Of a stretch of 64,000 bases of DNA, positions 1-64,000 are shown piece by piece (position 1 is the first letter of the stretch; the number at the start of each line of letters is the position of its first letter). Origin of the DNA: Blastococcus sp. MG754426 (lineage in GTDB: Bacteria; Actinomycetota; Actinomycetes; Mycobacteriales; Geodermatophilaceae); NCBI RefSeq assembly GCF_021699055.1, contig NZ_SSXC01000031.1:1-64000 (forward strand), in the 5' to 3' direction. The notes under the pieces are model-generated. The model worked only from the letters and a program-made list of their open reading frames with translations. It ran no database searches and had not been told where the DNA came from. The translations under genes were made by a program, and so were the position numbers.

Positions 1-109
1 CCGGACGCAGCGGCAGGTCGAAGAAATGAGGGGCGGTGCGCCAGGCCTGCGAATGGGCCGCGCCCATGAACGCGTAGCCGACCAGCCCGATGCCGAGGGT
101 GGGGGTCAT
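1..109 (-). CDS. Gfo/Idh/MocA-family oxidoreductase, N-terminal fragment
   Basis: The first 36 residues of a gene that runs off the left edge are visible. They begin with a short strand followed by GIGLVGYAFMGAAHSQAW, the dinucleotide-binding Rossmann start (GxxGxxxxGxxH) typical of Gfo/Idh/MocA oxidoreductases, which act on sugars and polyols with NAD(P). The ATG is preceded on the minus strand by a GGGAGAAGC stretch that can serve as ribosome binding site. It is the last visible gene of the sugar ABC transporter operon, 67 bases after the binding-protein gene, so it probably acts on the imported sugar or derivative. The family call rests only on the N-terminus. Confidence 0.75.
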   Translation of the reverse strand, partial: MTPTLGIGLVGYAFMGAAHSQAWRTAPHFFDLPLRP

Positions 110-176
110 GTGCTTCTCCCAGCGGAGGTGGCGCGGCAGGGGAACGCGGGCGCTCCCCTGCCGCGCCGTCGACGGA

Positions 177-1235
177 TCAGGACTCGAACGCGCGGTCGAT
201 GTAGTCCTCGACGTTCTCGGAGGTGACGACGGGGGCGTTGAGGACGATCTCGCGCGGGACCTCGGGCGAGACCAGGTCCGACAGCGACTTGCCCTGCGCG
301 ACCAGGCGGGCCAGCGCGATGCCGTCGGCGGCCTGGGTGTGCGGGTAGATGACGGTCGCCTGCAGCACGGAGTCACCGGACTGGATCTCGCGCATCGCGT
401 TCGCCGAGCCGGCGCCACCGACCATGATGAACTCGTCCCGGCCGGCGTTGCTGATCGCGGCGAGGACGCCGACGCCCTGGTCGTCGTCGTGGTTCCACAG
501 GGCGTCGATCTGCGGCGCGGCCTGGAGCAGGTTGGCCGCGGCCTCCTCGCCACCCTCGACGGTGAAGTCCGCCGCGACACGGTTGTCGACGTCGAGGCCG
601 CAGTCGGCGAGCGCGTCGGCGAAGCCCTGGCTGCGGTCCTGGGTCAGCGGCAGCGAGTCGATGCCGGCGATCTCGGCGACGACGGCGTCGGGGTTGTCGC
701 CCACCTGCTCGCAGATGTACGTGCCCGCGGAGACGCCCATGCCGTAGTTGTCACCCAGGATGGTGGCGCGGGCGGCGAACGGGCTGTTGAACTCGCGGTC
801 GACGTTGATGACCGGGATGCCGGCCTCCATCGCCTGCAGCGCGACGGGGGTCATCGCGGCACCGTCGAAGGGCAGCAGCACGATCGCGTCAACGCCCTCG
901 TTGATGAAGGTCTCGACCTGGCTGATCTGCGTGCTGACGTCGTTCGTGCCCTCGGCGACGATGAGGTCGACGTCCTCGTAGTTCTCGGCCTCGGCCCGGG
1001 CGGCCTCGGTGATGCCGGCCATCCAGCCGTGGTCGGCGGCCGGGGCCGAGAACCCGATCCGGACGGTCTCGCCGACCTCGTCGTTCGAGCTGGCGACCGC
1101 GTCCCCGCCACCGCCCTCCGAGGCGGAGGTCTCGGGCTCGTTGCTGGTGCAGCCCGCGACGAGCACGGTCGCGCCGGCCAGGGCGACCGCGGTGGACATC
1201 AGGCGACGGTAGGGGCGCTGCCTCGCTGCAGACAT
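177..1235 (-). CDS. Sugar ABC transporter substrate-binding lipoprotein (periplasmic-binding protein family 4)
   Basis: A 352-residue extracytoplasmic sugar-binding protein. The N-terminus has a basic region, a hydrophobic segment and the lipobox LVAGC with Cys29 as the predicted acylated residue, followed by a Ser/Glu/Gly-rich linker. From about residue 58 it has the RbsB/YtfQ-type fold, with a VRIGFSAP first strand, FINEGVDAIVLLP, and PVINVDREF around the hinge. The start at 1235 has GAGGAG seven bases upstream; a later in-frame ATG (MSTAVALAG) would remove the basic n-region and lacks such a site. It follows the permease by 59 bases in the same operon. The sugar is not determined by sequence; xylose is suggested by the xyl genes 8 kb away but is inference. 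Confidence 0.9.
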   Translation of the reverse strand: MSAARQRPYRRLMSTAVALAGATVLVAGCTSNEPETSASEGGGGDAVASSNDEVGETVRIGFSAPAADHGWMAGITEAARAEAENYEDVDLIVAEGTNDVSTQISQVETFINEGVDAIVLLPFDGAAMTPVALQAMEAGIPVINVDREFNSPFAARATILGDNYGMGVSAGTYICEQVGDNPDAVVAEIAGIDSLPLTQDRSQGFADALADCGLDVDNRVAADFTVEGGEEAAANLLQAAPQIDALWNHDDDQGVGVLAAISNAGRDEFIMVGGAGSANAMREIQSGDSVLQATVIYPHTQAADGIALARLVAQGKSLSDLVSPEVPREIVLNAPVVTSENVEDYIDRAFES

Positions 1236-1294
1236 GTTCTTCTCCTCGGGGTGCCTTCTCCGGCGGGTCGCCGGCAGGGTTCGGTGGGGTGGGG

Positions 1295-2484
1295 TCAGTG
1301 GGTGGAGCCGGGCCGGTCGCCGCCGGGGGCGCCGGGCACGCTCGTGCCGCCGGCCACGGCACCGGCCGGGGTGCCCCCGGCGACCGGTCCGCCGGAGGAC
1401 GACTCGCCGCGGCCGGAGCGGAGGCGGGAGAACCAGCCGGATCCGCCGCCGCGGCCCTCGGCCAGCCGCATCTGGAGCAGGACGGCGACGACGATGATGA
1501 CGCCGCGCGCGACCGCCTGGACCGAGCTGGACAGGTTGTTGAGCGTGAAGATGTTGCCGAGCGTGACGAAGATCAGCACGCCCAGGACGGTGCCGACGAT
1601 CGTGCCGCGGCCACCGGTGAGCAGCGTGCCGCCGATGACGACGGCGGCGATCACCTCGAGCTCGAGCAGCGTGCCGTGGGTCGAGCTGCCGGTGGTCGTC
1701 CGCGCCATCAGCATCACCGCGGCGATGCCGCAGGTGATCCCGGAGAGCACGTAGAGCTTGAGGGTGTGCCACTGCACGCGGATGCCGGCCAGCCGGGCGG
1801 CCTCGGCGTTGCCGCCGACGGCGAAGGTGTGCCGGCCGAAGGTGGTGCGGTTGAGCAGGATCCAGCCGGCGATCGACACCAGCGCCCAGATGATCACCAG
1901 CATCGGGATGCCGAGGACGTCGCCGCCGAAGAAGTCGAGGAAGCCCTCGTTCTGCACGATCTGGGTGCGGCGGTTGGCGATGATCTCGGCCAGGCCGCGG
2001 GCGGCGGCGAGCATGGCCAGCGTGGCGATGAAGGCCACCAGCCGCCCGTAGGCGATGACGATCCCGTTGACCAGCCCCGCCCCGGCACCGACCGCCACCG
2101 CGGTGAAGACCATGACGATCCAGTGGGTGTCCTCGGCCATGGCCTGGGTGGCCAGCGTGGTCGCCCACACCGACGAGAGCGCGACCAGCGCGCCCACCGA
2201 CAGGTCGATCCCGCCGCCGATGATCACGAACGTCATGCCGATGCTCACGACGCCGACGACCGCGGCCAGCCGCAGGATGGTCAGCACGTTGTCGACGTCG
2301 ACGAACCGCTCCGGCGCGGTGACCGCGCCGACGATGCAGAGCAGGACCAGCGCGACGACGAGGCCGACCAGGGGCCCCGCCGACCCGGCCATGAAGCCGG
2401 CGCGCCTGCCGCCGCCCCCTTCGGGCGCGCGGCCCTTGGACGTCGCGGGTGCGCCCGCTCCCCCGGTCGTCGCGGTGCTGCCGG

Positions 2485-2488
<4 letters not shown>
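1295..2488 (-). CDS. Sugar ABC transporter permease (CUT2 / RbsC-like)
   Basis: A 397-residue inner-membrane permease of the branched-chain/ribose (BPD_transp_2) type. Many hydrophobic segments are visible from residue 40 onward, with family features such as FVIIGGGIDLSVGALVAL after the second helix and AVGGNAEAARLAGI in the cytoplasmic loop that contacts the ATPase. The C-terminus after about residue 340 is a Gly/Ser/Pro-rich tail longer than in most homologues and probably disordered. Its ATG overlaps the ATPase stop codon by four bases (ATGA), showing translational coupling. With the upstream ATPase and downstream binding protein it forms a complete CUT2 importer. Confidence 0.93.
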
Positions 2489-4083
<1,595 letters not shown>

Positions 4084-4100
4084 GTCGCCACCTCCGGAAA

Positions 4101-4124
4101 CTTTTGCTCAGCGCTGACCATTAG
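4101..4124. promoter_or_regulatory. Putative ROK-repressor operator (24-bp imperfect dyad)
   Basis: The arms CTTTTGCTCAGC and GCTGACCATTAG match at 9 of 12 positions when one is inverted, with no spacer and a perfect TCAGCGCTGA core. The dyad lies just after the predicted transcription start of the sugar-transporter operon, so bound repressor would block initiation or early elongation. The ROK regulator encoded just upstream is the obvious candidate binder. The ATTAGTC at its right edge also occurs in the xyl operator near 11760. Confidence 0.6.
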
Positions 4125-4138
4125 TCCGTTGAGGGAGC

Positions 4139-4167
4139 AACATATGGGGGGTGTCACACGGGGTCAA
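4139..4167 (-). promoter_or_regulatory. Predicted sigma-70-type promoter of the sugar ABC operon
   Basis: On the minus strand, TTGACC (4167-4162) and TATGTT (4144-4139) are separated by exactly 17 bases. This is a good match to the primary sigma-factor consensus in an otherwise GC-rich stretch, about 55 bases before the ATPase GTG. The rest of the 4084-4325 gap shows no further feature. Confidence 0.6.
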
Positions 4168-4325
4168 GGCTGCGGGGCCACGGTTACCGAACCGAGACCG
4201 GGAGATCTCCGTGGGACCGCGCCGCCGTCACGCACGGTCGCGGACGGGACGCCCGAGGGTGCCGGGGTGGGCCCGGAGGGGGTCGCGCTGGCGCGACGAA
4301 CGCGCTCGGCCACCCGGAGGTGCGG

Positions 4326-5516
4326 CTACTGGCCGCGGTGCGATCCGGAGGATCGCGAGGTCACCGCCTCGACCGAGTCCTCGTCGAGGAACTCCTCGAT
4401 GGCCATGAGGGCGGCACCGACCCGGCCGGAGAGGTCGGGCGCCTCGCTCACGGTGATCTCCAGCGCCCGGGCGGCCAGCGGCATGGAGCGCCGGTAGACG
4501 GCCTCGCGGATGCCGGCGAGCAGGGGGACGCCGGCCTGCGCGACGCCTCCGGTCATGACGATGCGGTGCGGGTTGAAGAAGTTGACCAGCGAGGCGAGCA
4601 CGGTGCCGATCGTGCGCCCCGCGCCGCGCACCAGTTCCAGCGCGACGCCGTTGCCCTCCGCGGCCAGCCGCACCACCTCGCGCACCGTCTCCACGGGGAG
4701 GCCGGCCGCCGCCGCGTCCCGCAGCAGGGCCCCGCCACCGGCGATCGCCTCGAGGCAGTTCTCCTGCCCGCACCGGCAGACGACGGTGCGCCCGTCGGGC
4801 TGGGCGACGTGGATGTGCCCGATGTCGCCGGCGCTGCCCTGCGCCCCCCGGTAGACCCGGCCGTCGACAATCACGCCGCAGCCGATGCCGGTGCCGACCT
4901 TGACGACGAGCAGGTCCTGCGAGGAGCCGGCGACGCCGATCTCCCCCAGCGCCATGACGTTCACGTCGTTGTCCACGTAGACCGGGCACTCGTAGCGGCC
5001 GAAGGCGCTCGGGACCGGGTAGTCGTGCCAGCCGGGCATGATCGGCGGGTGCGACGGCCGGCCGGTCGAGAACTCCACCGGCCCCGGCACGCCGACGCCG
5101 ACGGCGCACACGTCGGCGGGGGTCAGGCCCGCTTCCGCCAGCACCTTCTGCGCCAGCCGGTCGACCTCGGCGAGCACCGGGCCCGGGCCGTCGGCGATGT
5201 CGATCGGGTGCCCGACGGTGGCCAGGATCGAGGCCGACAGGTCGGTGACGGCGACGTCGACGCTGCTCGCCCCGAGGTCGACGGCGAGGACGCAGCCCGC
5301 CCGGCTGTTGAACTGCAGCAGCGTCGGCGGCCGGCCCCCGGTGCTCCAGCCACGACCGCCCTCCTCCAGGAGGTTCGCCGCGATCAGCTGGTCGACGCGC
5401 GCGCTGACCGTGTTCCGCGACGCCCCGGTGAGCGCGACGAGGTCCGCACGGCTGCGCGCGCGGCCGGTGCGCACGTGGCGCAGCAGCACGCCGGCCGAGG
5501 CAGAGGTGTACGCCAC
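4326..5516 (-). CDS. ROK-family transcriptional repressor
   Basis: A 396-residue NagC/XylR-type regulator. Residues 1-75 form a winged helix (LVALTGASRNTVSARVD as recognition region, GRPPTLL as wing), followed by an ROK sugar-kinase-like domain beginning DLGASSVDVAV with VGVGVPGPVEF. The ROK zinc motif appears as CRCGQENCLEA instead of the common CGCGxxGCLE, so one Cys is replaced, although the remaining Cys and preceding His (GHIH) are present. The GTG start is chosen because homologous similarity begins there; the Shine-Dalgarno sequence is weak. It sits 242 bases upstream of the sugar ABC operon in the same direction and probably controls it. Confidence 0.85.
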   Translation of the reverse strand: MAYTSASAGVLLRHVRTGRARSRADLVALTGASRNTVSARVDQLIAANLLEEGGRGWSTGGRPPTLLQFNSRAGCVLAVDLGASSVDVAVTDLSASILATVGHPIDIADGPGPVLAEVDRLAQKVLAEAGLTPADVCAVGVGVPGPVEFSTGRPSHPPIMPGWHDYPVPSAFGRYECPVYVDNDVNVMALGEIGVAGSSQDLLVVKVGTGIGCGVIVDGRVYRGAQGSAGDIGHIHVAQPDGRTVVCRCGQENCLEAIAGGGALLRDAAAAGLPVETVREVVRLAAEGNGVALELVRGAGRTIGTVLASLVNFFNPHRIVMTGGVAQAGVPLLAGIREAVYRRSMPLAARALEITVSEAPDLSGRVGAALMAIEEFLDEDSVEAVTSRSSGSHRGQ

Positions 5517-5664
5517 GCCGCCATAGTGGCACGTGAGGCGGCCCACCCCGGCGGACGTCGACCGACGGGGCGACGACGACGGGGGCATCCAGGGTTGACG
5601 GCCCGCGCACGGGGCACGCTGGTTGAGCACTGGACCAGCCCCCGACCCCGAGAGGTGCGCACCC

Positions 5665-6168
5665 ATGGGCCTGCCCATCACCCTGTCCGAGATCGCCCCG
5701 CGGATCTCCGCCGGCGCCTTCATCCTCAACAGCGGCCTCGGCAAGCGCGGCGCCGACGAGGAGGCCGCGGCCGGCATGCACGGCTTCGCGGCCGGCACCT
5801 ACCCGTTCCTCGGCAACGTCCCGCCGCAGCAGTTCGCGAAGGCCCTGTCGACGGCGGAGATCGCCATCGGCGCCGCCCTCCTCACCCCGTTCGTGCCGAC
5901 CGCCGTCGCGGGCGCCGCGCTCACCGCCTTCTCCGGCGGCCTGCTGGGCCTGTACCTCAAGACGCCGGGCATGCGGAAGGAGGGCAGCCTGGCGCCCACC
6001 GAGCAGGGCCTGTCCATCGCCAAGGACAGCTGGCTGCTGGGCATCGGCATCGGGCTGCTCGTGCGCGGCACCGTCGACCGCCAGGAGCGGCGGGTGCGCC
6101 GGGCCGGCAAGGTGCTCGACAGGGCCAGCAAGCGCGCGGTGAAGGCGCGCAAGCGGCTCGACCGCTGA
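5665..6168 (+). CDS. Small membrane protein, DoxX-like
   Basis: A 167-residue protein with three to four hydrophobic segments (around residues 53-72, 75-97 and 118-135) and a strongly basic C-terminal tail rich in Arg and Lys. The opening region (APRISAGAFILNSGLGK) resembles the DoxX-type quinol-oxidase-associated membrane family, but I cannot confirm the assignment and no catalytic function is implied. The ATG is preceded by GAGAGGTGCG at a longer than ideal distance. It is transcribed divergently from the ROK repressor and ends in a shared terminator with the following minus-strand regulator. Confidence 0.6.
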   Translation: MGLPITLSEIAPRISAGAFILNSGLGKRGADEEAAAGMHGFAAGTYPFLGNVPPQQFAKALSTAEIAIGAALLTPFVPTAVAGAALTAFSGGLLGLYLKTPGMRKEGSLAPTEQGLSIAKDSWLLGIGIGLLVRGTVDRQERRVRRAGKVLDRASKRAVKARKRLDR

Positions 6169-6173
6169 CCCCC

Positions 6174-6215
6174 CGGGGGACGACGTCACCGGGCAGGGTC
6201 AGGCGTCGTCCCCCG
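6174..6215. terminator. Bidirectional hairpin between convergent genes
   Basis: A 12-bp perfect inverted repeat (6174-6185 with 6204-6215, arm CGGGGGACGACG) flanks an 18-base loop. It lies between the DoxX-like gene and the convergent winged-helix gene, whose last codons it overlaps. No T-tract is present, as is usual in high-GC actinobacteria. Confidence 0.5.
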
Positions 6216-6729
6216 GCAGGTTCACCAGGCCGACCAGCCGGCGCCGGCGCCCGTCGCCGGGCCGGTTGGACAGCCGCCGCTGGAACAGCGCGCGCAGGTC
6301 GGCCAGGAACCCGGCGAACTCCTCGTCGGTCAGCCACAGCCCCACCTGGCGGTAGCCGACGCCGTCGCGCGCCAGGTCGGGCGCGCCGCGGTCGAGGTAG
6401 CGGTCGAAGTCGGCCAGGAGGGCGGCGACGAACGCGGTGAACGCGCGCCGGTGGTCCTCGGCCGACAGCGCGGCCAGGTCGTCGGCCGGCACGTCCGCCG
6501 CCTCCAGCACCAGGCGGTAGCTGCGCTCCGAGGCGCCGCGGACCTTCCGCTCCCCCACCACCTCGAGCACGCCCGCGTCGGCCAGCACCCCGACGTGCCG
6601 GTAGAGCGACGCGACCGGCACATCGGGCAGCGCGGACCGCAGCTCGCCCGTGGTGAGCGTGCGGTCCCCGAGGAACGCCTGCACCACGCGGAGCCGAACG
6701 GGGTGCAGCAGCAGGTCGACCGAGTTCAC
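6199..6729 (-). CDS. Winged-helix transcriptional regulator (ArsR-like HTH)
   Basis: A 176-residue protein with an N-terminal ArsR-type winged helix: LLLHPVRLRVVQAFL, then SLYRHVGVLADAGVLEVV as the recognition region and ERSYRL as wing. The remainder (about residues 80-176) is helical and probably senses a ligand or dimerises; it has no recognisable metal-site cysteines. The GTG start has GGTGGGCGC upstream. The gene is divergent from the PH-like/hydrolase operon, and a TCTCA-N4-TGAGA dyad lies inside the opposing promoter, so it is the likely repressor of that operon. Confidence 0.75.
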   Translation of the reverse strand: MNSVDLLLHPVRLRVVQAFLGDRTLTTGELRSALPDVPVASLYRHVGVLADAGVLEVVGERKVRGASERSYRLVLEAADVPADDLAALSAEDHRRAFTAFVAALLADFDRYLDRGAPDLARDGVGYRQVGLWLTDEEFAGFLADLRALFQRRLSNRPGDGRRRRLVGLVNLPGDDA

Positions 6730-6748
6730 GCGCCCACCGTTCTCATGA

Positions 6749-6777
6749 TTGACATCACTCTCAGTTTTGAGAATAGT
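6749..6777 (+). promoter_or_regulatory. Promoter with embedded operator for the PH-like/hydrolase operon
   Basis: A perfect TTGACA (6749-6754) is followed after 17 bases by AATAGT (6772-6777). The inverted repeat TCTCA-GTTT-TGAGA (6759-6772) occupies the spacer and touches the -10, the classical position for a repressor. The predicted transcription start falls on or next to the ATG at 6784, implying a leaderless transcript. Confidence 0.65.
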
Positions 6778-6783
6778 GACGGC

Positions 6784-7131
6784 ATGGCCACGCTGCAACT
6801 GACGCCCTCGACCCTGTCGGTCCACCTCACCCCCGGCGAGAAGATCGCCGGCCTCCTGCGCGACGTCGCCGTGCCGCGCAGCGCGATCACCGAGGTGGAA
6901 GTCGTGGGCGACGCGGTCGGGGCGACCCGCGGGCTGCGCGCCCCCGGACTCGCGCTGCCCGGCGTCCGGAAGATCGGGACCTGGCGCCGCCCCGGCGAGC
7001 GCATGCTGGTCTGCGTCCGGCGCGGCCAGCCCGCCGTGCGCGTCCGTCTGGACGGCCAGCGGTACGACACGCTGCTCGTCGGCACCGACGACGCCGCAGC
7101 CGTCGCCGACTCGCTCCGCCGGGCCGGCTGA
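6784..7131 (+). CDS. Small PH-like (bPH) domain protein
   Basis: A 115-residue soluble protein that looks like a bacterial pleckstrin-homology-like fold: alternating strands such as LSVHLTPGEKIAGLL, AITEVEVV, GERMLVCVRRGQPAVRVRLD, ending in a C-terminal helix (DDAAAVADSLRRA). No catalytic motif is visible. The ATG at 6784 is preferred because a promoter places transcription initiation there; the upstream in-frame ATG at 6745 would lie ahead of the -35. It is followed after one base by the alpha/beta hydrolase gene, so the two are co-transcribed. Function is unknown. Confidence 0.65.
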   Translation: MATLQLTPSTLSVHLTPGEKIAGLLRDVAVPRSAITEVEVVGDAVGATRGLRAPGLALPGVRKIGTWRRPGERMLVCVRRGQPAVRVRLDGQRYDTLLVGTDDAAAVADSLRRAG

Positions 7132-7132
7132 C

Positions 7133-8071
<939 letters not shown>

Positions 8072-8166
8072 GCGGCGCGCCGGAAGCACTTCCGCGACGG
8101 GGCGCCCGGCCCGAGGATCTCGATCCCACGATGGCTGCCGTCCGGTGGCCGCTCCGAGGAGGTCCC

Positions 8167-8655
8167 GTGCGTTCCTGGAACAGGCGTCCAGCGGCCCATC
8201 GCCTGGCCGTCGCGATCACGGGCCTCGCCCTGGTCGTGGCCGGCTGCGGCTCCGACGACCCCGACACCGAGGCGGTGGCCGACGTCCCGGCCGGGACCAC
8301 GACGGAGTCGTCGCCGCCCAGCGCGACGGAGACCGCCACGTCGGCCCCGGCGTCGTCACCGGCCGGTCAGCAGGAGACCGAGACCGTCGAGGCGCAGCTC
8401 GTCGACTTCGCCATCGAGCTCGACGAGGACAGCTTCGCGGCCGGCACCTACGAGTTCGCCGTCTCCAACGAGGGCGACGCGAGCCACGACTTCGTGGTCG
8501 AGCGCGACGGCGAGGACGTCGCCGCGACGGCCGTCCTGCAGCCGGGGCAGTCGGAGACCCTCACCGTGGACCTCGAGCCGGGCAGCTACGTCATCTACTG
8601 CTCGGTGGGCAACCACCGGGCGATGGGCATGGAGGTCAGCGTGGAGGTCGCGTGA
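8167..8655 (+). CDS. Cupredoxin-domain lipoprotein
   Basis: A 162-residue exported protein. An Arg-rich n-region, a hydrophobic stretch and a lipobox (VVAGCG) are followed by a Ser/Thr/Pro/Glu linker of about 50 residues. The C-terminal 90 residues form a plastocyanin-like domain with a plausible type 1 copper site: His in SHDFVV, then Cys-x4-His-x4-Met in YCSVGNHRAMGM. It is likely a surface-attached copper electron carrier or copper-binding protein. The start at 8167 has GAGGAGGTCCC directly before it; an earlier ATG at 8131 lacks this. The stop overlaps the start of the next gene, an integral membrane protein. Confidence 0.85.
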   Translation: MRSWNRRPAAHRLAVAITGLALVVAGCGSDDPDTEAVADVPAGTTTESSPPSATETATSAPASSPAGQQETETVEAQLVDFAIELDEDSFAAGTYEFAVSNEGDASHDFVVERDGEDVAATAVLQPGQSETLTVDLEPGSYVIYCSVGNHRAMGMEVSVEVA

Positions 8656-9068
8656 TGACTGCGACGACCACCCCCGGGCGGCGCGCGGGGATGCTCACCT
8701 GGGCGTTGCGGCTGGCCGGCGCGGTGCTGCTGGCCGTGATGGGCTGGCTGCACCTGGACCTGTGGCTCGACGGCTACCGGAACATCGACGTCATCGGTCC
8801 GGCGTTCATGCTCAACGCGATCGCGGGTCTCGGGCTCGCCGTCCTGCTGCTGGTCGTCCCCCACCGGTGGCTGTGGGCCGTCGCCGCGCTCGGGGCGCTG
8901 ACCGCGCTCGGGACCCTGGCCGGCCTGCTGCTGTCGACCACCGTCGGCCTGTTCGGGTTCGTCGAGACCACCGCGGCGCCGCTGTGGTGGGAGTCGTTCT
9001 GGGTCGAGCTGGCGGCCGTCGTCGTCCTGGCGGTGCTCGCCGTCGCAACCCGGCCGCGGCACCGCTGA
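8655..9068 (+). CDS. Four-helix membrane protein of unknown function
   Basis: A 137-residue protein with four predicted transmembrane segments (about residues 15-35, 48-68, 73-98 and 112-132) and short loops. It contains MGWLHLDLWLDGY between the first two helices. It is translated from an ATG overlapping the stop of the cupredoxin lipoprotein gene (TGATG) and has GTGGAGGTCGC upstream, so the two products may form a unit. No catalytic or cofactor motif is recognised; a role as membrane partner of the copper protein is inference only. Confidence 0.75.
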   Translation: MTATTTPGRRAGMLTWALRLAGAVLLAVMGWLHLDLWLDGYRNIDVIGPAFMLNAIAGLGLAVLLLVVPHRWLWAVAALGALTALGTLAGLLLSTTVGLFGFVETTAAPLWWESFWVELAAVVVLAVLAVATRPRHR

Positions 9069-9069
9069 G

Positions 9070-9109
9070 CCGCGCGGGCGGGCGGGGACGTCCCCGCCCG
9101 CCCGCGCGG
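9070..9109. terminator. Perfect 40-bp palindrome, bidirectional terminator
   Basis: Positions 9070-9089 and 9090-9109 are exact inverse complements with no mismatch and no spacer, almost entirely G and C. The palindrome lies in the 48-base gap between the plus-strand membrane-protein gene and the minus-strand xylA gene, so it can terminate both. Confidence 0.7.
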
Positions 9110-9116
9110 GCTGCGC

Positions 9117-10277
9117 TCAGCGGACGCCGAGCAGGTGCTCCATCGCCAGCTGGTCCAGGCGCTCGAACTGCAGGCCGCGGGCGCCGAGCGCCTCGGGGTC
9201 GTGCGCCTCGTTCCGCAGCGCGTCCAGCGACTCGCCCTCGGCCAGGGTGGGGACGGCGAGCTCGGCCACGCGCGCGGCCTCCAGCGCCTCGGCGACCTCG
9301 GGGTCGGCCCGGAACGCCTGCACCTTGTCCCGCAGGATCAGGTAGTTGCGCATGCAGGCGCGGGCGGTCTCCCAGACGCCGTCGATGTCCTCGGTCCGCG
9401 GCGGCTTGTAGTCGAAGTGCAGGTAGCCGTCGTAGGCCTTGCCGGTGCCGGCGCCCAGGAGGGCGTCGACGGTCCAGAAGGCGCCGCGCAGGTTGCCCGC
9501 GCCGAAGCGCAGGTCCTGGTCGAAGCGCGGGCCGTGCTGGCCGTTGAGGTCGACGTGGAAGAGCTTGTCGTGCCACAGCGCCTGCGAGATGCCCTGGGCG
9601 AAGTTCAGCCCGGCCATCTCCTCGTGCCCGACCTCGGGGTTCAGCCCGACGCGGGAGGGCTCCTCCAGCTCGTTGATGAAGGCGATGGCGTGGCCGATCG
9701 TCGGCAGCAGGATGTCACCGCGCGGCTCGTTGGGCTTGGGCTCCAGGGCGAAGCGGATGTCGTAGCCCTTCTCGCGCACGTAGGCGCAGAGGACGTCCAG
9801 CCCCTCCTTGTACCGGTCGAGCGCGGCGGCGACGTCCTTGGTGGCGCCGGACTCGGCACCTTCCCGGCCGCCCCAGAGCACGTACGTCTTCGCGCCCAGC
9901 TCGGCGGCCAGGTCGACGTTGCGCAGCACCTTGGCCAGCGCGTACCGGCGCACGGCGCGGTCGTTGGCGGTGAAGCCGCCGTCCTTGAACACCGGGGCGC
10001 CGAACAGGTTGGTCGTGGCCATCTCCACGCCGACACCGGTCTCGGCGAGCGCCTTCTTGAACCGCTCGAGGGTGGTCTCGCGGGTGGCGTCGTCGGGCAC
10101 CAGGTCGTCGTCGTGGAAGGTGACGGCGGCCGCGCCCAGCTCGGCGAGCCGGTGGACCGCCTCCACCGGGTCCAGCGGCGGGCGGACCGCGCCGCCGAAG
10201 ACGTCGACGCCCTGCCAGCCGACGGTCCACAGACCGAAGCTGAACCTGTCGTCCTTGCGGGGGGTGTAGTCGGTCAT
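9117..10277 (-). CDS. xylA: Xylose isomerase
   Basis: A 386-residue class I (actinobacterial-length) xylose isomerase converting D-xylose to D-xylulose. All active-site residues of the family are visible: His55 in FHDDD, Glu179 in [12 protein letters not shown], Glu215 and His218 in [10 protein letters not shown], Asp243 in HVDLNGQ, Asp253/Asp255 in RFDQD, and Asp289 in HFDYKPP. These bind the two divalent metals and open the sugar. The ATG has CGGAG about nine bases upstream and overlaps the stop of a small ORF (ATGA). It is downstream of the xylR-type regulator in the same orientation, with xylB divergent. Confidence 0.97.
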
Positions 10278-10462
10278 GCGGGGATCTCCGTCCGGGTCGA
10301 TCGGTGGGCTGCGCTGCCCTCGGGAGCCTCCGGCCCGCGCCGGCTCGCGCGGTCGTCGGCGGACGAGGAGGTGTGCTGCTCGCCGGTGGCGAGGGTGGTT
10401 CCCAGGTCGGCGACCTGGAGGTCGGGGGCGCGGCCGTCGGCCGCGCCGGGCTGCGGGGTCAC
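10274..10462 (-). CDS. Possible small ORF coupled between xylR and xylA (62 aa)
   Basis: A 62-codon frame begins with GTG overlapping the TGA of the upstream regulator by four bases and ends with TGA overlapping the ATG of xylA by four bases. Codon third positions are about 90 percent G or C while second positions are mixed, the pattern of real genes here. The product is hydrophilic, rich in Ala, Gly, Ser, Thr and charged residues, with no membrane segment, cysteine or recognised domain. It may be a genuine microprotein, or a translated linker that carries ribosomes from xylR to xylA. No homologue is recognised. Confidence 0.45.
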
Positions 10463-11742
10463 CGGGCGCCTGCCCCGGCCGGCTCGAGCGAGGGCACCGG
10501 CACCAGGGTCGGGTCCTCGAACACCGACTCGAGGGCGACGTGGGCGCCGCCGCGGACGGCGGCGGTGAACCCGAGGGTGGAGAGGACGACGCGCGCGCCG
10601 GCCACGCCGGGCCCGAGCACCCGCGCCTCCAGCTCTGCCATGAGGGGCGCCATGAGGTACTTCCCGAGCACGGCGAAGTAGCCGCCGAGGATGACCACCC
10701 GCGGGTTGAACAGGTTGATCAGCACGGCGGCGCCGGTGCCGAGCGAGGCGCCCACCTGGTGGAGGGCGGCGAGGGTGCGGGCGTCACCGGCCTCGGCGCG
10801 GGCGGCCACCTCCGACAGGCGGGCCTCCAGGTCGCGGGCCGGGTCGCCCACCGGGTCGCCCGGGTCGGCGGCGGCGCGCAGCAGCGCCGCCATGCCGACG
10901 ACGGTCTCCCAGCAGCCGCGCCGGCCGCAGCCGCAGACGAGGTCCGGGTCGCCCAGCGAGGTGTGCCCGACCTCGCCGGAGAGCCCGCCCGCACCGCGCA
11001 GCAGCCGGCCGGCGACGATCACGCCGCCGCCGACGCCGACCTCACCGGTCAGGTAGACCAGGTCGGGGGTGCGCGCCTCCGAGCCCATCGCCCACTCGGC
11101 GATGGCCGAGAGGTTCGCGTCGTTCTCGACGCGGATCGGGAACCCGGTGCCGAGGCGGGCGTGCAGGCCGTCCAGGACCGCGACGTCGTGCCAGCCGATG
11201 TTCGGCGCCAGCGTGACCACGCCGTCGACGCTGCGGACCAGGCCGGCGACCGCCACGGTCAGCCCGGCGGGACGGGCGCCGGCGGTGGCGGCCGCGGCCA
11301 CCGCGTCGGACACCAGCCCGGCGACCGCGTCGAGGGTCCGCTCGGCGCCGAGGGTGGGCAGATCGAGGGCGAGCCGCTGCTCGAACAGCACCTCGCCGCG
11401 CAGGTCGAGCACGAGCACCGCGGCGTAGTCGACGTTGAGCTCGACACCGATGCCGCAGACGCAGCCGCCGTCCAGGTGCACGGTCAGGCCGGGGCGGCCG
11501 ACCGCCCCCGCACGGTCGACCTCGCCGGTGGTGACCAGCCGGCGCTCGGCGAGCTCGGCGACGAGGCTGGACACCGTCGCCTTGTTCAGCCCGGTCTCCT
11601 GGGCGATGCGGGCGCGGGACCGCGGGCCGTGGTCGCGGAGATGGCGCAGGACCAACCCCAGGTTGGTGCGGCGCACCGTGGCCTGGTCGGCCGGGGCGCG
11701 CCGCTCGGACGACCCGTCGTACAGCGACGGCACCTCGCCCAT
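10459..11742 (-). CDS. xylR: XylR-type ROK repressor of xylose genes
   Basis: A 427-residue ROK regulator. The N-terminal winged helix ([19 protein letters not shown]) is followed by a kinase-like ROK domain with [10 protein letters not shown], the AVAGLVRS phosphate region, [10 protein letters not shown], and the zinc motif [10 protein letters not shown] with a preceding GEVGHTS. The ATG at 11742 has GGGGAGGTGGGC upstream and is preferred over a GTG two codons earlier. It is divergent from xylB and upstream of xylA, with a XylR-like operator in the intergenic region. It therefore probably represses both directions and itself, released by xylose. Confidence 0.88.
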
Positions 11743-11760
11743 GCCCACCTCCCCACCCGA

Positions 11761-11784
11761 TTAGTCGGTTGCGCAAACAAATTA
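11761..11784. promoter_or_regulatory. XylR-type operator in the xylR-xylB intergenic region
   Basis: The half-sites TTAGTCGGTTG and CAAACAAATTA flank a CG centre and match at 7 of 11 inverted positions; the core TTGCGCAA is perfect. Layout and sequence resemble classical xyl operators of Firmicutes (TTAGTTTGTTT type). A TTGACC (11808-11803, minus strand) with an AT-rich TAATTT 18 bases on places a xylR promoter over this site. The remainder of 11743-11946 shows nothing further. Confidence 0.65.
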
Positions 11785-11946
11785 GGGGCTCCCGGGTCGG
11801 GCGGTCAAGGCGGACCGCCCCTGCTCCCCCGCGACCCTCCGCCGGGCGCCCGCGGGTGGGGCCGCCTAAGGTCCCCTTCCCATGACGCCCCTGTCCGCAC
11901 CGCCGTCCACCGCCCGTCCCGCCGGCCAGGGCCCGGAGCGGGTCCG

Positions 11947-13365
11947 ATGACCCTCGTGGCGGGCGTCGACACCTCGACGCAGGCGTGCAAGGTCGTCGTC
12001 CGCGATGCCGCGACCGGCGAGCTGGTCCGCTCGGGGCGGGCGCCGCACCCCGAGGGCACCGCCGTCGACCCCCGGGCGTGGGAGGAGGCCTTCCGGGCCG
12101 CCGCCGCGGAGGCCGGCGGGCTCGAGGACGTCGACGCCCTCGCCGTCGGCGGCCAGCAGCACGGGATGGTCTGCCTCGACGAGCGGGGCGAGGTGGTCCG
12201 CGACGCGCTGCTGTGGAACGACGTCCGCTCGGCGCCCGCCGCCGCCGACCTGATCCGCGAGCTCGGCGACGGCGACGAGGACGCCGGCCGCCGCGCCTGG
12301 GCCGACGCCGTCGGCCTGGTGCCGGTCGCCTCGTTCACGGCGACGAAGCTGCGCTGGCTGGCCGACGCCGAGCCCGCCAACGCCGACCGCACCGCCGCGG
12401 TCTGCCTGCCGCACGACTGGCTGACCTGGCGGCTGCGGGCCGACCGCGACCTCGGCACGCTGGTCACCGACCGCGGTGACGCCAGCGGCACCGCCTACTG
12501 GTCGGCGCGCACCGGCGAGTACCGCCTCGACCTGCTCGAGCGCGCGATGCGCGGTCGCCGTCCCTCGGTCCCCCGGGTGGCCGGCCCCGCCGAGGGCGTG
12601 GGCAGCCTCGCCGGCGGCCGCGCCGTCCTCGGCCCCGGCACCGGCGACAACGCCGCGGCGGCGCTGGGCCTGGCGGCGCGACCGGGCGACGTCGTCGTCT
12701 CGATCGGCACGTCCGGCGTCGTCTCCGCCGTGACCCCCACCGCCGTCGCCGACGTCACCGGCACCGTGGCCGGGTTCGCCGACGCCACCGGCAACCACCT
12801 CCCGCTCGTGGCCACGCTCAACGCCGCCCGCGTGCTCGACGCCGCCGCCGCGCTGCTCGGGGTGGACCACGCGACCCTCTCGGAGCTGGCGCTGTCGGCC
12901 CCCTCCGGCGCCGACGGCCTGGTGCTGGTGCCCTACCTGGAGGGCGAGCGGACGCCGAACCTGCCCCACGCCACCGGCTCGGTGCACGGCCTCACCCTGC
13001 GCACCTCGACGCCGGCGCACTGGGCCCGCGCCGCGGTCGAGGGGCTGCTCTGCGGGCTGGCCGACGGCATCGAGGCCGTCGTCGCCCAGGGCGTGGACGT
13101 CCAGCGGGTGATGCTCATCGGCGGGGCCGCGCGCTCGGCGGCCGTGCAGCAGCTGGCGCCCGGCATCTTCGGCCGGCCGGTCCTCGTCCCGCCGCCCGGC
13201 GAGTACGTCGCCGACGGCGCCGCGCGGCAGGCCGCCTGGGTGCTCTCCGGCGCGGACGCGCCGCCCGAGTGGCCGCAGCCGGGGCTGCAGGAGTTCGACG
13301 CCCCGGCGGCGACCCACGTGCGCGAGCGCTACGCCGAGGTCCGCGGCCGCACGGACGGCCAGTAA
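11947..13365 (+). CDS. xylB: Xylulokinase
   Basis: A 472-residue FGGY-family kinase phosphorylating D-xylulose to xylulose 5-phosphate for the pentose phosphate pathway. The N-terminal nucleotide fold starts [20 protein letters not shown] at residues 68-75 is the xylulokinase substrate motif; the catalytic base is Asp234 in [11 protein letters not shown]. The second FGGY segment reads [16 protein letters not shown], and [11 protein letters not shown] with GRPV forms the adenosine site. It is divergent from xylR across a shared operator. The Shine-Dalgarno (GGAG about ten bases upstream) is modest. Confidence 0.95.
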
Positions 13366-13444
13366 GAGGACCACGCTTCCCCCGCGGTGCGGCGGGAGGA
13401 CGCGCGGTGTGCGGCGTGGTGCCGTGCGGCGCGGCCGGCGGCGG

Positions 13445-14077
13445 TCAGAAGGAGCGGAGGATGGCCGCCAGCCGCGCGGGGTGGGTCTGCACCGTCATGT
13501 GCGCCGCGCCCGGGAGCTCGACCAGCCGGCCGCGCGGCGCCGCACCGGCCACCCGCGCCGCCCAGTCGGCCGGGCACAGCGCGTCGCGGTCCCCGCGCAC
13601 CACGACGACCGGCGCGGTGACCGCGGCCAGCCGCTCCTCGATGGCGTCCGGCGAGGCGGTCCGCCACAGCGCGCTCATCGCCCGCGGCCCGGTGCGCAGC
13701 CACTGCCGCACGATCAGCGGCACCTGCCACCAGGGCTCGGCGAGCGCGGTGCGCACCCAGCGCGCGGCGAGCACGCGCAGCCGGCGCATCCGCGGGTCGG
13801 TGGTCGGCCCGCACAGCAGGACCCCCACCACCCGCGGGTCGGTGGCGGCCGCGGCCACCACCTGGCAGCTCTGCGAGTGCCCGACCAGGACCACCGGCCC
13901 CCGGGGCAGCGCGGCGACCAGCCGCCGCGCGAGGTCGTCGACCGCCGGCACCGGTGACCGCCGCCCCATGCCGGGGAGGAGGACGACGTCGGCGGCAACT
14001 TCTCGGCGCAACCTGCGCGCGGAACGTTCATCCAGCCCGAGACCGGGAACGAGAACGACGGACACCGATCGCGGCAC
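13445..14077 (-). CDS. Alpha/beta hydrolase
   Basis: A protein of about 210 residues with the alpha/beta-hydrolase core: SVVLVPGLGLDE as the first strand and oxyanion loop, GHSQS as nucleophile elbow within VVLVGHSQSCQVVAAAA, and VVVVRGDRDALCP as the acid loop, with histidine in ELPGAAHMTV. The elbow G-H-S-Q-S has Ser instead of the usual final Gly. The substrate is unknown. The start is uncertain: GTG at 14077 is chosen because similarity to the fold begins there, but no clear ribosome binding site is seen and the frame stays open further upstream. Confidence 0.75.
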   Translation of the reverse strand: MPRSVSVVLVPGLGLDERSARRLRREVAADVVLLPGMGRRSPVPAVDDLARRLVAALPRGPVVLVGHSQSCQVVAAAATDPRVVGVLLCGPTTDPRMRRLRVLAARWVRTALAEPWWQVPLIVRQWLRTGPRAMSALWRTASPDAIEERLAAVTAPVVVVRGDRDALCPADWAARVAGAAPRGRLVELPGAAHMTVQTHPARLAAILRSF

Positions 14078-14198
14078 CCCGGAGGGTCTACCGGTCCCGC
14101 CGCCGGACCGCGAACCGACCGGGGTCGACGCGCTGTGAGGTGCATCTCCCCCGGGGTGCTCCCGACCGGCACGGGGCCGAGTGGAAGGATGAAACATC

Positions 14199-15626
14199 AT
14201 GACGACATCACCAGCGCAGGCACCCGCCCCCACCGACACCCCCGGCGGCCGGCCGCGCGTCGTCATCGTCGGCTCCGGCTTCGGCGGCCTGTTCGCCGCG
14301 CAGGCGCTGAAGAAGGCGCCGGTCGAGGTCACGCTGATCGGCAAGACCGCCCAGCACCTGTTCCAGCCGCTGCTCTACCAGGTGGCCACCGGCATCCTCT
14401 CCGAGGGCGAGATCGCGCCGGCGACCCGGGAGATCCTGCGCCGGCAGAAGAACGCGCGCGTGGTGCTGGGCGAGGTCACCGACATCGACGTCGCCGGCCG
14501 CACGGTGACCTCGGAGATCCTGGGCCGGCAGACCGTGCACCCCTACGACGAGCTGATCGTCGCGGCCGGCGCCGGGCAGTCGTACTTCGGCAACGACCAC
14601 TTCGCCGAGTTCGCGCCCGGCATGAAGAGCATCGACGACGCCCTGGAGCTCCGCGGCCGCATCTTCGGCGCCTTCGAGCTCGCCGAGATCGCCAAGGACC
14701 CGGCCGAGGTGGACCGGCTGCTCACCTTCGTCGTCGTCGGCGCCGGCCCCACCGGGGTGGAGATGGCCGGCCAGATCGCCGAGCTGGCGCGCCGGACCCT
14801 GCGCCGGGACTTCCGCAACATCAACCCCACCGGGGCCCGGATCATCCTGCTCGACGCCGCCCCGGCGGTGCTGCCGTCCTTCGGCGAGAAGCTCGGCGAC
14901 GCCGCCCGGCGGCAGCTCAACGAGATCGGCGTCGACGTGCAGCTCGGCGCGATGGTCACCGGCGTCGACGCCGACGGCCTGGAGGTCAAGGACTCCGACG
15001 GCACGGTCCGGCGCATCCAGGCCGCGACCAAGATCTGGGCCGCGGGCGTGCAGGCCAGCGGGCTGGGTCGAATCCTCGGCGAGCAGACCGGCGCGGACGT
15101 CGACCGGGCCGGCCGCATCTCGGTGCAGCCCGACCTCACCCTGCCCGGCCACCCGGAGATCCACGTCGTCGGGGACATGATGGCGCTGGGCAAGCTGCCC
15201 GGCGTCGCCCAGGTCGCCATCCAGGGCGGCCGCTACGCCGCCGAGGCGATCGAGCGCCGCGCCACCGGCAAGAAGCCGCAGGAGCCGTTCGAGTACTTCG
15301 ACAAGGGGTCGATGGCCACGATCTCGCGGTTCTCGGCGGTCGCGGACATCTGGAAGTTCAAGTTCAGCGGCTTCATCGCCTGGGTGCTGTGGCTGGTCGT
15401 GCACCTGATGTACATCGTGGGCTTCAAGAGCCGCGTCACCACGGTGCTGCACTGGATGGTCAGCTTCCTGGGCCGCGGCCGGTCCGAGCGGGTGGCCACC
15501 CAGCAGCAGGTCTACGGCCGGCTGGCGCTCGAGCAGCTCGGCCCGCGGTGGGAGGTCTCCAAGACCGGCGGGCCCAAGGACGTCGACCCCGCCGGCGAGG
15601 ACGTCACGGAGCGCGACTCCGCGTAG
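14199..15626 (+). CDS. ndh: Type II NADH dehydrogenase (NDH-2)
   Basis: A 475-residue membrane-associated flavoprotein passing electrons from NADH to menaquinone without pumping protons. It has the FAD fold VVIVGSGFGGLFAA at residues 21-34, the quinone-site motif QPLLYQVATG, the NADH-binding fold FVVVGAGPTGVEMAGQIAEL and the FAD-binding VVGDMMA near the C-terminal third. A hydrophobic stretch (IAWVLWLVVHLMYIVGF) near residues 390-410 is the usual membrane anchor region. The ATG has GGAAGGATG upstream. It appears monocistronic, ending in a strong hairpin. Confidence 0.93.
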   Translation: MTTSPAQAPAPTDTPGGRPRVVIVGSGFGGLFAAQALKKAPVEVTLIGKTAQHLFQPLLYQVATGILSEGEIAPATREILRRQKNARVVLGEVTDIDVAGRTVTSEILGRQTVHPYDELIVAAGAGQSYFGNDHFAEFAPGMKSIDDALELRGRIFGAFELAEIAKDPAEVDRLLTFVVVGAGPTGVEMAGQIAELARRTLRRDFRNINPTGARIILLDAAPAVLPSFGEKLGDAARRQLNEIGVDVQLGAMVTGVDADGLEVKDSDGTVRRIQAATKIWAAGVQASGLGRILGEQTGADVDRAGRISVQPDLTLPGHPEIHVVGDMMALGKLPGVAQVAIQGGRYAAEAIERRATGKKPQEPFEYFDKGSMATISRFSAVADIWKFKFSGFIAWVLWLVVHLMYIVGFKSRVTTVLHWMVSFLGRGRSERVATQQQVYGRLALEQLGPRWEVSKTGGPKDVDPAGEDVTERDSA

Positions 15627-15631
15627 CCAGG

Positions 15632-15662
15632 ACCGGCGCGGGGACCTGGACCCCGCGCCGGT
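15632..15662 (+). terminator. Hairpin terminator downstream of ndh
   Basis: A perfect 12-bp stem (ACCGGCGCGGGG, 15632-15643, with 15651-15662) and a 7-base loop start five bases after the ndh stop codon. There is no T-run. Confidence 0.6.
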
Positions 15663-15695
15663 GCGTACCGGCCGCGGAACGGGTAGGCGCGCCCC

Positions 15696-17015
15696 GTGAC
15701 GCAACGGGGACAGACCAGCGCAGCACGGTCGCAGGCACCACTGTGGCTCTGGCCGGCGGCCAGTGCGGCCCTGGCCGCCACCGCCGGGTGGGCCCTGGGC
15801 GCGGTGGAACCACGCGGCGGGTTCCTCGCCGGCCTGTGGCCCGCCGACACCAGCGCCGCCGGCACGCTCCTGCAACTGGTGGCCACCGCCGCGGTCACCA
15901 TCACCACCCTGACCTTCAGCATCACGATCGTGGCGCTGCAGCTCGCCTCGCAGCAGTTCTCGCCCCGGCTGCTGCGCGACTTCGTCCGCGACGCGGTCAC
16001 CAAGCGGGTCCTGTCGGTGCTGACCGCCACCTTCGTGTTCGCGGTCTCCGGCCTGCGCGGCATCAACAGCGCCGAGCCGGTGCCGACGCTGGTCTGCCTG
16101 GTCGCCGCACTGCTCGGCGTCGGCTGCGTCGGCGCGCTGCTCGCCTTCATCAGCCACATGGTCCGCATGCTGCGCGTGGACACGATGATGACGCGGGTCC
16201 ACGACGACGCCCGGCGCGCGATCGAGACCTTCTACGGCCCGTACAGCGGCCACGGGCAGCGCTCCCCCGACGAGCTGGACCTGGAGGCGCGTGCGGGGCG
16301 GCTGGTGCACGCGCCCCGCAGCGGGTTCGTCGAGGTGGTCGACACGGGCACCCTCGTGGACGCCGCCCGCCGCCACGACGCCGTCGTCCGCGTGGAGGTC
16401 CGCCCCGGCGACATGATCACCCTCGGCAGCCCGATCGCCACGACGTGGGGCGGGAGCGAGGACCTCGACGACGCCGTCCGGGCGGCCGTCGTCCTGAACA
16501 ACGAACGGACCATCGACCAGGACGCCGCCTTCGGCTTCCGGCAGCTCGAGGACATCGCCGTGAAGGCGATGTCCCCCAGCATCAACGACCCGGTGACGGC
16601 CGCGACGGCGATCGGCCACATGGGCGACCTGCTGGTCCGGCTGACCGGCCGGCACCTCGGCCCGACGCTGCACGCCGACGAGACGGGCGCCGGCCGCGCC
16701 GTGGTGCCCGACCGGGACCTGCGGTACTACCTCGACCTGGCCTGCGGTCAGGTGGCGCGCTTCGGCGGGAGCGAACCGACACTGGTCACCGCCCTGCTCC
16801 GGATGCTCCGCGACGTGGCGGTGGCCTGCCGGGACGACGGGCAGCGCGCCGAGGTCCAGCGCGCCGCCGACCTGGTCGCCGGGGAGCTCTCGCCGGGCTG
16901 GGGCCCGACGGACACCGCGACGGTCGAACTGCACCGGGACCAGGTCACCGCGGCGCTCGAGGGCCGGCTCGTCGACGCCTTCGCCGACCGCGCCGGCGAG
17001 ACCCGCTCGATGTGA
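15696..17015 (+). CDS. DUF2254-family membrane protein
   Basis: A 439-residue protein with four N-terminal transmembrane helices (about residues 16-38, 54-82, 100-120 and 127-150) and a large soluble C-terminal domain. The segment TLTFSITIVALQLASQQFSPRLL in the second helix region and the later DPVTAATAIGHMGDLL are characteristic of DUF2254. The function of the family is not established. The GTG start lies 33 bases beyond the ndh terminator, so it is probably transcribed separately. Confidence 0.85.
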   Translation: MTQRGQTSAARSQAPLWLWPAASAALAATAGWALGAVEPRGGFLAGLWPADTSAAGTLLQLVATAAVTITTLTFSITIVALQLASQQFSPRLLRDFVRDAVTKRVLSVLTATFVFAVSGLRGINSAEPVPTLVCLVAALLGVGCVGALLAFISHMVRMLRVDTMMTRVHDDARRAIETFYGPYSGHGQRSPDELDLEARAGRLVHAPRSGFVEVVDTGTLVDAARRHDAVVRVEVRPGDMITLGSPIATTWGGSEDLDDAVRAAVVLNNERTIDQDAAFGFRQLEDIAVKAMSPSINDPVTAATAIGHMGDLLVRLTGRHLGPTLHADETGAGRAVVPDRDLRYYLDLACGQVARFGGSEPTLVTALLRMLRDVAVACRDDGQRAEVQRAADLVAGELSPGWGPTDTATVELHRDQVTAALEGRLVDAFADRAGETRSM

Positions 17016-17018
17016 GCG

Positions 17019-17690
17019 TCAGCCGAGCCACCGGTCCAGCGCGGCGTTCACCCCCTCCGGGCGGACCACGTGCCCGCCGTCGAACTCGTCGTAGGTGACG
17101 TCGTAGCCCGACCGGTCGAACGCCGCCGCGAGCCGGCGGCCGCACCGGTCCACCGGCAGCACCCGGTCGCCGGTCCCGTGGGTGATCCAGATGCGCGGCC
17201 GGCCCACCGCGGCCGGCGGGGCGGCGAACCCTGGCGAGAAGGCCAGCACCGCCTCGAACAGGTCGCCGTTGGCCGCGCCGATCGAGAGGGCGTAGGAGGC
17301 GCCGTCGGAGAAGCCGCCGACGGCGCACCGGGCCACCGCCGTGTGCCCGGCGACCTGCTGCAACGCCGCGTCGAGCACGGCGACGTCGCGGCCCACGCGG
17401 CCGGTGAGGAGGTCCCAGGTGGCGGCCCCCGACCGCGGCGCCAGCACCAGCACCCCGCGCCCGGCGGCCGCCTGCTGCACCGCACCCAGGCTCTGCGCCG
17501 GGGTGCCGCCGGCGCCGTGGAAGAACACCAGCAGGGGGCGCGGGACCGGCTCTCCCGGCGGGACGGCGAGCAGGACCTCCGCTCCCCCGCCCAGGTCGAG
17601 CGCGTGCACCCCCGTCGCCCACGCCTCCCCGGGCGCGGCCCCGACCGGCCGGCTGCCGAGGCGGCCCGACGCGTGCCCCGGCCCGGTCAC
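17019..17690 (-). CDS. Phospholipase/carboxylesterase-like alpha/beta hydrolase
   Basis: A 223-residue esterase of the YpfH/PHB-depolymerase-like type. It has LLVFFHGAGGTPAQS as the oxyanion strand, GGFSDGASYAL with the nucleophile in G-F-S-D-G, Asp in HGTGDRVLPV and His in FDGGHVV, giving an intact Ser-Asp-His triad. No signal peptide is apparent. The GTG start overlaps the TGA of the erythromycin-esterase-like gene (GTGA), making it the last gene of a three-gene coupled operon. Confidence 0.85.
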   Translation of the reverse strand: MTGPGHASGRLGSRPVGAAPGEAWATGVHALDLGGGAEVLLAVPPGEPVPRPLLVFFHGAGGTPAQSLGAVQQAAAGRGVLVLAPRSGAATWDLLTGRVGRDVAVLDAALQQVAGHTAVARCAVGGFSDGASYALSIGAANGDLFEAVLAFSPGFAAPPAAVGRPRIWITHGTGDRVLPVDRCGRRLAAAFDRSGYDVTYDEFDGGHVVRPEGVNAALDRWLG

Positions 17691-18982
17691 GCGTCGAAGG
17701 CGGCGACGGGCACGTGCTCGTCGGCCCGCTCCAGGTGCAGCGGCTGCAGGGGCGTGGTGTCGTCCAGGTAGAGGAAGGCGTCGTAGCGCTCGCCGAGCAC
17801 CGTGGGCACGTAGTTCCCCCACCGCTCCCGCTCGGGCCGGTACACCACGCCGATCGCCCGGTGGTCCAGCCGCCGGTGCAGCCAGCCGGGCCGTTCCCCG
17901 CGCGGGTGGACGAAGAGGGCGTCCTCGCCCACGGCGTCGTGCAGCAGCGCCTCCAGGCTCCCCGACCGCGCGGGCGGCACGGTCATCCGCTCCGTCTGCG
18001 CACCCCACTCCCGCCCGGCGACCACCCCGCCGCGGTAGCCGCCGAACCCGACGAGGACGACGTCCTCGGCACCGTGCCGCTCCCGCAGCAGCTGCCCGAC
18101 GTTGGTCATCCCGGCGTCGGCCATGTCGGTGGCCCGGGCGTCGCCGATGTGCGTGTTGTGCTCCCAGACGACGGCCCTGGGTCCGGCGTGCTCCAGCAGC
18201 CGGTCGAGGGTGTCGGCCATGTGCACGTCGCGGACGTTCCACGACTCCGCGGACCCGTGCACCATGGCCCGGTAGTAGCGCTCGGCACCGACCACCACGG
18301 CGGCGTTCTGCTCGACGGCGAACCGGGCGTCGGCCCCCGCGGCGGCCTCGGCCTCCCCGCGCCGCTCGCAGAGCGACCGCAGGAGGTCGACGGCCGCCTG
18401 CTCGCAGGAGGTGGGCGCGAACCGGCTCGCGAACGCGTACTCGGCGCCGTCCTCGCCGAAGGGCTCGAAGCAGGCGAGCGCCCGCTTGGCCTGCTCGACG
18501 TGGCCGGGCTCGTGCTCGGCGAGCCAGTCGACCAGCTCGTGCATCGAGTCCCAGAGGCTGTACACGTCGATGCCGTAGAAGCCGACGCGCTGCGCCTCGG
18601 GCAGCCCGGCGTTGCGGTCGCGCAGCCAGCGGCAGAAGTCGACGACGTCGTCGTTGGCCCACATCCACGTCGGCCAGCGGGCGAAGGCGTCGAGCGCGTC
18701 GCGCGGGTCCTCGTGGGCGCCCGGCCGCAGCCGCACGCTGCGGTCGACGCGGTAGCAGTCGGGCCAGTCGCCCTCGACGGCCACCAGGTCGAACCCCCGC
18801 TCCTCGACCAGCCGCCGGGTCAGCGCCGCCCGCCAGGCGTAGTACTCGTGCGTGCCGTGGCTGGCCTCGCCGACGGCCACGACCCGGGCGTCCCCGATCC
18901 GCTCCAGGAGCGGGTCGAGGTCCGCCGGCGTGCGCAGCGGCCGGGCCAGGGCGCGGATCTGCTCGAGCACCGGATCAGCCAC
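17687..18982 (-). CDS. Erythromycin esterase-family protein
   Basis: A 431-residue cytoplasmic protein of the erythromycin-esterase/succinoglycan-biosynthesis-like family. Diagnostic motifs are VVAVGEASHGTHEYY near the N-terminus with the catalytic Glu and His, LVAVEGDWPDCYRVD, and VVWEHNTHIGDARATDM. Many actinobacteria carry such genes without proven macrolide hydrolysis, so a resistance role is not claimed. The start at GTG 18982 has GGGAGGG at suitable distance; a GTG two codons earlier is too close to it. It overlaps the YbdK-like gene upstream and the esterase downstream. Confidence 0.85.
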   Translation of the reverse strand: MADPVLEQIRALARPLRTPADLDPLLERIGDARVVAVGEASHGTHEYYAWRAALTRRLVEERGFDLVAVEGDWPDCYRVDRSVRLRPGAHEDPRDALDAFARWPTWMWANDDVVDFCRWLRDRNAGLPEAQRVGFYGIDVYSLWDSMHELVDWLAEHEPGHVEQAKRALACFEPFGEDGAEYAFASRFAPTSCEQAAVDLLRSLCERRGEAEAAAGADARFAVEQNAAVVVGAERYYRAMVHGSAESWNVRDVHMADTLDRLLEHAGPRAVVWEHNTHIGDARATDMADAGMTNVGQLLRERHGAEDVVLVGFGGYRGGVVAGREWGAQTERMTVPPARSGSLEALLHDAVGEDALFVHPRGERPGWLHRRLDHRAIGVVYRPERERWGNYVPTVLGERYDAFLYLDDTTPLQPLHLERADEHVPVAAFDA

Positions 18983-20102
18983 GTCCACGTCCCTCCCGCA
19001 CGATCGAGGCGGCGACCTCGCGCAGGTCGCCGGTGCGCCGCCACACCGCCCGCTGGCGCACCGCGGAGGTACCCCGGGCGAGCAGCCGCTGCACCAGCTC
19101 CCGCACCTCGTCGAGCTCCCCGCGGTCGGCCAGGTCGTCGGCGAGCTCGGCCAGCAGGGCACCCACCGCCGTCCGGGCGTCGACGAGCACGCCGGCGACC
19201 GGGTCGAACAGCGACCCGGAGACGCCGTCGCGCGCCGCCCGCCAGCGTGCCGCCCGCAGCAGCTCGGTCCGGGGCTGCTCGAAGGGCTCGTCGCGCTCCG
19301 CGCGCGCGGCGAGGACGCGGACCAGGGACGCCGCGAGGGCGGCGTGCAGGACGGCGTCGTCGAGGTCGGTGCAGACGTCGGCCAGCCGGAACTCGACGGT
19401 CGGCAGGTGCGAGGAGGGCCGCAGGTCCCAGTACAGGTGCGAGGCGTCCGCGATGACCCCGGCGGCGACCAGGCCGTCGACGACCGCGCGGTACCGGTCC
19501 GCGGATCCCAGCGGCTCGGGGATGCCGGTGTGCGGCCAGCGCCCCCACCACAGCGTCCGGTAGCTCTCGTAGCCGGTGTCCGCGCCGTCGTGGAACGGCG
19601 AGCTGCCGGTGAGCGCCAGCAGCACCGGCAGGTGGACGCGGGCCCGGTCGATCACCGCGACCGCCGTGTCCAGGTCGGGCACGCCGACGTGCACGTGGCA
19701 GCCGCAGATGTCCTGGCGCCGGGCGAGGCCGGCCCAGCGCCGCACCATGGCCTCGTACCGCGGCTCGGGGGTGATGACCTGCTCGCGCCAGCCGGCCGAG
19801 GGGTGGGTCGAGGCCATCAGGAGCGCCACCCCGGCGCTCTCCGCCGCGGCGCGCGCCTCCGCCCGGGTGCCCGCCAGCGCCGTCCGGACCTCGCCGAGGG
19901 TCCGGCAGATGCCGGTGGCCGTCTCCAGCTGCGTCGTGGTGATCTCGGCGTGCACCCGCTCGCCCAGCTCGTGCCGCGCCGCGGCGGCGACCAGGTCGGG
20001 GCTGGGGGCGAGCGCGAAGGTCCCGGGGTCGACGAGGTGGAACTCCTCCTCCACCCCGACGGTGGCGCCCGTGGCACCCGGACGACCGGCGGTGGACTGC
20101 AC
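18975..20102 (-). CDS. YbdK-type carboxylate-amine ligase (glutamate-cysteine ligase 2 family)
   Basis: A 375-residue GCS2-family ATP-dependent ligase. Family signatures are GVEEEFHLVDP near residue 20, ITTTQLETATGIC, CGCHVHVGVPD and the late PTVEFRLADVCTD. These enzymes join an amino acid amine to a carboxylate such as that of glutamate; the natural product of this homologue is unknown. The GTG start at 20102 has AGGAGGGCGC directly upstream. It heads the operon with the erythromycin-esterase-like protein and the small esterase. Confidence 0.88.
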   Translation of the reverse strand: MQSTAGRPGATGATVGVEEEFHLVDPGTFALAPSPDLVAAAARHELGERVHAEITTTQLETATGICRTLGEVRTALAGTRAEARAAAESAGVALLMASTHPSAGWREQVITPEPRYEAMVRRWAGLARRQDICGCHVHVGVPDLDTAVAVIDRARVHLPVLLALTGSSPFHDGADTGYESYRTLWWGRWPHTGIPEPLGSADRYRAVVDGLVAAGVIADASHLYWDLRPSSHLPTVEFRLADVCTDLDDAVLHAALAASLVRVLAARAERDEPFEQPRTELLRAARWRAARDGVSGSLFDPVAGVLVDARTAVGALLAELADDLADRGELDEVRELVQRLLARGTSAVRQRAVWRRTGDLREVAASIVREGRGRG

Positions 20103-20291
20103 GCGCCCTCCTGTCCCGGGCAGCTCCCTGCGCGCACCGTACGGGTCCCGGCGCGGGCACGCACCCCCGCCGGCCAGGGCGGCGGACACCACCCGGACGG
20201 GGGGCGTCCCGCCTCCCTGGGCGGCGCGTCGTCACCCCCGACCCGCAGGATGGAGGGCATCGACCTCGGGGGGAGGACGAGGAGGAACTGG

Positions 20292-21218
20292 GTGCAGACC
20301 GGACCACGCACGGCCGCGACCATGCTGGCGGTGGTCTACGGCGTCAGCGGGCTCCTCTGCTGGTTCAGCGCCGCGGCGCCGATGGACGACGCCACACCCG
20401 TCGGCCTGCTGTGGGCGCTCGGGGGGATCGGCCTGGCGGCCGGCGCGGCGCTGCGGTCGGCCGCCGGGCGGCTGCCCTCCTGGGTGCTGCACGCCGGCGT
20501 CGCCCTGCTCTCCGTGCTGGTCGGCGTGGTCGCCTGGCGCGCGGCGACCGCCGTGGGCGTCGTGGGCCTGGGGCCCGCGCTGATCGCGGTGAGCCTGTAC
20601 GCCGCGCACTTCTTCCCGCTTCGGGTCGCCCGGGCGCACGCCGCCCTCGCCCTGGTCTCCGGCAGCGCCGGTGCGTGGGCCGCCGCGCCGTCGGACTTCG
20701 TGTCGCCGTGGATCGCCGTCGTCGTGTCGGTGGTCGTGCTGACCGAGGTGCAGGGGCGGCTGGCCCGGCAGCTGTGCCGAGCGGCGGCGACCGACCCGCT
20801 CACCGGGGTGGCCAACCGCCGCGCCTGGGAGGAGCAGGCGGCCGGGCACCTGTCACGAGCGGCGCGCACCGGCGAGCCCCTGACCTTCGCGATCCTCGAC
20901 CTCGACGACTTCAAGGAGGTCAACGACCGGGACGGGCACGGCGCGGGCGACGACCTCCTCCGCGAGCTGACCGCGAGCTGGCGGCGCCGGCTGCGGCGGG
21001 CCGACGTGCTGGGCCGGTACGGCGGCGACGAGTTCGTGCTGTGCCTGCCGGCGACCGACGAGGACGCCGCCTGGCAGCTCATGGCGGCGCTGGCGGAGAC
21101 CCACCCCTTCACCTGGACCGCCGGGGTCGCCGCGGCCGCGCCCGGGGACGAGCTCGCCACCGTGCTCGCCCGCGCCGACGCGCAGCTCTACCGGCGCAAG
21201 CGCAACCGGCTGGCCTGA
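20292..21218 (+). CDS. Membrane diguanylate cyclase (GGDEF)
   Basis: A 308-residue protein. The N-terminal half contains about six transmembrane segments (to about residue 145) without an obvious sensor fold. The C-terminal half is a complete GGDEF domain: TDPLTGVANRRAWEE, FAILDLDDFKEVND with the metal-binding Asp, and RYGGDEFVLCLP with an intact active site. RRAD lies five residues before GGDEF and matches the RxxD inhibitory site, so product feedback is likely. The GTG start has GGAGGAACTG upstream; an ATG at 20250 is an alternative. It appears monocistronic. Confidence 0.9.
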   Translation: MQTGPRTAATMLAVVYGVSGLLCWFSAAAPMDDATPVGLLWALGGIGLAAGAALRSAAGRLPSWVLHAGVALLSVLVGVVAWRAATAVGVVGLGPALIAVSLYAAHFFPLRVARAHAALALVSGSAGAWAAAPSDFVSPWIAVVVSVVVLTEVQGRLARQLCRAAATDPLTGVANRRAWEEQAAGHLSRAARTGEPLTFAILDLDDFKEVNDRDGHGAGDDLLRELTASWRRRLRRADVLGRYGGDEFVLCLPATDEDAAWQLMAALAETHPFTWTAGVAAAAPGDELATVLARADAQLYRRKRNRLA

Positions 21219-21242
21219 GCCGCGGCCGGCTTCAGCCGCGGC
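21219..21242. terminator. Possible bidirectional hairpin between convergent genes
   Basis: GCCGCGGC occurs at 21219-21226 and 21235-21242. Since the octamer is self-complementary the copies can pair around an 8-base loop. It follows the GGDEF stop directly and overlaps the 3' end of the convergent SDR gene. Confidence 0.35.
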
Positions 21243-22038
21243 GCCAGTCGTCGGCCGCCAGGTGCGAGCCGGCCATCGGGCCCATCTGCAGCATCCCGCC
21301 GTCCACCGCCCACGAGGCACCGGTGACGTACCCGGCGCCGGGCGAGGCGAGGAAGGCGACGACGGCGGCGACCTCGCGGGCGTCGCCCGGCCGGCGCAGC
21401 GGGACGCCGGGGCGCTCGTGGCCGGGCGCGGTCGGGTCCTCGTCCTCCTGGCCGGTCATCGGGGTGGCGATCTCCCCCGGGGCGACGGAGTTGACGGTGA
21501 TCCCGTGCTCGGCCAGCTCCAGGGCGGCGACCTTGGTGAGCAGGCCCAGCCCGCCCTTGGCGGCGCAGTAGCCGGCCGCGCCGACGCGCGGCGCGTGCTC
21601 GTGGACGCTGGTGATGTTCACGATCCGCCCGCCGTTCCCGGCGGCGACCATCCGCCGCGCGGCCCGCTGCAGGCACAGGAAGGCGCCATCGAGGTCGGTG
21701 GCCAGCACCTCGCGCCAGGTGGCGAAGTCCAGGTCCAGCAGCGGCGTGGAGTGGCCGGTGCCCGCGTCGTTCACCAGGACGTCGACGCCGCCGAGGGCGT
21801 CGGCCAGCTCGTCGACGACGTCGGCCGCGGCGGGCAGCCGGGTCAGGTCGAGGTGGCGGACCTCCGCCCGCCGGCCCAGCGCCCGCACCTGCTCGGCGGT
21901 CGCCTCGCCGGCATCCCGGTCGCGGTACCAGGTGATCCCCACGTCGCAGCCCTGCTCGGCCAGGGCCAGCGCGACCGCCCGCCCGATGCCCGACTCCGAC
22001 CCCGTGACCAGGGCGACCCGCCCGCTGCCTCCCGCCAT
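21232..22038 (-). CDS. Short-chain dehydrogenase/reductase
   Basis: A 268-residue classical SDR. The cofactor motif is TGSESGIGRA (TGxxxGIG) at residues 12-21, NDAGTG replaces the usual NNAG, and the catalytic Ser-Tyr-Lys is in NITSVHEH and YCAAKGG (YxxxK). The C-terminal GASWAVDGGMLQMGP is typical of glucose-1-dehydrogenase-like SDRs. Substrate is unknown. It is not close to the two SDR paralogues at 47-62 kb. It stands alone, convergent with the GGDEF gene. Confidence 0.85.
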   Translation of the reverse strand: MAGGSGRVALVTGSESGIGRAVALALAEQGCDVGITWYRDRDAGEATAEQVRALGRRAEVRHLDLTRLPAAADVVDELADALGGVDVLVNDAGTGHSTPLLDLDFATWREVLATDLDGAFLCLQRAARRMVAAGNGGRIVNITSVHEHAPRVGAAGYCAAKGGLGLLTKVAALELAEHGITVNSVAPGEIATPMTGQEDEDPTAPGHERPGVPLRRPGDAREVAAVVAFLASPGAGYVTGASWAVDGGMLQMGPMAGSHLAADDWRRG

Positions 22039-22113
22039 GCCTGCGACGCTAACGATCCCGTGACAGCCGCGCACCGCGACGGCTGCCGTGGCGCCGCCGG
22101 GTAGAGGAGTGGC

Positions 22114-22749
22114 ATGACCGCCACCCGGCCGCTGCTCGCCCGGCTCCTGCTCGTGCCCGCCGTCCTCCTGCTGCCCGCCACCGGGTGCGTCGTCGTCGAG
22201 ACCTCGTCCCCCGGGACCGGCGCCGGGTCGGTCTCCACGCCCGCGCCCGGCGAGCCGCCGTCGGCCGAGGACGGTGACGCCGCCGAGCGGATGGCCCGCG
22301 CCGTCTTCGAGCGGGTGAACGACGAGCGGGCGGCGCGCGACCTGGCCCCGCTGGAGTGGGACGAGTCGCTGGCGGGCGTGGCCCGCGACTGGAGCGAGCA
22401 GATGGCCGGCGAGGGCCGGCTGCAGCACCAGGACGTCCGCGCCCTCCTCGACCGGGAGGAGCTGAGCGGCTTCGCCGGCATCGGGGAGAACATCTTCACC
22501 TCGTCCGGGTCGGTACCGGCCGGAGCGGCGCACGCGGGCTGGATGCGCTCGGACGACCACCGGGTCAACGTGCTCAACCCGGGCTGGAACCGCATCGGCA
22601 TCGGTTTCTTCTGCGCCCCGGACGGCTCGGTGTGGGCGACCCAGGAGTTCGGCCGCACGGCGGGCGCCGACCGCCCCGAGGTCAGCCAGGAGACGCCGCC
22701 CCAGGAGCCGATCGCCCGGCCGGAGGAGGACGGGCCCGCCTGTGGTTGA
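22114..22749 (+). CDS. CAP-domain (YkwD/SCP-like) lipoprotein
   Basis: A 211-residue secreted lipoprotein. The signal region ends in a lipobox-like LLPATGC, followed by a Ser/Pro-rich linker. The CAP domain spans about residues 60-185, with FERVNDERAARDLAPLEWDESLAGVARDWSEQM written here only as its opening FERVNDERAARDL and later LQHQD, GENIF, and HRVNVLNPGWNRIGIGF. The family is found in cell-wall-associated extracellular proteins of unclear activity. Its last codons overlap the start of the YihY/BrkB gene by eight bases. Confidence 0.85.
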   Translation: MTATRPLLARLLLVPAVLLLPATGCVVVETSSPGTGAGSVSTPAPGEPPSAEDGDAAERMARAVFERVNDERAARDLAPLEWDESLAGVARDWSEQMAGEGRLQHQDVRALLDREELSGFAGIGENIFTSSGSVPAGAAHAGWMRSDDHRVNVLNPGWNRIGIGFFCAPDGSVWATQEFGRTAGADRPEVSQETPPQEPIARPEEDGPACG

Positions 22750-23620
22750 GGCTCGGGAGCGCCTCCGGCGGCTCCGGCGCCGGCTGGGCGAGGGCTACCG
22801 GAGGGTGCCCGAGCCCGTCCGGCGGTTCCTCGCGTGGCTGCGCAGCCCGGAGTTCCTGACCACGAGCGCCAGCCTCGCGTTCTACGCGATGGTCTCCCTG
22901 CCGCCCATGGTGCTGCTGGGCTTCTGGGTCGCGGGCCTGGTCGTCGACGACTCCGCGCTGCAGGACCTCGGCACGCAGGTGGACGACCAGGCGCCCGACC
23001 AGCTCCCCGTCGCCGACGTGCTGCGCGCGCTGATCGACGTGGCCGCGCAGACGGGGCCGGTCGCGGCGGTCGCGGCGGTCTGGCCGGCGACCACCTACGG
23101 CGCGGCCCTGGCCCGGGCGTTCAGCGCCGTGGCGCCGGAGACCGAGCGGCGGATCCGCGGCTGGACGGGGCGGCTGCTCGCACTGGCGATCATCGCCGTC
23201 CTTCCCCTGGCGGTGTTCTCGGCACTCGCGGCGCTCTACCTCGTGCCCCGGCTGCTCGGGTCGGGGCTCGCGCTGCGGCTGGCGATGGGGCTGGGCGCGC
23301 TGCTCCTGCTCTGTCTGGGCATCGGCCTGGTCTACACGCTGTTCCGGCTCTGGGAGACGCGGGTCGGCGACGTCGTCATCGGCGCGGCGACCGCGACCGG
23401 GCTGGTGGCCGTCACCACCGGCGGGTACCTCGTCTACCTCGAGCACGCCGACTTCACCGCCCGCTACGGGCCGACGGCGCTGGCCACCGCGGTGCTGCTG
23501 GGCCTGTGGCTGCTGCTGGGGAACGCCGCGTTGATCGCCGGCTACCGCGTGCTGGCCCGCCGGGTGCACGCCCGGCGCCGGGCGACCGGGGCCGCGGGAA
23601 CCGTCGTACCCCGCGCCTAG
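22742..23620 (+). CDS. YihY/BrkB-family integral membrane protein
   Basis: A 292-residue protein with six transmembrane segments (roughly residues 45-68, 100-117, 140-165, 178-200, 212-235 and 245-265). The early SASLAFYAMVSLPPMVLLGFW matches the YihY/BrkB family opening, here with the first residues SASLAFYAMVSLPPM. The family was once annotated as ribonuclease BN, but it is a membrane protein of unknown transport or structural role. The GTG start overlaps the CAP lipoprotein gene, so both are cotranscribed. Confidence 0.85.
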   Translation: MVEARERLRRLRRRLGEGYRRVPEPVRRFLAWLRSPEFLTTSASLAFYAMVSLPPMVLLGFWVAGLVVDDSALQDLGTQVDDQAPDQLPVADVLRALIDVAAQTGPVAAVAAVWPATTYGAALARAFSAVAPETERRIRGWTGRLLALAIIAVLPLAVFSALAALYLVPRLLGSGLALRLAMGLGALLLLCLGIGLVYTLFRLWETRVGDVVIGAATATGLVAVTTGGYLVYLEHADFTARYGPTALATAVLLGLWLLLGNAALIAGYRVLARRVHARRRATGAAGTVVPRA

Positions 23621-23659
23621 CGTCCCGGGTGACACCCGGCCCGGCGGAAGGCGGCAGCC

Positions 23660-24196
23660 ATGACCACCGACACCCCCGTCCCCAGCGGCACCCCGGACGG
23701 CGAGCGCGCCGATCTGCTCGAGACGCTCGCCGCGCACCGCGAGTTCCTGCGCTGCACGGTGCGCGGCCTCACCGACGAGCAGGCCCGGCAGCGGACCACC
23801 GCGAGCGCGCTGACCCTCGGCGGGCTGGTCAAGCACGTGGCGGCCACCGAGGCGCGCTGGGCCCGCTTCGTCGTCGAGGGCACCGCGGCGATGGCGCCGC
23901 CGAGCGACGCCGCCGGCGCGGGTGCGTGGACCGACGGCTTCCGGTTGCTCCCGGGCGAGACGCTGGCCGGCGTGCTCGCGGAGTACGCGGAGGTCGCCCG
24001 GCGCACCGACGACCTCGTGCGCACCCTGCCCGACCTCGACGTCGCGCACCCGCTGCCGGAGGCGCCGTGGTTCCCGCCCGGCGCCACGCGCTCGGCCCGG
24101 CGGGTGTTCCTGCACATCGTCGCCGAGACCGCCCAGCACGCGGGCCACGCCGACATCCTGCGGGAGTCGCTGGACGGGCAGAAGACGATGGGGTGA
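23660..24196 (+). CDS. DinB-fold (DUF664) protein
   Basis: A 178-residue four-helix-bundle protein of the DinB/YfiT-like superfamily. The metal-binding histidine triad is His59 in GLVKHVAATE and His160/His163 in ETAQHAGHADIL. Relatives include mycothiol- or bacillithiol-dependent transferases, but this substrate is unknown. The start has GGAAGGCGG upstream. It ends six bases before the convergent coxE gene, with no convincing terminator between them. Confidence 0.85.
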   Translation: MTTDTPVPSGTPDGERADLLETLAAHREFLRCTVRGLTDEQARQRTTASALTLGGLVKHVAATEARWARFVVEGTAAMAPPSDAAGAGAWTDGFRLLPGETLAGVLAEYAEVARRTDDLVRTLPDLDVAHPLPEAPWFPPGATRSARRVFLHIVAETAQHAGHADILRESLDGQKTMG

Positions 24197-24201
24197 GCCG
24201 C

Positions 24202-25386
24202 TCAGCCCCCCGGCCCGCCGACGGCGGCGACCACCTCCTCCAGCGCCGCCAGGCTGTGCCCGCTGACGAAGGCGTCGCAGAACGGCAGCGCGGCCGCCAT
24301 GCCGCCGGCCAGCGGCGCGTACCCCGGGGCGGCCCGGCGCGGGTTGACCCACACGATGCGGTGGGCCAGCCGGCGCAGGCGTCGCATCGCGTCCGCCACC
24401 TCCTCGGGGTCGTCCTGCGCCCACCCGTCGGACAGCAGCAGCACGACGGCGCCCCGGGCCGGCCCGCGGCGGCCGTGGTCGGCGACGAACCGGCGGACCG
24501 CCTCGGCCAGCCGGGTGCCGCCGGCCCAGTCCGGTGCCGCCGCCGCGGCCCGGGCCAGCGCCTGGTCCGGATCGCGGACCGCGAGCTGGCGGGTGAGCCG
24601 GGTCAGCCGCGTGGAGAAGACGAACGCCTCGGCCCGCGCGCCGGCGACCGCGCCCTGCAGCAGGGTCAGGTAGACGCGGGTGTAGGGCTCCATCGAGCCC
24701 GAGACGTCGCAGAGCAGGACCAGCGGGCGGGGGACGCTCCGCCGGACGACGTGCACCAGTCGGGCCGGGTCACCCCCGGTGCGCTGCGCGGCGCGGACGG
24801 TGCGGCGGAGGTCCAGGGTGTCCCCCGCCCGCCGCGAGGGCCGCCGGCGCCGGCTGCGGCGCGGCGGTGTGCCCAGCACCAGGCGGCGCACCAGCCGGCG
24901 CACCTCGTCGACCTCCCTGGCGTCGAGGTCGGCGAACGAGGTGTGCCGCAGCCGCTCCTCGGCGGAGGCGGCGGCGAGGAGCACCTCCCGCTCGGCCTCC
25001 GCGCCGTCGTCCCCGCCGGTGCCCGTGGCCGCGCTCCCGGTGCCGCCGGGCTCGGCCGGGCGGTCGTCCGGCGGGCTGGGCCGGGTGCGCGGCTCGCTGC
25101 CGACCGCCGGCGGGGCGGTGGGGTCGCCCCGGCTGTCGGCGGGGTCGAGCCGGCCGTCGAAGAGGGCGGAGAACACCGCGTCGAACACCGGCAGCTGCGC
25201 GCGGTCGGTGACGAGCGCGACCCGGCAGGTCCAGTACAGCGCGGCGCGGTCCACCGGCGGCACCAGCTGCAGGGCCCGGGCCAGCCCCGCCGCGCGGTCG
25301 GGCGGCGCCGGCAGCCCGGCGCGGTGCAGGGCCGTGGTCAGGCCCACCGCCAGCGGGCCCGCGCCGACCGGCGGCAGGTCACCCAC
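24202..25386 (-). CDS. coxE: CoxE-like von Willebrand A domain protein
   Basis: A 394-residue protein with a C-terminal VWA domain. The MIDAS motif is CDVSGSMEPY, with the threonine in GGTRLAEAV and the aspartate in LLLSDGWAQDD. The middle (about residues 85-140) is low-complexity and charged. In CO-dehydrogenase clusters CoxE works with the MoxR ATPase CoxD in maturing the Mo-Cu active site, adding sulfur and copper. The GTG start overlaps the coxD-like 3' end by eight bases. It is the last gene of the cox operon here. Confidence 0.88.
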   Translation of the reverse strand: MGDLPPVGAGPLAVGLTTALHRAGLPAPPDRAAGLARALQLVPPVDRAALYWTCRVALVTDRAQLPVFDAVFSALFDGRLDPADSRGDPTAPPAVGSEPRTRPSPPDDRPAEPGGTGSAATGTGGDDGAEAEREVLLAAASAEERLRHTSFADLDAREVDEVRRLVRRLVLGTPPRRSRRRRPSRRAGDTLDLRRTVRAAQRTGGDPARLVHVVRRSVPRPLVLLCDVSGSMEPYTRVYLTLLQGAVAGARAEAFVFSTRLTRLTRQLAVRDPDQALARAAAAAPDWAGGTRLAEAVRRFVADHGRRGPARGAVVLLLSDGWAQDDPEEVADAMRRLRRLAHRIVWVNPRRAAPGYAPLAGGMAAALPFCDAFVSGHSLAALEEVVAAVGGPGG

Positions 25387-26293
25387 CGGCCAGCCAGGCC
25401 GCCCCGCGGGCGTGCACGAGTTCCCGGTCGTCCCGGTTCTTGAGCACCGCTCCCCACGTCCGCTCGACGGCGGCGGCGTCGAGCCGGGAGAGGCCCAGCA
25501 GGCCGAGCGCAGCCACCCAGTCGATCACCTCGGCGATCCCCGGCGGCTTGACCATGTCCAGCGAGCGCAGCCGGGCCACCGCCGCGGCCGCGGACTCGGC
25601 CAGCGGCAGGTCGCTGCCCGGTACCCGCCGGCGCACGATCTCGGCGACCCGCTCCGGCGGCGGGTAGTCGATCCAGTGGTACAGGCACCGGCGGGTCAGG
25701 GCGTCGTGCAGGTCGCGGGTCCGGTTGGAGGTGAGGACGGCGACCGGCGGGTGCGCGGCGCGGATGGTACCGAGCTCCGGCACGGTCACCGCCGCCTCGG
25801 CGAGCACCTCGAAGGTGAACGCCTCGAACTCCGCGTCGGCACGGTCGATCTCGTCGAGCAGCAGCACCGCCGGCCGGGGGCCCGGGTGCTCGACGGCCTG
25901 CAGCAGCGGGCGGCGCAGCAGGTAACCGGCGCCGAAGAGGTCGTCCTCGGCCAGCGGGGCTCCGGCGGCCTCGGCCAGGCGGATGCCGAGCAGCTGGCGG
26001 GGGTGGTTCCACTCGTACAGCGCCTCCGCCGCGTCGATCCCCTCGAAGCACTGCAGCCGGTGCAGCGGGGTGTCGAGCACCCGGGCCAGCGCCTTGGCCG
26101 CCTCGGTCTTGCCCACCCCCGGTTCGCCCTCCAGCAGCAGCGGCTGGGGCAGCCGCACGGCCAGGAACATCGCCGTCGCCAGGCCCTGGTCGGCCAGGTA
26201 CCCCACGTCGTCGAGCGCCCGGGTGAGCGCGGCGACGTCGGGCACCCGGGCCGCCACGTCCGACCCGGCGCCGGCCCGGGCCGGGCCGCTCAC
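25379..26293 (-). CDS. coxD: MoxR-type AAA+ ATPase (CoxD-like)
   Basis: A 304-residue AAA+ ATPase of the MoxR family. Walker A is LEGEPGVGKTEAAKAL near residues 53-68, Walker B is VLLLDEIDRAD, and sensor 1 is VLTSNRTRDLHDALTRRC. It is expected to remodel apo-CO dehydrogenase together with the VWA protein CoxE. The GTG start is ten bases after the preceding XdhC/YHS gene and it overlaps coxE. Confidence 0.9.
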   Translation of the reverse strand: MSGPARAGAGSDVAARVPDVAALTRALDDVGYLADQGLATAMFLAVRLPQPLLLEGEPGVGKTEAAKALARVLDTPLHRLQCFEGIDAAEALYEWNHPRQLLGIRLAEAAGAPLAEDDLFGAGYLLRRPLLQAVEHPGPRPAVLLLDEIDRADAEFEAFTFEVLAEAAVTVPELGTIRAAHPPVAVLTSNRTRDLHDALTRRCLYHWIDYPPPERVAEIVRRRVPGSDLPLAESAAAAVARLRSLDMVKPPGIAEVIDWVAALGLLGLSRLDAAAVERTWGAVLKNRDDRELVHARGAAWLAGG

Positions 26294-26302
26294 CGGCGGG
26301 TC

Positions 26303-27120
26303 CTAGGAGGCGGCCGCATACCGGGCCGGGTCCTCGAGGAAGCGGGTGCGGCACCCCGGGCAGCAGAACCACGTCGTCACCCCGTCCACCTCGGCGCGCG
26401 GCGTCGCGTCGACGGCGGCCACGGTCATCCCGCACACCGGGTCGACGGCCCGGGCCGGGCCGGTGCCGGCGGGCGGCGCCGGGCGGGCCCGGCAGGGCTG
26501 TGCACCCGTGCGCGGAGCTCGTCGGGGACGTCGAGCGCGGCCAGCACCGCCGCGCCGCGGATGCGGCTGGCGATCAGCCCCACGTAGGGCACCCCCAGCC
26601 GCAGCGCAGCGGTGAGCGCCGGCTCCTCCCCGCGCCCGTGCGAGGCCACCACCAGCGCCGCGTCCCCGGCGGCCGGCTCCGCACGCTCGCCGGGCACGGC
26701 GACGGCGTCGAAGCCGAGCGGGCCACCGAGGGCGGCGAGCGCCTGCGCGATCGGGCTGTCGCCGACGACCAGCAGCCGCGGTGCCGGCACGCGGGGCTCC
26801 AGGAAGATCTCCACCGACCCGCCGGAGAGGCAGGGGTTGGCGACGGTCACCGCCCCCTCCTCCGTCGACCGCGGCAGCTGCTCGCCGGGCACGATCCGCA
26901 GCAGCACCGGCTCGTTGGTGGCCAGCGTCATCAGCCCGTACTCGCGCACCGAGCTCTCCGCGCACGTGCCGCCGACGAAGCCGTCGATCCGCCCGTCGGC
27001 GCGCACGAGAGCGGTGTCGCCGGCGTGCGCGCTCGCCGGCTTCTGCGCGCGGACGACGGTCGCCTGGACGAACGGCTCCCGCGAGCGGGACAGCTCGGCG
27101 GCGAGGTCAGCCACGATCAT
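26303..27120 (-). pseudogene. XdhC/CoxF-like maturation protein with C-terminal YHS domain, apparently frameshifted
   Basis: The frame starting at 27120 encodes an XdhC-type protein: GRIDGFVGGTCAESSVREYG, the Rossmann start LLVVGDSPIAQALAALG, and PYVGLIASRIRG. After VHSPAG at about 26485 the family would continue with a conserved C-terminal helix, but the frame turns into Pro/Arg-rich sequence and stops at 26425. A different frame encodes an intact YHS metal-binding domain (DPVCGMTVAAVD, then FCCPGCRTRFLEDP) ending at 26303. That domain has no start before its DPVCGM motif, so it must have been fused. A short deletion of the XdhC tail with a frame change, or a sequencing error in this GC-rich stretch, explains it. 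XdhC/CoxF proteins deliver or protect the molybdenum cofactor. Confidence 0.7.
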
Positions 27121-27182
27121 CGGTCACCTCTCGGGCAGGGACGCGCCGCCGGCGTGCGAGCGGCGGGGCCTCGGGTCCTTCC

Positions 27183-29597
27183 TCAGATGGGCGGGGTGGG
27201 CCGGCCCTGCATGGCCTCCCACACCCGGGCGGGCGTGCAGGGCATGTCCATGTGCCGGATGCCGAACGGGGCCAGCGCGTCGACCACCGCGTTGACCACC
27301 GCGGGCGGGGAGCCGACGGTCGCGGACTCGCCGATCCCCTTGGCCCCGATCGGGTGGTGCGGCGACGGGGTGACCGTGTAGCCGGTCTCCCAGTCCGGCA
27401 CCTCCATCGCCGTGGGGATCAGGTAGTCCATGAAGGAGCCGCCCAGGCAGTTGCCCTGCTCGTCGAAGCCGATGAACTCCATGAGCGCCATGCCGACGCC
27501 GTCGGCCAGCCCGCCGTGGATCTGCCCCTCCACGATCATCGGGTTGATCCGCGTGCCGCAGTCGTCGACCGCCACGAACCGGCGCACGTGCACCTTGCCG
27601 GTGCCCGGGTCGACGTCCACGACGCAGATGTAGGCGCCGAACGGGAAGGTGAGGTTGGGCGGGTCGTAGGTGACCTCGGCGTCGAGGTTGCCGTCGACGC
27701 CCTCGGGCAGCTCCACGGTGCCGTGCGCGCCCAGGGCGATCTCGGCCATCGTCTTCCCGGCGGACGGGTCACCCTTCACCGACCAGCGGCCCTTCTCCCA
27801 CTCGAGGTCCTCCGGCCGGGTCTCGAGCATCGCCGCCGCGATCAGCCGGGCCTTGTCCTTCACCTTGCGCGCGGCCAGGGCCACGGCTCCCCCGCTCACC
27901 GGCGTCGAGCGGCTGCCGTAGGTGCCCAGGCCGAACGGCGTCTGGTCGGTGTCACCGTGCACGACGTCGACGTCCTCGGGCGGGATGCCGAGCTCCTCGG
28001 CGAGGATCTGCGCGAACGTCGTCTCGTGGCCCTGCCCCTGGGTCTGCACCGAGAGCCGGACGACGGCCTTCCCGGTGGGGTGCACGCGCACCTCGGCGCC
28101 GTCGGCCATGCCCAGGCCCACGATGTCCATGTGCTTGCGCGGCCCGGCGCCCACGGTCTCGGTGAAGAAGGAGACGCCGATGCCCATGAGCTCGCCGCGC
28201 CCCCGCTTCTCGGCCTGCTCGCGGCGCAGCTCGTCGTAGCCGATCTGCTCCATCGCCATCCGCAGCGCGGGCTCGTAGTCGCCCGAGTCGTACTCCCAGC
28301 CCGTCTTGTTCTTGTACGGGAACTGCTCGGGCTTGATGAAGTTCCGCAGCCGCAGCTCGGCCGGGTCCATGCCGAGCTCGGCGGCCAGGACGTCGACCAT
28401 CCGCTCGACCAGGTACACCGCCTCGGTCACCCGGAACGAGCAGGCGTAGGCGACGCCGCCGGGGGCCTTGTTCGTGTAGACGCCGGTGACCGAGCAGTGC
28501 GCGGCCTGGAGGTCGTAGCTGCCGGTGAAGATGGAGAAGAAGCCGGCCGGGTACTTGGTCGGCTGCGCGGTCGCGTTGAACGCCCCGTGGTCGGCGAGCA
28601 CCTTCGTGCGGACGGCGAGGATCTTGCCCTCGCGGGTCGCCGCCACCTCGCCGCGCATGATGTAGTCCCGCGCGAACGAGGTGCTCATCAGGTTCTCCGA
28701 GCGGTCCTCGACCCACTTCACCGGCTTGCCGGTCACGATCGAGCCGACCACGGCCAGGATGTAGCCGGGGTAGATGCCGACCTTGTTGCCGAAGCCCCCA
28801 CCGATGTCCGGCGAGACCACCCGGATCTTGTGCTCCGGGATGCCGGCCACCATCGCGAACAGCGTGCGGTGCGCGTGCGGGGCCTGCGAGGTCTCGTACA
28901 GGGTGAGCCGGCCCTCGACCGGCTCGTAGTCGGCGATCGCGCCGCAGGTCTCCATGGGCGCCGGGTGCACCCGCGGGTAGACCACCTCCTCGCTGACGAC
29001 GACGTCGGCGCGGGCGAACACCACCTCGGTCTCCGCGGCGTCGCCGGCCTCCCAGTCGAAGATGTGGTTGTCGGTGCGGCCCTCGAGGTCGTCGCGGATG
29101 ACCGGGGCGTCGGCGTCCAGCGCCCGGCGGACGTCGACCACCGGCGGCAGGTCCTCGTACTCGACGTCGATGAGCTCGAGCGCGTCGCGGGCCGAGTACC
29201 GGTCCTCGGCGACCACGAAGGCGACCTCCTGGCCCTGGAAGCGCACCTTGTCGGTGGCCAGCACGGCCTGGACGTCGGCCGACAGGGTGGGCGCCCAGGC
29301 GAGGTTCAGCCCCTCGAGGTCCTTGCCGGTGACCACCGCGTGCACCTTGGGGTGGGCCAGCGCCTCGGTGGTGTCGATCGAGACGATCCGCGCGTGGGCC
29401 ATCGGCGAGCGCAGGATCGCGCCGTGCAGCATGCCGGGCAGGACGATGTCGTCGAGGTAGCGGCCCTTGCCGCGGACGAACCGCGGGTCCTCCTTGCGCT
29501 GCACCCGCCCGTAGCCGATCGGCCGGTCGGGGGCGTCCATCGCGGGGTTGGCCTCGCGCTCCTGCGGCATCGGGGAGCGCTCCTGGACGGCGGTCAT
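27183..29597 (-). CDS. coxL: Aerobic carbon monoxide dehydrogenase large subunit, form I
   Basis: An 804-residue molybdenum hydroxylase subunit. The diagnostic form I loop AYACSFR (residues 383-389, Cys386 as copper ligand) is present and separates true CO dehydrogenases from form II and xanthine dehydrogenases. Other motifs are GGGFGNKVG at 267-275, QGQGHET for the cofactor, and the catalytic glutamate in [12 protein letters not shown] near the C-terminus. The enzyme oxidises CO to CO2 and feeds electrons to the respiratory chain. The ATG overlaps the coxS stop by four bases. Confidence 0.97.
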
Positions 29598-30085
29598 GCC
29601 GTCACCTCCTGGTCGGTGGCGGCGGCCGCGGGGTGCTCGGCGGCCCACCGGACCGAGCGGACGATGGTGGCGTAGCCGGTGCAGCGGCAGATCTGCCCGG
29701 AGATCGCCTCGCGGATGGTGGCCTCGTCGGGGTCGGGATCCCGGTCGAGCAGCGCCCGGGCGGTGAGCATCATCCCGGGGGTGCAGAACCCGCACTGCAA
29801 CCCGTGCTCGGCCATGAAGCCCTGCTGCACCGGGTCGAGCCCGGCGCCGCCGGCCAGCCCCTCGACGGTCCGCACCTCGTGCCCCGAGGTCATCGCCGCC
29901 AGCTGGGTGCAGGACTTCACCGGCAGGCCGTCGACGAGGACGACGCAGGTGCCGCAGTTGCTCGTGTCGCACCCCCAGTGGGTGCCGGTCAGCCCCAGCG
30001 TCTCGCGCAGGAAGTGGACGAGCAGCTGGCGCGGTTCGACGTCGCGGGTGACCTCGGCCCCGTTGACGGTCATCGTGACCTGCAT
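29594..30085 (-). CDS. coxS: CO dehydrogenase small (2Fe-2S) subunit
   Basis: A 163-residue electron-transfer subunit with both expected clusters: the plant-ferredoxin type by Cys39, Cys44, Cys47 and Cys59 ([10 protein letters not shown]...SC), and the second by Cys98, Cys101, Cys133 and Cys135 (QCGFCTPG...ICRCTG). Electrons pass from the Mo-Cu centre in CoxL to the FAD in CoxM. It starts three bases after coxM and overlaps coxL by four, so the three subunits are translationally coupled. Confidence 0.96.
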
Positions 30086-30088
30086 CGG

Positions 30089-30976
30089 TCAGCCTCCCTG
30101 GACGGCGGTGAGGGCACCGGCGCGCGCGGCGGCGGTGCGGAGGACCCGGCGGGTGAGTTCGTCGGCGAGGTGCCGCTTGTAGTCGACCGGCCCGCGGCCG
30201 TCCTCGACGGGCGCGCTGGCCGCGGCGGCCAGTCGTGCCGCCTCGGCGAAGAGCGCCTCGTCCGGACGCTGCCCCACCAGGACGGCGGCGGCCTCGACGG
30301 CCAGCCCCTCGAGCCCGAGGGCGGTCAGGCCGACGGCGGCCTCGGTGATCGCCCCGCCGTCGTCGAGCACCAGCGCGGCGCCGGCGGCGGCGACCGCCCA
30401 GTCCCCCACCCGGCGCTCCACCTTCTCGTAGGCGCTGCCCTGGCCGGCGCGGACCGGGAACCGCACCTCGGTGACGATCTCGTCCTGCGCGCAGGCCGTC
30501 TCGTAGGGCCCGCGGTGGAACTCCGGCATCGCGACGACCCGCTCGCCGTCCCGCCCGGCGATGACCACCTCGGCGCGCAGCACGTCGCAGACGGTGGTGA
30601 GGTCCTCGGCCGGGTCGGCCTGGGCCAGCGAGCCCCCGATCGTGCCGCGGTTGCGCACCACCGGGTCGGCGATCACCCGCTCGGCGTCGTGCACGATCGG
30701 GAACAGCCGTCCCACGACCTCGGAGCCCAGCAGCTCGGCGTGGCGGGTGAGCGCGCCGACGCGGAGGCGTCCGGGCTCCTCGGTGATGTGCCGCAGCTCG
30801 GCGACGTCGTTGATGTCGACCACCCAGTCGGGGCGGGCCAGCCGCAGCTTCATCATCGGGAGCAGGCTGTGGCCGCCGGCGACGAGCCGGGCCTCCTCCC
30901 CGTGACGCTCGAGCAGCTCGAGCGCCTCGGCGACGCTGGTCGCCCGCGCGTAGTCGAACGGAGCCGGGACCTGCAC
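30089..30976 (-). CDS. coxM: CO dehydrogenase medium (FAD) subunit
   Basis: A 295-residue FAD-binding subunit. The two family motifs that hold the FAD pyrophosphate are visible: VAGGHSLLPMMKLR near residues 32-45 and TIGGSLAQADPAEDL near 111-125. It begins with GTG (VQVPAPFDYARA), the normal length and start for CoxM. As first gene of the coxMSL order its upstream region, shared with a divergent LysR gene, carries the control elements described separately. Confidence 0.95.
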   Translation of the reverse strand: MQVPAPFDYARATSVAEALELLERHGEEARLVAGGHSLLPMMKLRLARPDWVVDINDVAELRHITEEPGRLRVGALTRHAELLGSEVVGRLFPIVHDAERVIADPVVRNRGTIGGSLAQADPAEDLTTVCDVLRAEVVIAGRDGERVVAMPEFHRGPYETACAQDEIVTEVRFPVRAGQGSAYEKVERRVGDWAVAAAGAALVLDDGGAITEAAVGLTALGLEGLAVEAAAVLVGQRPDEALFAEAARLAAAASAPVEDGRGPVDYKRHLADELTRRVLRTAAARAGALTAVQGG

Positions 30977-31035
30977 GGGGCCACCCCCTTCCCGAGGGCC
31001 CCGATGCCGGGGCCTGGTGCCGAGGGACCTTGTCG

Positions 31036-31049
31036 GTGATCCAGGTCAC
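31036..31049. promoter_or_regulatory. CRP/GlxR-like site upstream of coxM
   Basis: GTGA-N6-TCAC is a perfect match to the core of the actinobacterial CRP/GlxR consensus (TGTGA-N6-TCACA), centred about 66 bases before the coxM GTG. It abuts a TTGACA (31055-31050, minus strand) that could be a coxM -35, though the corresponding -10 is poor. Carbon-status control of CO oxidation would be consistent with known physiology but is inferred. Confidence 0.5.
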
Positions 31050-31056
31050 TGTCAAC

Positions 31057-31071
31057 ATCGAGATAACCGAT
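31057..31071. promoter_or_regulatory. LysR-type box (T-N11-A) between coxM and the LysR gene
   Basis: ATCG-N7-CGAT contains the T-N11-A dyad (31058-31070) typical of LysR binding sites. It lies 20 bases before the divergent LysR gene and about 80 before coxM, the usual place for a shared autoregulation and activation site. Confidence 0.5.
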
Positions 31072-31090
31072 CGCTTACGAGGGTCGCCCG

Positions 31091-32044
31091 ATGACGTTCA
31101 CGCAGTTGCGGGCCTTCGCCCTGGTGGCCGAGCTGGGGTCGCTGCGGGCCGCCGCCGCGGCGCTCGGCGTGAGCGAACCGGCGGTCTCGGCGGCGGTGTC
31201 CGCGCTGCGGAGCGACCTCGGCGACCCGCTGTTCCGCAGGACCGGCACCGGGATCGCCCTGACCCCGGGCGGGCGCGCGCTGGCGGTCCGCGCCCGCGAG
31301 CTGGTGCGGCTGGCCGAGCGGACCCGGCGGGAGGTGGCGACGGCGACCTCGACCGACCGCCTCCGCGTGCTGGCGACGCCCTCGTGCGCCGAGCACGTCG
31401 CCGGCGCCGTGCTGGACGCCTTCACCCGCCGGGTCGCGGGCGCGGGGATCGAGCTCACCACCGGGTCGACCGACTGCGCCGCGACCGCCCTGGCCGACGG
31501 TGACGCCGACGTCGTCCTGGGCGTGCGGCCCGCCCCCGCACCGGGGCAGGTGCTCGAGCCGGTGCCGTTCCTGCGGTACCGGCGGGTCGTCGTCGCCGCG
31601 CCGGGGCACCCGCTCGCCCCCCGCACCCGGCTCCGGGTCGAGGAGCTGGCCGCGGCCCGGTGGCTGACCGGGCCGGCCGGGCTGGAGCCGGGCAGCGAGG
31701 AGGAGCGGTGGGCCGCCGCCGGGGGGTCCCCGCCCGACGTCGAGCGGTGCGAGAGCGAGGCCGCCGCGCTGGCGGCGGTGCTGCGCGGGCGGGGCGTGCT
31801 GCTGGCCCTGGCCCACGCCGTCCGCGAGCGGGTCGCCCGGGGGGCCCTGGTCCGGCTGCCGGTCGAGGGCACCCCGGTGAGCGGGCTGTGGTGGGCGACC
31901 GTGCCGGGCGAGGGCCGCGCCGTCGCCGCCGCCCGGGCGCTGCAACGCTTCCTCACGACGCCGGACGCGACCAGCGCGCTGCTGGCCCGGCCCGAGCGCC
32001 GCGACCGACCCCGGCCGACCGTGCGTGTGGAGCTGTGGAGCTAG
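31091..32044 (+). CDS. LysR-family transcriptional regulator, probable cox regulator
   Basis: A 317-residue LysR regulator. The N-terminal winged helix (FTQLRAFALVAELGSLRAAA, recognition region VSEPAVSAAVSALR, then DPLFRR and LTPGGRAL) is complete, followed by a periplasmic-binding-protein-like effector domain. It is divergent from coxM with a T-N11-A box between them, so it probably activates the cox operon; CO or a redox state as effector is not known. Its TAG stop lies within a CTAG shared with the stop of the convergent small gene. Confidence 0.85.
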   Translation: MTFTQLRAFALVAELGSLRAAAAALGVSEPAVSAAVSALRSDLGDPLFRRTGTGIALTPGGRALAVRARELVRLAERTRREVATATSTDRLRVLATPSCAEHVAGAVLDAFTRRVAGAGIELTTGSTDCAATALADGDADVVLGVRPAPAPGQVLEPVPFLRYRRVVVAAPGHPLAPRTRLRVEELAAARWLTGPAGLEPGSEEERWAAAGGSPPDVERCESEAAALAAVLRGRGVLLALAHAVRERVARGALVRLPVEGTPVSGLWWATVPGEGRAVAAARALQRFLTTPDATSALLARPERRDRPRPTVRVELWS

Positions 32045-32295
32045 GCCGACGGGCCGGTCGACCGGTGCCGGCCCGGTCCGCCGTCGCCCAGCACGACCTG
32101 CCCCTCGGTCATCTCCGGGTCGCCGCGGCGCTGCTCGACGGGGGCCTGGCCGGTGGTGTTCCCCGCCCCGCGGTCGTGCCCCTCCTGGACGGCGCTGCCG
32201 TGTTCGGCGACCCGGATCGCCTCGGCGACGTCGTCCCCGCTGCGGGCGTGGTCGGGCGCGGTGCCGCCCGTGGCCGGCTCTGCTGGATCGGTCAT
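32041..32295 (-). CDS. Small hydrophilic protein of unknown function (84 aa)
   Basis: An 84-residue charged protein without membrane segments, beginning MTDPAEPATGG and rich in Gly, Glu, Asp, Arg and Pro. It looks largely disordered and no family is recognised. The ATG has CGGAGGTTGCC directly upstream, which makes it a credible gene despite its composition. It is convergent with the LysR gene and shares four bases at the stops. The coiled-coil gene lies 70 bases upstream in the same direction. Confidence 0.6.
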   Translation of the reverse strand: MTDPAEPATGGTAPDHARSGDDVAEAIRVAEHGSAVQEGHDRGAGNTTGQAPVEQRRGDPEMTEGQVVLGDGGPGRHRSTGPSA

Positions 32296-32365
32296 GGCAA
32301 CCTCCGCGCGACGTCGGGCGTGTGCGGGCAGTGTCGCGGCGGAGCCCGGGACCGGCAAGGTGCCG

Positions 32366-33316
32366 TCAGCCCCCGCCGAGCTCCCGGAGCCGGGCGAGGG
32401 CGCGGTCACGGGACTCGGCCGCCTCGGTGGCGTCCCGCTCCGCCGCGGCCCGGCGGCGCTCCTCCCGCCGCAGCGCCGCCGCCGCGTCGCCCGCCTGCCG
32501 CTCGGCCTCGGCCAGCTCGTCGGCCAGCTCCTCCACGCGGGCCCGCAGCTCCTGCTCGCGGCTGGCCAGCTCCCGGGTGGCGCGGCGGTGCTCCTCCAGC
32601 ACCTCGTCGGCGGCCCGGGCGGCCGCCTCCGCCCGGTCGGCCGCCTCCCGGGCCGCGGCCAGCTCCCGCTGCCGCTTCTCCTCGGCGGCCCGGCGGCGCT
32701 CCTCCTGCTCGCGCACCCGCCGGTCGGCTGCCGGCTCCCCCGCCCGCTTCCCGGTCGTGGCGGCCTCGGCCGGGCGGGCGGCGGGGCGCTCGGTGCGCTG
32801 CGGGCGGGGCGGGTGCACCAGCCGGAGGTCGGGCCTGGCGCCCGTCGTCCCCAGCCCGCTGTACGACATCGGCGAGGTGAGCCGGCCGGTGAGCAGCGCC
32901 CGGCCGGCGTCCGGGTCGGACATCGCCGCCCGCAGCGTCTCCTCGACCTGCGTCGCCACCGAGGTGCTGACCGGGTGGCCGGCGGCGTGCGCCAGCGCCC
33001 GTGCCTGACGGGTCAGGGCCGTCAGCAGCCGGCGCCGCTGCACGTCGAGCGCCCGGAGCTGGTCGCCCGCCAGGCCCTCCTGCGCTTCCCGGAGCAGGTC
33101 GCCCAGCTCGACGAGGCCCTCGATCTCGGCGCGCTGCTCGCGGACGAGCAGGTTGCAGGCCCAGGCGGCGGCCGAGGCCTTGGGCAGCGCGCCGATCTCC
33201 TTGGCAAGGGCCTTGTCGCCTGCGGCCTTCGCCTCGTCCTGGCGCTGCGTGCGCAGGGCGACGAACTCCTCGGGCGGGACGGCGTACAGCTCGTCGGCCA
33301 CCTCGTCGAGATCCAC
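32366..33316 (-). CDS. Coiled-coil protein of unknown function
   Basis: A 316-residue protein. The N-terminal third (LDEVADELYAVPPEEFVALR, AAAWACNLLVRE) is a compact helical region; a Pro/Arg linker follows at about 160-200, and residues 200-315 are a long, highly charged Glu/Arg/Ala coiled coil. Proteins of this layout are common, uncharacterised single genes in high-GC actinobacteria. The GTG start has GGGGAGGGCC upstream. An 18-bp hairpin separates it from the arsI gene. Confidence 0.75.
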   Translation of the reverse strand: MDLDEVADELYAVPPEEFVALRTQRQDEAKAAGDKALAKEIGALPKASAAAWACNLLVREQRAEIEGLVELGDLLREAQEGLAGDQLRALDVQRRRLLTALTRQARALAHAAGHPVSTSVATQVEETLRAAMSDPDAGRALLTGRLTSPMSYSGLGTTGARPDLRLVHPPRPQRTERPAARPAEAATTGKRAGEPAADRRVREQEERRRAAEEKRQRELAAAREAADRAEAAARAADEVLEEHRRATRELASREQELRARVEELADELAEAERQAGDAAAALRREERRRAAAERDATEAAESRDRALARLRELGGG

Positions 33317-33332
33317 GGCCCTCCCCGTGCTG

Positions 33333-33371
33333 CGAACTCGTGGTGGTCAGGCGCTGACCACCACGAGTTCG
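33333..33371 (-). terminator. Strong hairpin terminator downstream of arsI
   Basis: An 18-bp perfect stem (33333-33350 with 33354-33371, arm CGAACTCGTGGTGGTCAG) with a three-base loop starts 22 bases after the arsI stop and ends 17 bases before the coiled-coil gene. It likely insulates the two minus-strand genes. Confidence 0.65.
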
Positions 33372-33392
33372 TAGCACTCGCGGCGGGCGGCG

Positions 33393-33860
33393 TCAGCAGC
33401 AGGCGGCGGCCGGCTGGGCCTCCGTCCGGCAGCAGCTGCCGTCGCCGGCGACGTCGGCGAGCTCGGGCTCGGTGCGGCCCTCCAGGTCCGGGCGCGCGTC
33501 GGCCGTGACGGTGTAGACCTCCCACGGTTCCCCGCCCGGGCCGGTCACCCACACCTTGTCCTGGACGGCGTAGCAGCAGGTGGTGCCGTCCTCGACCCGC
33601 GTCGCCAGCCCGGCGTCGGCCAGCCGGCCGGTCGCGGCGCCGACCTCCTCCGGGGAGGCGACCTCGACGCCGAGGTGGTCCATGCGGGTGGGTTCCCCCG
33701 CCCGGCCCTCGAGCAGCACCAGCTTCAGCGGCGGCTCGACGACGGCGAAGTTGGCGTAGCCGGGCCGCCGCTTGGCCGGGACGGTGTCGAACAGCCGCGA
33801 GTAGAAGTCGACGGCGGCGTCGAGGTCGGCGACGCGGAGGGCGAGCTGGACACGGGACAC
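33393..33860 (-). CDS. arsI: ArsI/CadI-family metalloenzyme (organoarsenical C-As lyase-like)
   Basis: A 155-residue vicinal-oxygen-chelate protein. It has the metal ligand positions of ArsI (Gln5 in RVQLALRV, His62 in RMDHLGVEV, Glu114 in EPWEVYT) and the vicinal pair Cys95-Cys96 in TTCCYAVQDKVWV that binds trivalent organoarsenicals. Further Cys residues near the C-terminus (SCC, AACC) may bind metals. ArsI cleaves the carbon-arsenic bond of MAs(III); CadI relatives respond to cadmium. It is divergent from arsR, which supports the arsenic role. The GTG has GGAGGTTCCC upstream. Confidence 0.85.
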   Translation of the reverse strand: MSRVQLALRVADLDAAVDFYSRLFDTVPAKRRPGYANFAVVEPPLKLVLLEGRAGEPTRMDHLGVEVASPEEVGAATGRLADAGLATRVEDGTTCCYAVQDKVWVTGPGGEPWEVYTVTADARPDLEGRTEPELADVAGDGSCCRTEAQPAAACC

Positions 33861-33933
33861 GGGAACCTCCTGGGACGTAGGACATAGACGGACGTCGATG
33901 TCTGAACGCAGAATGAACACCTTGTATCGATGC

Positions 33934-33963
33934 TTGTCAATACGATGTCCATCGTTACGATGG
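33934..33963 (+). promoter_or_regulatory. arsR promoter with overlapping ArsR-type operator
   Basis: TTGTCA (33934-33939) and TACGAT (33956-33961) are separated by 16 bases. The perfect inverted repeat CCATCGT-T-ACGATGG (33949-33963) covers the -10, and a related TATCGATG lies just upstream. This arrangement fits repression by ArsR of its own operon and possibly of divergent arsI. Confidence 0.6.
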
Positions 33964-33990
33964 CCGTCGACACCTCACGAAGGAGCACCG

Positions 33991-34329
33991 ATGAGCGATC
34001 CGGCCCTGGCCTGCTGCACCCCGTTGTCCGGCACGGCGATGTCCGCCGAGCAGGCCGAGCAGGTCGCCCCCCTCCTCAAGGCGCTGGCCGACCCGGTCCG
34101 CCTGCGGCTGATGAGCCTCATCGCCTCCAGCGCCAGCGGTGACGCCTGCGTCTGCGACCTGAACGACGCCTTCGACCTCACCCAGGCCACGATCAGCCAC
34201 CACCTGAAGGTGCTGCACTCGGCCGGGCTGCTCGACCGGGAGAAGCGCGGGGTGTGGGTGTACTACGCCGTCCGCCCCACCGCGCTGCGCGCCGTCGCCG
34301 GCCTCTTCGAGACGGCGGTGCCCGCGTGA
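33991..34329 (+). CDS. arsR: ArsR-family arsenic-responsive repressor
   Basis: A 112-residue ArsR/SmtB repressor. It has an N-terminal Cys pair (LACCTPL), the winged helix LLKALADPVRLRLMSLI and TQATISHHLKVLHSAGLL, and a metal-site CVCDL before the recognition helix. As(III) binding to these cysteines should release DNA. The ATG has GAAGGAGCACCG upstream. It heads the plus-strand ars genes; acr3 follows after 73 bases. Confidence 0.92.
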   Translation: MSDPALACCTPLSGTAMSAEQAEQVAPLLKALADPVRLRLMSLIASSASGDACVCDLNDAFDLTQATISHHLKVLHSAGLLDREKRGVWVYYAVRPTALRAVAGLFETAVPA

Positions 34330-34402
34330 GCCGGCTCGCGAGCCCACCCACGAGCAGAGCAGCGCTGCGAACGCGGCCGACGGGCGCCGGCGAGGAGGAC
34401 TC

Positions 34403-35527
34403 GTGAGCGACGCCGTCCGGGAGACCGCCCGCCCCGATGCCCCGGCCGACGCGCCCGTCCTGCAGAAGCTGTCCACCCTCGACCGGTTCCTGCCGGTGTG
34501 GATCATCGCCGCGATGGCGCTCGGGCTCGCGCTGGGCCGCTGGGTGCCGGGCCTGGACGACGCGCTGAGCGCGGTCGAGGTGGGCGACGTCAGCCTGCCG
34601 ATCGCGATCGGCCTGCTCCTGATGATGTACCCGGTGCTGGCCAAGGTCCGGTACTCCGAGCTGGACCGGGTCACCGGCGACCGGAAGCTCCTCGCCGCCT
34701 CCCTGGTGCTCAACTGGCTGCTCGGCCCGGCGCTGATGTTCGCCCTGGCGTGGCTGCTGCTCCCGGACCTGCCCGAGTACCGGACCGGGCTGATCATCGT
34801 GGGCCTGGCCCGCTGCATCGCGATGGTGCTGATCTGGAACGACCTGTCCTGCGGCGACCGGGAGGCAGGCGCCGTCCTGGTGGCGATCAACTCGGTGTTC
34901 CAGATCCTCGCCTTCGCCCTCCTGGGCTGGTTCTACCTGCAGGTGCTGCCCGGCTGGCTGGGGCTGGCCACCACATCCGCGGAGTTCAGCTTCTGGGCGA
35001 TCGTGCTCTCGGTGCTGGTGTTCCTCGGCATCCCGCTGCTGGCCGGCTTCCTCACCCGCACGATCGGCGAGCGCCGCAGGGGCCGCGCCTGGTACGAGGG
35101 CAGGTTCCTGCCGCGCATCGGCCCGGTCGCCCTCTACGGCCTGCTGTTCACGATCGTGATGCTGTTCGCGCTGCAGGGCGATGCGATCACCTCCCGGCCC
35201 TGGGACGTCGCCCGCATCGCCCTGCCGCTGCTCGCCTACTTCGTCCTCATGTTCGGCGGTTCGTTCCTGCTGGGCATGCGGCTGCGCCTCGGCTACGCGA
35301 AGACGGCGACGCTCGCGTTCACCGCGGCCGGCAACAACTTCGAGCTCGCCATCGCCGTCGCCATCGGCACGTTCGGCGTCACCAGCGGGCAGGCGCTCGC
35401 CGGCGTCGTCGGACCGCTCATCGAGGTACCGGTCCTGGTCGCGCTCGTCTACGTCTCGCTGTGGGCCGCTCGCCGCTGGTTCCCCGGCGACCCGACCGTC
35501 CCCACGACCGCCAGGAGCACCCGATGA
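34403..35527 (+). CDS. acr3: Arsenite efflux permease Acr3
   Basis: A 374-residue membrane transporter with about ten helices. The essential cysteine of the family is Cys138 in GLARCIAMVLIWNDL, and the second conserved region GNNFELAIAVAIGTFG carries the functional glutamate. It exports As(III) using the proton-motive force. The GTG start has GAGGAGGACTC upstream. Its stop overlaps the ATG of the next gene, an arsenate reductase (ATGA). Confidence 0.95.
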   Translation: MSDAVRETARPDAPADAPVLQKLSTLDRFLPVWIIAAMALGLALGRWVPGLDDALSAVEVGDVSLPIAIGLLLMMYPVLAKVRYSELDRVTGDRKLLAASLVLNWLLGPALMFALAWLLLPDLPEYRTGLIIVGLARCIAMVLIWNDLSCGDREAGAVLVAINSVFQILAFALLGWFYLQVLPGWLGLATTSAEFSFWAIVLSVLVFLGIPLLAGFLTRTIGERRRGRAWYEGRFLPRIGPVALYGLLFTIVMLFALQGDAITSRPWDVARIALPLLAYFVLMFGGSFLLGMRLRLGYAKTATLAFTAAGNNFELAIAVAIGTFGVTSGQALAGVVGPLIEVPVLVALVYVSLWAARRWFPGDPTVPTTARSTR

Positions 35528-36174
35528 CGCCGACCGGCTCCCCCGCCGGGGTCCCCGGGCTGCTGGACCCGGACGTGCTGCTGCGACGCCACGTCGAGGA
35601 CCTCGCCGCCCGCTTCGCCGGGATGGTGAGCCCGGAGACCGTCGAGCGGATGGTCTTCGAGTCCTACGCCGCCCTCGGGCGCACCGCCCGGGTCACGGCC
35701 CACCTGCCGGTGCTCACCTGCCGGTTCGCCACCGAGCGGCTGACCGCGCTCGCCCAGGCCAAGGGGGTGCTGGCCAAGGACGGACCCGAGGTGCTCTTCG
35801 TCTGCGTCCACAATGCCGGCCGGTCCCAGATGGCCGCCGCGATGGTCGACCACCTCTCGGAGGGGCGGGTGCACGTCCGCTCCGCCGGCTCCATGCCCGC
35901 CGACACGGTCGACCCCGTCGTCCTCGAGGTGCTCACCGCGCGCGGCATGACGGTGACCGACGCCTTCCCCAAGCCGTTGACCGACGACGTCGTCCGGGCC
36001 GCCGACGTGGTGGTCACCATGGGCTGCGGCGACGCCTGCCCCGTCTACCCGGGCAAGCGCTACCTGGACTGGGACGTCGCCGACCCGGCAGGCCGGGACC
36101 GGGCCGCGGTGGAGTCCATCGCCGCAGACATCGAGACACGTGTGCGGCGGCTGCTCGCCGAGCTCGGGGCATGA
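35524..36174 (+). CDS. arsC: Arsenate reductase with N-terminal helical domain
   Basis: A 216-residue protein. Residues 1-80 form a helical domain seen in actinobacterial arsenate reductases, with a three-helix dimerisation role inferred. Residues 88-216 are a low-molecular-weight phosphatase-type reductase with the P-loop CVHNAGRS (Cys94, Arg100) and the thiol pair Cys168 and Cys172 in MGCGDACPVYPGKR. It reduces arsenate to arsenite, in actinobacteria usually with mycothiol/mycoredoxin. It overlaps acr3 and the following flavoenzyme gene by four bases each. Confidence 0.92.
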   Translation: MTPTGSPAGVPGLLDPDVLLRRHVEDLAARFAGMVSPETVERMVFESYAALGRTARVTAHLPVLTCRFATERLTALAQAKGVLAKDGPEVLFVCVHNAGRSQMAAAMVDHLSEGRVHVRSAGSMPADTVDPVVLEVLTARGMTVTDAFPKPLTDDVVRAADVVVTMGCGDACPVYPGKRYLDWDVADPAGRDRAAVESIAADIETRVRRLLAELGA

Positions 36175-37601
36175 CCCGTCGCCTGCTGGTCATCGGTGGC
36201 AGCGACGCCGGCATCTCCGCCGCCCTCCGCGCCCGGGAGCTCGACCCGTCGGCGCAGGTCACCGTCGTGGTGGCCGACGCCTACGCCAACTTCTCCATCT
36301 GCGGGATCCCCTACCACGTCTCCGGGGACGTGCCGCGCTGGCAGTCCCTCGCGCACCGCACGGCCGCCGACCTCGAGGCGGCGGGACTGACCGTCCGGCC
36401 GAGCACACGGGCCACCGCCATCGACGTGCCCGGGCGGTGCGTCGCCGTGACCGGGCCCGACGGCGGAACGGAGCTGCTGCCCTACGACGAGCTGGTCGTG
36501 GGGACCGGCGCCCGCCCGGCCCTCCCGGCGATCACGGGCCTCGCCGACCTGGGACCGGCCGACGGCGTGCACCTGCTGCACACGATCGACGACACCCATG
36601 CCCTCGTGGCCGGCCTCCAGGAACGCCGGGTCCGCTCGGCGCTGGTCGTGGGCGCCGGCTACATCGGCGTGGAGATGGCCGAGGCGTTGGTCGCCCGCGG
36701 CATCGCCACCACCGTGGCGCAGCGTCCCGCCGAGGTGCTCACCACCGTGGACCCCGGGCTGGGTGCCCTCGTCCGCGCCGAGATGGCGGCGCACGGCGTG
36801 GAGGTGCTCACCGGCACCGGCGTCACCGGCCTCACCCGCACCGCCGACGGACGCATCGCCGCGACGGCCGGCGGCGGCGGGCTCGACCGCTCCTTCGACC
36901 TCGTGCTCGTCGCTTCCGGCGTGCGTCCCGACGTGGACCTCCTCGTGGACGCCGGCGCCCGGACCGGAGCCGGGGGCGCGGTGGTCGTCGACGAGACGAT
37001 GGCCACCGGCCTGCCGCACGTCCGGGCGGCCGGGGACTGCGTGGTCACCCACCACCGCCTGCTCGGCACCACCTACCTGCCGCTGGGCACCACCGCCCAC
37101 AAGCAGGGCCGTGTCGCCGGCGCCAACGCCGTCGGCGGGGACGCGCGCTTCGCCGGCAGCGTCGGCACCCAGGTCGTGAAGGTCTTCGGCCTGGTGGCCG
37201 CCCGCACCGGGCTGCTCGCGCACGAGGCGGTCGCCGCCGGCTTCCGCCCGGTCACCACCGAGACGCTCGTGGACGACCACAAGGCGTACTACCCGGGCGC
37301 TCGGCCGATCACGATCCGCATCACCGCGGACGCCGGCACGGGGCGGCTGCTCGGCGCCCAGCTCGTCGGCCGGCTGGGCAGCGAGGTGGCCAAGCGCGCC
37401 GACGTCTACGCCACCGCGCTGTTCCACGGCATGACCGTCGAGGGCATGGCCGACCTCGACCTGACCTACACCCCGCCGCTGGGCTCGCCCTGGGACGCCG
37501 TGCAGATGGCAGCCCAGGCGTGGACCCGCGAGCACCGCCCTGCACCCACCACCCGATCCACCCCGGCCGACCCGGCCGCACGTCCGAGGAGAACCCCGTG
37601 A
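36171..37601 (+). CDS. CoA-disulfide-reductase/NADH-oxidase-like flavoprotein
   Basis: A 476-residue FAD- and NAD(P)H-dependent pyridine-nucleotide-disulfide oxidoreductase. The N-terminal FAD fold is LLVIGGSDAGISAALRA, the single redox cysteine is Cys44 in FSICGIPYHVSG, the NAD fold is ALVVGAGYIGVEMAEAL, and the C-terminal dimerisation domain is present with DLTYTPPLGSPWDAVQ. This one-cysteine type includes CoA-disulfide reductases and NADH oxidases. Its position between two arsC genes, with overlaps on both sides, suggests a thiol-reducing role in arsenate reduction, which is an inference. Confidence 0.85.
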   Translation: MTRRLLVIGGSDAGISAALRARELDPSAQVTVVVADAYANFSICGIPYHVSGDVPRWQSLAHRTAADLEAAGLTVRPSTRATAIDVPGRCVAVTGPDGGTELLPYDELVVGTGARPALPAITGLADLGPADGVHLLHTIDDTHALVAGLQERRVRSALVVGAGYIGVEMAEALVARGIATTVAQRPAEVLTTVDPGLGALVRAEMAAHGVEVLTGTGVTGLTRTADGRIAATAGGGGLDRSFDLVLVASGVRPDVDLLVDAGARTGAGGAVVVDETMATGLPHVRAAGDCVVTHHRLLGTTYLPLGTTAHKQGRVAGANAVGGDARFAGSVGTQVVKVFGLVAARTGLLAHEAVAAGFRPVTTETLVDDHKAYYPGARPITIRITADAGTGRLLGAQLVGRLGSEVAKRADVYATALFHGMTVEGMADLDLTYTPPLGSPWDAVQMAAQAWTREHRPAPTTRSTPADPAARPRRTP

Positions 37602-38011
37602 GCCACCGCCCCAGCGTCCTGTTCGTCTGCGTGCACAACGCCGGCCGTTCGCAGATGGCCGCCGGCTGGCTGCGCCACCTCGGCGGCGACGCCGTCGAGG
37701 TCCGCTCGGCCGGCTCGCTGCCCGGCGAGCAGGTCAACCCCGCCGCGGTCCAGGCGATGGCCGAGGTCGGCATCGACATCTCCGACCAGCGCCCCAAGGT
37801 GCTCACCACCGACGCCGTCGAGGCCTCCGACGTGGTGATCACCATGGGCTGCGGCGACGCGTGCCCGGTCTTCCCCGGCAAGCGCTACCTGGACTGGCCG
37901 CTGGATGACCCGGCCGGCCAGGGCGTCGAGGCGGTGCGGCCGATCCGCGACGAGATCGAGCGGCGCATCCGCGGGCTGCTCGCCGAGCTCGGGGCCGGCT
38001 CCGCCGCCTGA
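37598..38011 (+). CDS. arsC: Arsenate reductase, single-domain
   Basis: A 137-residue low-molecular-weight phosphatase-type arsenate reductase, similar to the C-terminal domain of the gene at 35524. It has Cys11-x5-Arg17 in FVCVHNAGRSQMA, and Cys85 and Cys89 in MGCGDACPVFPGKR. The two ArsC proteins share the MGCGDACP and PGKRYLDW blocks, indicating paralogy, but this copy lacks the helical domain. The GTG has CGAGGAGAACCCC upstream and overlaps the flavoprotein stop. It is the last gene of the ars operon. Confidence 0.92.
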   Translation: MSHRPSVLFVCVHNAGRSQMAAGWLRHLGGDAVEVRSAGSLPGEQVNPAAVQAMAEVGIDISDQRPKVLTTDAVEASDVVITMGCGDACPVFPGKRYLDWPLDDPAGQGVEAVRPIRDEIERRIRGLLAELGAGSAA

Positions 38012-38015
38012 GCAC

Positions 38016-38035
38016 CGGCCGGCCGGGTCCGGCCG
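38016..38035. terminator. Short hairpin between ars operon and catabolic island
   Basis: CGGCCGG (38016-38022) pairs with CCGGCCG (38029-38035) around a six-base loop in the 24-base gap between the converging arsC and M24-family genes. Confidence 0.4.
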
Positions 38036-39169
38036 TCAGGCGTTGGCGACCATCGTCGTCGGGTGCTCGTTGAGCTTCCGGGCGCCGTCCTGCTCGACCA
38101 CGATGACGTCCTCGACCCGGACGCCCACCCGACCGGGCCAGAAGACCGACGGCTCGATCGTGAAGGTCATCCCGGCCTCCAGAGGGGTGTCGTCCTCCTC
38201 GGAGATGTAGGGCTTCTCGTGGACGTCCAGGCCGATGCAGTGGCCGGTGCGGTGGCGGAACCACTCCCCGTACCCGCCGTCGACGATGACCTGCCGGGTG
38301 GCCTCGTGCACCTCGGCGGCGGTCGCACCGGGGCGGGACGCGTCGATCCCGGCCTGCTGCGAGGCCATCACCAGCTCGTGGACGCGGAGGTACTCCTCCC
38401 CCGGCTCCCCGACGTGGACGGTGCGCCCGAAGTCGGAGCAGTAGCCCTGCACGACCGAGCCGAAGTCGAACGAGACACCCATGCCCTCCCGCAGCGGCTG
38501 GGTGGAGATGCGCACCGTCGCGTCGCGGTCGTCCAGCGGCCCCATCGACCACACCGCCGTGTCGAAGGACTCGGCCCGGGAGCCGGCGACCTTCATCTGG
38601 TAGGCCACCTCGGTCGCGATCTCGAGCTCGGTCACGCCCGGCCGGACCTTCGGCTCGACGCCGGCCATGACCTGGTCCACGATGGCGCACGCGCGGGTCA
38701 TGAGCTCGAGCTCCTCGGCCGACTTGATGCGGCGCAGGCCGTTGCTCAGCGGCTCGACGTCGACCACCTCGGAGTCCGGGAACACCGCGCCGAGGTTGAG
38801 CACCGTCTCCGCCCAGGTCCGCTTGCCGACGGCGACGCGCCCGACGCGGCCGAACTGGCCCGCCGCCTTGCGGAACAGCGTGTCGGCGTCATCGGACTCG
38901 GCCACCGTGACGACCTCACCGGGGACGCCGTTCGGCAGGTCGAACTCCCGGATCATCCGCGGCAGGACGAAGACCGGCTCCCGGCCCGGGGCGAAGAAGG
39001 CGCCGGCGACCCAGTGGTGCGTGTAGGCGACCTCCCCGAAGGTCGGCACGCGACGCTCCATGCCGGTGAAGTACTCCAGGTCCGCCGACGGCGGCAGGAA
39101 CACCAGGTCGACGCCTGCTTCCTCCATCCGGGCGGACAGCCGGCGGCGGCGCTCGTCGTGCTGGATCAC
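38036..39169 (-). CDS. M24-family metallohydrolase (Xaa-Pro peptidase/creatinase fold)
   Basis: A 377-residue pita-bread-fold enzyme. The N-terminal creatinase-like domain spans about residues 1-130. The C-terminal domain has all five metal ligands: Asp in SFDFGSV, Asp in CSDFGRTVH, His in RTGHCIGLDVHE, Glu in TFTIEPS and Glu in VRVEDVI. The family includes prolidases, creatinase and ectoine hydrolase, and sequence alone does not choose among them. The GTG has GGAGGAGATCC upstream and overlaps the dehydrogenase stop. An operator-like element 80 bases upstream suggests an internal promoter. It is the left end of the catabolic island. Confidence 0.85.
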   Translation of the reverse strand: MIQHDERRRRLSARMEEAGVDLVFLPPSADLEYFTGMERRVPTFGEVAYTHHWVAGAFFAPGREPVFVLPRMIREFDLPNGVPGEVVTVAESDDADTLFRKAAGQFGRVGRVAVGKRTWAETVLNLGAVFPDSEVVDVEPLSNGLRRIKSAEELELMTRACAIVDQVMAGVEPKVRPGVTELEIATEVAYQMKVAGSRAESFDTAVWSMGPLDDRDATVRISTQPLREGMGVSFDFGSVVQGYCSDFGRTVHVGEPGEEYLRVHELVMASQQAGIDASRPGATAAEVHEATRQVIVDGGYGEWFRHRTGHCIGLDVHEKPYISEEDDTPLEAGMTFTIEPSVFWPGRVGVRVEDVIVVEQDGARKLNEHPTTMVANA

Positions 39170-40263
39170 GGATCTCCTCCTGCATCAGGGACCGGGGACC
39201 GGCGGGTCGCGCCGGCGGTGGCGCCAGCCAAGCGCACCGCCGATGTGTTCGTCAAGCGATCGTGTTGGTCGCAGAGCGAACACTCGCCGGTGGTGCCGGC
39301 CGGCCCGGTCCGGTCAGCGCCGGGCAGGTCGACGGCGCGGCGGGCGCGCTCCAGCGCCATGAGGGCGGCGTCGCGCCGGGCGACGTTCTCCTCCCACCGC
39401 TCGGGTGGCAGGAACCCGTGGAGCTCGTCCGCGACGCGGTGCACCAGCTCGGGTTCCCAGCGGTCACGCTGCCCCCGCTCGGCGCCCATGCGGGCGTACG
39501 CCTCGCCCATGCGTTCCGCGTGCGCCTCGATCCCCCCGCGGGTGTTGAGCTCCGCGGTCGCGAAGGGGCCGATGACCGACCAGCGGCGTCCCAGACCGTC
39601 GCGGACCACGCGGTCGACGTCGGCCACCGAGACCACGCCGTCGCGCACCAGGGCGTAGGCCTCCCGCAGCAGCGCCCCCTGCAGGCGGTTGAAGACGAAG
39701 CCCTCCACCTCGACGGCAACGTGGACCGGGGTCATCCCGAGCTCCTCGAGCAGCCGCCTCGTGCGGGCGACGGTGCCGGCGGAGGTGAAGGGCGCGGGCA
39801 CGACCTCGGCCACGGGGAGGAGGTAGGGCGGGTTCCCCGGGTGGACGACCAGGCAGCGCCCCCGCCCCGGCAGCCCGCCGGCGATGGTCGAGCAGGTCAA
39901 CGCGGAGGACGAGCTCGCCAGCACGACCTCCTCCTCCGCCAGCTCGTCCAGCTGCGCGAACAGCTGCTGCTTGAGCCCGAGCTGCTCCGGCGCGCACTCC
40001 TGCACGTGCACGGCGCCGCCGAGCGCGTCCGCGAGGGTGGGTGCGGTCCGCACCCGCCCGGCGACGGTCGCCACCGGCTCCCCCAGCAGCCCGTGCGCGG
40101 TCAGGGCCTCCAGCCGGGTCCGCACCTCGCCGGGGACCGCCGCCAGCCGCGCCGGATCGGGGTCGTGCAGCACCACCGGCCGGCCGGCGCGGGCGACCAC
40201 GACCGCCCACGCGACGCCGATGCTGCCCGCACCGACGACCGCCACGGGCCCGTCGGTCAGCAC
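39166..40263 (-). CDS. 3-hydroxyacyl-CoA-dehydrogenase-family enzyme (carnitine/gulonate dehydrogenase-like)
   Basis: A 365-residue NAD-dependent dehydrogenase. The cofactor fold is VAVVGAGSIGVAWAVVVARAG at the N-terminus (here to VAVVGAGSIGVAWA), with ASSSSALTCSTIAGG and the catalytic region CLVVHPGNPPYLLPVAEVV, which resembles lambda-crystallin/L-gulonate and L-carnitine dehydrogenases. Family proteins are about 310-325 residues; this has about 45 extra C-terminal residues of unusual composition, and that DNA contains an operator-like element. It overlaps the DHDPS-like gene by seven bases and the M24 gene by four. Confidence 0.8.
   Translation of the reverse strand: MLTDGPVAVVGAGSIGVAWAVVVARAGRPVVLHDPDPARLAAVPGEVRTRLEALTAHGLLGEPVATVAGRVRTAPTLADALGGAVHVQECAPEQLGLKQQLFAQLDELAEEEVVLASSSSALTCSTIAGGLPGRGRCLVVHPGNPPYLLPVAEVVPAPFTSAGTVARTRRLLEELGMTPVHVAVEVEGFVFNRLQGALLREAYALVRDGVVSVADVDRVVRDGLGRRWSVIGPFATAELNTRGGIEAHAERMGEAYARMGAERGQRDRWEPELVHRVADELHGFLPPERWEENVARRDAALMALERARRAVDLPGADRTGPAGTTGECSLCDQHDRLTNTSAVRLAGATAGATRRSPVPDAGGDP
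39246..39282. promoter_or_regulatory. Island operator A: TGTTCG-N25-CGAACA
   Basis: TGTTCG (39246-39251) and CGAACA (39277-39282) are 25 bases apart; the right arm is part of CGCAGAGCGAACA, the island motif. The left half reads TGTTCGTCAAGCGA, identical to operator G at 62656. A minus-strand TTGACG lies within it. Unusually the site is inside the 3' end of the dehydrogenase frame, about 80 bases before the M24 start. Confidence 0.6.
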
Positions 40264-41207
40264 GCGGCCGGCTCTGCCTGCTCCGCGCGGTCGATGACGG
40301 CCTCGGCCTGGCCGATGAGCTCGCAGACCTGCGCGAGCCGTTCCCGCCCCTCCTCGCCCAGCTGCGGGAAGGTGGTCAGCGGCGGGCGCACGTCGCCGAC
40401 CGGGTGCCCGACGGCGGCGGCCAGCGCCTTGGAGTAGCACTGGTGACCGTAGGTGGGGTGACCGGCGGCGATGACGTGGTCGATGCGGTCCAGCAGCCGC
40501 TGCACCTGGCGCGCCTCGGCGATGCGGCCGGCCTCCAGCAGGTCGAAGAGGCGGGCCGAGGCGCGCGGCACGTAGTTGCCGTAGGGGTTGACGTAGCCGA
40601 TCGCGCCCAGCAGGTAGGAGTCGACGAGGCGCTCGCCGGCGAAGACGTGGACCGTCCCCTCGGTCTCGTCGATCACGTCGCGGACCCGGCCCAGCTGCTG
40701 GCTGGACTCCTTGATGTAGCGGACGTTCTCGAACGCCCGCGCCAGCCGGGCCACGAGGGCGGCCGACATGTCCACGTTGGAGGTGACCGGGTTGTTGTAG
40801 AGCATGATCGGCACGCCGACGGCCTCGCTGATGGCGCCGTAGTACCGGAAGATCTCGTCGTCGGTGGGCGTGTAGTAGTACGGCGGCAGGATCATCAGCC
40901 CGTCCGCGCCCAGCTTCTCGGCCCGCCGGCTGTGGCGGACCGCCCACGGGGTGTGCGCGTTCATGGTCCCGGCGATGACCGGGACGCGGCCCGCGACGTG
41001 CTGGACCGTCGTGTCCACGACCAGGTCGCGCTCGTCGTCGGTGAGCGTCAGGAACTCACCGGTGGTGCCCAGGACTATGACGCCGGGTACGCCGACGTCG
41101 AGCTGCCAGTCGAGGAACGACCGCAGCGCCTCCACGTCGACCGCCTGGTCGCCGTCGGTGAACGGGGTGACGGCGACCGTGTAGCAGCCGCGGAACTCGA
41201 GTGACAC
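40257..41207 (-). CDS. Dihydrodipicolinate-synthase-family lyase/deaminase, paralogue 1
   Basis: A 316-residue class I aldolase-fold enzyme. The pyruvate-type active site is visible: GTTGE at 47-51, Tyr137 in LYNNP and Schiff-base Lys166 in RYIKESSQ. Beyond lysine synthesis the family includes 4-hydroxy-pyrroline-carboxylate deaminase, 2-keto-3-deoxy-sugar-acid aldolases and N-acetylneuraminate lyase; the context of imino/amino-acid oxidases makes a catabolic keto- or imino-acid role more likely. The GTG has GGAGGAAGGCTT upstream. It is first of a DHDPS-dehydrogenase-M24 operon under operator B. Confidence 0.85.
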   Translation of the reverse strand: MSLEFRGCYTVAVTPFTDGDQAVDVEALRSFLDWQLDVGVPGVIVLGTTGEFLTLTDDERDLVVDTTVQHVAGRVPVIAGTMNAHTPWAVRHSRRAEKLGADGLMILPPYYYTPTDDEIFRYYGAISEAVGVPIMLYNNPVTSNVDMSAALVARLARAFENVRYIKESSQQLGRVRDVIDETEGTVHVFAGERLVDSYLLGAIGYVNPYGNYVPRASARLFDLLEAGRIAEARQVQRLLDRIDHVIAAGHPTYGHQCYSKALAAAVGHPVGDVRPPLTTFPQLGEEGRERLAQVCELIGQAEAVIDRAEQAEPAAC

Positions 41208-41234
41208 AAGCCTTCCTCCATGCGAACTTCTGTA

Positions 41235-41265
41235 CGCTGTGTGAACAGTCGTACCATACGCTGTG
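41235..41265. promoter_or_regulatory. Island operator B between divergent units
   Basis: CGCTGTGTGAACA (41235-41247) fits the island motif with one change. TACGCTGTG is also directly repeated at 41233-41241 and 41257-41265, a 24-base period. The minus-strand sequence here aligns with operator E at 21 of 29 positions, ending in TTCGCATG in both. It lies between the DHDPS operon and the FAD oxidoreductase gene. Confidence 0.55.
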
Positions 41266-41269
41266 CCTC

Positions 41270-42448
41270 GTGCAGACCTCCTCGCTCGTGTCCCGTGATC
41301 TCGCGAGCCGCCGCTGCGAGATCGTCGTCGTCGGCGGCGGGATCACCGGCTGCGTCACCGCGTACCACCTCGCCCGGGCGGGCGCCGACGTCCTGCTGCT
41401 CGAACGCCACGACCTCAACACCCAGGCCTCCGGGCGCAACGCGGGCAGCCTGCACGGCCAGATCCAGCACGAGCCCTTCCTCCACCAGGGGGAGGCCTGG
41501 GCGCGCGGCTTCGTCCCGGCGCTGGAGCTGATGCGCGACGCGCTCCCCCTGTGGGACGGCCTCGGTGCGGAGCTCGGCGTCGACCTCGAGGTGTCCCGCC
41601 GCGGCGGGGTCCTGGTCGCGGAGACCGGCGACCAGCTGCGCGACATCGAGCGCAAGGTGGCCGTGGAGCGTGCCGCGGGGCTGCCCGTCCGGCTGCTGGA
41701 CCGGGCGGAGCTGCAGGAGGTCGCCCCCTACGTCTCCGGCCGGATGGCCGGCGGCGAGCTCTGCCCCGACGAGGGGAAGGTCAACTCGCTGGTCGCCGCG
41801 CCCGCGTTCGCCGCGGCGGCCCGGCGGCACGGCGCCGTCGTCGAGACCGGCGTCGACGTGCTCGACGTGCAGCGCCGGCCGGGGGGCTTCCGGCTGGTCA
41901 CCTCCCGCGGGACGGTCGACTGCACCCAGCTGGCGCTCACCGCCGGCACCGATCTCGCGGCGTTCGGGGAGCTGCTCGGCGTCCGGCTGCCGGTGACGGC
42001 GGAACCGGTCCAGGTGAGCGTCACCGAGCGGGTCGAGCCGCTGGTGCCCCACCTGGTCTACTTCGCCGGCGAGAAGCTGACGCTCAAGCAGGCCGGCTCC
42101 GGCGCGCTCCTCATCGGCGGGGGCTGGCCGGCCCGGCGGGACCGGGCCGGCAACCCGGTGCTCGACCCCGCATCGCTGCGGGCCAACCTGCGGGTGGCCG
42201 TCACGGTCGTGCCCGCGGTGGCCCGCGCCCAGCTGCTGCGCACCTGGGTGGGGGTGGGCAACGGCACCCCCGACCAGAGCCCGCTGATCGGCCGGGTGCC
42301 GTCGGCACCCGGTCTGGTCGTCGGCATGTTCCCCTACATGGGCCTCACCGCGGGTCCGGTCGTCGGGCGCGCGGTCGCCGACCTGCTGCTCGAGCGGGAC
42401 CCCGGCCGGGACCTGACGCCGTTCCGCCCGGACCGCTTCGCCACCTGA
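41270..42448 (+). CDS. DadA-like FAD-dependent oxidoreductase, paralogue 1
   Basis: A 392-residue DAO-fold flavoprotein, similar to D-amino-acid dehydrogenase, HcnC and opine-oxidase B subunits. The FAD motif is IVVVGGGITGCVTAYHLARAG (start IVVVGGGITG) with LLERHDLNTQASGRNAGSLH, and the C-terminal MFPYMGLTAGPVVGRAV closes the FAD site. It should oxidise an N-substituted or D-amino acid to the imine. No Shine-Dalgarno is seen at the GTG; a TACCAT element about 12 bases upstream suggests a very short leader. An upstream in-frame start at 41201 would read through the operator. A paralogue is at 58139. Confidence 0.85.
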   Translation: MQTSSLVSRDLASRRCEIVVVGGGITGCVTAYHLARAGADVLLLERHDLNTQASGRNAGSLHGQIQHEPFLHQGEAWARGFVPALELMRDALPLWDGLGAELGVDLEVSRRGGVLVAETGDQLRDIERKVAVERAAGLPVRLLDRAELQEVAPYVSGRMAGGELCPDEGKVNSLVAAPAFAAAARRHGAVVETGVDVLDVQRRPGGFRLVTSRGTVDCTQLALTAGTDLAAFGELLGVRLPVTAEPVQVSVTERVEPLVPHLVYFAGEKLTLKQAGSGALLIGGGWPARRDRAGNPVLDPASLRANLRVAVTVVPAVARAQLLRTWVGVGNGTPDQSPLIGRVPSAPGLVVGMFPYMGLTAGPVVGRAVADLLLERDPGRDLTPFRPDRFAT

Positions 42449-42451
42449 GCG

Positions 42452-44182
42452 CTACCGGGCGCCCGGCTCGGCCACCACCCCGATCTCCACCGGCTTGAAC
42501 GGCGCCTGCGGCGCGAAGCCGGCGTACTCGTCGACCGTTGTGCCGGTGCTCCTCGCCACCAGGTGGGTGACCAGCGGGGTGCAGTAGCGTCCCTGGCACC
42601 GGCCCATCCCGGCCCGGGTCGCGCGCTTCAGGGCGCCGGCGGATCCCGCGCCGCCCGCCACGCCTGCCGCGATCTCGCCCAGGGTGACGCTCTCGCACCG
42701 GCACGCCGTGGTGTCCGCCTCGGCGAGCTGGTCGACCAGCAGCGGCGCCCGGAAGACCGTCGCCAGGCCCGACTGGAAGGCCTCGTTGCGCCGCCGGAGC
42801 CGTTCGGCCTGGCCGACCGCCTCCGCGAGCCCGCCACCCACGGCCGCGCCCAGGTCCGCGGCGGCCGCCGCCCCGGCCAGCGCGCCCCGGGCCTCGGCGA
42901 CCCGGGCGCCGGCGATGCCGCCCGCGTCCCCGACCACCCAGACGCCGTCGACGCTCGACCGGCCGTCCGGGCCGCACTCGACGGCCAGCGCCCCGGTGCC
43001 GGCGTCGTACCGGTGGCGGCAGCCCAGGCTCCGGGCGATCTCGTTGGACGGCAGGAAGCCGAACCCGAGGCACACCGCATCGACCTCGAAGGTGCGCTCG
43101 GTCCCGGGGACGGCCCTGCCCTCCCCGTCCAGCCGGGCCACCACTGCCCGCCGCACCTCGTCGCCGCCCTCGGCCCGGACGATCGCCGTGGAGGTGAGCA
43201 CGGGCACCCGGGCCCGGGCCAGCGTGGCGGCGTAGCCGATGCCGTCGCGCACCAGGTCCGGTGCCGAGCGCAGCATCCGCAGCCCGGCGCGCACCGCGCG
43301 CGGCCCCGGCAGGGCGGCCACCTCGGCGAGCGCCACCACGGTGACGCCCGCGCGCACGAGGTCCGCCGCCACCTGGAGGTTCAGCGGCCCGTTGCCGCTC
43401 ACCAGGACCCGGGTGCCCGGAGCCACCTGCTGCGCCCGCACCAGCGTCTGCGCGGCGCCGGTGGTCATGATCCCCGGGAGGGTCCACCCCGGGAACGGGA
43501 CCGCGCGCTCGAACGCGCCCGTGGCGATGACCAGGCGCCGCGGCCGCAGGACCCAGCGCCGGTCCTCGCCCGCGGCCAGGAGGTGGTCGGGGGCGAAGGC
43601 GCCCCACACCCGCACGCCGGTGAGCACCTCGACGCCGGCCCGCTGCACCCGGCGGATGAGCGCTCGCCCCTGGCGGTACTGGCCGTCCAGCGACCCTTCG
43701 TCGACGGTGAAGGCGGTGGCCGGCTGCTTGTAGTACTGCCCGCCGAGCTTGGCCCGCTCCTCCACGAGGAGGACGCGGAGCCCGGCCTCGGCCGCCGTCG
43801 CGGCCGCGGCCAGGCCGGCCGGGCCCGCGCCCAGGACCAGGACGTCGGGACGGAGCTCGACCTCCTCCAGCTCCTCGACCGCCTCCTCCGCGAGCGGTCG
43901 CGCCGCCGGCTGGGGCGCCACACGCATGCCCTCGCGCACCGGCGTGAGGCAGGCCAGGCGACCCGGCCGGTCGTCGACGACCACCGCGCACTCGCCGCAG
44001 ACGCCCATGCCGCAGAAGAGCCCGCGCGCGCTGCCGTCGACCGCCGTGCGGCACGCGCGGATGCCGGCGTCGGTCAGCGCCGACGCGACGGTGTCAGCGC
44101 CGGAGGCCGCGACCGGGCGCCCCTCGTGGTGCAGCTCCACCTGCGGCGCGCCGTCCTCGATGCCGTCGCTGCGGACCCGCAC
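42452..44182 (-). CDS. FAD/NAD(P)-dependent oxidoreductase fused to an N-terminal 2Fe-2S domain (opine-oxidase/HcnA-B-like)
   Basis: A 576-residue fusion. Residues 1-95 are a 2Fe-2S domain with Cys57, Cys62, Cys65 and Cys78 (FCGMGVCGEC spacing). Residues 112-440 form a two-dinucleotide-binding flavoprotein starting VLVLGAGPAGLAAAA, with LGGQYYKQP and GDAGGIAGARVAE. The C-terminus has a BFD-like Cys cluster (TACRCESVT, CQGRYCTP). Together with a DadA-like subunit such proteins form heteromeric amine or opine oxidases. The counterpart set at 55888/59370 keeps these parts as separate genes. The GTG has GGAGGAGTGAC upstream. It follows the aminotransferase by 27 bases and converges on DadA paralogue 1. 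Confidence 0.85.
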   Translation of the reverse strand: MRVRSDGIEDGAPQVELHHEGRPVAASGADTVASALTDAGIRACRTAVDGSARGLFCGMGVCGECAVVVDDRPGRLACLTPVREGMRVAPQPAARPLAEEAVEELEEVELRPDVLVLGAGPAGLAAAATAAEAGLRVLLVEERAKLGGQYYKQPATAFTVDEGSLDGQYRQGRALIRRVQRAGVEVLTGVRVWGAFAPDHLLAAGEDRRWVLRPRRLVIATGAFERAVPFPGWTLPGIMTTGAAQTLVRAQQVAPGTRVLVSGNGPLNLQVAADLVRAGVTVVALAEVAALPGPRAVRAGLRMLRSAPDLVRDGIGYAATLARARVPVLTSTAIVRAEGGDEVRRAVVARLDGEGRAVPGTERTFEVDAVCLGFGFLPSNEIARSLGCRHRYDAGTGALAVECGPDGRSSVDGVWVVGDAGGIAGARVAEARGALAGAAAAADLGAAVGGGLAEAVGQAERLRRRNEAFQSGLATVFRAPLLVDQLAEADTTACRCESVTLGEIAAGVAGGAGSAGALKRATRAGMGRCQGRYCTPLVTHLVARSTGTTVDEYAGFAPQAPFKPVEIGVVAEPGAR

Positions 44183-44209
44183 GTCACTCCTCCCCGGCGC
44201 GGGCGCGGC

Positions 44210-45592
44210 TCACGCGAGCACCCGTGCGGCGATATCGTCGACCGCCCGGCGGGCGGTCTCCACCATCTCGTCGAGCTCATTCTCGGTGACGACGAACGGC
44301 GGGGAGAAGGCGATGGTGTCGGCCATGGGCAGCGCCCGGGTGATGACGCCGAGCTCCAGGCAGCGCCGGGCCACCTGGGCACCCACGCCCGCCGCCGGGT
44401 CGAAGGCCCGCGCCGGCGCCGTGCCGGCGACGAACTCCACGGCCCCGACCAGGCCGCGGCCGCGCACCTCGCCGACCATGGGGTGCCCCTCGAAGGCCGC
44501 GCGGAGCCGCTGGTGGAGGTACGCCCCGCGCTCGGCCGCCCGAACCACCAGCCCCTCCTCCTCGATGATGTCCAGGTTGGCCAGCGCCGCCGCCGCGGCG
44601 ATCGGGTGCGCCGAGTAGGTGTAGCCGTGCCCGACCACGCCGGAGGCGGCCGTCCCGTCGGCGAGCACCCGCCACACCCGCTCGGACACCATGCACCCCG
44701 AGAGCGGCACGTAGGCCGAGGTGATGCCCTTGGCCACCGTGATGAGGTCGGGCTCCATCCCGAGCGCGGTGGTGCCGAAGGGGACGCCGAGCCGGCCGAA
44801 GCCGGTGACCACCTCGTCGGCGATCAGCAGCACGTCGTACCGGCGGAGCACCTCCTGCACCGCGGCGAAGTAGCCCTCCGGCGGGACGATGACGCCGCCG
44901 GCCGCCTGGATCGGCTCGGCGATGAAGGCGGCCACGGTGTCCGGGCCCTCGGCCAGGATCAGCTCCTCCAGCTCTCGGGCCAGCGCCGCGGCGAAGTCGG
45001 CGTCGGACATGCCGGGCTCGGCCTCCCACAACCGGTGCGGTGCCCGCACGTGGCGGACCATGGGCAGCGGCAGGTCGAAGGCGGTGTGCATGGACTGCAG
45101 CCCGGTCAGGCTGGCCGACATCACCGTGACGCCGTGGTACCCGCGCCGGCGCGAGATGATCTTCTTCTTCTCGGGTCGCCCGAGCACGTTGTTGTACAGC
45201 CAGACGAGCTTCACCTGCGTGTCGTTCGCATCCGACCCGCTGTTGCCGAAGAACACCTTCGACATGGGGACCGGCGCCATCCCGACGAGCCGCTCCGCCA
45301 GCACGGCCGGCGCATCGGTCCCCATCGAGGCGAACGCGTGGTAGTAGGGCAACCGCCGCGCCTGGTCGGCGAGGGCGTCGGCCATCGCGGGGTGCGAGTA
45401 GCCGATGTTCACGCACCAGAGCCCCGCCATGGCGTCGAGGTAGCTGCGGCCCTCGCTGTCCACCAGCCGGCTCCCCTGCCCGGAGACCATGACCCGTCCG
45501 CCGTCGTGCTCGTGGGCCTTCAGCGCCGTGAAGGGGTGGAAGACGAACCGGCGGTCGACGTCGGTGATGGTCTCCGTGGGCGTGCTCGTCAT
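44210..45592 (-). CDS. Class III (omega) aminotransferase
   Basis: A 460-residue PLP-dependent aminotransferase of the omega-amino-acid:pyruvate type. It shows [17 protein letters not shown] for phosphate binding, the Trp-Cys substrate region [14 protein letters not shown], Asp in [13 protein letters not shown] and Schiff-base Lys in [15 protein letters not shown]. Substrates in the family include beta-alanine, GABA, putrescine and taurine. A pyruvate acceptor would fit the alanine dehydrogenase encoded nearby, which could recycle alanine. The ATG has GAGAGGACAT upstream. It is divergent from the semialdehyde dehydrogenase across operator D. Confidence 0.88.
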
Positions 45593-45639
45593 GCCATGTC
45601 CTCTCGGCCTGTCGGCTGAACGCGGCGGTCCTCGATGAC

Positions 45640-45674
45640 CGCTGGGCGAACATATAGAACGCAGACCGAACATA
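45640..45674. promoter_or_regulatory. Island operator D: tandem motif copies
   Basis: CGCTGGGCGAACATA (45640-45654) and CGCAGACCGAACATA (45660-45674) are direct repeats 20 bases apart, both matching the island motif. They lie between the divergent aminotransferase and aldehyde dehydrogenase genes. Confidence 0.6.
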
Positions 45675-45722
45675 GGCGTAAGGTCGCGCCGCGTCCACGA
45701 CCCGTCGAACAGGGGAGACCCG

Positions 45723-47198
45723 GTGACTCTTGCCCGAGAACACGTCCTCGAAGGCTGCGACCTGCTGCGCCAGGACCTGCTGATCGACGGCGAGTGGGTG
45801 GCCGCGTCGGACGGCGGGGTGCTGCCGGTGACCGACCCGGCGACGGGAGAGGTGCTGGCGCGCGTCGCCTGCGCCACGGCGGCCGACGTGGAGCGCGCCC
45901 TCGCGAGCGCCCAGGCGGCGCTCGGCCCCTGGGCCGCCACCCCGGCCCCGCAGCGGGCCGCGGTGCTCAGGCGCTGGCACCAGCTGGTCCTCGACAACGC
46001 CGGGCAGCTGGCGCGCATCCTCACCGCGGAGCAGGGCAAGCCGCTGGCCGAGGCGGAGGGCGAGATCCGCTACGGGGCGACCTTCATCGAGTGGTACGCC
46101 GAGGAGGCCAAGCGGCTCTACGGGGAGACCATCCCGACCAACGCGCACGGCCGCCGGCTGCTGACCATCCGCCAGCCGGTCGGCGTGACGGCAGCCATCA
46201 CGCCCTGGAACTTCCCGATGGCGATGATCGCCCGGAAGGTGGGCCCCGCCCTCGCGGCGGGCTGCCCGATGATCGTCAAGCCGGCCTCCGAGACGCCCCT
46301 CTCGGCGCTCGCGCTCGCCGAGCTGGGCCGGCAGGCCGGCCTGCCCCGGGGCGTGCTGCAGGTCGTGCACGGCGACGCCGTCGTCGTCGGCGGGGTGCTG
46401 ACCTCGAGCCCGGTGGTGCGCGCCCTGAGCTTCACCGGGTCGACCGAGGTCGGCAAGCTGCTGATGCGCCAGTGCGCCGACACGGTCAAGCGGGTCGCCC
46501 TCGAGCTCGGTGGCAACGCCCCGGTGCTGGTGTTCGACGACGCCGACCTCGACCGGGCGGTCGAGGGGGCCATCGCCTCCAAGTTCCGCAACGCCGGGCA
46601 GACCTGCGTCTGCGCCAACCGGATCCTCGTGCAGGCCGGCATCCACGACCGCTTCGTCGAGCGGTTCACCGCCGCGGTCGCCGGGCTGCGGGTGGGCAAC
46701 GGCTTCGACCCGGCCTCGCAGCAGGGCCCGCTGATCGACGACGCCGCCGTCGGCAAGGTGGACCGGCACGTGCAGGACGCGGTCGCGCGCGGCGCCCGCG
46801 TGGAGCTCGGCGGCCGGCCGCACGCCCTGGGCGGCACCTTCTACGAGCCGACCGTACTCGTCGGCGCGCGCCCCGACATGCTGGTCGCCCGCGAGGAGAC
46901 CTTCGGACCGGTCGCGCCCGTCTTCCGGTTCGAGACGGAGGAGGAGGCCGTGGCCCTGGCCAACGACACGCCCAGCGGCCTGGCCGCCTACCTCTTCACC
47001 CGCGACCTGGGCCGCACCTGGCGGGTCGGCGAGGCGCTGGAGTTCGGGGTGGTGGGCGTCAACACCGGTCTGATCTCCTACGAGGGTGCGCCGTTCGGTG
47101 GCGTCAAGGAGTCCGGGACCGGTCGCGAGGGGTCGCGGCACGGCATCGACGAGTTCCTGGAGTGGAAGTACCTGTGCCTGGACGGGATCGAGGGGTGA
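45723..47198 (+). CDS. NAD(P)-dependent semialdehyde dehydrogenase (succinate-semialdehyde type)
   Basis: A 491-residue aldehyde dehydrogenase. The catalytic Cys295 is in [12 protein letters not shown], general base Glu261 in ALELGGNAP, and Asn163 in PWNFPMAM. The TCVCANR form and [10 protein letters not shown] are typical of succinate-semialdehyde dehydrogenases (GabD); 2-oxoglutarate-semialdehyde enzymes are close relatives. It is expected to oxidise the product of the divergent aminotransferase or of a DHDPS-family deaminase. The GTG has CAGGGGAGACCCG upstream; the stop overlaps the SDR start. Confidence 0.9.
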
Positions 47199-47980
47199 CC
47201 GGGCCGGGGGGCGGCTTGCTGGACCTGACCGGCCGGACGGTGCTGGTGACGGGTGCCTCGCGGGGCATCGGCCAGGTGACGGCGGCCCGGCTCGGCGAGC
47301 TGGGTGCCCACGTCGTCGCGCACTACGGGAGCTCCCGGGACGGCGCCGAACGGGCGACCGAGGCGATCCCGGCCGAGCGCCGCCTCCTCGTCGGCGCCGA
47401 CCTCCGGCAGCCCGGCTCGGCCGCCGGGCTGTGGGCGGAGGCCCTGGCGTGGCGCGGCGCGGTCGACGTCGTCGTCTGCAACGCGGCGGTGATGCCGGAA
47501 TCGCCCATCGACGGGCCCGACGCGGACTGGGACGCGGCGTGGCAGCTGGCGCTGCAGGTCAACCTGGTCGAGCCGGCCGCACTGCTGCGGGCGGCGGTGC
47601 GGCACTTCGTCCCCCGCGGCGGCGGCAGCCTCGTCGTCCTCTCCAGCTGGGCGGCGCAGCGCGGCTCGGGGGTACCGGCCCTCGGCGCCTACGCGGCGTC
47701 GAAGGCCGGGCTGGCCGCGCTGACCAAGACGATCGCGCGGGCGCACGCCAAGGACGGCGTGCTCGCGCACCTGGTGGCACCCGGCGTGGTGGCCACGGAC
47801 ATGTCGGTGCGCGCGGCCGCCGAGCAGGGCGGCGTGGCGGCGGTCACGGCCGGGCTGGCGATGGACGAGTGGGTGCCACCGGCGGAGGTCGCCGAGGTGG
47901 TCGCGTTCCTCGCCACCGGGCGGTGCCGGCACCTCACCGGCGCCACCCTGGACGTCAACGGCGCCTCCTACGTGCGCTGA
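47195..47980 (+). CDS. Short-chain dehydrogenase/reductase, island paralogue 1
   Basis: A 261-residue SDR with TGASRGIG at the cofactor site, CNAAVMPES in place of NNAG, catalytic Ser in VLSSWAAQRGSG and YAASKAG (YxxxK). It ends with LTGATLDVNGASYVR, nearly the same as the SDR at 60874 (GATLDVNGASYIR), and the two share NAAVMPE and SSWAAQRGS, so they are paralogues within the island. GTG overlaps the aldehyde dehydrogenase stop. Substrate is unknown. Its 3' end overlaps the convergent cupin gene by 13 bases. Confidence 0.88.
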   Translation: MTGPGGGLLDLTGRTVLVTGASRGIGQVTAARLGELGAHVVAHYGSSRDGAERATEAIPAERRLLVGADLRQPGSAAGLWAEALAWRGAVDVVVCNAAVMPESPIDGPDADWDAAWQLALQVNLVEPAALLRAAVRHFVPRGGGSLVVLSSWAAQRGSGVPALGAYAASKAGLAALTKTIARAHAKDGVLAHLVAPGVVATDMSVRAAAEQGGVAAVTAGLAMDEWVPPAEVAEVVAFLATGRCRHLTGATLDVNGASYVR

Positions 47981-48369
47981 GCCGGCGGCCCGTCCACGTA
48001 CTCGTCGTCCCCGGGCCGGAAGCCGGGTGAGTTGAGCACCAGGTAGGTGCCGCGGCCACGCAGGTCGTAGACGACCCCGGGCGGGAGGACCAGCGCGTCG
48101 CCGGCCGGGATGCGCACCGGCGGGGCGTCGCCGACGGCGAAGACGAACGAGCCGGTGACGACGTAGTAGGTGCGGTGCGTGCGGACGTTCCGCAGCCGCC
48201 GGTGCTGCCCCTCCAGGCGCACCCACGTCGCGCTGAGCGTCCCACCGGTGCGGTCGCCGGGGACCAGCGTGCGCAGGACGAGGTCGTTCTCCGGCTCGGC
48301 CTGCAGCCCGATCTCCTCCGCGCGCGCGTGCCACGCACCGTCGCCCGACCCAGCTCCTTGATGCGGCAT
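47968..48369 (-). CDS. Cupin-domain protein
   Basis: A 133-residue single-domain cupin: HRRLRNVRTHRTYYVVTGSF as the first motif region, PVRIPAGDALVLPPGVVYDLRG as the second (shown in part). The usual metal His/Glu set is only partly present, so it may not be catalytic. The ATG at 48369 is seven bases after a TACGAT (-10-like, 48382-48377), suggesting a leaderless transcript. It is divergent from the old-yellow-enzyme gene across operator E and convergent with SDR 1. Confidence 0.75.
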   Translation of the reverse strand: MPHQGAGSGDGAWHARAEEIGLQAEPENDLVLRTLVPGDRTGGTLSATWVRLEGQHRRLRNVRTHRTYYVVTGSFVFAVGDAPPVRIPAGDALVLPPGVVYDLRGRGTYLVLNSPGFRPGDDEYVDGPPAQRT

Positions 48370-48382
48370 GCGAACTATCGTA

Positions 48383-48395
48383 CGGTTACCGAACA
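48383..48395. promoter_or_regulatory. Island operator E
   Basis: CGGTTACCGAACA matches the island 13-mer at 10 of 13 positions; the other strand reads TGTTCGGTAACCG and a second GCGAAC lies at 48370-48375. It is placed between the divergent cupin and old-yellow-enzyme genes and overlaps the predicted cupin promoter. Confidence 0.5.
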
Positions 48396-48455
48396 AGTGG
48401 TCGTCCATGCCCAGAACGGGAGCGCGTCATCTCCGAGCTGTTCAGGCCCCTCACG

Positions 48456-49541
48456 ATGCGCGGGGTCACCGTCCGCAACCGAGCCTGGGTGGCACCCATG
48501 TGCCAGTACTCGGCCGGCCCGGACGGACGCCCGCACGACTGGCACCTGGTGCACCTCGGCGGCTTCGCCGTCGGCGGCGCCGGTCTGGTGATGACCGAGG
48601 CCACGGCCGTGGACCCGGCAGGCCGGCTCTCCCCCGCGGACACCGGTCTCTGGGACGACGCGCAGGCCGAGGCGTGGGCCCCGATCGTGCGGTTCGTCCA
48701 GGAGCAGGGGGCCACGGCCGGGGTCCAGCTGGTGCACGCCGGCCGCAAGGCGTGCACCTCACCGCCGTGGGACGGGCAGCGCCCTGTCCCACCGGACGAG
48801 GGCGGCTGGCCGACCGTCGGCGCCACCTCGCTCCCCTTCGGTCGGCTGCCCGCACCGACGGCCCTCGACGACGCGGGCATCGCCGCGGTGGTGGCCTCCT
48901 TCCGCCGGGCCGCGGCGCGGGCGCGGGACGTCGGCTTCGACGTGGTGGAGCTGCACGCCGCCCACGGCTACCTCCTGCACCAGTTCCTCTCGCCGCTGGT
49001 GAACACCCGCTCCGACCGCTACGGCGGCGGGCTCGTGGGCCGGTCCCGCCTCCTGCTCGAGGTGGTCGACGCCGTGCGCGAGGTGTGGCCCGACGACCGG
49101 CCGCTGCTCGTCCGGGTGTCGGCCACCGACTGGCTCGAGGGCGGGTGGGACGGCGACGACACCGTGGCCCTCGCCCGGGTGCTGGGCGGTCACGGCGTCG
49201 ACCTCGTCGACTGCTCGTCGGGTGGCGCGGTCCCCGACGTCGCGGTGCCGGTCGGCCCCCGGTACCAGGTGGGCTTCGCCGAGCGGGTCCGGGCCGAGGC
49301 CGGGATGCCGAGCGCCGCCGTCGGCCTCATCACCGCTCCGTGCGAGGCCGAGGAGATCGTGGCGCGGGGGCAGGCGGACGCCGTGATGCTCGGGCGGGAG
49401 CTGCTCCGCCAGCCGCACTGGCCGCTGCTCGCGGCCGCCGAGCTCGGCGCCGCGGACGTGTCGTGGCCGCCGCAGTACGCGGGGGCCCGACCGGCCCCCC
49501 GGAGCCGCCCGACCGACAACCACCTGCAGGAGGAGCAATGA
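48456..49541 (+). CDS. NADH:flavin oxidoreductase (old yellow enzyme, YqjM-like)
   Basis: At least 361 residues of an FMN-dependent TIM-barrel ene-reductase. MCQYSAGPDGRPHDWHLVHLG (start MCQYSAGPD) with the FMN-site Cys, VQLVHAGRKA, and the proton donor region ELHAAHGYLLHQFLSPLVN are YqjM-type. Homologues begin about nine residues earlier (SELFRPLTMRG). In this frame that position is an ATC codon at 48429 preceded by GGGAGCGCGTC, and no ATG, GTG or TTG precedes 48456, so the true start may be a rare ATC. It overlaps alanine dehydrogenase by four bases. Confidence 0.85.
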   Translation: MRGVTVRNRAWVAPMCQYSAGPDGRPHDWHLVHLGGFAVGGAGLVMTEATAVDPAGRLSPADTGLWDDAQAEAWAPIVRFVQEQGATAGVQLVHAGRKACTSPPWDGQRPVPPDEGGWPTVGATSLPFGRLPAPTALDDAGIAAVVASFRRAAARARDVGFDVVELHAAHGYLLHQFLSPLVNTRSDRYGGGLVGRSRLLLEVVDAVREVWPDDRPLLVRVSATDWLEGGWDGDDTVALARVLGGHGVDLVDCSSGGAVPDVAVPVGPRYQVGFAERVRAEAGMPSAAVGLITAPCEAEEIVARGQADAVMLGRELLRQPHWPLLAAAELGAADVSWPPQYAGARPAPRSRPTDNHLQEEQ

Positions 49542-50653
49542 GGATCGCGGTACCCCGCGAGGTCAAGAACAACGAGTTCCGCGTGGCGCTGACCCCGTCG
49601 GGGGTGCACGAGCTCGTGCGGCACGGCCACGAGGTCGTGGTGGAGACCTGCGCCGGCGTCGGCTCGTCGATCTCCGACGAGGAGTACCGCGCCGCAGGCG
49701 CCACCGTGCTCGACGACGCCGACGACGTCTGGGCCGCCGGCGAGCTCGTCCTCAAGGTGAAGGAGCCCGTCGCCGAGGAGTACCCGCGGATGCGCGCGGG
49801 GCAGGTCCTCTTCACCTTCCTGCACCTGGCCGCCGACGAGCAGCTCACCAAGGAGCTCGTCACCCGCGAGGTGACCGCGATCGCCTACGAGACCGTCCAG
49901 CCGGCCGACCGCAGCCTCCCCCTCCTCGCGCCGATGAGCGAGGTGGCCGGCCGGCTCGCCGCCCAGGTCGGCGCCGCCACGCTGCTGCGCGCTGCCGGCG
50001 GGCGCGGCGTGCTCATGGGCGGGGTCCCCGGTGTGCCGCCGGCGCAGGTGGTCGTCGTGGGTGCCGGCGTCGCGGGGCAGAGCGCGGCGACCATCGCCCT
50101 GGGCATGCGCGCCGACGTCACCGTCATGGACCGCGACGTCGCCCGGCTGCGGCAGGTCGACGCGCTCTTCGGGGGCCGCTGCCGGACCGTGGCCTCGAAC
50201 GCCTACGCGGTCGAGCAGGCGGCGCTCGGGGCCGACCTGGTCATCGGGGCGGTCCTCGTCCCGGGCGCCAAGGCCCCGACCCTGCTGAGCAACGACGTCG
50301 TGTCGCGCATGCGCCCCGGCAGCGTGCTGGTCGACATCTCCATCGACCAGGGCGGGTGCTTCGAGGACTCGCGGCCGACCACGCACGCCGAACCCACCTA
50401 CGCCGTGCACGACACCGTCTTCTACTGCGTGGCCAACATGCCCGGCGCCGTCCCGCACACCTCGACCCGGGCGCTCACCAACGTGACCCTGCCCTACGCC
50501 CTGGAGCTGGCCGGGCGCGGCTGGCGGGAGGCGCTGCGGGCCGACGACGCGCTCGCCCGGGGGCTGAACGTCCACGGTGGGGACGTGACGTACGCGCCGG
50601 TCGCCGAGGCGCACGGGTTCGACCACGTCGAGGTGTCGTCGGTGCTCTCGTGA
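49538..50653 (+). CDS. ald: Alanine dehydrogenase
   Basis: A 371-residue NAD-dependent enzyme interconverting L-alanine and pyruvate plus ammonia. It has [19 protein letters not shown] at the N-terminus, Lys in VLKVKEP, the NAD fold [19 protein letters not shown] and [11 protein letters not shown], all typical of Ald. Together with an omega-aminotransferase using pyruvate it could regenerate pyruvate and release ammonium. The ATG has GGAGGAGCA upstream and overlaps the old-yellow-enzyme stop. Confidence 0.93.
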
Positions 50654-50729
50654 CCCCGGCTCAGCGGCCCGCCGTCGCCCCCCTCGGGAGGGGGCGCGAC
50701 GGTGGGCCGGAACTCCTCCGTCGTGTTAC

Positions 50730-50746
50730 TGTGCGCTGTGCGCACA
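50730..50746. promoter_or_regulatory. Island operator at the IclR gene start
   Basis: The palindrome TGTGCGC-TGT-GCGCACA contains CGCTGTGCGCACA (50734-50746), which differs at one base from the island motif form CGCTGTGCGAACA. It covers the IclR start codon region, consistent with autoregulation. Confidence 0.55.
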
Positions 50747-51553
50747 AATGACCCCGCAGCGGACGACCGCGAGAGCCCCGTCGACGACGGCCGACCCCGC
50801 GAGTTCGTCCAGTCGCTGGACCGGGGGCTCGCCGTCATCCGCTCGTTCTCCGCGGAGAACCGCGAGCTGACCCTGTCCGAGGTGGCCCAGCACTCGGGGC
50901 TGACCCGCGCCGCGGCCCGGCGGTTCCTCCTGACGCTGGAGGAGCTCGACTACGTCGGCAGCAACGGGCGGCACTTCTTCCTGAAGCCCAAGGTGCTCGA
51001 CCTGGCCTACGCCTACCTGTCCTCCTTCAGCGCCACGCAGATCGCGCAGTCCCACCTCGAGGACCTCAGCGCGCGGCTGCAGGAGTCGTGCTCGATGAGC
51101 GTCCTGGACGGCGGGGACATCGTGCACACCGCGCAGGCGGCGACCAACCGCATCATGACGATCGGCATGAGCGTGGGCCGGCGGCTGCCCGCGTTCGCGA
51201 CCTCGATGGGCCGGGTGCTGCTGGCCGCGCTGCCCCCCGAGGAGCTGGACGCCAGGCTCGCGAACTACGAGCGCCCCAAGCTCACCCCCCGCACCGTGAC
51301 CGACGAGGAGGAGCTGCGCCAGGTCCTGGCCACCGTGCGCAAGCGCGGCTGGGCGCTGCTCGACCAGGAGCTCGAGGAAGGGGTGCGGTCGGTGGCCGCG
51401 CCGGTGCGCGACGCGTCGGGACGGGTGGTCGCGGCCATCAACGTGAGCGCGCACGCCTCGCGCGTGAGCGCCGCGAAGCTTCGCAAGGAGTTCCTGCCCG
51501 AGCTCCTCGCCACCGCCGACTCCATCAGCCGGGTCCTGGCCGCGCACCGCTGA
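50738..51553 (+). CDS. IclR-family regulator (PcaR/PobR type), likely regulator of the island
   Basis: A 271-residue IclR regulator. Residues 21-85 form the winged helix with REFVQSLDRGLAVIRSF and LTLSEVAQHSGLTRAAARRF, the form seen in PcaR/CatR/PobR regulators. The C-terminal effector domain contains MSVLDGGDIVHTAQA, GRRLPAFATSMGRVLLAAL and AAPVRDASGRVVAAINVS. No Shine-Dalgarno precedes the GTG, so translation may be leaderless; GTG codons at 50702 and 50723 are alternatives. It is centrally placed among units that all carry the same motif, making it the prime candidate regulator. Confidence 0.88.
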   Translation: MRTNDPAADDRESPVDDGRPREFVQSLDRGLAVIRSFSAENRELTLSEVAQHSGLTRAAARRFLLTLEELDYVGSNGRHFFLKPKVLDLAYAYLSSFSATQIAQSHLEDLSARLQESCSMSVLDGGDIVHTAQAATNRIMTIGMSVGRRLPAFATSMGRVLLAALPPEELDARLANYERPKLTPRTVTDEEELRQVLATVRKRGWALLDQELEEGVRSVAAPVRDASGRVVAAINVSAHASRVSAAKLRKEFLPELLATADSISRVLAAHR

Positions 51554-51586
51554 CCGGCGGGCGCGAGCGGGGCCGCCGGGACGGTG

Positions 51587-51620
51587 GGAGGCGCCGCGCC
51601 CTCGCGGGTGCGGCGCCTCC
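51587..51620. terminator. Bidirectional hairpin between iclR and gcvPB
   Basis: An 11-bp perfect stem (GGAGGCGCCGC, 51587-51597, with 51610-51620) and a 12-base loop lie midway in the 106-base gap between these convergent genes. Confidence 0.6.
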
Positions 51621-51659
51621 TCGTCCGGACGGCCCGGCCGGGTGTGCGCCGGGCGGCGT

Positions 51660-53210
51660 TCAGCCCGCGGCCGGCCGCTTGCGCCGGTGCGCCCGCCAGG
51701 TGGTGGCCCACCGCTCCGGGTCGTCGAGGGCGCTGCCGTCGAGCTGGCCGATGACCTGCCGGTGCGGCGCGGTGCGCACCAGGTCGGGGTCGCGGTGGGC
51801 CTCGTCGCAGACGTGGGCGAGCACGTCCATCCAGTAGTCGAGGTCCTCCTTCGACCACATCTCCCCGGCCTCCGGGGTGAACGGCTCGGGGACGATCCAC
51901 GGCTCGTGGCTGAGCCAGAAGGCGTCGATGCCGAAGTCGACCATGCGGTTCTGCACGTCGTGGGCGGTGACGCCGGTGCGCTCGGTGAGCTCCCCCAGGC
52001 TGTACCGGGTCATCTCCAGCCGCCGCTCGGTCAGGTGCGGCTGGGACTTGGTGACCCCCGGGATCCGCAGCAGCCGCTGCTCCATGTAGTTGTTCGCCAG
52101 CACGGAGATGTCGGCGGCCTCCCGCATGCCGGCAGCACCCATCGCGCGGGCCCAGGCGTAGGCCCGGACCACCTGGGGGACGTTGCCCAGGAACTCGCGC
52201 ACCCGGCCGACGCCCTCCGGACCCTGCTCGACCAGGTGGTAGCCCTCCTCGTCCCGGGTCACCAGCGGCCCGGGGAGGAACCGCTCCAGCTCCGCGGTGC
52301 AGCCGTAGGCCCCGACGGCCGGCCCGCCGCCGCCCTTGGCCACGCCGAAGGTCTTGTGCAGCATGAACATGCAGGCGTCGAAACCCAGGTCGGCCGCCCG
52401 GATCCGGGTCATGACGCCGTTGAAGTTGGCGTGGTCGTAGAAGCAGAGCCCGCCGGCCTCGTGCACGAGCTCCACCCACCGCTTGATGTGAGGGTTGTAG
52501 ATGCCCATGTCGTCGGGGTTGTTGACCATGAGGGCGGCGGTGCGGTCCGACAGCGCCGCCTCGAGCGCGGCCACCGACGGGTACCCGTCCCCCTCCAGCG
52601 GCAGGGTGATCACGTCGAAGCCGGCCGCCGCCGCCGTCGCGGGGTTGCACGGGTGCGCCTGCGCGGTGGTGATGATCTCCGTCCGCTGCCCGAGCTCGCC
52701 GCGGGAGGCGTGGTAGGCCCGGGTCAGGCAGGCGTGCAGGTAGGCGGCGTCGGCCCCGCCGCCGGCCTGGAACACGAAGCGGTCCATCCCCGACAGCTCG
52801 CGGAGCACCAGGTCGAAGTCGTGCACCACCTGCAGCAGCCCCTGCATCGTGGACTCGTGCTGGTGGGGGTGGACCTCCGCGACCTCGGGGCGGGCCACCA
52901 CCTGCTCGCCCAGCTGCGGGTTGTACTTCATGGTGCAGGTGCCGAACAGGCTGATGCCCATCATGCCCATCGTCTGCTGCGACAGGTGCAGGTAGTGCCG
53001 CTGCACCTCGGGCTCGGTGAGCTCCGGCAGCGCCGGGGGCGCCGCCCGGCGCATCCCCCGGGGCACCAGGTCCTCCGCCGGCCCGACGGTCTGGGCGATC
53101 CCCGGCTCGGTGTCGGGGATCCGGGTGCCGCGCCGGCCGGGCGCACCCATCTCCATCACCAGCGGCTCGTCCCACACCGCCGCGTGGTAGCGCCTCAGCT
53201 GCTCGCTCAT
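51660..53210 (-). CDS. gcvPB: Glycine dehydrogenase subunit 2-like PLP decarboxylase (GcvPB)
   Basis: A 516-residue PLP enzyme homologous to the C-terminal half of glycine decarboxylase. The Schiff-base lysine is Lys286 in MLHKTFGVAKGGGGPAVG, and SLFGTCTMKYNPQ at 87-99 matches the conserved GSCTMKYNP block. The HKTF segment is followed by GVAK where canonical proteins have xxPH, so it is a divergent member. The window has no gcvT, gcvH or lipoamide dehydrogenase gene, so a standard glycine-cleavage role would need partners elsewhere. The ATG overlaps the gcvPA stop. Confidence 0.88.
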   Translation of the reverse strand: MSEQLRRYHAAVWDEPLVMEMGAPGRRGTRIPDTEPGIAQTVGPAEDLVPRGMRRAAPPALPELTEPEVQRHYLHLSQQTMGMMGISLFGTCTMKYNPQLGEQVVARPEVAEVHPHQHESTMQGLLQVVHDFDLVLRELSGMDRFVFQAGGGADAAYLHACLTRAYHASRGELGQRTEIITTAQAHPCNPATAAAAGFDVITLPLEGDGYPSVAALEAALSDRTAALMVNNPDDMGIYNPHIKRWVELVHEAGGLCFYDHANFNGVMTRIRAADLGFDACMFMLHKTFGVAKGGGGPAVGAYGCTAELERFLPGPLVTRDEEGYHLVEQGPEGVGRVREFLGNVPQVVRAYAWARAMGAAGMREAADISVLANNYMEQRLLRIPGVTKSQPHLTERRLEMTRYSLGELTERTGVTAHDVQNRMVDFGIDAFWLSHEPWIVPEPFTPEAGEMWSKEDLDYWMDVLAHVCDEAHRDPDLVRTAPHRQVIGQLDGSALDDPERWATTWRAHRRKRPAAG

Positions 53211-54619
53211 GCCGTCACCTCTCGGAGGGCCTCGACCAGTCGGTCGACGTCGGTCTGCGTGTGGACCTCGGTGACGCAGTACAGCGCCGCCTCACCGAGC
53301 TCGGGGAAGTCCTGGCTGAGATCCTTGCCGCCGAAGATGCCGCGGTCGCGCAGGGCGGCGTCGATCTCCGCCACCCGGCGGCCGGTGCCGCTGAAGTCGA
53401 CGACGAACTCCCGGAAGAAGCCCTGCGGCCAGCGCACCTCCACCCCGGGGAGCTCGGTGATGCGCCGGGCGGCGTAGTGGCTGCGCTGCAGCACCGTCTC
53501 GCCCAGCTCGACGAAGCCCTGCGGCCCCATGAGCGACATGTAGACCGCGTTCACCACGGCCCAGAGGTAGACCGAGTTGCCCGTCCAGTCCTTTCCGCCC
53601 TCCCGGGCGCCGTAGGAGGACTGCTCGAACAGCGTCATGCCGAAGCCCCGCTGACCGGGCACGACGGTGTCGCAGATGCTGACGTTGAGCGTGGGGAACT
53701 CGCGCGCGTACCGCTCCTCGTCGCGGCTGGCGATGAAGCCGCCCACCCCGCCGCCGGCGTTCATGTGCACGCCCAGCGTCTGCGTCGTGCCGACGGCGAT
53801 GTCGGCGCCGAGCTCACCGGGCGGGGCGAGGACGCCCAGCGAGATCGGGTCCACGCCCATGATCGTCTCGGCGCCGGCGGCGCGGGCCAGCGCCGCGATC
53901 TCGGCCATGTCGGACTCGACGACGCCGAGGTACGTGGGCGTCTCCACGTACACCGCGGCCGTGCGCCCACCGAGCTTCCCGCGGAGGTCGGCGAGGTCCA
54001 GCCGGCCGGTGGCGGGGTCGTGCTCGACCGGCACCAGCCGCAGGTGGCGCTCCAGCTCCGGGCTGCCGCAGTAGCTGCGGACCACCGCCAGCCGCTCGGG
54101 GTCCATCCCCCGCGGCACGAGCACCTCCTCGCGGCCGGTGAGCCGGGCGGCCATGCGGAGCGCGTGGCCCGCGGCGCAACCCCAGCTGTAGACGGGCAGG
54201 CCGACGAAGTCGAGCGCGAGCAGCTCGCCGAGCTGGCTGGTGAACTCGAACCACGCCTGCATCCGGCCCTGGTCCGACGAGGGCGTGCCCCACACCGGCG
54301 TCAGGAACTCGGCGCGCCGGCCGATCTCGTCGCAGACGGCGGGCACGTGGTGCTGCCAGCACCCGGCGCCGAGGAAGCTGAGGTTCTCCTCGCAGGAGCG
54401 GGTGCGCCCCAGCACCTCCGTCAGGTGGCGGCGCAGGTCGGCCTCGGCCACCAGCTGCGGCGGCAGCGAGATCCCCCGGGAGACCCGGTGGTCACCGGGG
54501 ATCTGCTCGAAGAGCTCCTCGACCTCCCGGGCGCCGACGGCGGCCAGCATCTGGGCGCGGGCGTCGTCGGTCGAGCTGGCCATGTACGGGTGCGCTCGGG
54601 ACTTCTGCGGGGACTGCAT
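53207..54619 (-). CDS. gcvPA: Glycine dehydrogenase subunit 1-like (GcvPA)
   Basis: A 470-residue partner corresponding to the N-terminal half of glycine decarboxylase. Characteristic stretches are HPYMASSTDDARAQML at the N-terminus, SFLGAGCWQHHVPAVCDEI (family form FLGAGxYxHxxP), LTPVWGTPSSDQGRMQAWFEFQ-like text ending FEFTSQL, and GGGVGGFIASRDEERY. The start has CCGGAGGTCCC upstream. It lies 41 bases after the ATP-NAD-kinase-like gene and is translationally coupled to gcvPB, forming an alpha2beta2 enzyme by family analogy. Confidence 0.88.
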   Translation of the reverse strand: MQSPQKSRAHPYMASSTDDARAQMLAAVGAREVEELFEQIPGDHRVSRGISLPPQLVAEADLRRHLTEVLGRTRSCEENLSFLGAGCWQHHVPAVCDEIGRRAEFLTPVWGTPSSDQGRMQAWFEFTSQLGELLALDFVGLPVYSWGCAAGHALRMAARLTGREEVLVPRGMDPERLAVVRSYCGSPELERHLRLVPVEHDPATGRLDLADLRGKLGGRTAAVYVETPTYLGVVESDMAEIAALARAAGAETIMGVDPISLGVLAPPGELGADIAVGTTQTLGVHMNAGGGVGGFIASRDEERYAREFPTLNVSICDTVVPGQRGFGMTLFEQSSYGAREGGKDWTGNSVYLWAVVNAVYMSLMGPQGFVELGETVLQRSHYAARRITELPGVEVRWPQGFFREFVVDFSGTGRRVAEIDAALRDRGIFGGKDLSQDFPELGEAALYCVTEVHTQTDVDRLVEALREVTA

Positions 54620-54660
54620 GGGACCTCCGGATCGGTGCGGGGACGGGGCGGACGGGCGGC

Positions 54661-55755
54661 TCAGCCGGCCACCCGCAGGACGGTGCTCGTGCCGGGTGCG
54701 GTCAGGACGCGGCGGTAGCCGGCGAGCGGGGTGCCGGGGCCGGCGTCGTCGTCGAGGTCGACGTGGAGCACCGGCGGGTCCAGGGCGGCCAGCTTCGACG
54801 CGCCGGCCAGGATCACGACGTCGTCGCCCACGAGCCGCAGCACCTCGGCGCTCAGCTGCTGGTTCCCGCGGCCCAGGAGGAAGCCCTGGCCGCCGACCAC
54901 GCCGAGGAACAGCGAGGCCGGGCCCCGGGCCGCCAGGAGCCCGAGCAGCTCGCGCTCGGTGAGGTCCCGGCCCACCAGGCGCCCGCCCCGCACGGCGTCC
55001 ACGCCGCGCAGCGAGCCGTCCAGCCCCAGGGCCCGGAGCAGCCGGCCCGTGGTCGTCCCCGGCCCGACCAGGTAGAGCCGGTCGGGCTCCAGCGAACCGG
55101 CCAGCTGCCGGCACAGCGCGTCCAGTGCGGCGTCGTCGTCCTGCGCCGACCCGGCCTTGCTCCGCTGCAGCCGGTCCGCCGCGTGGGGCACCAGGGCGCT
55201 GCCGTGGAGCACCGGGGAGCCGCTGAGCGGGTCGACGTCCACGACCTCCCGCTCCGCGACCGGCAGGCCGGGTGCGGCGAGGAAGCGGGCGGCGAGCGCA
55301 CCGGCGGCGCGGGGGGTGGTCGCGAACACCGCGGAGTGCATCTTGACCCCGCAGGGCACGCCGAGGACGGGGACGTCGGTGCCGACCGCCGCCAGGACGT
55401 CCCGGGCGGTCCCGTCCCCACCGGCGAACAGGAGCAGCTCGACCCCCTGGTCGCGCATGCACCGGGCGGCCTCTTGCGTGTCGCGCGCCGTCGTGGGCCC
55501 GGTGCCTGCGCGCGGCACCTCCTCCACGGTCAACCCGGCGGCACGGGCCGGGTCCGCGCCCATCTCGCCCGCGGCCGCCAGCACGGTGGTGCCGGGCGCC
55601 GAGCGGGCGATCTGCGCGAGGACCTGACCGGCGCGCCGGGCGGCGCGGGGGACGGCGCCGCGCTCCCGCGCGCGGTCGGCCCACACCCCGTCCGTGCCGT
55701 GCAGGGCGACCCGGCCGCCCATGCCGGCGACCGGGTTCACGAGCACTCCGAGCAC
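54661..55755 (-). CDS. AcoX-like ATP-NAD kinase-family protein
   Basis: A 364-residue protein of the ATP-NAD kinase superfamily group that includes AcoX of acetoin operons. The phosphate-binding motif is LLLFAGGDGTARDVL, with VLGVPCGVKMHSAVF and GPGTTTGRLLRAL later; residues 1-15 (VLGVLVNPVAGMGG) are typical. The biochemical role of AcoX-type proteins is unsettled. It heads the AcoX-GcvPA-GcvPB operon. The GTG at 55755 has GGGGAGGGCGC upstream and is preferred; an ATG at 55797 would lie inside operator F. Confidence 0.85.
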   Translation of the reverse strand: MLGVLVNPVAGMGGRVALHGTDGVWADRARERGAVPRAARRAGQVLAQIARSAPGTTVLAAAGEMGADPARAAGLTVEEVPRAGTGPTTARDTQEAARCMRDQGVELLLFAGGDGTARDVLAAVGTDVPVLGVPCGVKMHSAVFATTPRAAGALAARFLAAPGLPVAEREVVDVDPLSGSPVLHGSALVPHAADRLQRSKAGSAQDDDAALDALCRQLAGSLEPDRLYLVGPGTTTGRLLRALGLDGSLRGVDAVRGGRLVGRDLTERELLGLLAARGPASLFLGVVGGQGFLLGRGNQQLSAEVLRLVGDDVVILAGASKLAALDPPVLHVDLDDDAGPGTPLAGYRRVLTAPGTSTVLRVAG

Positions 55756-55787
55756 GCGCCCTCCCCGTCCGACAGCCCTTCCGCGTC

Positions 55788-55824
55788 TGTTCGTCATACG
55801 CACATGAACACCGCTGTCCGAACA
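55788..55824. promoter_or_regulatory. Island operator F: TGTTCG-N25-CGAACA
   Basis: TGTTCG (55788-55793) and CGAACA (55819-55824) are 25 bases apart, the same geometry as operators A and G; the right arm is CGCTGTCCGAACATA. It is between the divergent AcoX-GcvPA-GcvPB operon and the 2Fe-2S gene. Confidence 0.65.
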
Positions 55825-55887
55825 TAGGGGGCGAAACGTGCCGTGTCCACGCTTGCCCGCCGCTGCGCCGGCCTGCGAGCATGCGGT

Positions 55888-56238
55888 GTGCCCTCCTCCG
55901 CCTCCCGCCTGCCCACGGGCCCCGCGCTGGAGCGCGGCCGCCCCGTCACCGTGCTCCTCGAGGGCCGGCCCGTTCCCGCGCACGCCGGCGAGAGCGTGGC
56001 GGCGCTGCTGCTGGTGGAGGGGCACGCCGCGACCCGCGAGACGCCGTCCGGGGCGCCCCGCGGGGTCTTCTGCGGCATGGGGGTCTGCTTCGACTGCCTC
56101 GTGGTGGTGGACGACGTCCCCAACACCCGTGCCTGCACGACCCCCGTCGCCGACGGCATGCGGGTCGCCCGGCAGCAGGGCTGGCGCGCCGTCGGCGACG
56201 GGACCGGTCAGCTGGGCTCTTCGACCAGCGAGACGTAG
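55888..56238 (+). CDS. 2Fe-2S protein (opine-oxidase/HcnA-like small subunit)
   Basis: A 116-residue ferredoxin-like protein with Cys62, Cys67, Cys70 and Cys83 (FCGMGVCFDC...AC), exactly the Cys spacing of the 2Fe-2S domain fused in the gene at 42452. It probably serves the unfused FAD subunit at 59370 and the DadA-like subunit at 58139, although it lies on the opposite strand under a different promoter. The start is uncertain; GTG 55888 gives a normal length, GTG 55843 is possible, and neither has a clear ribosome binding site. Its last 31 bases overlap the convergent VOC gene. Confidence 0.8.
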   Translation: MPSSASRLPTGPALERGRPVTVLLEGRPVPAHAGESVAALLLVEGHAATRETPSGAPRGVFCGMGVCFDCLVVVDDVPNTRACTTPVADGMRVARQQGWRAVGDGTGQLGSSTSET

Positions 56239-57206
56239 AGCCCGTCGGGGTCCTCGAGGTAGGCGTACCGCCACTCCCCCGCGCCGACGTCGACCGCCTG
56301 CACGTCGCTGCGGAAGCGCACCCCGGTCGCGCGCAGCTCGCTCACGGCCGCGTCGAGGTCGGTCACCCCCACGGCGAACTCCATGGGGCCGAGGTGCCCC
56401 CACTCGCCGCGGCAGTCCGGACCCGGGGGCGAGAGCCGGACGGGCTCGATGCCGGCTCCGCCCCCTGCGGCGTGCGCCAGCACGAAGTGCTGGTCGGGCA
56501 GCGGCCGGGTGCTGTACCAGGGCGCCATGGCGTCGAAGAAGCCGTGCGACTCGAACAGGAGCTCGGTGAACCCCAGCCGGGCGTAGAACTCCCGGGTGGC
56601 GTCCATGTCGCTCACCCCGAAGGCGACGTGGTTGACGCCCTCCACCCGCGGCTGCGCCGGCGGCGTCTCCTGCAGGCCGGTCCACTCGATCAGCTCGATC
56701 TTCCCCCGCCAGGGGTCACCGATGTAGGAGAGATCGGCAGGGACGTCGTCCGGTGCGAGCACGGCGCTGAGGGGTTCCATGAGCGGCTCGCAGCCCAGCT
56801 CGTCGACCAGCCGCCGGTGCACCGCCTCGACGTCGTGCACGTGCAGGCACACCTCGCAGATGCCCACCTCGCCGTACTGCTGACCGGCGGGCGCGGGCGG
56901 CGAGCCGTCGCCGTCGAGCACCTGGACCAGCTTGACGCGGCCCGGCCCCAGCCGGGTGGTGTTCCCGTGCCGCAGCATGACCGTGCGGGCGGCGCGCCGC
57001 TGCCGGTGGGTCAGCTCCTCCAGGCCCGGCAGCTCGCCGGAGTGGTCGAAGACGACCTCGGTGAAGCCGAGCCGCCGCCCGTAGAACTCCAGCGCCCGCT
57101 CCATGTCGCCGACCCCGATGCCGACGTGGTCGACGCCGCGGAAGACGCTCGCCCCCGCCGCACCCGGGCCGTCCCCGGGCAGCGGCACGCGCGGGGCCGG
57201 GGTCAC
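56208..57206 (-). CDS. Tandem VOC (glyoxalase/dioxygenase superfamily) protein
   Basis: A 332-residue protein with two vicinal-oxygen-chelate modules. The first (about 20-175) has VDHVGIGVGDMERALEFY, CEVCLHVHDVEAV and GKIELIEW; the second (about 185-330) has VNHVAFGVSDMDATREFY, ending YVSLVEE. His and Glu at metal-ligand positions are visible in the first. The superfamily includes epimerases, glyoxalases and dioxygenases such as 4-hydroxyphenylpyruvate dioxygenase; substrate is unknown. The GTG overlaps the DHDPS-like stop (GTGA). It is last in the LLM-SDR-FAD-DadA-DHDPS-VOC operon. Confidence 0.8.
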   Translation of the reverse strand: MTPAPRVPLPGDGPGAAGASVFRGVDHVGIGVGDMERALEFYGRRLGFTEVVFDHSGELPGLEELTHRQRRAARTVMLRHGNTTRLGPGRVKLVQVLDGDGSPPAPAGQQYGEVGICEVCLHVHDVEAVHRRLVDELGCEPLMEPLSAVLAPDDVPADLSYIGDPWRGKIELIEWTGLQETPPAQPRVEGVNHVAFGVSDMDATREFYARLGFTELLFESHGFFDAMAPWYSTRPLPDQHFVLAHAAGGGAGIEPVRLSPPGPDCRGEWGHLGPMEFAVGVTDLDAAVSELRATGVRFRSDVQAVDVGAGEWRYAYLEDPDGLYVSLVEEPS

Positions 57207-58126
57207 AGCAGGCCGCCCTGGACGAGCACCTCGCGGATCGCCTGCAGGCTCGCGGGGTCGGTCACCGGCAGCCGGGGCCGCCGCGGCACGCCACCGGGCT
57301 GGCCGAGCATCGCCATGATCGCCTTGAGCTGGCTCTGGTAGGCGCCCCAGTGCCCGGCCCACCCGCCGGGCAGCCACAGCCGGGGGAACAGCTCGTCGAT
57401 GCGCTTGGCGTGGACCCGGCAGACCTCGTGGTCCCCCCGCCAGAAGGCCTCCCAGAACTGCGGGTCGGGCGCGCCGAACAGGGTCCCCCCGCCGATCGTC
57501 CCGTCGCCGGCGCCACCCAGCAGCACCTCGAAGCCCTCGGTGGACATGAACTGGCCGAAGACGCGGACCCGGCCGGCGAGTGCCCGGGCGGTCGCGTGGA
57601 ACTGCGCGACGTCGGGGGTGCTGTCCTTCAGGGCCACGACGGTGTCGACCTCGGCGATCCGCTCGGCGAGCGCGGTGCCGATGTCGACGCTGGTGCCGTG
57701 CGGCCAGTTGTAGACCATGAGCGGGGCGTCGGTGGCCCGCGAGATGTCGCGGTAGAACTCGACGATCTCGTCGGGGAACGGCTTGGCGTACGGCGGCGGG
57801 GTCGAGGCGACGCCGTCGGCGCCCGCGGCCATCGCGTGCCGGGCGAGGCCGGCGACCCGGTCGGCCGTGTAGTCGGTGCAGCCGATCACGACGGTCATCC
57901 GCCCCGCGACGTGCTCGACGGCGGCCTCGGCCACCGCGCGGCGCTCGGCGTCGGTCTGGGCGAACCACTCGCCGCTCGTCCCGTTCACCAGCACGCCGTG
58001 CAGCCCCTCGCCGGCGTAGAAGTCCAGCAGATCCCGGAAGGTGTCCAGGTCCAGCGCCCCGTCCTCGCGGAAGGGGGTCGGGCAGGCGGCCCAGTAGCCG
58101 CGCCAGGTCACGTCGGTGCGATCCAT
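57203..58126 (-). CDS. Dihydrodipicolinate-synthase-family lyase/deaminase, paralogue 2
   Basis: A 307-residue class I aldolase-fold enzyme with GTSGE at 49-53, Tyr139 in MVYNWPHGTSVD and Schiff-base Lys167 in VVALKDSTPD. The NWPHGTS segment differs from the NNPVTSN of paralogue 1, so the substrates probably differ. It is encoded next to the DadA-like and FAD subunits, as DHDPS-family deaminases are next to D-hydroxyproline dehydrogenase in hydroxyproline clusters, but this assignment is not proven. The ATG has CCGAGGAGAGAC upstream. Confidence 0.85.
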   Translation of the reverse strand: MDRTDVTWRGYWAACPTPFREDGALDLDTFRDLLDFYAGEGLHGVLVNGTSGEWFAQTDAERRAVAEAAVEHVAGRMTVVIGCTDYTADRVAGLARHAMAAGADGVASTPPPYAKPFPDEIVEFYRDISRATDAPLMVYNWPHGTSVDIGTALAERIAEVDTVVALKDSTPDVAQFHATARALAGRVRVFGQFMSTEGFEVLLGGAGDGTIGGGTLFGAPDPQFWEAFWRGDHEVCRVHAKRIDELFPRLWLPGGWAGHWGAYQSQLKAIMAMLGQPGGVPRRPRLPVTDPASLQAIREVLVQGGLL

Positions 58127-58138
58127 GTCTCTCCTCGG

Positions 58139-59380
58139 TCAGGCGGCCGGGCGGCCGGCCGGGTTGCGGTCCGGCGAGTACTCCGGGGGCAGCGGGCGGC
58201 TCGACGGGCGGGCCATGTGCTCGGCGAGCAGCCGGGCCATCAGCGGGCTCAGCGTGAAGCCCGTCGTCGCGATGCAGGTGAAGTAGCCCGGCACGGCGCC
58301 GGACTCCCCGACGATCGGCGAGAGGTCGTCGGTGAACGCCATGACGCCGGTCCACATGCGGACGACCCGGACGTCGGCGAGGCCGGGCATGACCCGGACG
58401 GCGACGCCCATGTTGCCGGCGGCGCTGTCCCACCGCGTGGTGTGCCGGGAGGGGTGGGGCGCGGGGGCGGAGGGCCAGCCGCCGCCGATGATGAACGTCC
58501 CGTTGCCGGACTGCTTGAGCGAGAGCCGACGGCCGATGTGCTGCACCAGCGGGTCCAGGACGTGCTCGCGCGGCTCGGTCACGTTGACGTGCAGGCCCTC
58601 GGCCCGCAGCGGGAGGGTCAGCCCGCTGAGGCGGGCGACCTCGCCGGCCCACGCGCCGGCCGCGTTGACCACGCGCCGGGCCCGGATGGTGCCCGCGTCG
58701 GTGCGGACGGTGAAACCCGTGCCCGCCGGCGTGCGCGCGACGACCTCCCGCACCCGGGCGTGCGTGCGGATCTCCGCGCCGGCCTGCTGGGCGCGCAGCG
58801 CGAACAGCGGGGCCGACACGAGCGGGTTGGCGTGCCCCTCCGTCGCGCAGTACGACGCCCCGGTGAGGTCGTCGGCCAGGTAGGGCGCGAAGGCCCGCAG
58901 CTCGCCGGCGAGCAGCACCTGCGTCTCCAGCCCGGCCTCCGCCTCGATCCGGTTCTTGTCGACGAGCAACCGGAGCTCGGCGTCGGTCTCGGCCACCATG
59001 AGCCCGCCGGTGGTGTGCACCCCCATCGGCGCGTCGAGCTCCTGCTCCAGCTCGGTCCACATCCGCGCCGCCTGGGCGTGCAGCCGCACCTCGGCGAGCA
59101 GCCGGTCGCGCACGTTGTCGGTGCCCCACGCCGTCAGCTGGTGCAGCGCGATCTGGAAGTGGAAGCTGCCCGCGTTCGTGCCCGAGGCCTGGCGGTTCAG
59201 CTCCTCGCGCTCCACGAGGACGACGTCCACCCCCTCGCGGGCGAGGTAGTAGGCCACGGCGGACCCGGCGAGACCGCCGCCGAGCACGAGCACGTCGGTG
59301 TCGGCGGGCAGCTCCTGCCGCAGGTGGGCGGCCGACGGGGAGAGCACCGCCCCGTCACCGGGTGCCGGATCACGCGTCAC
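58139..59380 (-). CDS. DadA-like FAD-dependent oxidoreductase, paralogue 2
   Basis: A 413-residue DAO-fold flavoenzyme paralogous to the gene at 41270. It has VLVLGGGLAGSAVAYYLAREG (start VLVLGGGLAGSAV), VEREELNRQASGTNAGSFH and a C-terminal CIATTGFTLSPLMARLL. It is expected to form a complex with the FAD/NAD(P) subunit upstream and the 2Fe-2S protein at 55888. The GTG start overlaps the preceding gene by 11 bases, and the next gene, DHDPS 2, begins 12 bases beyond its stop. Confidence 0.87.
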   Translation of the reverse strand: MTRDPAPGDGAVLSPSAAHLRQELPADTDVLVLGGGLAGSAVAYYLAREGVDVVLVEREELNRQASGTNAGSFHFQIALHQLTAWGTDNVRDRLLAEVRLHAQAARMWTELEQELDAPMGVHTTGGLMVAETDAELRLLVDKNRIEAEAGLETQVLLAGELRAFAPYLADDLTGASYCATEGHANPLVSAPLFALRAQQAGAEIRTHARVREVVARTPAGTGFTVRTDAGTIRARRVVNAAGAWAGEVARLSGLTLPLRAEGLHVNVTEPREHVLDPLVQHIGRRLSLKQSGNGTFIIGGGWPSAPAPHPSRHTTRWDSAAGNMGVAVRVMPGLADVRVVRMWTGVMAFTDDLSPIVGESGAVPGYFTCIATTGFTLSPLMARLLAEHMARPSSRPLPPEYSPDRNPAGRPAA

Positions 59381-60815
59381 GGGTGAAGAACCCTCCGTCC
59401 TGCAGCTGCTCGTCGGCGACCGCCGACGCCGGCACCGGCCGCACCGGGGAGCGCGGCGTGCCGGTGGGGACCTCCGCCAGGCGCAGGCCGTGACGCCGGG
59501 CGACCCGTGCGGCGACCTGCCGCTGGCAGCTGCGCCCCTGGCACAGGCCCATGCCGGCGCGGGTGTAGCCCTTCACGACGTTGACGTCGGCGGTCGTCTC
59601 CGCGGCGCGGTCCACGGCCGCGCAGGTGACCTCCTCGCAGCGGCAGACCACCGTGTCGGCGGTGGCCAGGTCGTAGACGCCGGGGCCCACGCGGTAGAGC
59701 CGGCCGAGCGCCTCCCGGAAGACGCGCTTGCGGTCCAGTCGCGCACGCAGCGGCCGCGCCCTCTCCCGTGCGGCGGGCAGCGGCAGGCGGCCGAGGTCCA
59801 GCGCCGCGCCGATCGCGGCGAGCCTGCCCTCGTCGACCGCCACCAGCGCCCCGGCGACGCCCGTGCCGTCGCCGGCGGCGAGCACGCCGGGGACCGAGGT
59901 GCGCATCCACTCGTCGAGCTCGACCACCGGCCCGCCGAGGTCCTCGTCGTACCGCAGCGCGCAGCCGGCGACCCGCATCAGCTCGACGGAGGGGAAGAAG
60001 CCGTAGCCCAGGCAGAGCGTGTCGACCTCGATCCGCTCCTCGGTCCCCGGGAGCACCCGCCACCCGCTGTCCACGGCGGCGTGCACGACGGCCGCCAGGC
60101 GGTCGCCGCCCTCGGCGCGGACGACGATCCGGCGGTAGCGCAGGGGCACCCGTCCGCGGAGGAGTGCCGCGCGGTAGCGCAGCCCGTCCAGCAGCAGCTG
60201 CCGGTTCCCCCGCGCCGCGCCGAGCAGCCGGAGCGCGTCGCGGGGAGCCGGCGGCGGCCCGGCCTCCAGGGCGGCGACGACGTTGACCCCGTAGCCGTGC
60301 AGCTGCGCGGGGAAGGCGAGCGCCAGGGGTCCGCTGCCGGCGAACAGGACCCGCTCCCCCGGCGCCACGCGCTGCGTCTTGACCAGCGTCTGCGCCCCTC
60401 CGGCCGTCAGCACGCCGGGGAGGTCCCAGCCGGGGAAGACGACCGGCCGGTCGTGCGCGCCGGGCGCCAGGAGGACGCGACCGGCGCGCACGGTGCGCAC
60501 CGGCTCGCCCTCGGTGTGGAGGACGACGTCGCCGTCGCGCAGGGTCAGCACGGAGGTGCGCAGCAGGACGTGCGCGCCGCTGCGCTGCGTGGCGTCGATC
60601 AGCACCCGGCCGGCGACGTGGTCGCGGCCGAGCGCGGCGTGGTCCCGGACCACGAAGCCCTCGCCGGGCTGCTTGTAGATCTGCCCGCCGAGGCTCGGCC
60701 GCTCGTCGACCAGCGCGACGTGGAGGCCGAGCTCCCGCGCCGTGGTGGCCGCGGCCATCCCGGCGGGCCCGCCGCCCACGACCAGGAGGTCGTACCGCCC
60801 GGTGGCTCCGTCCAT
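59370..60815 (-). CDS. FAD/NAD(P)-dependent oxidoreductase, opine-oxidase A/HcnB-like
   Basis: A 481-residue flavoprotein starting with LLVVGGGPAGMAAATTAREL and SLGGQIYKQPGEGF, with a second dinucleotide fold VLFAGSGPLALAF and a BFD-like C-terminus (TVVCRCEEVTC, GLCQGRSCQRQ) for a second Fe-S cluster. It corresponds to residues 112-576 of the fused gene at 42452, lacking the N-terminal 2Fe-2S domain. The ATG at 60815 is the first codon before the FAD strand; its Shine-Dalgarno is weak. It is fourth-from-last in the minus-strand operon. Confidence 0.86.
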   Translation of the reverse strand: MDGATGRYDLLVVGGGPAGMAAATTARELGLHVALVDERPSLGGQIYKQPGEGFVVRDHAALGRDHVAGRVLIDATQRSGAHVLLRTSVLTLRDGDVVLHTEGEPVRTVRAGRVLLAPGAHDRPVVFPGWDLPGVLTAGGAQTLVKTQRVAPGERVLFAGSGPLALAFPAQLHGYGVNVVAALEAGPPPAPRDALRLLGAARGNRQLLLDGLRYRAALLRGRVPLRYRRIVVRAEGGDRLAAVVHAAVDSGWRVLPGTEERIEVDTLCLGYGFFPSVELMRVAGCALRYDEDLGGPVVELDEWMRTSVPGVLAAGDGTGVAGALVAVDEGRLAAIGAALDLGRLPLPAARERARPLRARLDRKRVFREALGRLYRVGPGVYDLATADTVVCRCEEVTCAAVDRAAETTADVNVVKGYTRAGMGLCQGRSCQRQVAARVARRHGLRLAEVPTGTPRSPVRPVPASAVADEQLQDGGFFTRDA

Positions 60816-60873
60816 CCCCGCGCCTGCCGTCCCTCCTGCCCGGGCGTGCGGTCCGGCCGCCGCGCCCGGCTGT

Positions 60874-61638
60874 TCAGCGGATGTAGCTGGCACCGTTGAC
60901 GTCCAGCGTCGCGCCGGTGAGGTGCCGGCAGCTGCCGGTCGCGAGCCAGGCGACCAGGCGGCCGACCTCGTCGGCCGGCACCATCTCCCCCATGGCCAGC
61001 CCCGCGTTGACGGCGTCGATGCCACCCCGGGTCGCCGCGGAGATCTCCGAGAGCCGGGTGCGCACGATGCCGGGCGCCACGACGTAGGCGAGGATCCCGT
61101 CGGCGGCGTGGTTGCGGGCGACCGTCTGGGTGAGCGCCTTGACCGCCGACTTCGAGGCGGCGTACGCCGGCAGCTGCGGGATCGCCGAGCCGCGCTGCGC
61201 CGCCCAGCTGGACAGGGTCACCAGCGTGCCGCCGCCCTGTGCCAGCCAGTGCCGCACCGCCTCCCGGACGAGGCTCGCGGGCTCGAGCACGTTGACCCGC
61301 ATCGCAGTCTCCCACCCGTGGTCCCAGTCCTCGTCGGTGGCGTCCCAGGGGGTCTCGGGCATCACCGCGGCGTTGACGACGAGCACGTCGACCCGGCCCT
61401 TCCATGCCACGGCGCGACGCCACAGCTCCCGGCCCGAGCCGGGCTGCGCGAGATCGGCCTGCAGCAGCAGGCTCCGCCCCGGACCGAGGCCCGCGACCGC
61501 CTCGGCGGCGCCCTGCCGGTGGCCGCCGTAGTGCGCGACGACGTCGGCACCGGCCTCGCCCAGGATCCGCGCGGTCGCCGCGCCGATGCCACGGGAGGCA
61601 CCGGTCAGCAGCACCGTCCTGCCACTCAGGTCGTCCAC
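60874..61638 (-). CDS. Short-chain dehydrogenase/reductase, island paralogue 2
   Basis: A 254-residue SDR with TGASRGIG, VNAAVMPETP, catalytic Ser in TLSSWAAQRGSA and YAASKSA. It is the paralogue of the SDR at 47195 (same NAAVMPE, SSWAAQRGS and GATLDVNGASY blocks). The GTG has GGAGCACGGTC upstream. It follows the LLM gene by 73 bases and precedes the FAD subunit by 58. Confidence 0.88.
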   Translation of the reverse strand: MDDLSGRTVLLTGASRGIGAATARILGEAGADVVAHYGGHRQGAAEAVAGLGPGRSLLLQADLAQPGSGRELWRRAVAWKGRVDVLVVNAAVMPETPWDATDEDWDHGWETAMRVNVLEPASLVREAVRHWLAQGGGTLVTLSSWAAQRGSAIPQLPAYAASKSAVKALTQTVARNHAADGILAYVVAPGIVRTRLSEISAATRGGIDAVNAGLAMGEMVPADEVGRLVAWLATGSCRHLTGATLDVNGASYIR

Positions 61639-61711
61639 GACCGTGCTCCTCGTCCCCTGCTCGTCCGCGTGCGGGTGCCGGCGCACCCGCGTGGTCTCCC
61701 GGCCGGGGCCC

Positions 61712-62596
61712 TCACGGACCGGCCGCCTCGAGCAGCCGGGCCGCGGCGCGCCCCGGGTCGCCGTCGTCGGCCCAGTCGACGTCGACGACGACCTCGTCCA
61801 CCCCGGCCGCGGCCAGCTCGGGGAGCCGCCGGGCGACCTCGTCGCTGCGACCGGCGGAGTCGACCAGGCGCAGCACGACCGACGTGGCGGCGGGTTGCCG
61901 GCCCGCTCCGGCGGCCGCGTGGTGCACCGCCTCGCGCCCCGCGGCGAGCTCGGCGACGTCCAGGGCGTCCAGCGACTGCTGGGCCAGCCACCCCTCGGCC
62001 AGGCGGCCGGCCCGCCCCAGCGCCACCGGCGAGTGGCCGCCGACCAGCAGCGGGACCGGTCCCGCGGGCCGCGGCAGGCACAGCACGTCCTCGGGCACCT
62101 CGTAGTGCTCGTAGCGCCGCGCGGCGGGCGCCCCGGTCCAGCAGTCGCGCAGGATCGCGATCCACTCCTCCAGGCGTGCACCGCGCTGCCCGAACGGCAC
62201 GCCGAGCGCGTGGAACTCCTCGCGCAGCCAGCCGGCGCCGACGCCCAGCCGCAGCCGCCCGCCGCTGAGCACGTCCAGCGAGGCGGCCTGCTTGGCCAGC
62301 ACCAACGGGGCCCGCAGCGGGAGGACCAGCACCGCGGTGCCGAGCGAGGCGCGCCGCGTCGCCGCGGCGGCGAGCGTCAGCGCGACCAGCGCGTCGAAGT
62401 AGGGGGTGTGCGTGTCCCACGTGGCCCGGCCGTCGGCCGTGAAGGGGTAGTGCGAGCGGATCGTCCCGGGCAGCACCACGTGGTCGCTGACCCACAGGGA
62501 GGCGAAGCCGGCGTCCTCGAGGGTGCGGGCCATCGCCCCGATCCCCCGCTCGACGGGGAGCGGCCCGCTGCTGGGCACCTTCGCGCCGATCCGCAC
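61712..62596 (-). CDS. Luciferase-like (LLM, F420-type) oxidoreductase
   Basis: A 294-residue TIM-barrel flavin/F420-dependent enzyme of the LLM class. It shows VRIGAKVPSSGPLP at the start, LEDAGFASLWVSDHVVLP, LDVLSGGRLRLGVGAGWLREEF and VPLLVGGHSPVALGRAGRLAEGW, all typical of the F420-dependent group. Cofactor choice is not proven by sequence alone. The GTG at 62596 follows GGAGGGAGGCGCGGG and is preferred over ATG 62647, which lies between the predicted -35 and -10. It is first of the right-hand island operon. Confidence 0.85.
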   Translation of the reverse strand: MRIGAKVPSSGPLPVERGIGAMARTLEDAGFASLWVSDHVVLPGTIRSHYPFTADGRATWDTHTPYFDALVALTLAAAATRRASLGTAVLVLPLRAPLVLAKQAASLDVLSGGRLRLGVGAGWLREEFHALGVPFGQRGARLEEWIAILRDCWTGAPAARRYEHYEVPEDVLCLPRPAGPVPLLVGGHSPVALGRAGRLAEGWLAQQSLDALDVAELAAGREAVHHAAAGAGRQPAATSVVLRLVDSAGRSDEVARRLPELAAAGVDEVVVDVDWADDGDPGRAAARLLEAAGP

Positions 62597-62635
62597 CCCG
62601 CGCCTCCCTCCGTCCACCGCCGATGAGCTGCGATC

Positions 62636-62665
62636 ACTAGAGCCCATGGCGCGGGTGTTCGTCAA
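62636..62665 (-). promoter_or_regulatory. Predicted promoter of the right-hand island operon
   Basis: On the minus strand TTGACG (62665-62660) and TCTAGT (62641-62636) are 18 bases apart, about 40 bases before the LLM start. The -35 overlaps the left arm of operator G, so the bound regulator would contact the promoter. Confidence 0.5.
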
Positions 62666-62692
62666 GCGACCACTCCGTGCGCTGGGCGAACA
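62656..62692. promoter_or_regulatory. Island operator G: TGTTCG-N25-CGAACA
   Basis: TGTTCG (62656-62661) and CGAACA (62687-62692) are 25 bases apart; the right arm is CGCTGGGCGAACA, and the left continues TCAAGCGA as in operator A. It marks the right boundary of the island. The rest of the 165-base gap 62597-62761 shows only the promoter. Confidence 0.65.
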
Positions 62693-62761
62693 TCCGGCAG
62701 GTCACGCGCCACCGGCCCCGCGCCACCGGGCGGGCGGCGCGGGGTCCGGGAGCGGGGTGCG

Positions 62762-64000
62762 TCAGGCGGAGGGGACGGCGACGCCGGCCAGCGCCGCGTC
62801 CAGCTCCAGCTCCAGCTCGCGCACGGCCCCGTCGAGCTGGTCGAGCACGGCCCGGGTGGCCGCCGTGGGTGCGGTGTCGGAGAGCTCGACCACGATCTCC
62901 GGGAGCAGCTTGAGCTTCGCGACCAGCCCCGGCGGCCGCTTCAGCTCGTCCGCGTGGTTGGTGGCACTGCCGAGCAGCAGCTTCTCGAGCCGCTCGAGCT
63001 CGCCGTCGACCTCGGGCGGGAGCCCGTCACCGGCCGCACGCGCGCTCCGGATCCGGGAGACGGCCACCCCGATGTCGTCGAGCCGGTCCCGGACCCGCAC
63101 GAGCAGCTCGTACTGGGCCTGGAGCGCCGCGTCGTCGCTGAAGATCCGCGGGTCGCGCACCACCCGCACCCTTGCGCGCCGCCGCTGGTCGCCCACGACC
63201 AGCTCGACGCCGTAGCTGCCCGGTGGGACCCGCGGCCCGGGGGTCACCGCCTCGACCGACCCGTCCTCGCCGGGCGCGCTCACCGCCGGTTCCACGCGCA
63301 GGTCCCAGACCAGCCGCTGGAGCCCGGTCCGCGCCGGCCGCACCGCGGGCGTCGGCGCCGGCCGGCCCTCGACCGGTTCGCTGGACAGCGTGCGGAGCAC
63401 CGCGCCGGCGCTGTCCGTGATGCGCAGCGTCACCGGCTGGTCCGCGAGGTCGGCGCCGGCGCGGTACCAGACCGCCAGGCCGTTGGGCGGGTTCTCCCCG
63501 CCGTCGATGACCACGTTGCGCGTGGTGCCGTCCTCGTCCCGCTCCACGGTGAACGACGCGCCGCCGAGGGGCACACCCGGGAACCCCCCGACCCACGTGC
63601 CCTCGCCCGGCATGTCGAAGCCGGTCGGCGTCGGGTAGCGGTACACCAGCGGCGGGGTGTGCAGCACGAGCGAGTCCTCCACCGCCGCCTCGCGCACCGG
63701 CGTCAGGTCGTCGAGCACCCAGAACCCGCGACCGTGCGTGGCGGCGACCAGCTCGTGGTCGCGCACCTTGAGGTCGTAGACCGGCACCGGCGGCAGCGCC
63801 GAGCCCAGCGGCGCCCAGGTGCGGCCGCCGTCGGCGGAGTACCGGGCGGCGCGCTCGGTGCCCACGTACAGCAACCCGGCGCGGGCCGGGTCCTCCCGGA
63901 CCGAGCGCAGCCACTCCCCGGCGGGCAGCCCGGCCGCGAGCGACTCCCACGACCGGCCGTGGTCCTCGGTGCGCCAGAGGTAGGGGGCACGGTCACCGAT
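62762..64000 (-). CDS. BNR/VPS10-like beta-propeller protein, C-terminal part
   Basis: The last 412 residues of a gene that continues past the right edge. Two BNR-type Asp-box repeats are visible: WRTEDHGRSWESLAAGLP at the window edge and YSADGGRTWAPLGSALP about 45 residues later, followed by ATHGRGFWVLDDL, a strand-rich region with VWYRAGAD and LVWDLRVEP, and a C-terminal helical part. This layout is seen in actinobacterial glycosyl-hydrolase/sortilin-like propeller proteins, often secreted; the N-terminus and any signal peptide are outside the window. It does not appear to belong to the catabolic island. Confidence 0.75.
   Translation of the reverse strand: MGDRAPYLWRTEDHGRSWESLAAGLPAGEWLRSVREDPARAGLLYVGTERAARYSADGGRTWAPLGSALPPVPVYDLKVRDHELVAATHGRGFWVLDDLTPVREAAVEDSLVLHTPPLVYRYPTPTGFDMPGEGTWVGGFPGVPLGGASFTVERDEDGTTRNVVIDGGENPPNGLAVWYRAGADLADQPVTLRITDSAGAVLRTLSSEPVEGRPAPTPAVRPARTGLQRLVWDLRVEPAVSAPGEDGSVEAVTPGPRVPPGSYGVELVVGDQRRRARVRVVRDPRIFSDDAALQAQYELLVRVRDRLDDIGVAVSRIRSARAAGDGLPPEVDGELERLEKLLLGSATNHADELKRPPGLVAKLKLLPEIVVELSDTAPTAATRAVLDQLDGAVRELELELDAALAGVAVPSA

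What the first reader, a model, noticed from the sequence alone, without database searches (positions are those of the whole stretch)
26303..27120. XdhC/CoxF-YHS maturation gene broken by an apparent deletion-frameshift in the CO dehydrogenase cluster
The XdhC frame loses its conserved C-terminal helix after VHSPAG and terminates at 26425, while an intact YHS domain continues in another frame to 26303 with no start codon ahead of its DPVCGM motif. All other cox genes look intact. Either CO dehydrogenase maturation works without this fusion, the gene is recently inactivated, or a GC-rich stretch was misread.
Basis: partly seen in the sequence, partly recalled or inferred. Interest (0 to 1): 0.5.

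Follow-up and report, generated by a model that had tools for sequence, protein, structure and literature searches.

The report
Freshly broken CO-dehydrogenase maturation gene
In an actinobacterium, the helper gene that finishes the carbon-monoxide-oxidising enzyme seems to have lost a short piece and its reading frame while the rest of its gene cluster looks healthy; it is an ordinary recent gene break, useful mainly as a natural knock-out.

Summary
The XdhC frame (27120-26425, minus strand) matches relatives up to VHSPAG (residue 211), then runs through 20 unrelated residues to a stop; an intact YHS domain lies in another frame (26443-26303). Of 64 related loci outside this genome, 60 read XdhC, C-terminal helix and YHS in one frame, 4 lack YHS but keep the helix, none is cut like this one. 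From PAG to DPVCGM the window has 44 nt; 32 read-through relatives have 111-195, most often 117 (10 of 32). The missing 73 nt fits a deletion between two GCCGGGC copies; 3 of 15 close relatives carry that repeat exactly 73 nt apart. The lost piece is the last helix of the Rossmann domain, so a frame trick would not restore it. Substitutions still show purifying selection, so the break is recent. Best reading: a real, recent loss-of-function deletion in a CoxF-type maturation gene of a form I cox cluster, a cluster that is patchy among relatives and wholly missing from the same place in the closest genome compared. Without reads, an assembly error or a one-strain variant cannot be excluded.

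The parts
26425..27120 (-). Truncated XdhC/CoxF-type ORF, 231 aa, stop TGA at 26425-26427
26488..27120 (-). Part of the ORF homologous to relatives (residues 1-211, to VHSPAG)
   Evidence: 91% aa identity to L011
26487..26493 (-). GCCGGGC, the single copy at the inferred deletion junction
26428..26487 (-). 20 non-homologous residues: the inter-domain linker read in the wrong frame
26303..26443 (-). Intact YHS domain in another frame (DPVCGM ... WFCCPGC ... stop)
   Evidence: Pfam PF04945; 89% aa identity to T. endophytica
26435..26437 (-). GTG inside DPVCGM: possible restart that would keep the YHS cysteines
   Evidence: use not tested
26426..26428 (-). ATG overlapping the XdhC stop (ATGA): possible restart, loses the first YHS cysteine
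   Evidence: use not tested
30089..30976 (-). coxM (FAD subunit)
   Evidence: in one piece against L011
29594..30085 (-). coxS (2Fe-2S subunit)
27183..29597 (-). coxL, form I large subunit with AYACSFR, 804 aa from ATG 29597 (start inferred)
25379..26293 (-). coxD (MoxR-type AAA ATPase; GTG start inferred)
24202..25386 (-). coxE (VWA_CoxE)
31091..32044 (+). LysR-type regulator, divergent from coxM
24198..32357 (.). Whole cox block, absent as one piece in G005, the closest of the genus-mates compared

Best explanation
This is a recently inactivated coxF-type gene of a form I (AYACSFR) aerobic CO dehydrogenase cluster. The ancestral gene encoded one protein: an XdhC module with its Rossmann domain, a proline/alanine-rich linker and a YHS domain. 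A deletion, most likely of 73 nt between two copies of GCCGGGC (one at the PAG codons, one at the end of the last helix), removed the terminal Rossmann helix and shifted the frame. The product is now a 231-aa XdhC without its last helix and with a 20-aa nonsense tail; YHS is cut off. Shown: the break, what is missing, the unbroken neighbours, the lack of relaxed selection. Inferred: the deletion route, that the truncated protein is inactive, and that the strain therefore fails to put copper into its form I enzyme, as reported for coxF mutants of Oligotropha carboxidovorans.
For: Uniqueness: 60 of 64 non-own loci in one frame, 4 without YHS but with the helix, 0 like the window. The missing part is a predicted helix (219-243) at the end of the Rossmann domain; model mean pLDDT 91.3, blocks 211-240 at 87-96; it holds, with its entry, invariant L212 and A223 and near-invariant D213, G215, E221, S225, A228. 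Spacer arithmetic: 44 + 73 = 117, the commonest spacer, 10 of 32; GCCGGGC recurs exactly 73 nt downstream in 3 of 15 close relatives, and the +73 site is within one mismatch of it in 10 of 15. No relaxed selection: 8 nonsynonymous / 20 synonymous changes on the window branch against 7 / 18 on the T. endophytica branch, 30 ambiguous sites left out; in a rough calculation, neutral drift for a quarter or more of the branch fits poorly (P = 0.03). The missing segment was not found elsewhere in the genome: next match E = 0.02. Function by analogy: coxF::km cannot use CO and its enzyme lacks Cu (PMC4240915, passages read).
Against: No reads, second strain or second assembly: the deletion rests on one 224-contig draft. 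No expression or CO-uptake data. A second, distant XdhC gene exists in this genome (C181:27654-28094) and might stand in. The exact repeat is missing in 12 of 15 relatives, including the nearest one, and codon shuffling makes the same-word repeat by chance, at any distance tested, in 0.5-26% of shuffles (6-11% for the three that have it). In O. carboxidovorans the coxF mutant also lacked CoxE, so its phenotype is not CoxF's alone.
Confidence: 0.72

Rival explanations
1. Assembly or library artefact: the 92% G+C stretch was mis-joined or jumped during amplification, and the organism's gene is intact.
For: The junction lies in one of the most G+C-rich stretches of the window (0.14% of 60-nt windows as rich) and can fold (-37 kcal/mol against a mean of -32.2 for shuffles, z -1.86, 9 of 200 shuffles as good). 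The genome is a 224-contig draft. Retained selection in both halves is what an intact gene would show.
Against: Some 73 nt and a whole helix are missing, not a base or two. A 7-nt repeat is far shorter than the words assemblers use (general knowledge). In a small check of relatives' ORFs on this contig (21 matched from G005, 9 from G016, 9 from G044, 5 from a T. endophytica stretch) two were split across frames: the XdhC gene itself, and one G005 ORF whose first 60 residues match out of frame at the end of the ArsR-like ORF and which I take for a spurious upstream extension. The check missed the known XdhC break when run from G044, so it is a lower bound. No second allele was found in the assembly.
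Confidence: 0.17
2. A working split system: truncated XdhC still acts, and YHS is made separately by termination-reinitiation at GTG 26437 or at the ATGA overlap (26428).
For: Both halves look conserved. A GTG that keeps the YHS cysteines starts 10 nt before the XdhC stop, and an ATG overlaps it. YHS is absent from 4 of 64 loci and from O. carboxidovorans CoxF, so XdhC can do without a fused YHS.
Against: The XdhC half has lost its last Rossmann helix, which the profile match covers in all 64 non-own loci examined and which O. carboxidovorans CoxF keeps. By eye no good ribosome-binding sequence precedes either start. Restart codons are easily met by chance.
Confidence: 0.06
3. Programmed ribosomal frameshifting joins the two frames.
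For: The YHS frame is open well upstream of the XdhC stop, so a slip could read on.
Against: No X XXY YYZ heptamer in phase between 26303 and 26540 (other slip types not tested). Most relatives read through without a shift. A shift would not bring back the lost helix.
Confidence: 0.01
4. The inactivation is real but without consequence, because the distant XdhC on C181 or another factor matures the form I enzyme (overlaps with the best explanation on the DNA, differs on the outcome).
For: An XdhC gene with a complete XdhC_C match and C-terminal segment stands on C181, on the same contig as an AYRGAGR large subunit.
Against: It is so distant that a protein search with the broken gene did not list it at E <= 0.001. 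The coxF mutant of O. carboxidovorans could not use CO although another XdhC-family gene lies downstream on the same plasmid.
Confidence: 0.12

Closest known systems
CoxF of Oligotropha (Afipia) carboxidovorans plasmid pHCG3 (WP_013913733.1)
   Same: XdhC_CoxI plus XdhC_C domains, in a form I coxM-S-L cluster with MoxR ATPase and VWA genes; mutant lacks Cu in CODH (PMC4240915, passages)
   Different: It keeps the terminal helix, has no YHS domain and sits after the VWA gene; the window gene sits between coxL and coxD, belongs to a YHS-fused branch, and is broken
XdhC-YHS gene of Trujillonella endophytica DSM 45413 (L011)
   Same: Nearest relative: 91% aa over residues 1-211, 89% in YHS, cox genes collinear
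   Different: One continuous 303-aa frame
XdhC-like proteins of solved structure, 2we7/2we8 (Mycobacterium smegmatis homologue of Rv0376c) and 3on5
   Same: Matched by sequence profile and by fold over the XdhC part: model residues 1-235 to 1-246, Z 13.7-15.2
   Different: rmsd about 11.5 A, so the domains are placed differently; YHS is not covered
YHS domain of Mycobacterium phlei adenylyl cyclase
   Same: C-terminal YHS joined by a linker to another protein; proposed copper sensor, probably through one Asp and three Cys (PMC4626032, abstract and outline seen)
   Different: Host protein is a cyclase, not a molybdoenzyme maturation factor

Membership tests
XdhC/CoxF maturation factors | N-terminal XdhC_CoxI domain (PF02625) | tested here: met
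   56.3 bits, cut-off 24.3
XdhC/CoxF maturation factors | Complete XdhC_C Rossmann domain (PF13478) with its terminal helix | tested here: not met
   Over the cut-off (45.2 bits) but profile positions 1-106 of 125 only; complete in L011 and O. carboxidovorans CoxF. A broken former member, as far as sequence tells
XdhC-YHS fusion branch | YHS domain in the same frame behind a linker | tested here: not met
   YHS is present but in another frame; in frame in 60 of 64 non-own loci
Form I Mo-CODH (cox) cluster | CoxL with AYxCSFR active-site motif (motif recalled) | tested here: met
   AYACSFR
Form I Mo-CODH (cox) cluster | coxM, coxS, coxL with coxD and coxE nearby | tested here: met
   each aligned in one piece with L011
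Form I Mo-CODH (cox) cluster | CO oxidation by the encoded enzyme | not testable with these tools
   Needs culture and assay
Programmed frameshift gene | In-phase slippery heptamer in the overlap | tested here: not met
   None of type X XXY YYZ between 26303 and 26540; other slip types not tested

The most novel reading that the evidence does not exclude
The YHS domain fused to XdhC is the copper-carrying module for the Cu-S-Mo site of form I CO dehydrogenase, a fusion found behind AYxCSFR-type CoxL in many Actinomycetota and in Thermomicrobium, and the window organism is a natural strain in which carrier (YHS) and chaperone (XdhC) have been cut apart, possibly still working in two pieces.
Probability: 0.06. 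Interest if true: 0.6.

Novelty: new member of a known kind. Interest (0 to 1): 0.25.

Why it matters
As a gene break it is ordinary. Its use is twofold. First, coxL is commonly taken as the mark of CO oxidisers (general knowledge); here a coxM-S-L set without visible damage sits beside a broken maturation gene, so a survey by coxL would count this strain. Second, the YHS domain fused to XdhC behind AYxCSFR CoxL (motif found upstream in 53 of 56 non-own loci with at least 1,450 nt held upstream) is a testable candidate for the copper step of maturation, and no paper in the library searched holds both words XdhC and YHS.

Tried and rejected
Considered and dropped: a 105-nt deletion between the CGGGCC copies seen in T. 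endophytica, since it would keep the frame and needs a second indel. Old pseudogene: no excess of nonsynonymous change. Relocation of the missing piece: the best other match in the genome has E = 0.02, in the distant XdhC on C181. Programmed frameshift: no heptamer of the type tested.

Led nowhere: genus-mates as references, since 0 of 22 carry this XdhC and only one gives a marginal match (E = 4e-4); a first dN/dS run on YHS used a wrong frame and is void (YHS redone); 300 kb of the T. endophytica contig showed one weaker match to the window contig outside the cox block, and a 19.9-kb DNA search of that genome gave only scattered weaker matches. The frame-split check is small and missed the known break when run from G044. 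A first look at the phylum loci did not turn minus-strand loci round and was replaced; the one YHS-less locus there (L135) was looked at again. Rows left out of the CoxL-motif count for want of upstream DNA: L013, L017, L022, L027, L040, L133, L139, L144; without the motif although DNA was held: L024, L031, L123. Literature searches: (listings only, apart from passages of PMC4240915 and abstract/outline of PMC4626032).

Full report
What is there. The window (75% G+C) lies on a 70,345-base contig of a 4.71-Mb, 224-contig draft. The nearest relatives found for this gene are Geodermatophilaceae (Trujillonella, Blastococcus, Geodermatophilus). On the minus strand stand coxM, coxS, coxL, the gene in question, coxD and coxE, with a LysR-type gene divergent from coxM. 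CoxL carries AYACSFR, the form I motif (recalled).

The break. The XdhC frame opens at 27120 and stops at 26425 (231 aa). Pfam sees XdhC_CoxI and, of XdhC_C, only profile positions 1-106 of 125; a YHS domain scores in another frame. Against Trujillonella endophytica the protein is 91% identical to residue 211 and then stops matching. The relative reads on in one frame for 303 aa with a complete XdhC_C and a YHS domain. Of these 64, 60 carry XdhC, helix and YHS in one frame, 4 lack YHS but keep the helix, and none is cut like the window (the four YHS-less loci looked at again). Three loci from order relatives also read through; one of them, L003, is the same gene as L124.

Size and route. Between PAG and DPVCGM the window has 44 nt. 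The 32 relatives measured read through in one frame with spacers of 111 to 195 nt; 117 is the commonest (10 of 32). 117 minus 44 is 73, which is 1 modulo 3, as the two frames demand. At the junction the window has one GCCGGGC (26487-26493). In 3 of 15 close relatives these seven bases stand at PAG and again exactly 73 nt on, at the ERRA codons; in 10 of 15 the +73 site is within one mismatch. Codon-shuffled controls repeat the relative's own seven-base PAG-site word, at any distance tested, in 0.5-26% of cases, so the repeat alone is modest evidence; its agreement with spacer and frame is what persuades. The nearest relative has neither the exact repeat nor the 117-nt spacer (138 nt), so 73 is the simplest figure, not a proven one. 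I infer a slipped-strand type deletion. The region is 92% G+C and can fold, though not remarkably.

What was lost. A model of the intact T. endophytica protein (mean pLDDT 91.3, 24-row alignment) has helix 219-243 at the end of its Rossmann domain, then a loose linker and YHS. Solved XdhC-like structures 2we7, 2we8 and 3on5 align from residue 1-2 to 235-246 (Z 13.7-15.2, rmsd about 11.5 A, so the domains sit differently). The deletion takes this helix and its GLDxG entry, with invariant and near-invariant residues. O. carboxidovorans CoxF lacks YHS but has the helix. So the helix loss, more than the loss of YHS, should be disabling, and neither restart nor frameshifting would cure it. That the truncated protein is inactive is inference.

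How old. With seven other Geodermatophilaceae loci as outgroups, the window branch of residues 1-211 has 8 nonsynonymous and 20 synonymous changes, the T. endophytica branch 7 and 18 (30 ambiguous sites left out). A rough calculation makes neutrality over a quarter or more of the branch a poor fit (P = 0.03). YHS shows 2 and 4 against 3 and 0. So the break is recent, or the gene is intact in the organism and broken only in the assembly, or the parts still work.

Consequence. In O. carboxidovorans, coxF::km cannot use CO and its CODH lacks Cu; the same mutant also lacked CoxE, so the effect is not CoxF's alone (PMC4240915, passages). By analogy the window strain should make a form I enzyme without copper. 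This is inference. The genome has another, distant XdhC on contig C181, complete by sequence, behind a frame that looks like a VWA/CoxE-type protein by eye, on a contig that also holds an AYRGAGR large subunit; whether it can substitute is unknown. Early termination might also lower coxD translation, whose inferred GTG follows the YHS stop after 9 nt; this too is inference.

Setting. I compared rpoB regions with 8 of the 22 genus-mates sampled and with other genomes (20 of 21 genomes gave a locus). G005 is the closest (97.3%); it is collinear with much of the window's first 38 kb but lacks 24,198-32,357 as one block, as does G016, while Blastococcus litoris (G044) has the block at the same place. 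In none of the 22 genus-mates does the best CoxL match exceed 47% identity, and this XdhC was not found there beyond one marginal match. A tree of six Cox proteins from 16 sequences pairs the window with T. endophytica (support 1.00), yet by rpoB T. endophytica is the least similar (92.6%) of the genomes compared other than G035, which belongs to another family. The cluster is thus patchy, moved or repeatedly lost; a broken maturation gene would fit a trait under weak or fluctuating selection. That last step is inference.

Verdict. Observation confirmed; recent inactivation favoured at 0.72, artefact at 0.17. Ordinary as a phenomenon; interest 0.25, mostly as a natural knock-out and because the XdhC-YHS fusion is a copper-handling candidate: a YHS-bearing cyclase of M. 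phlei responds to copper (PMC4626032, abstract), and no paper in the library has both XdhC and YHS.

Noticed in passing
window 24198-32357: The whole cox block is absent as one piece in G005 and G016 but sits at the same place in Blastococcus litoris; its tree pairs it with T. endophytica against the rpoB order, so the cluster seems to move or be lost repeatedly.
   Followed up: partly
L011-L045, L122-L151, L090: XdhC fused to a YHS domain follows AYxCSFR-type CoxL in most loci examined and in Thermomicrobium roseum, but O. carboxidovorans CoxF has no YHS; possibly a copper-handling module.
   Followed up: partly
L043:6001-7089: A Solirubrobacteraceae XdhC carries two YHS domains in tandem.
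   Followed up: no
L036, L037, L038 (Phytohabitans), L135, L089 (Nonomuraea): XdhC behind AYACSFR CoxL that ends after the helix without YHS in frame, so YHS seems lost or never gained in several lines.
   Followed up: partly
L012 and L018 (MAG RYN_169): One metagenome-assembled genome holds two different XdhC-YHS genes (84% and 83% to the window), perhaps a mixed bin.
   Followed up: no
window 33393-37991: Beside the cox block lie an ArsR-like regulator ORF (33898-34329) and a small VOC-like ORF (labels by eye and recall, no family search); about 2 kb (35528-37613) has little counterpart in G005 but is present in G016.
   Followed up: no
G000:C181:27654-28094: Second XdhC gene with complete XdhC_C match; an AYRGAGR-type large subunit lies on the same contig at 2359-4707.
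   Followed up: partly
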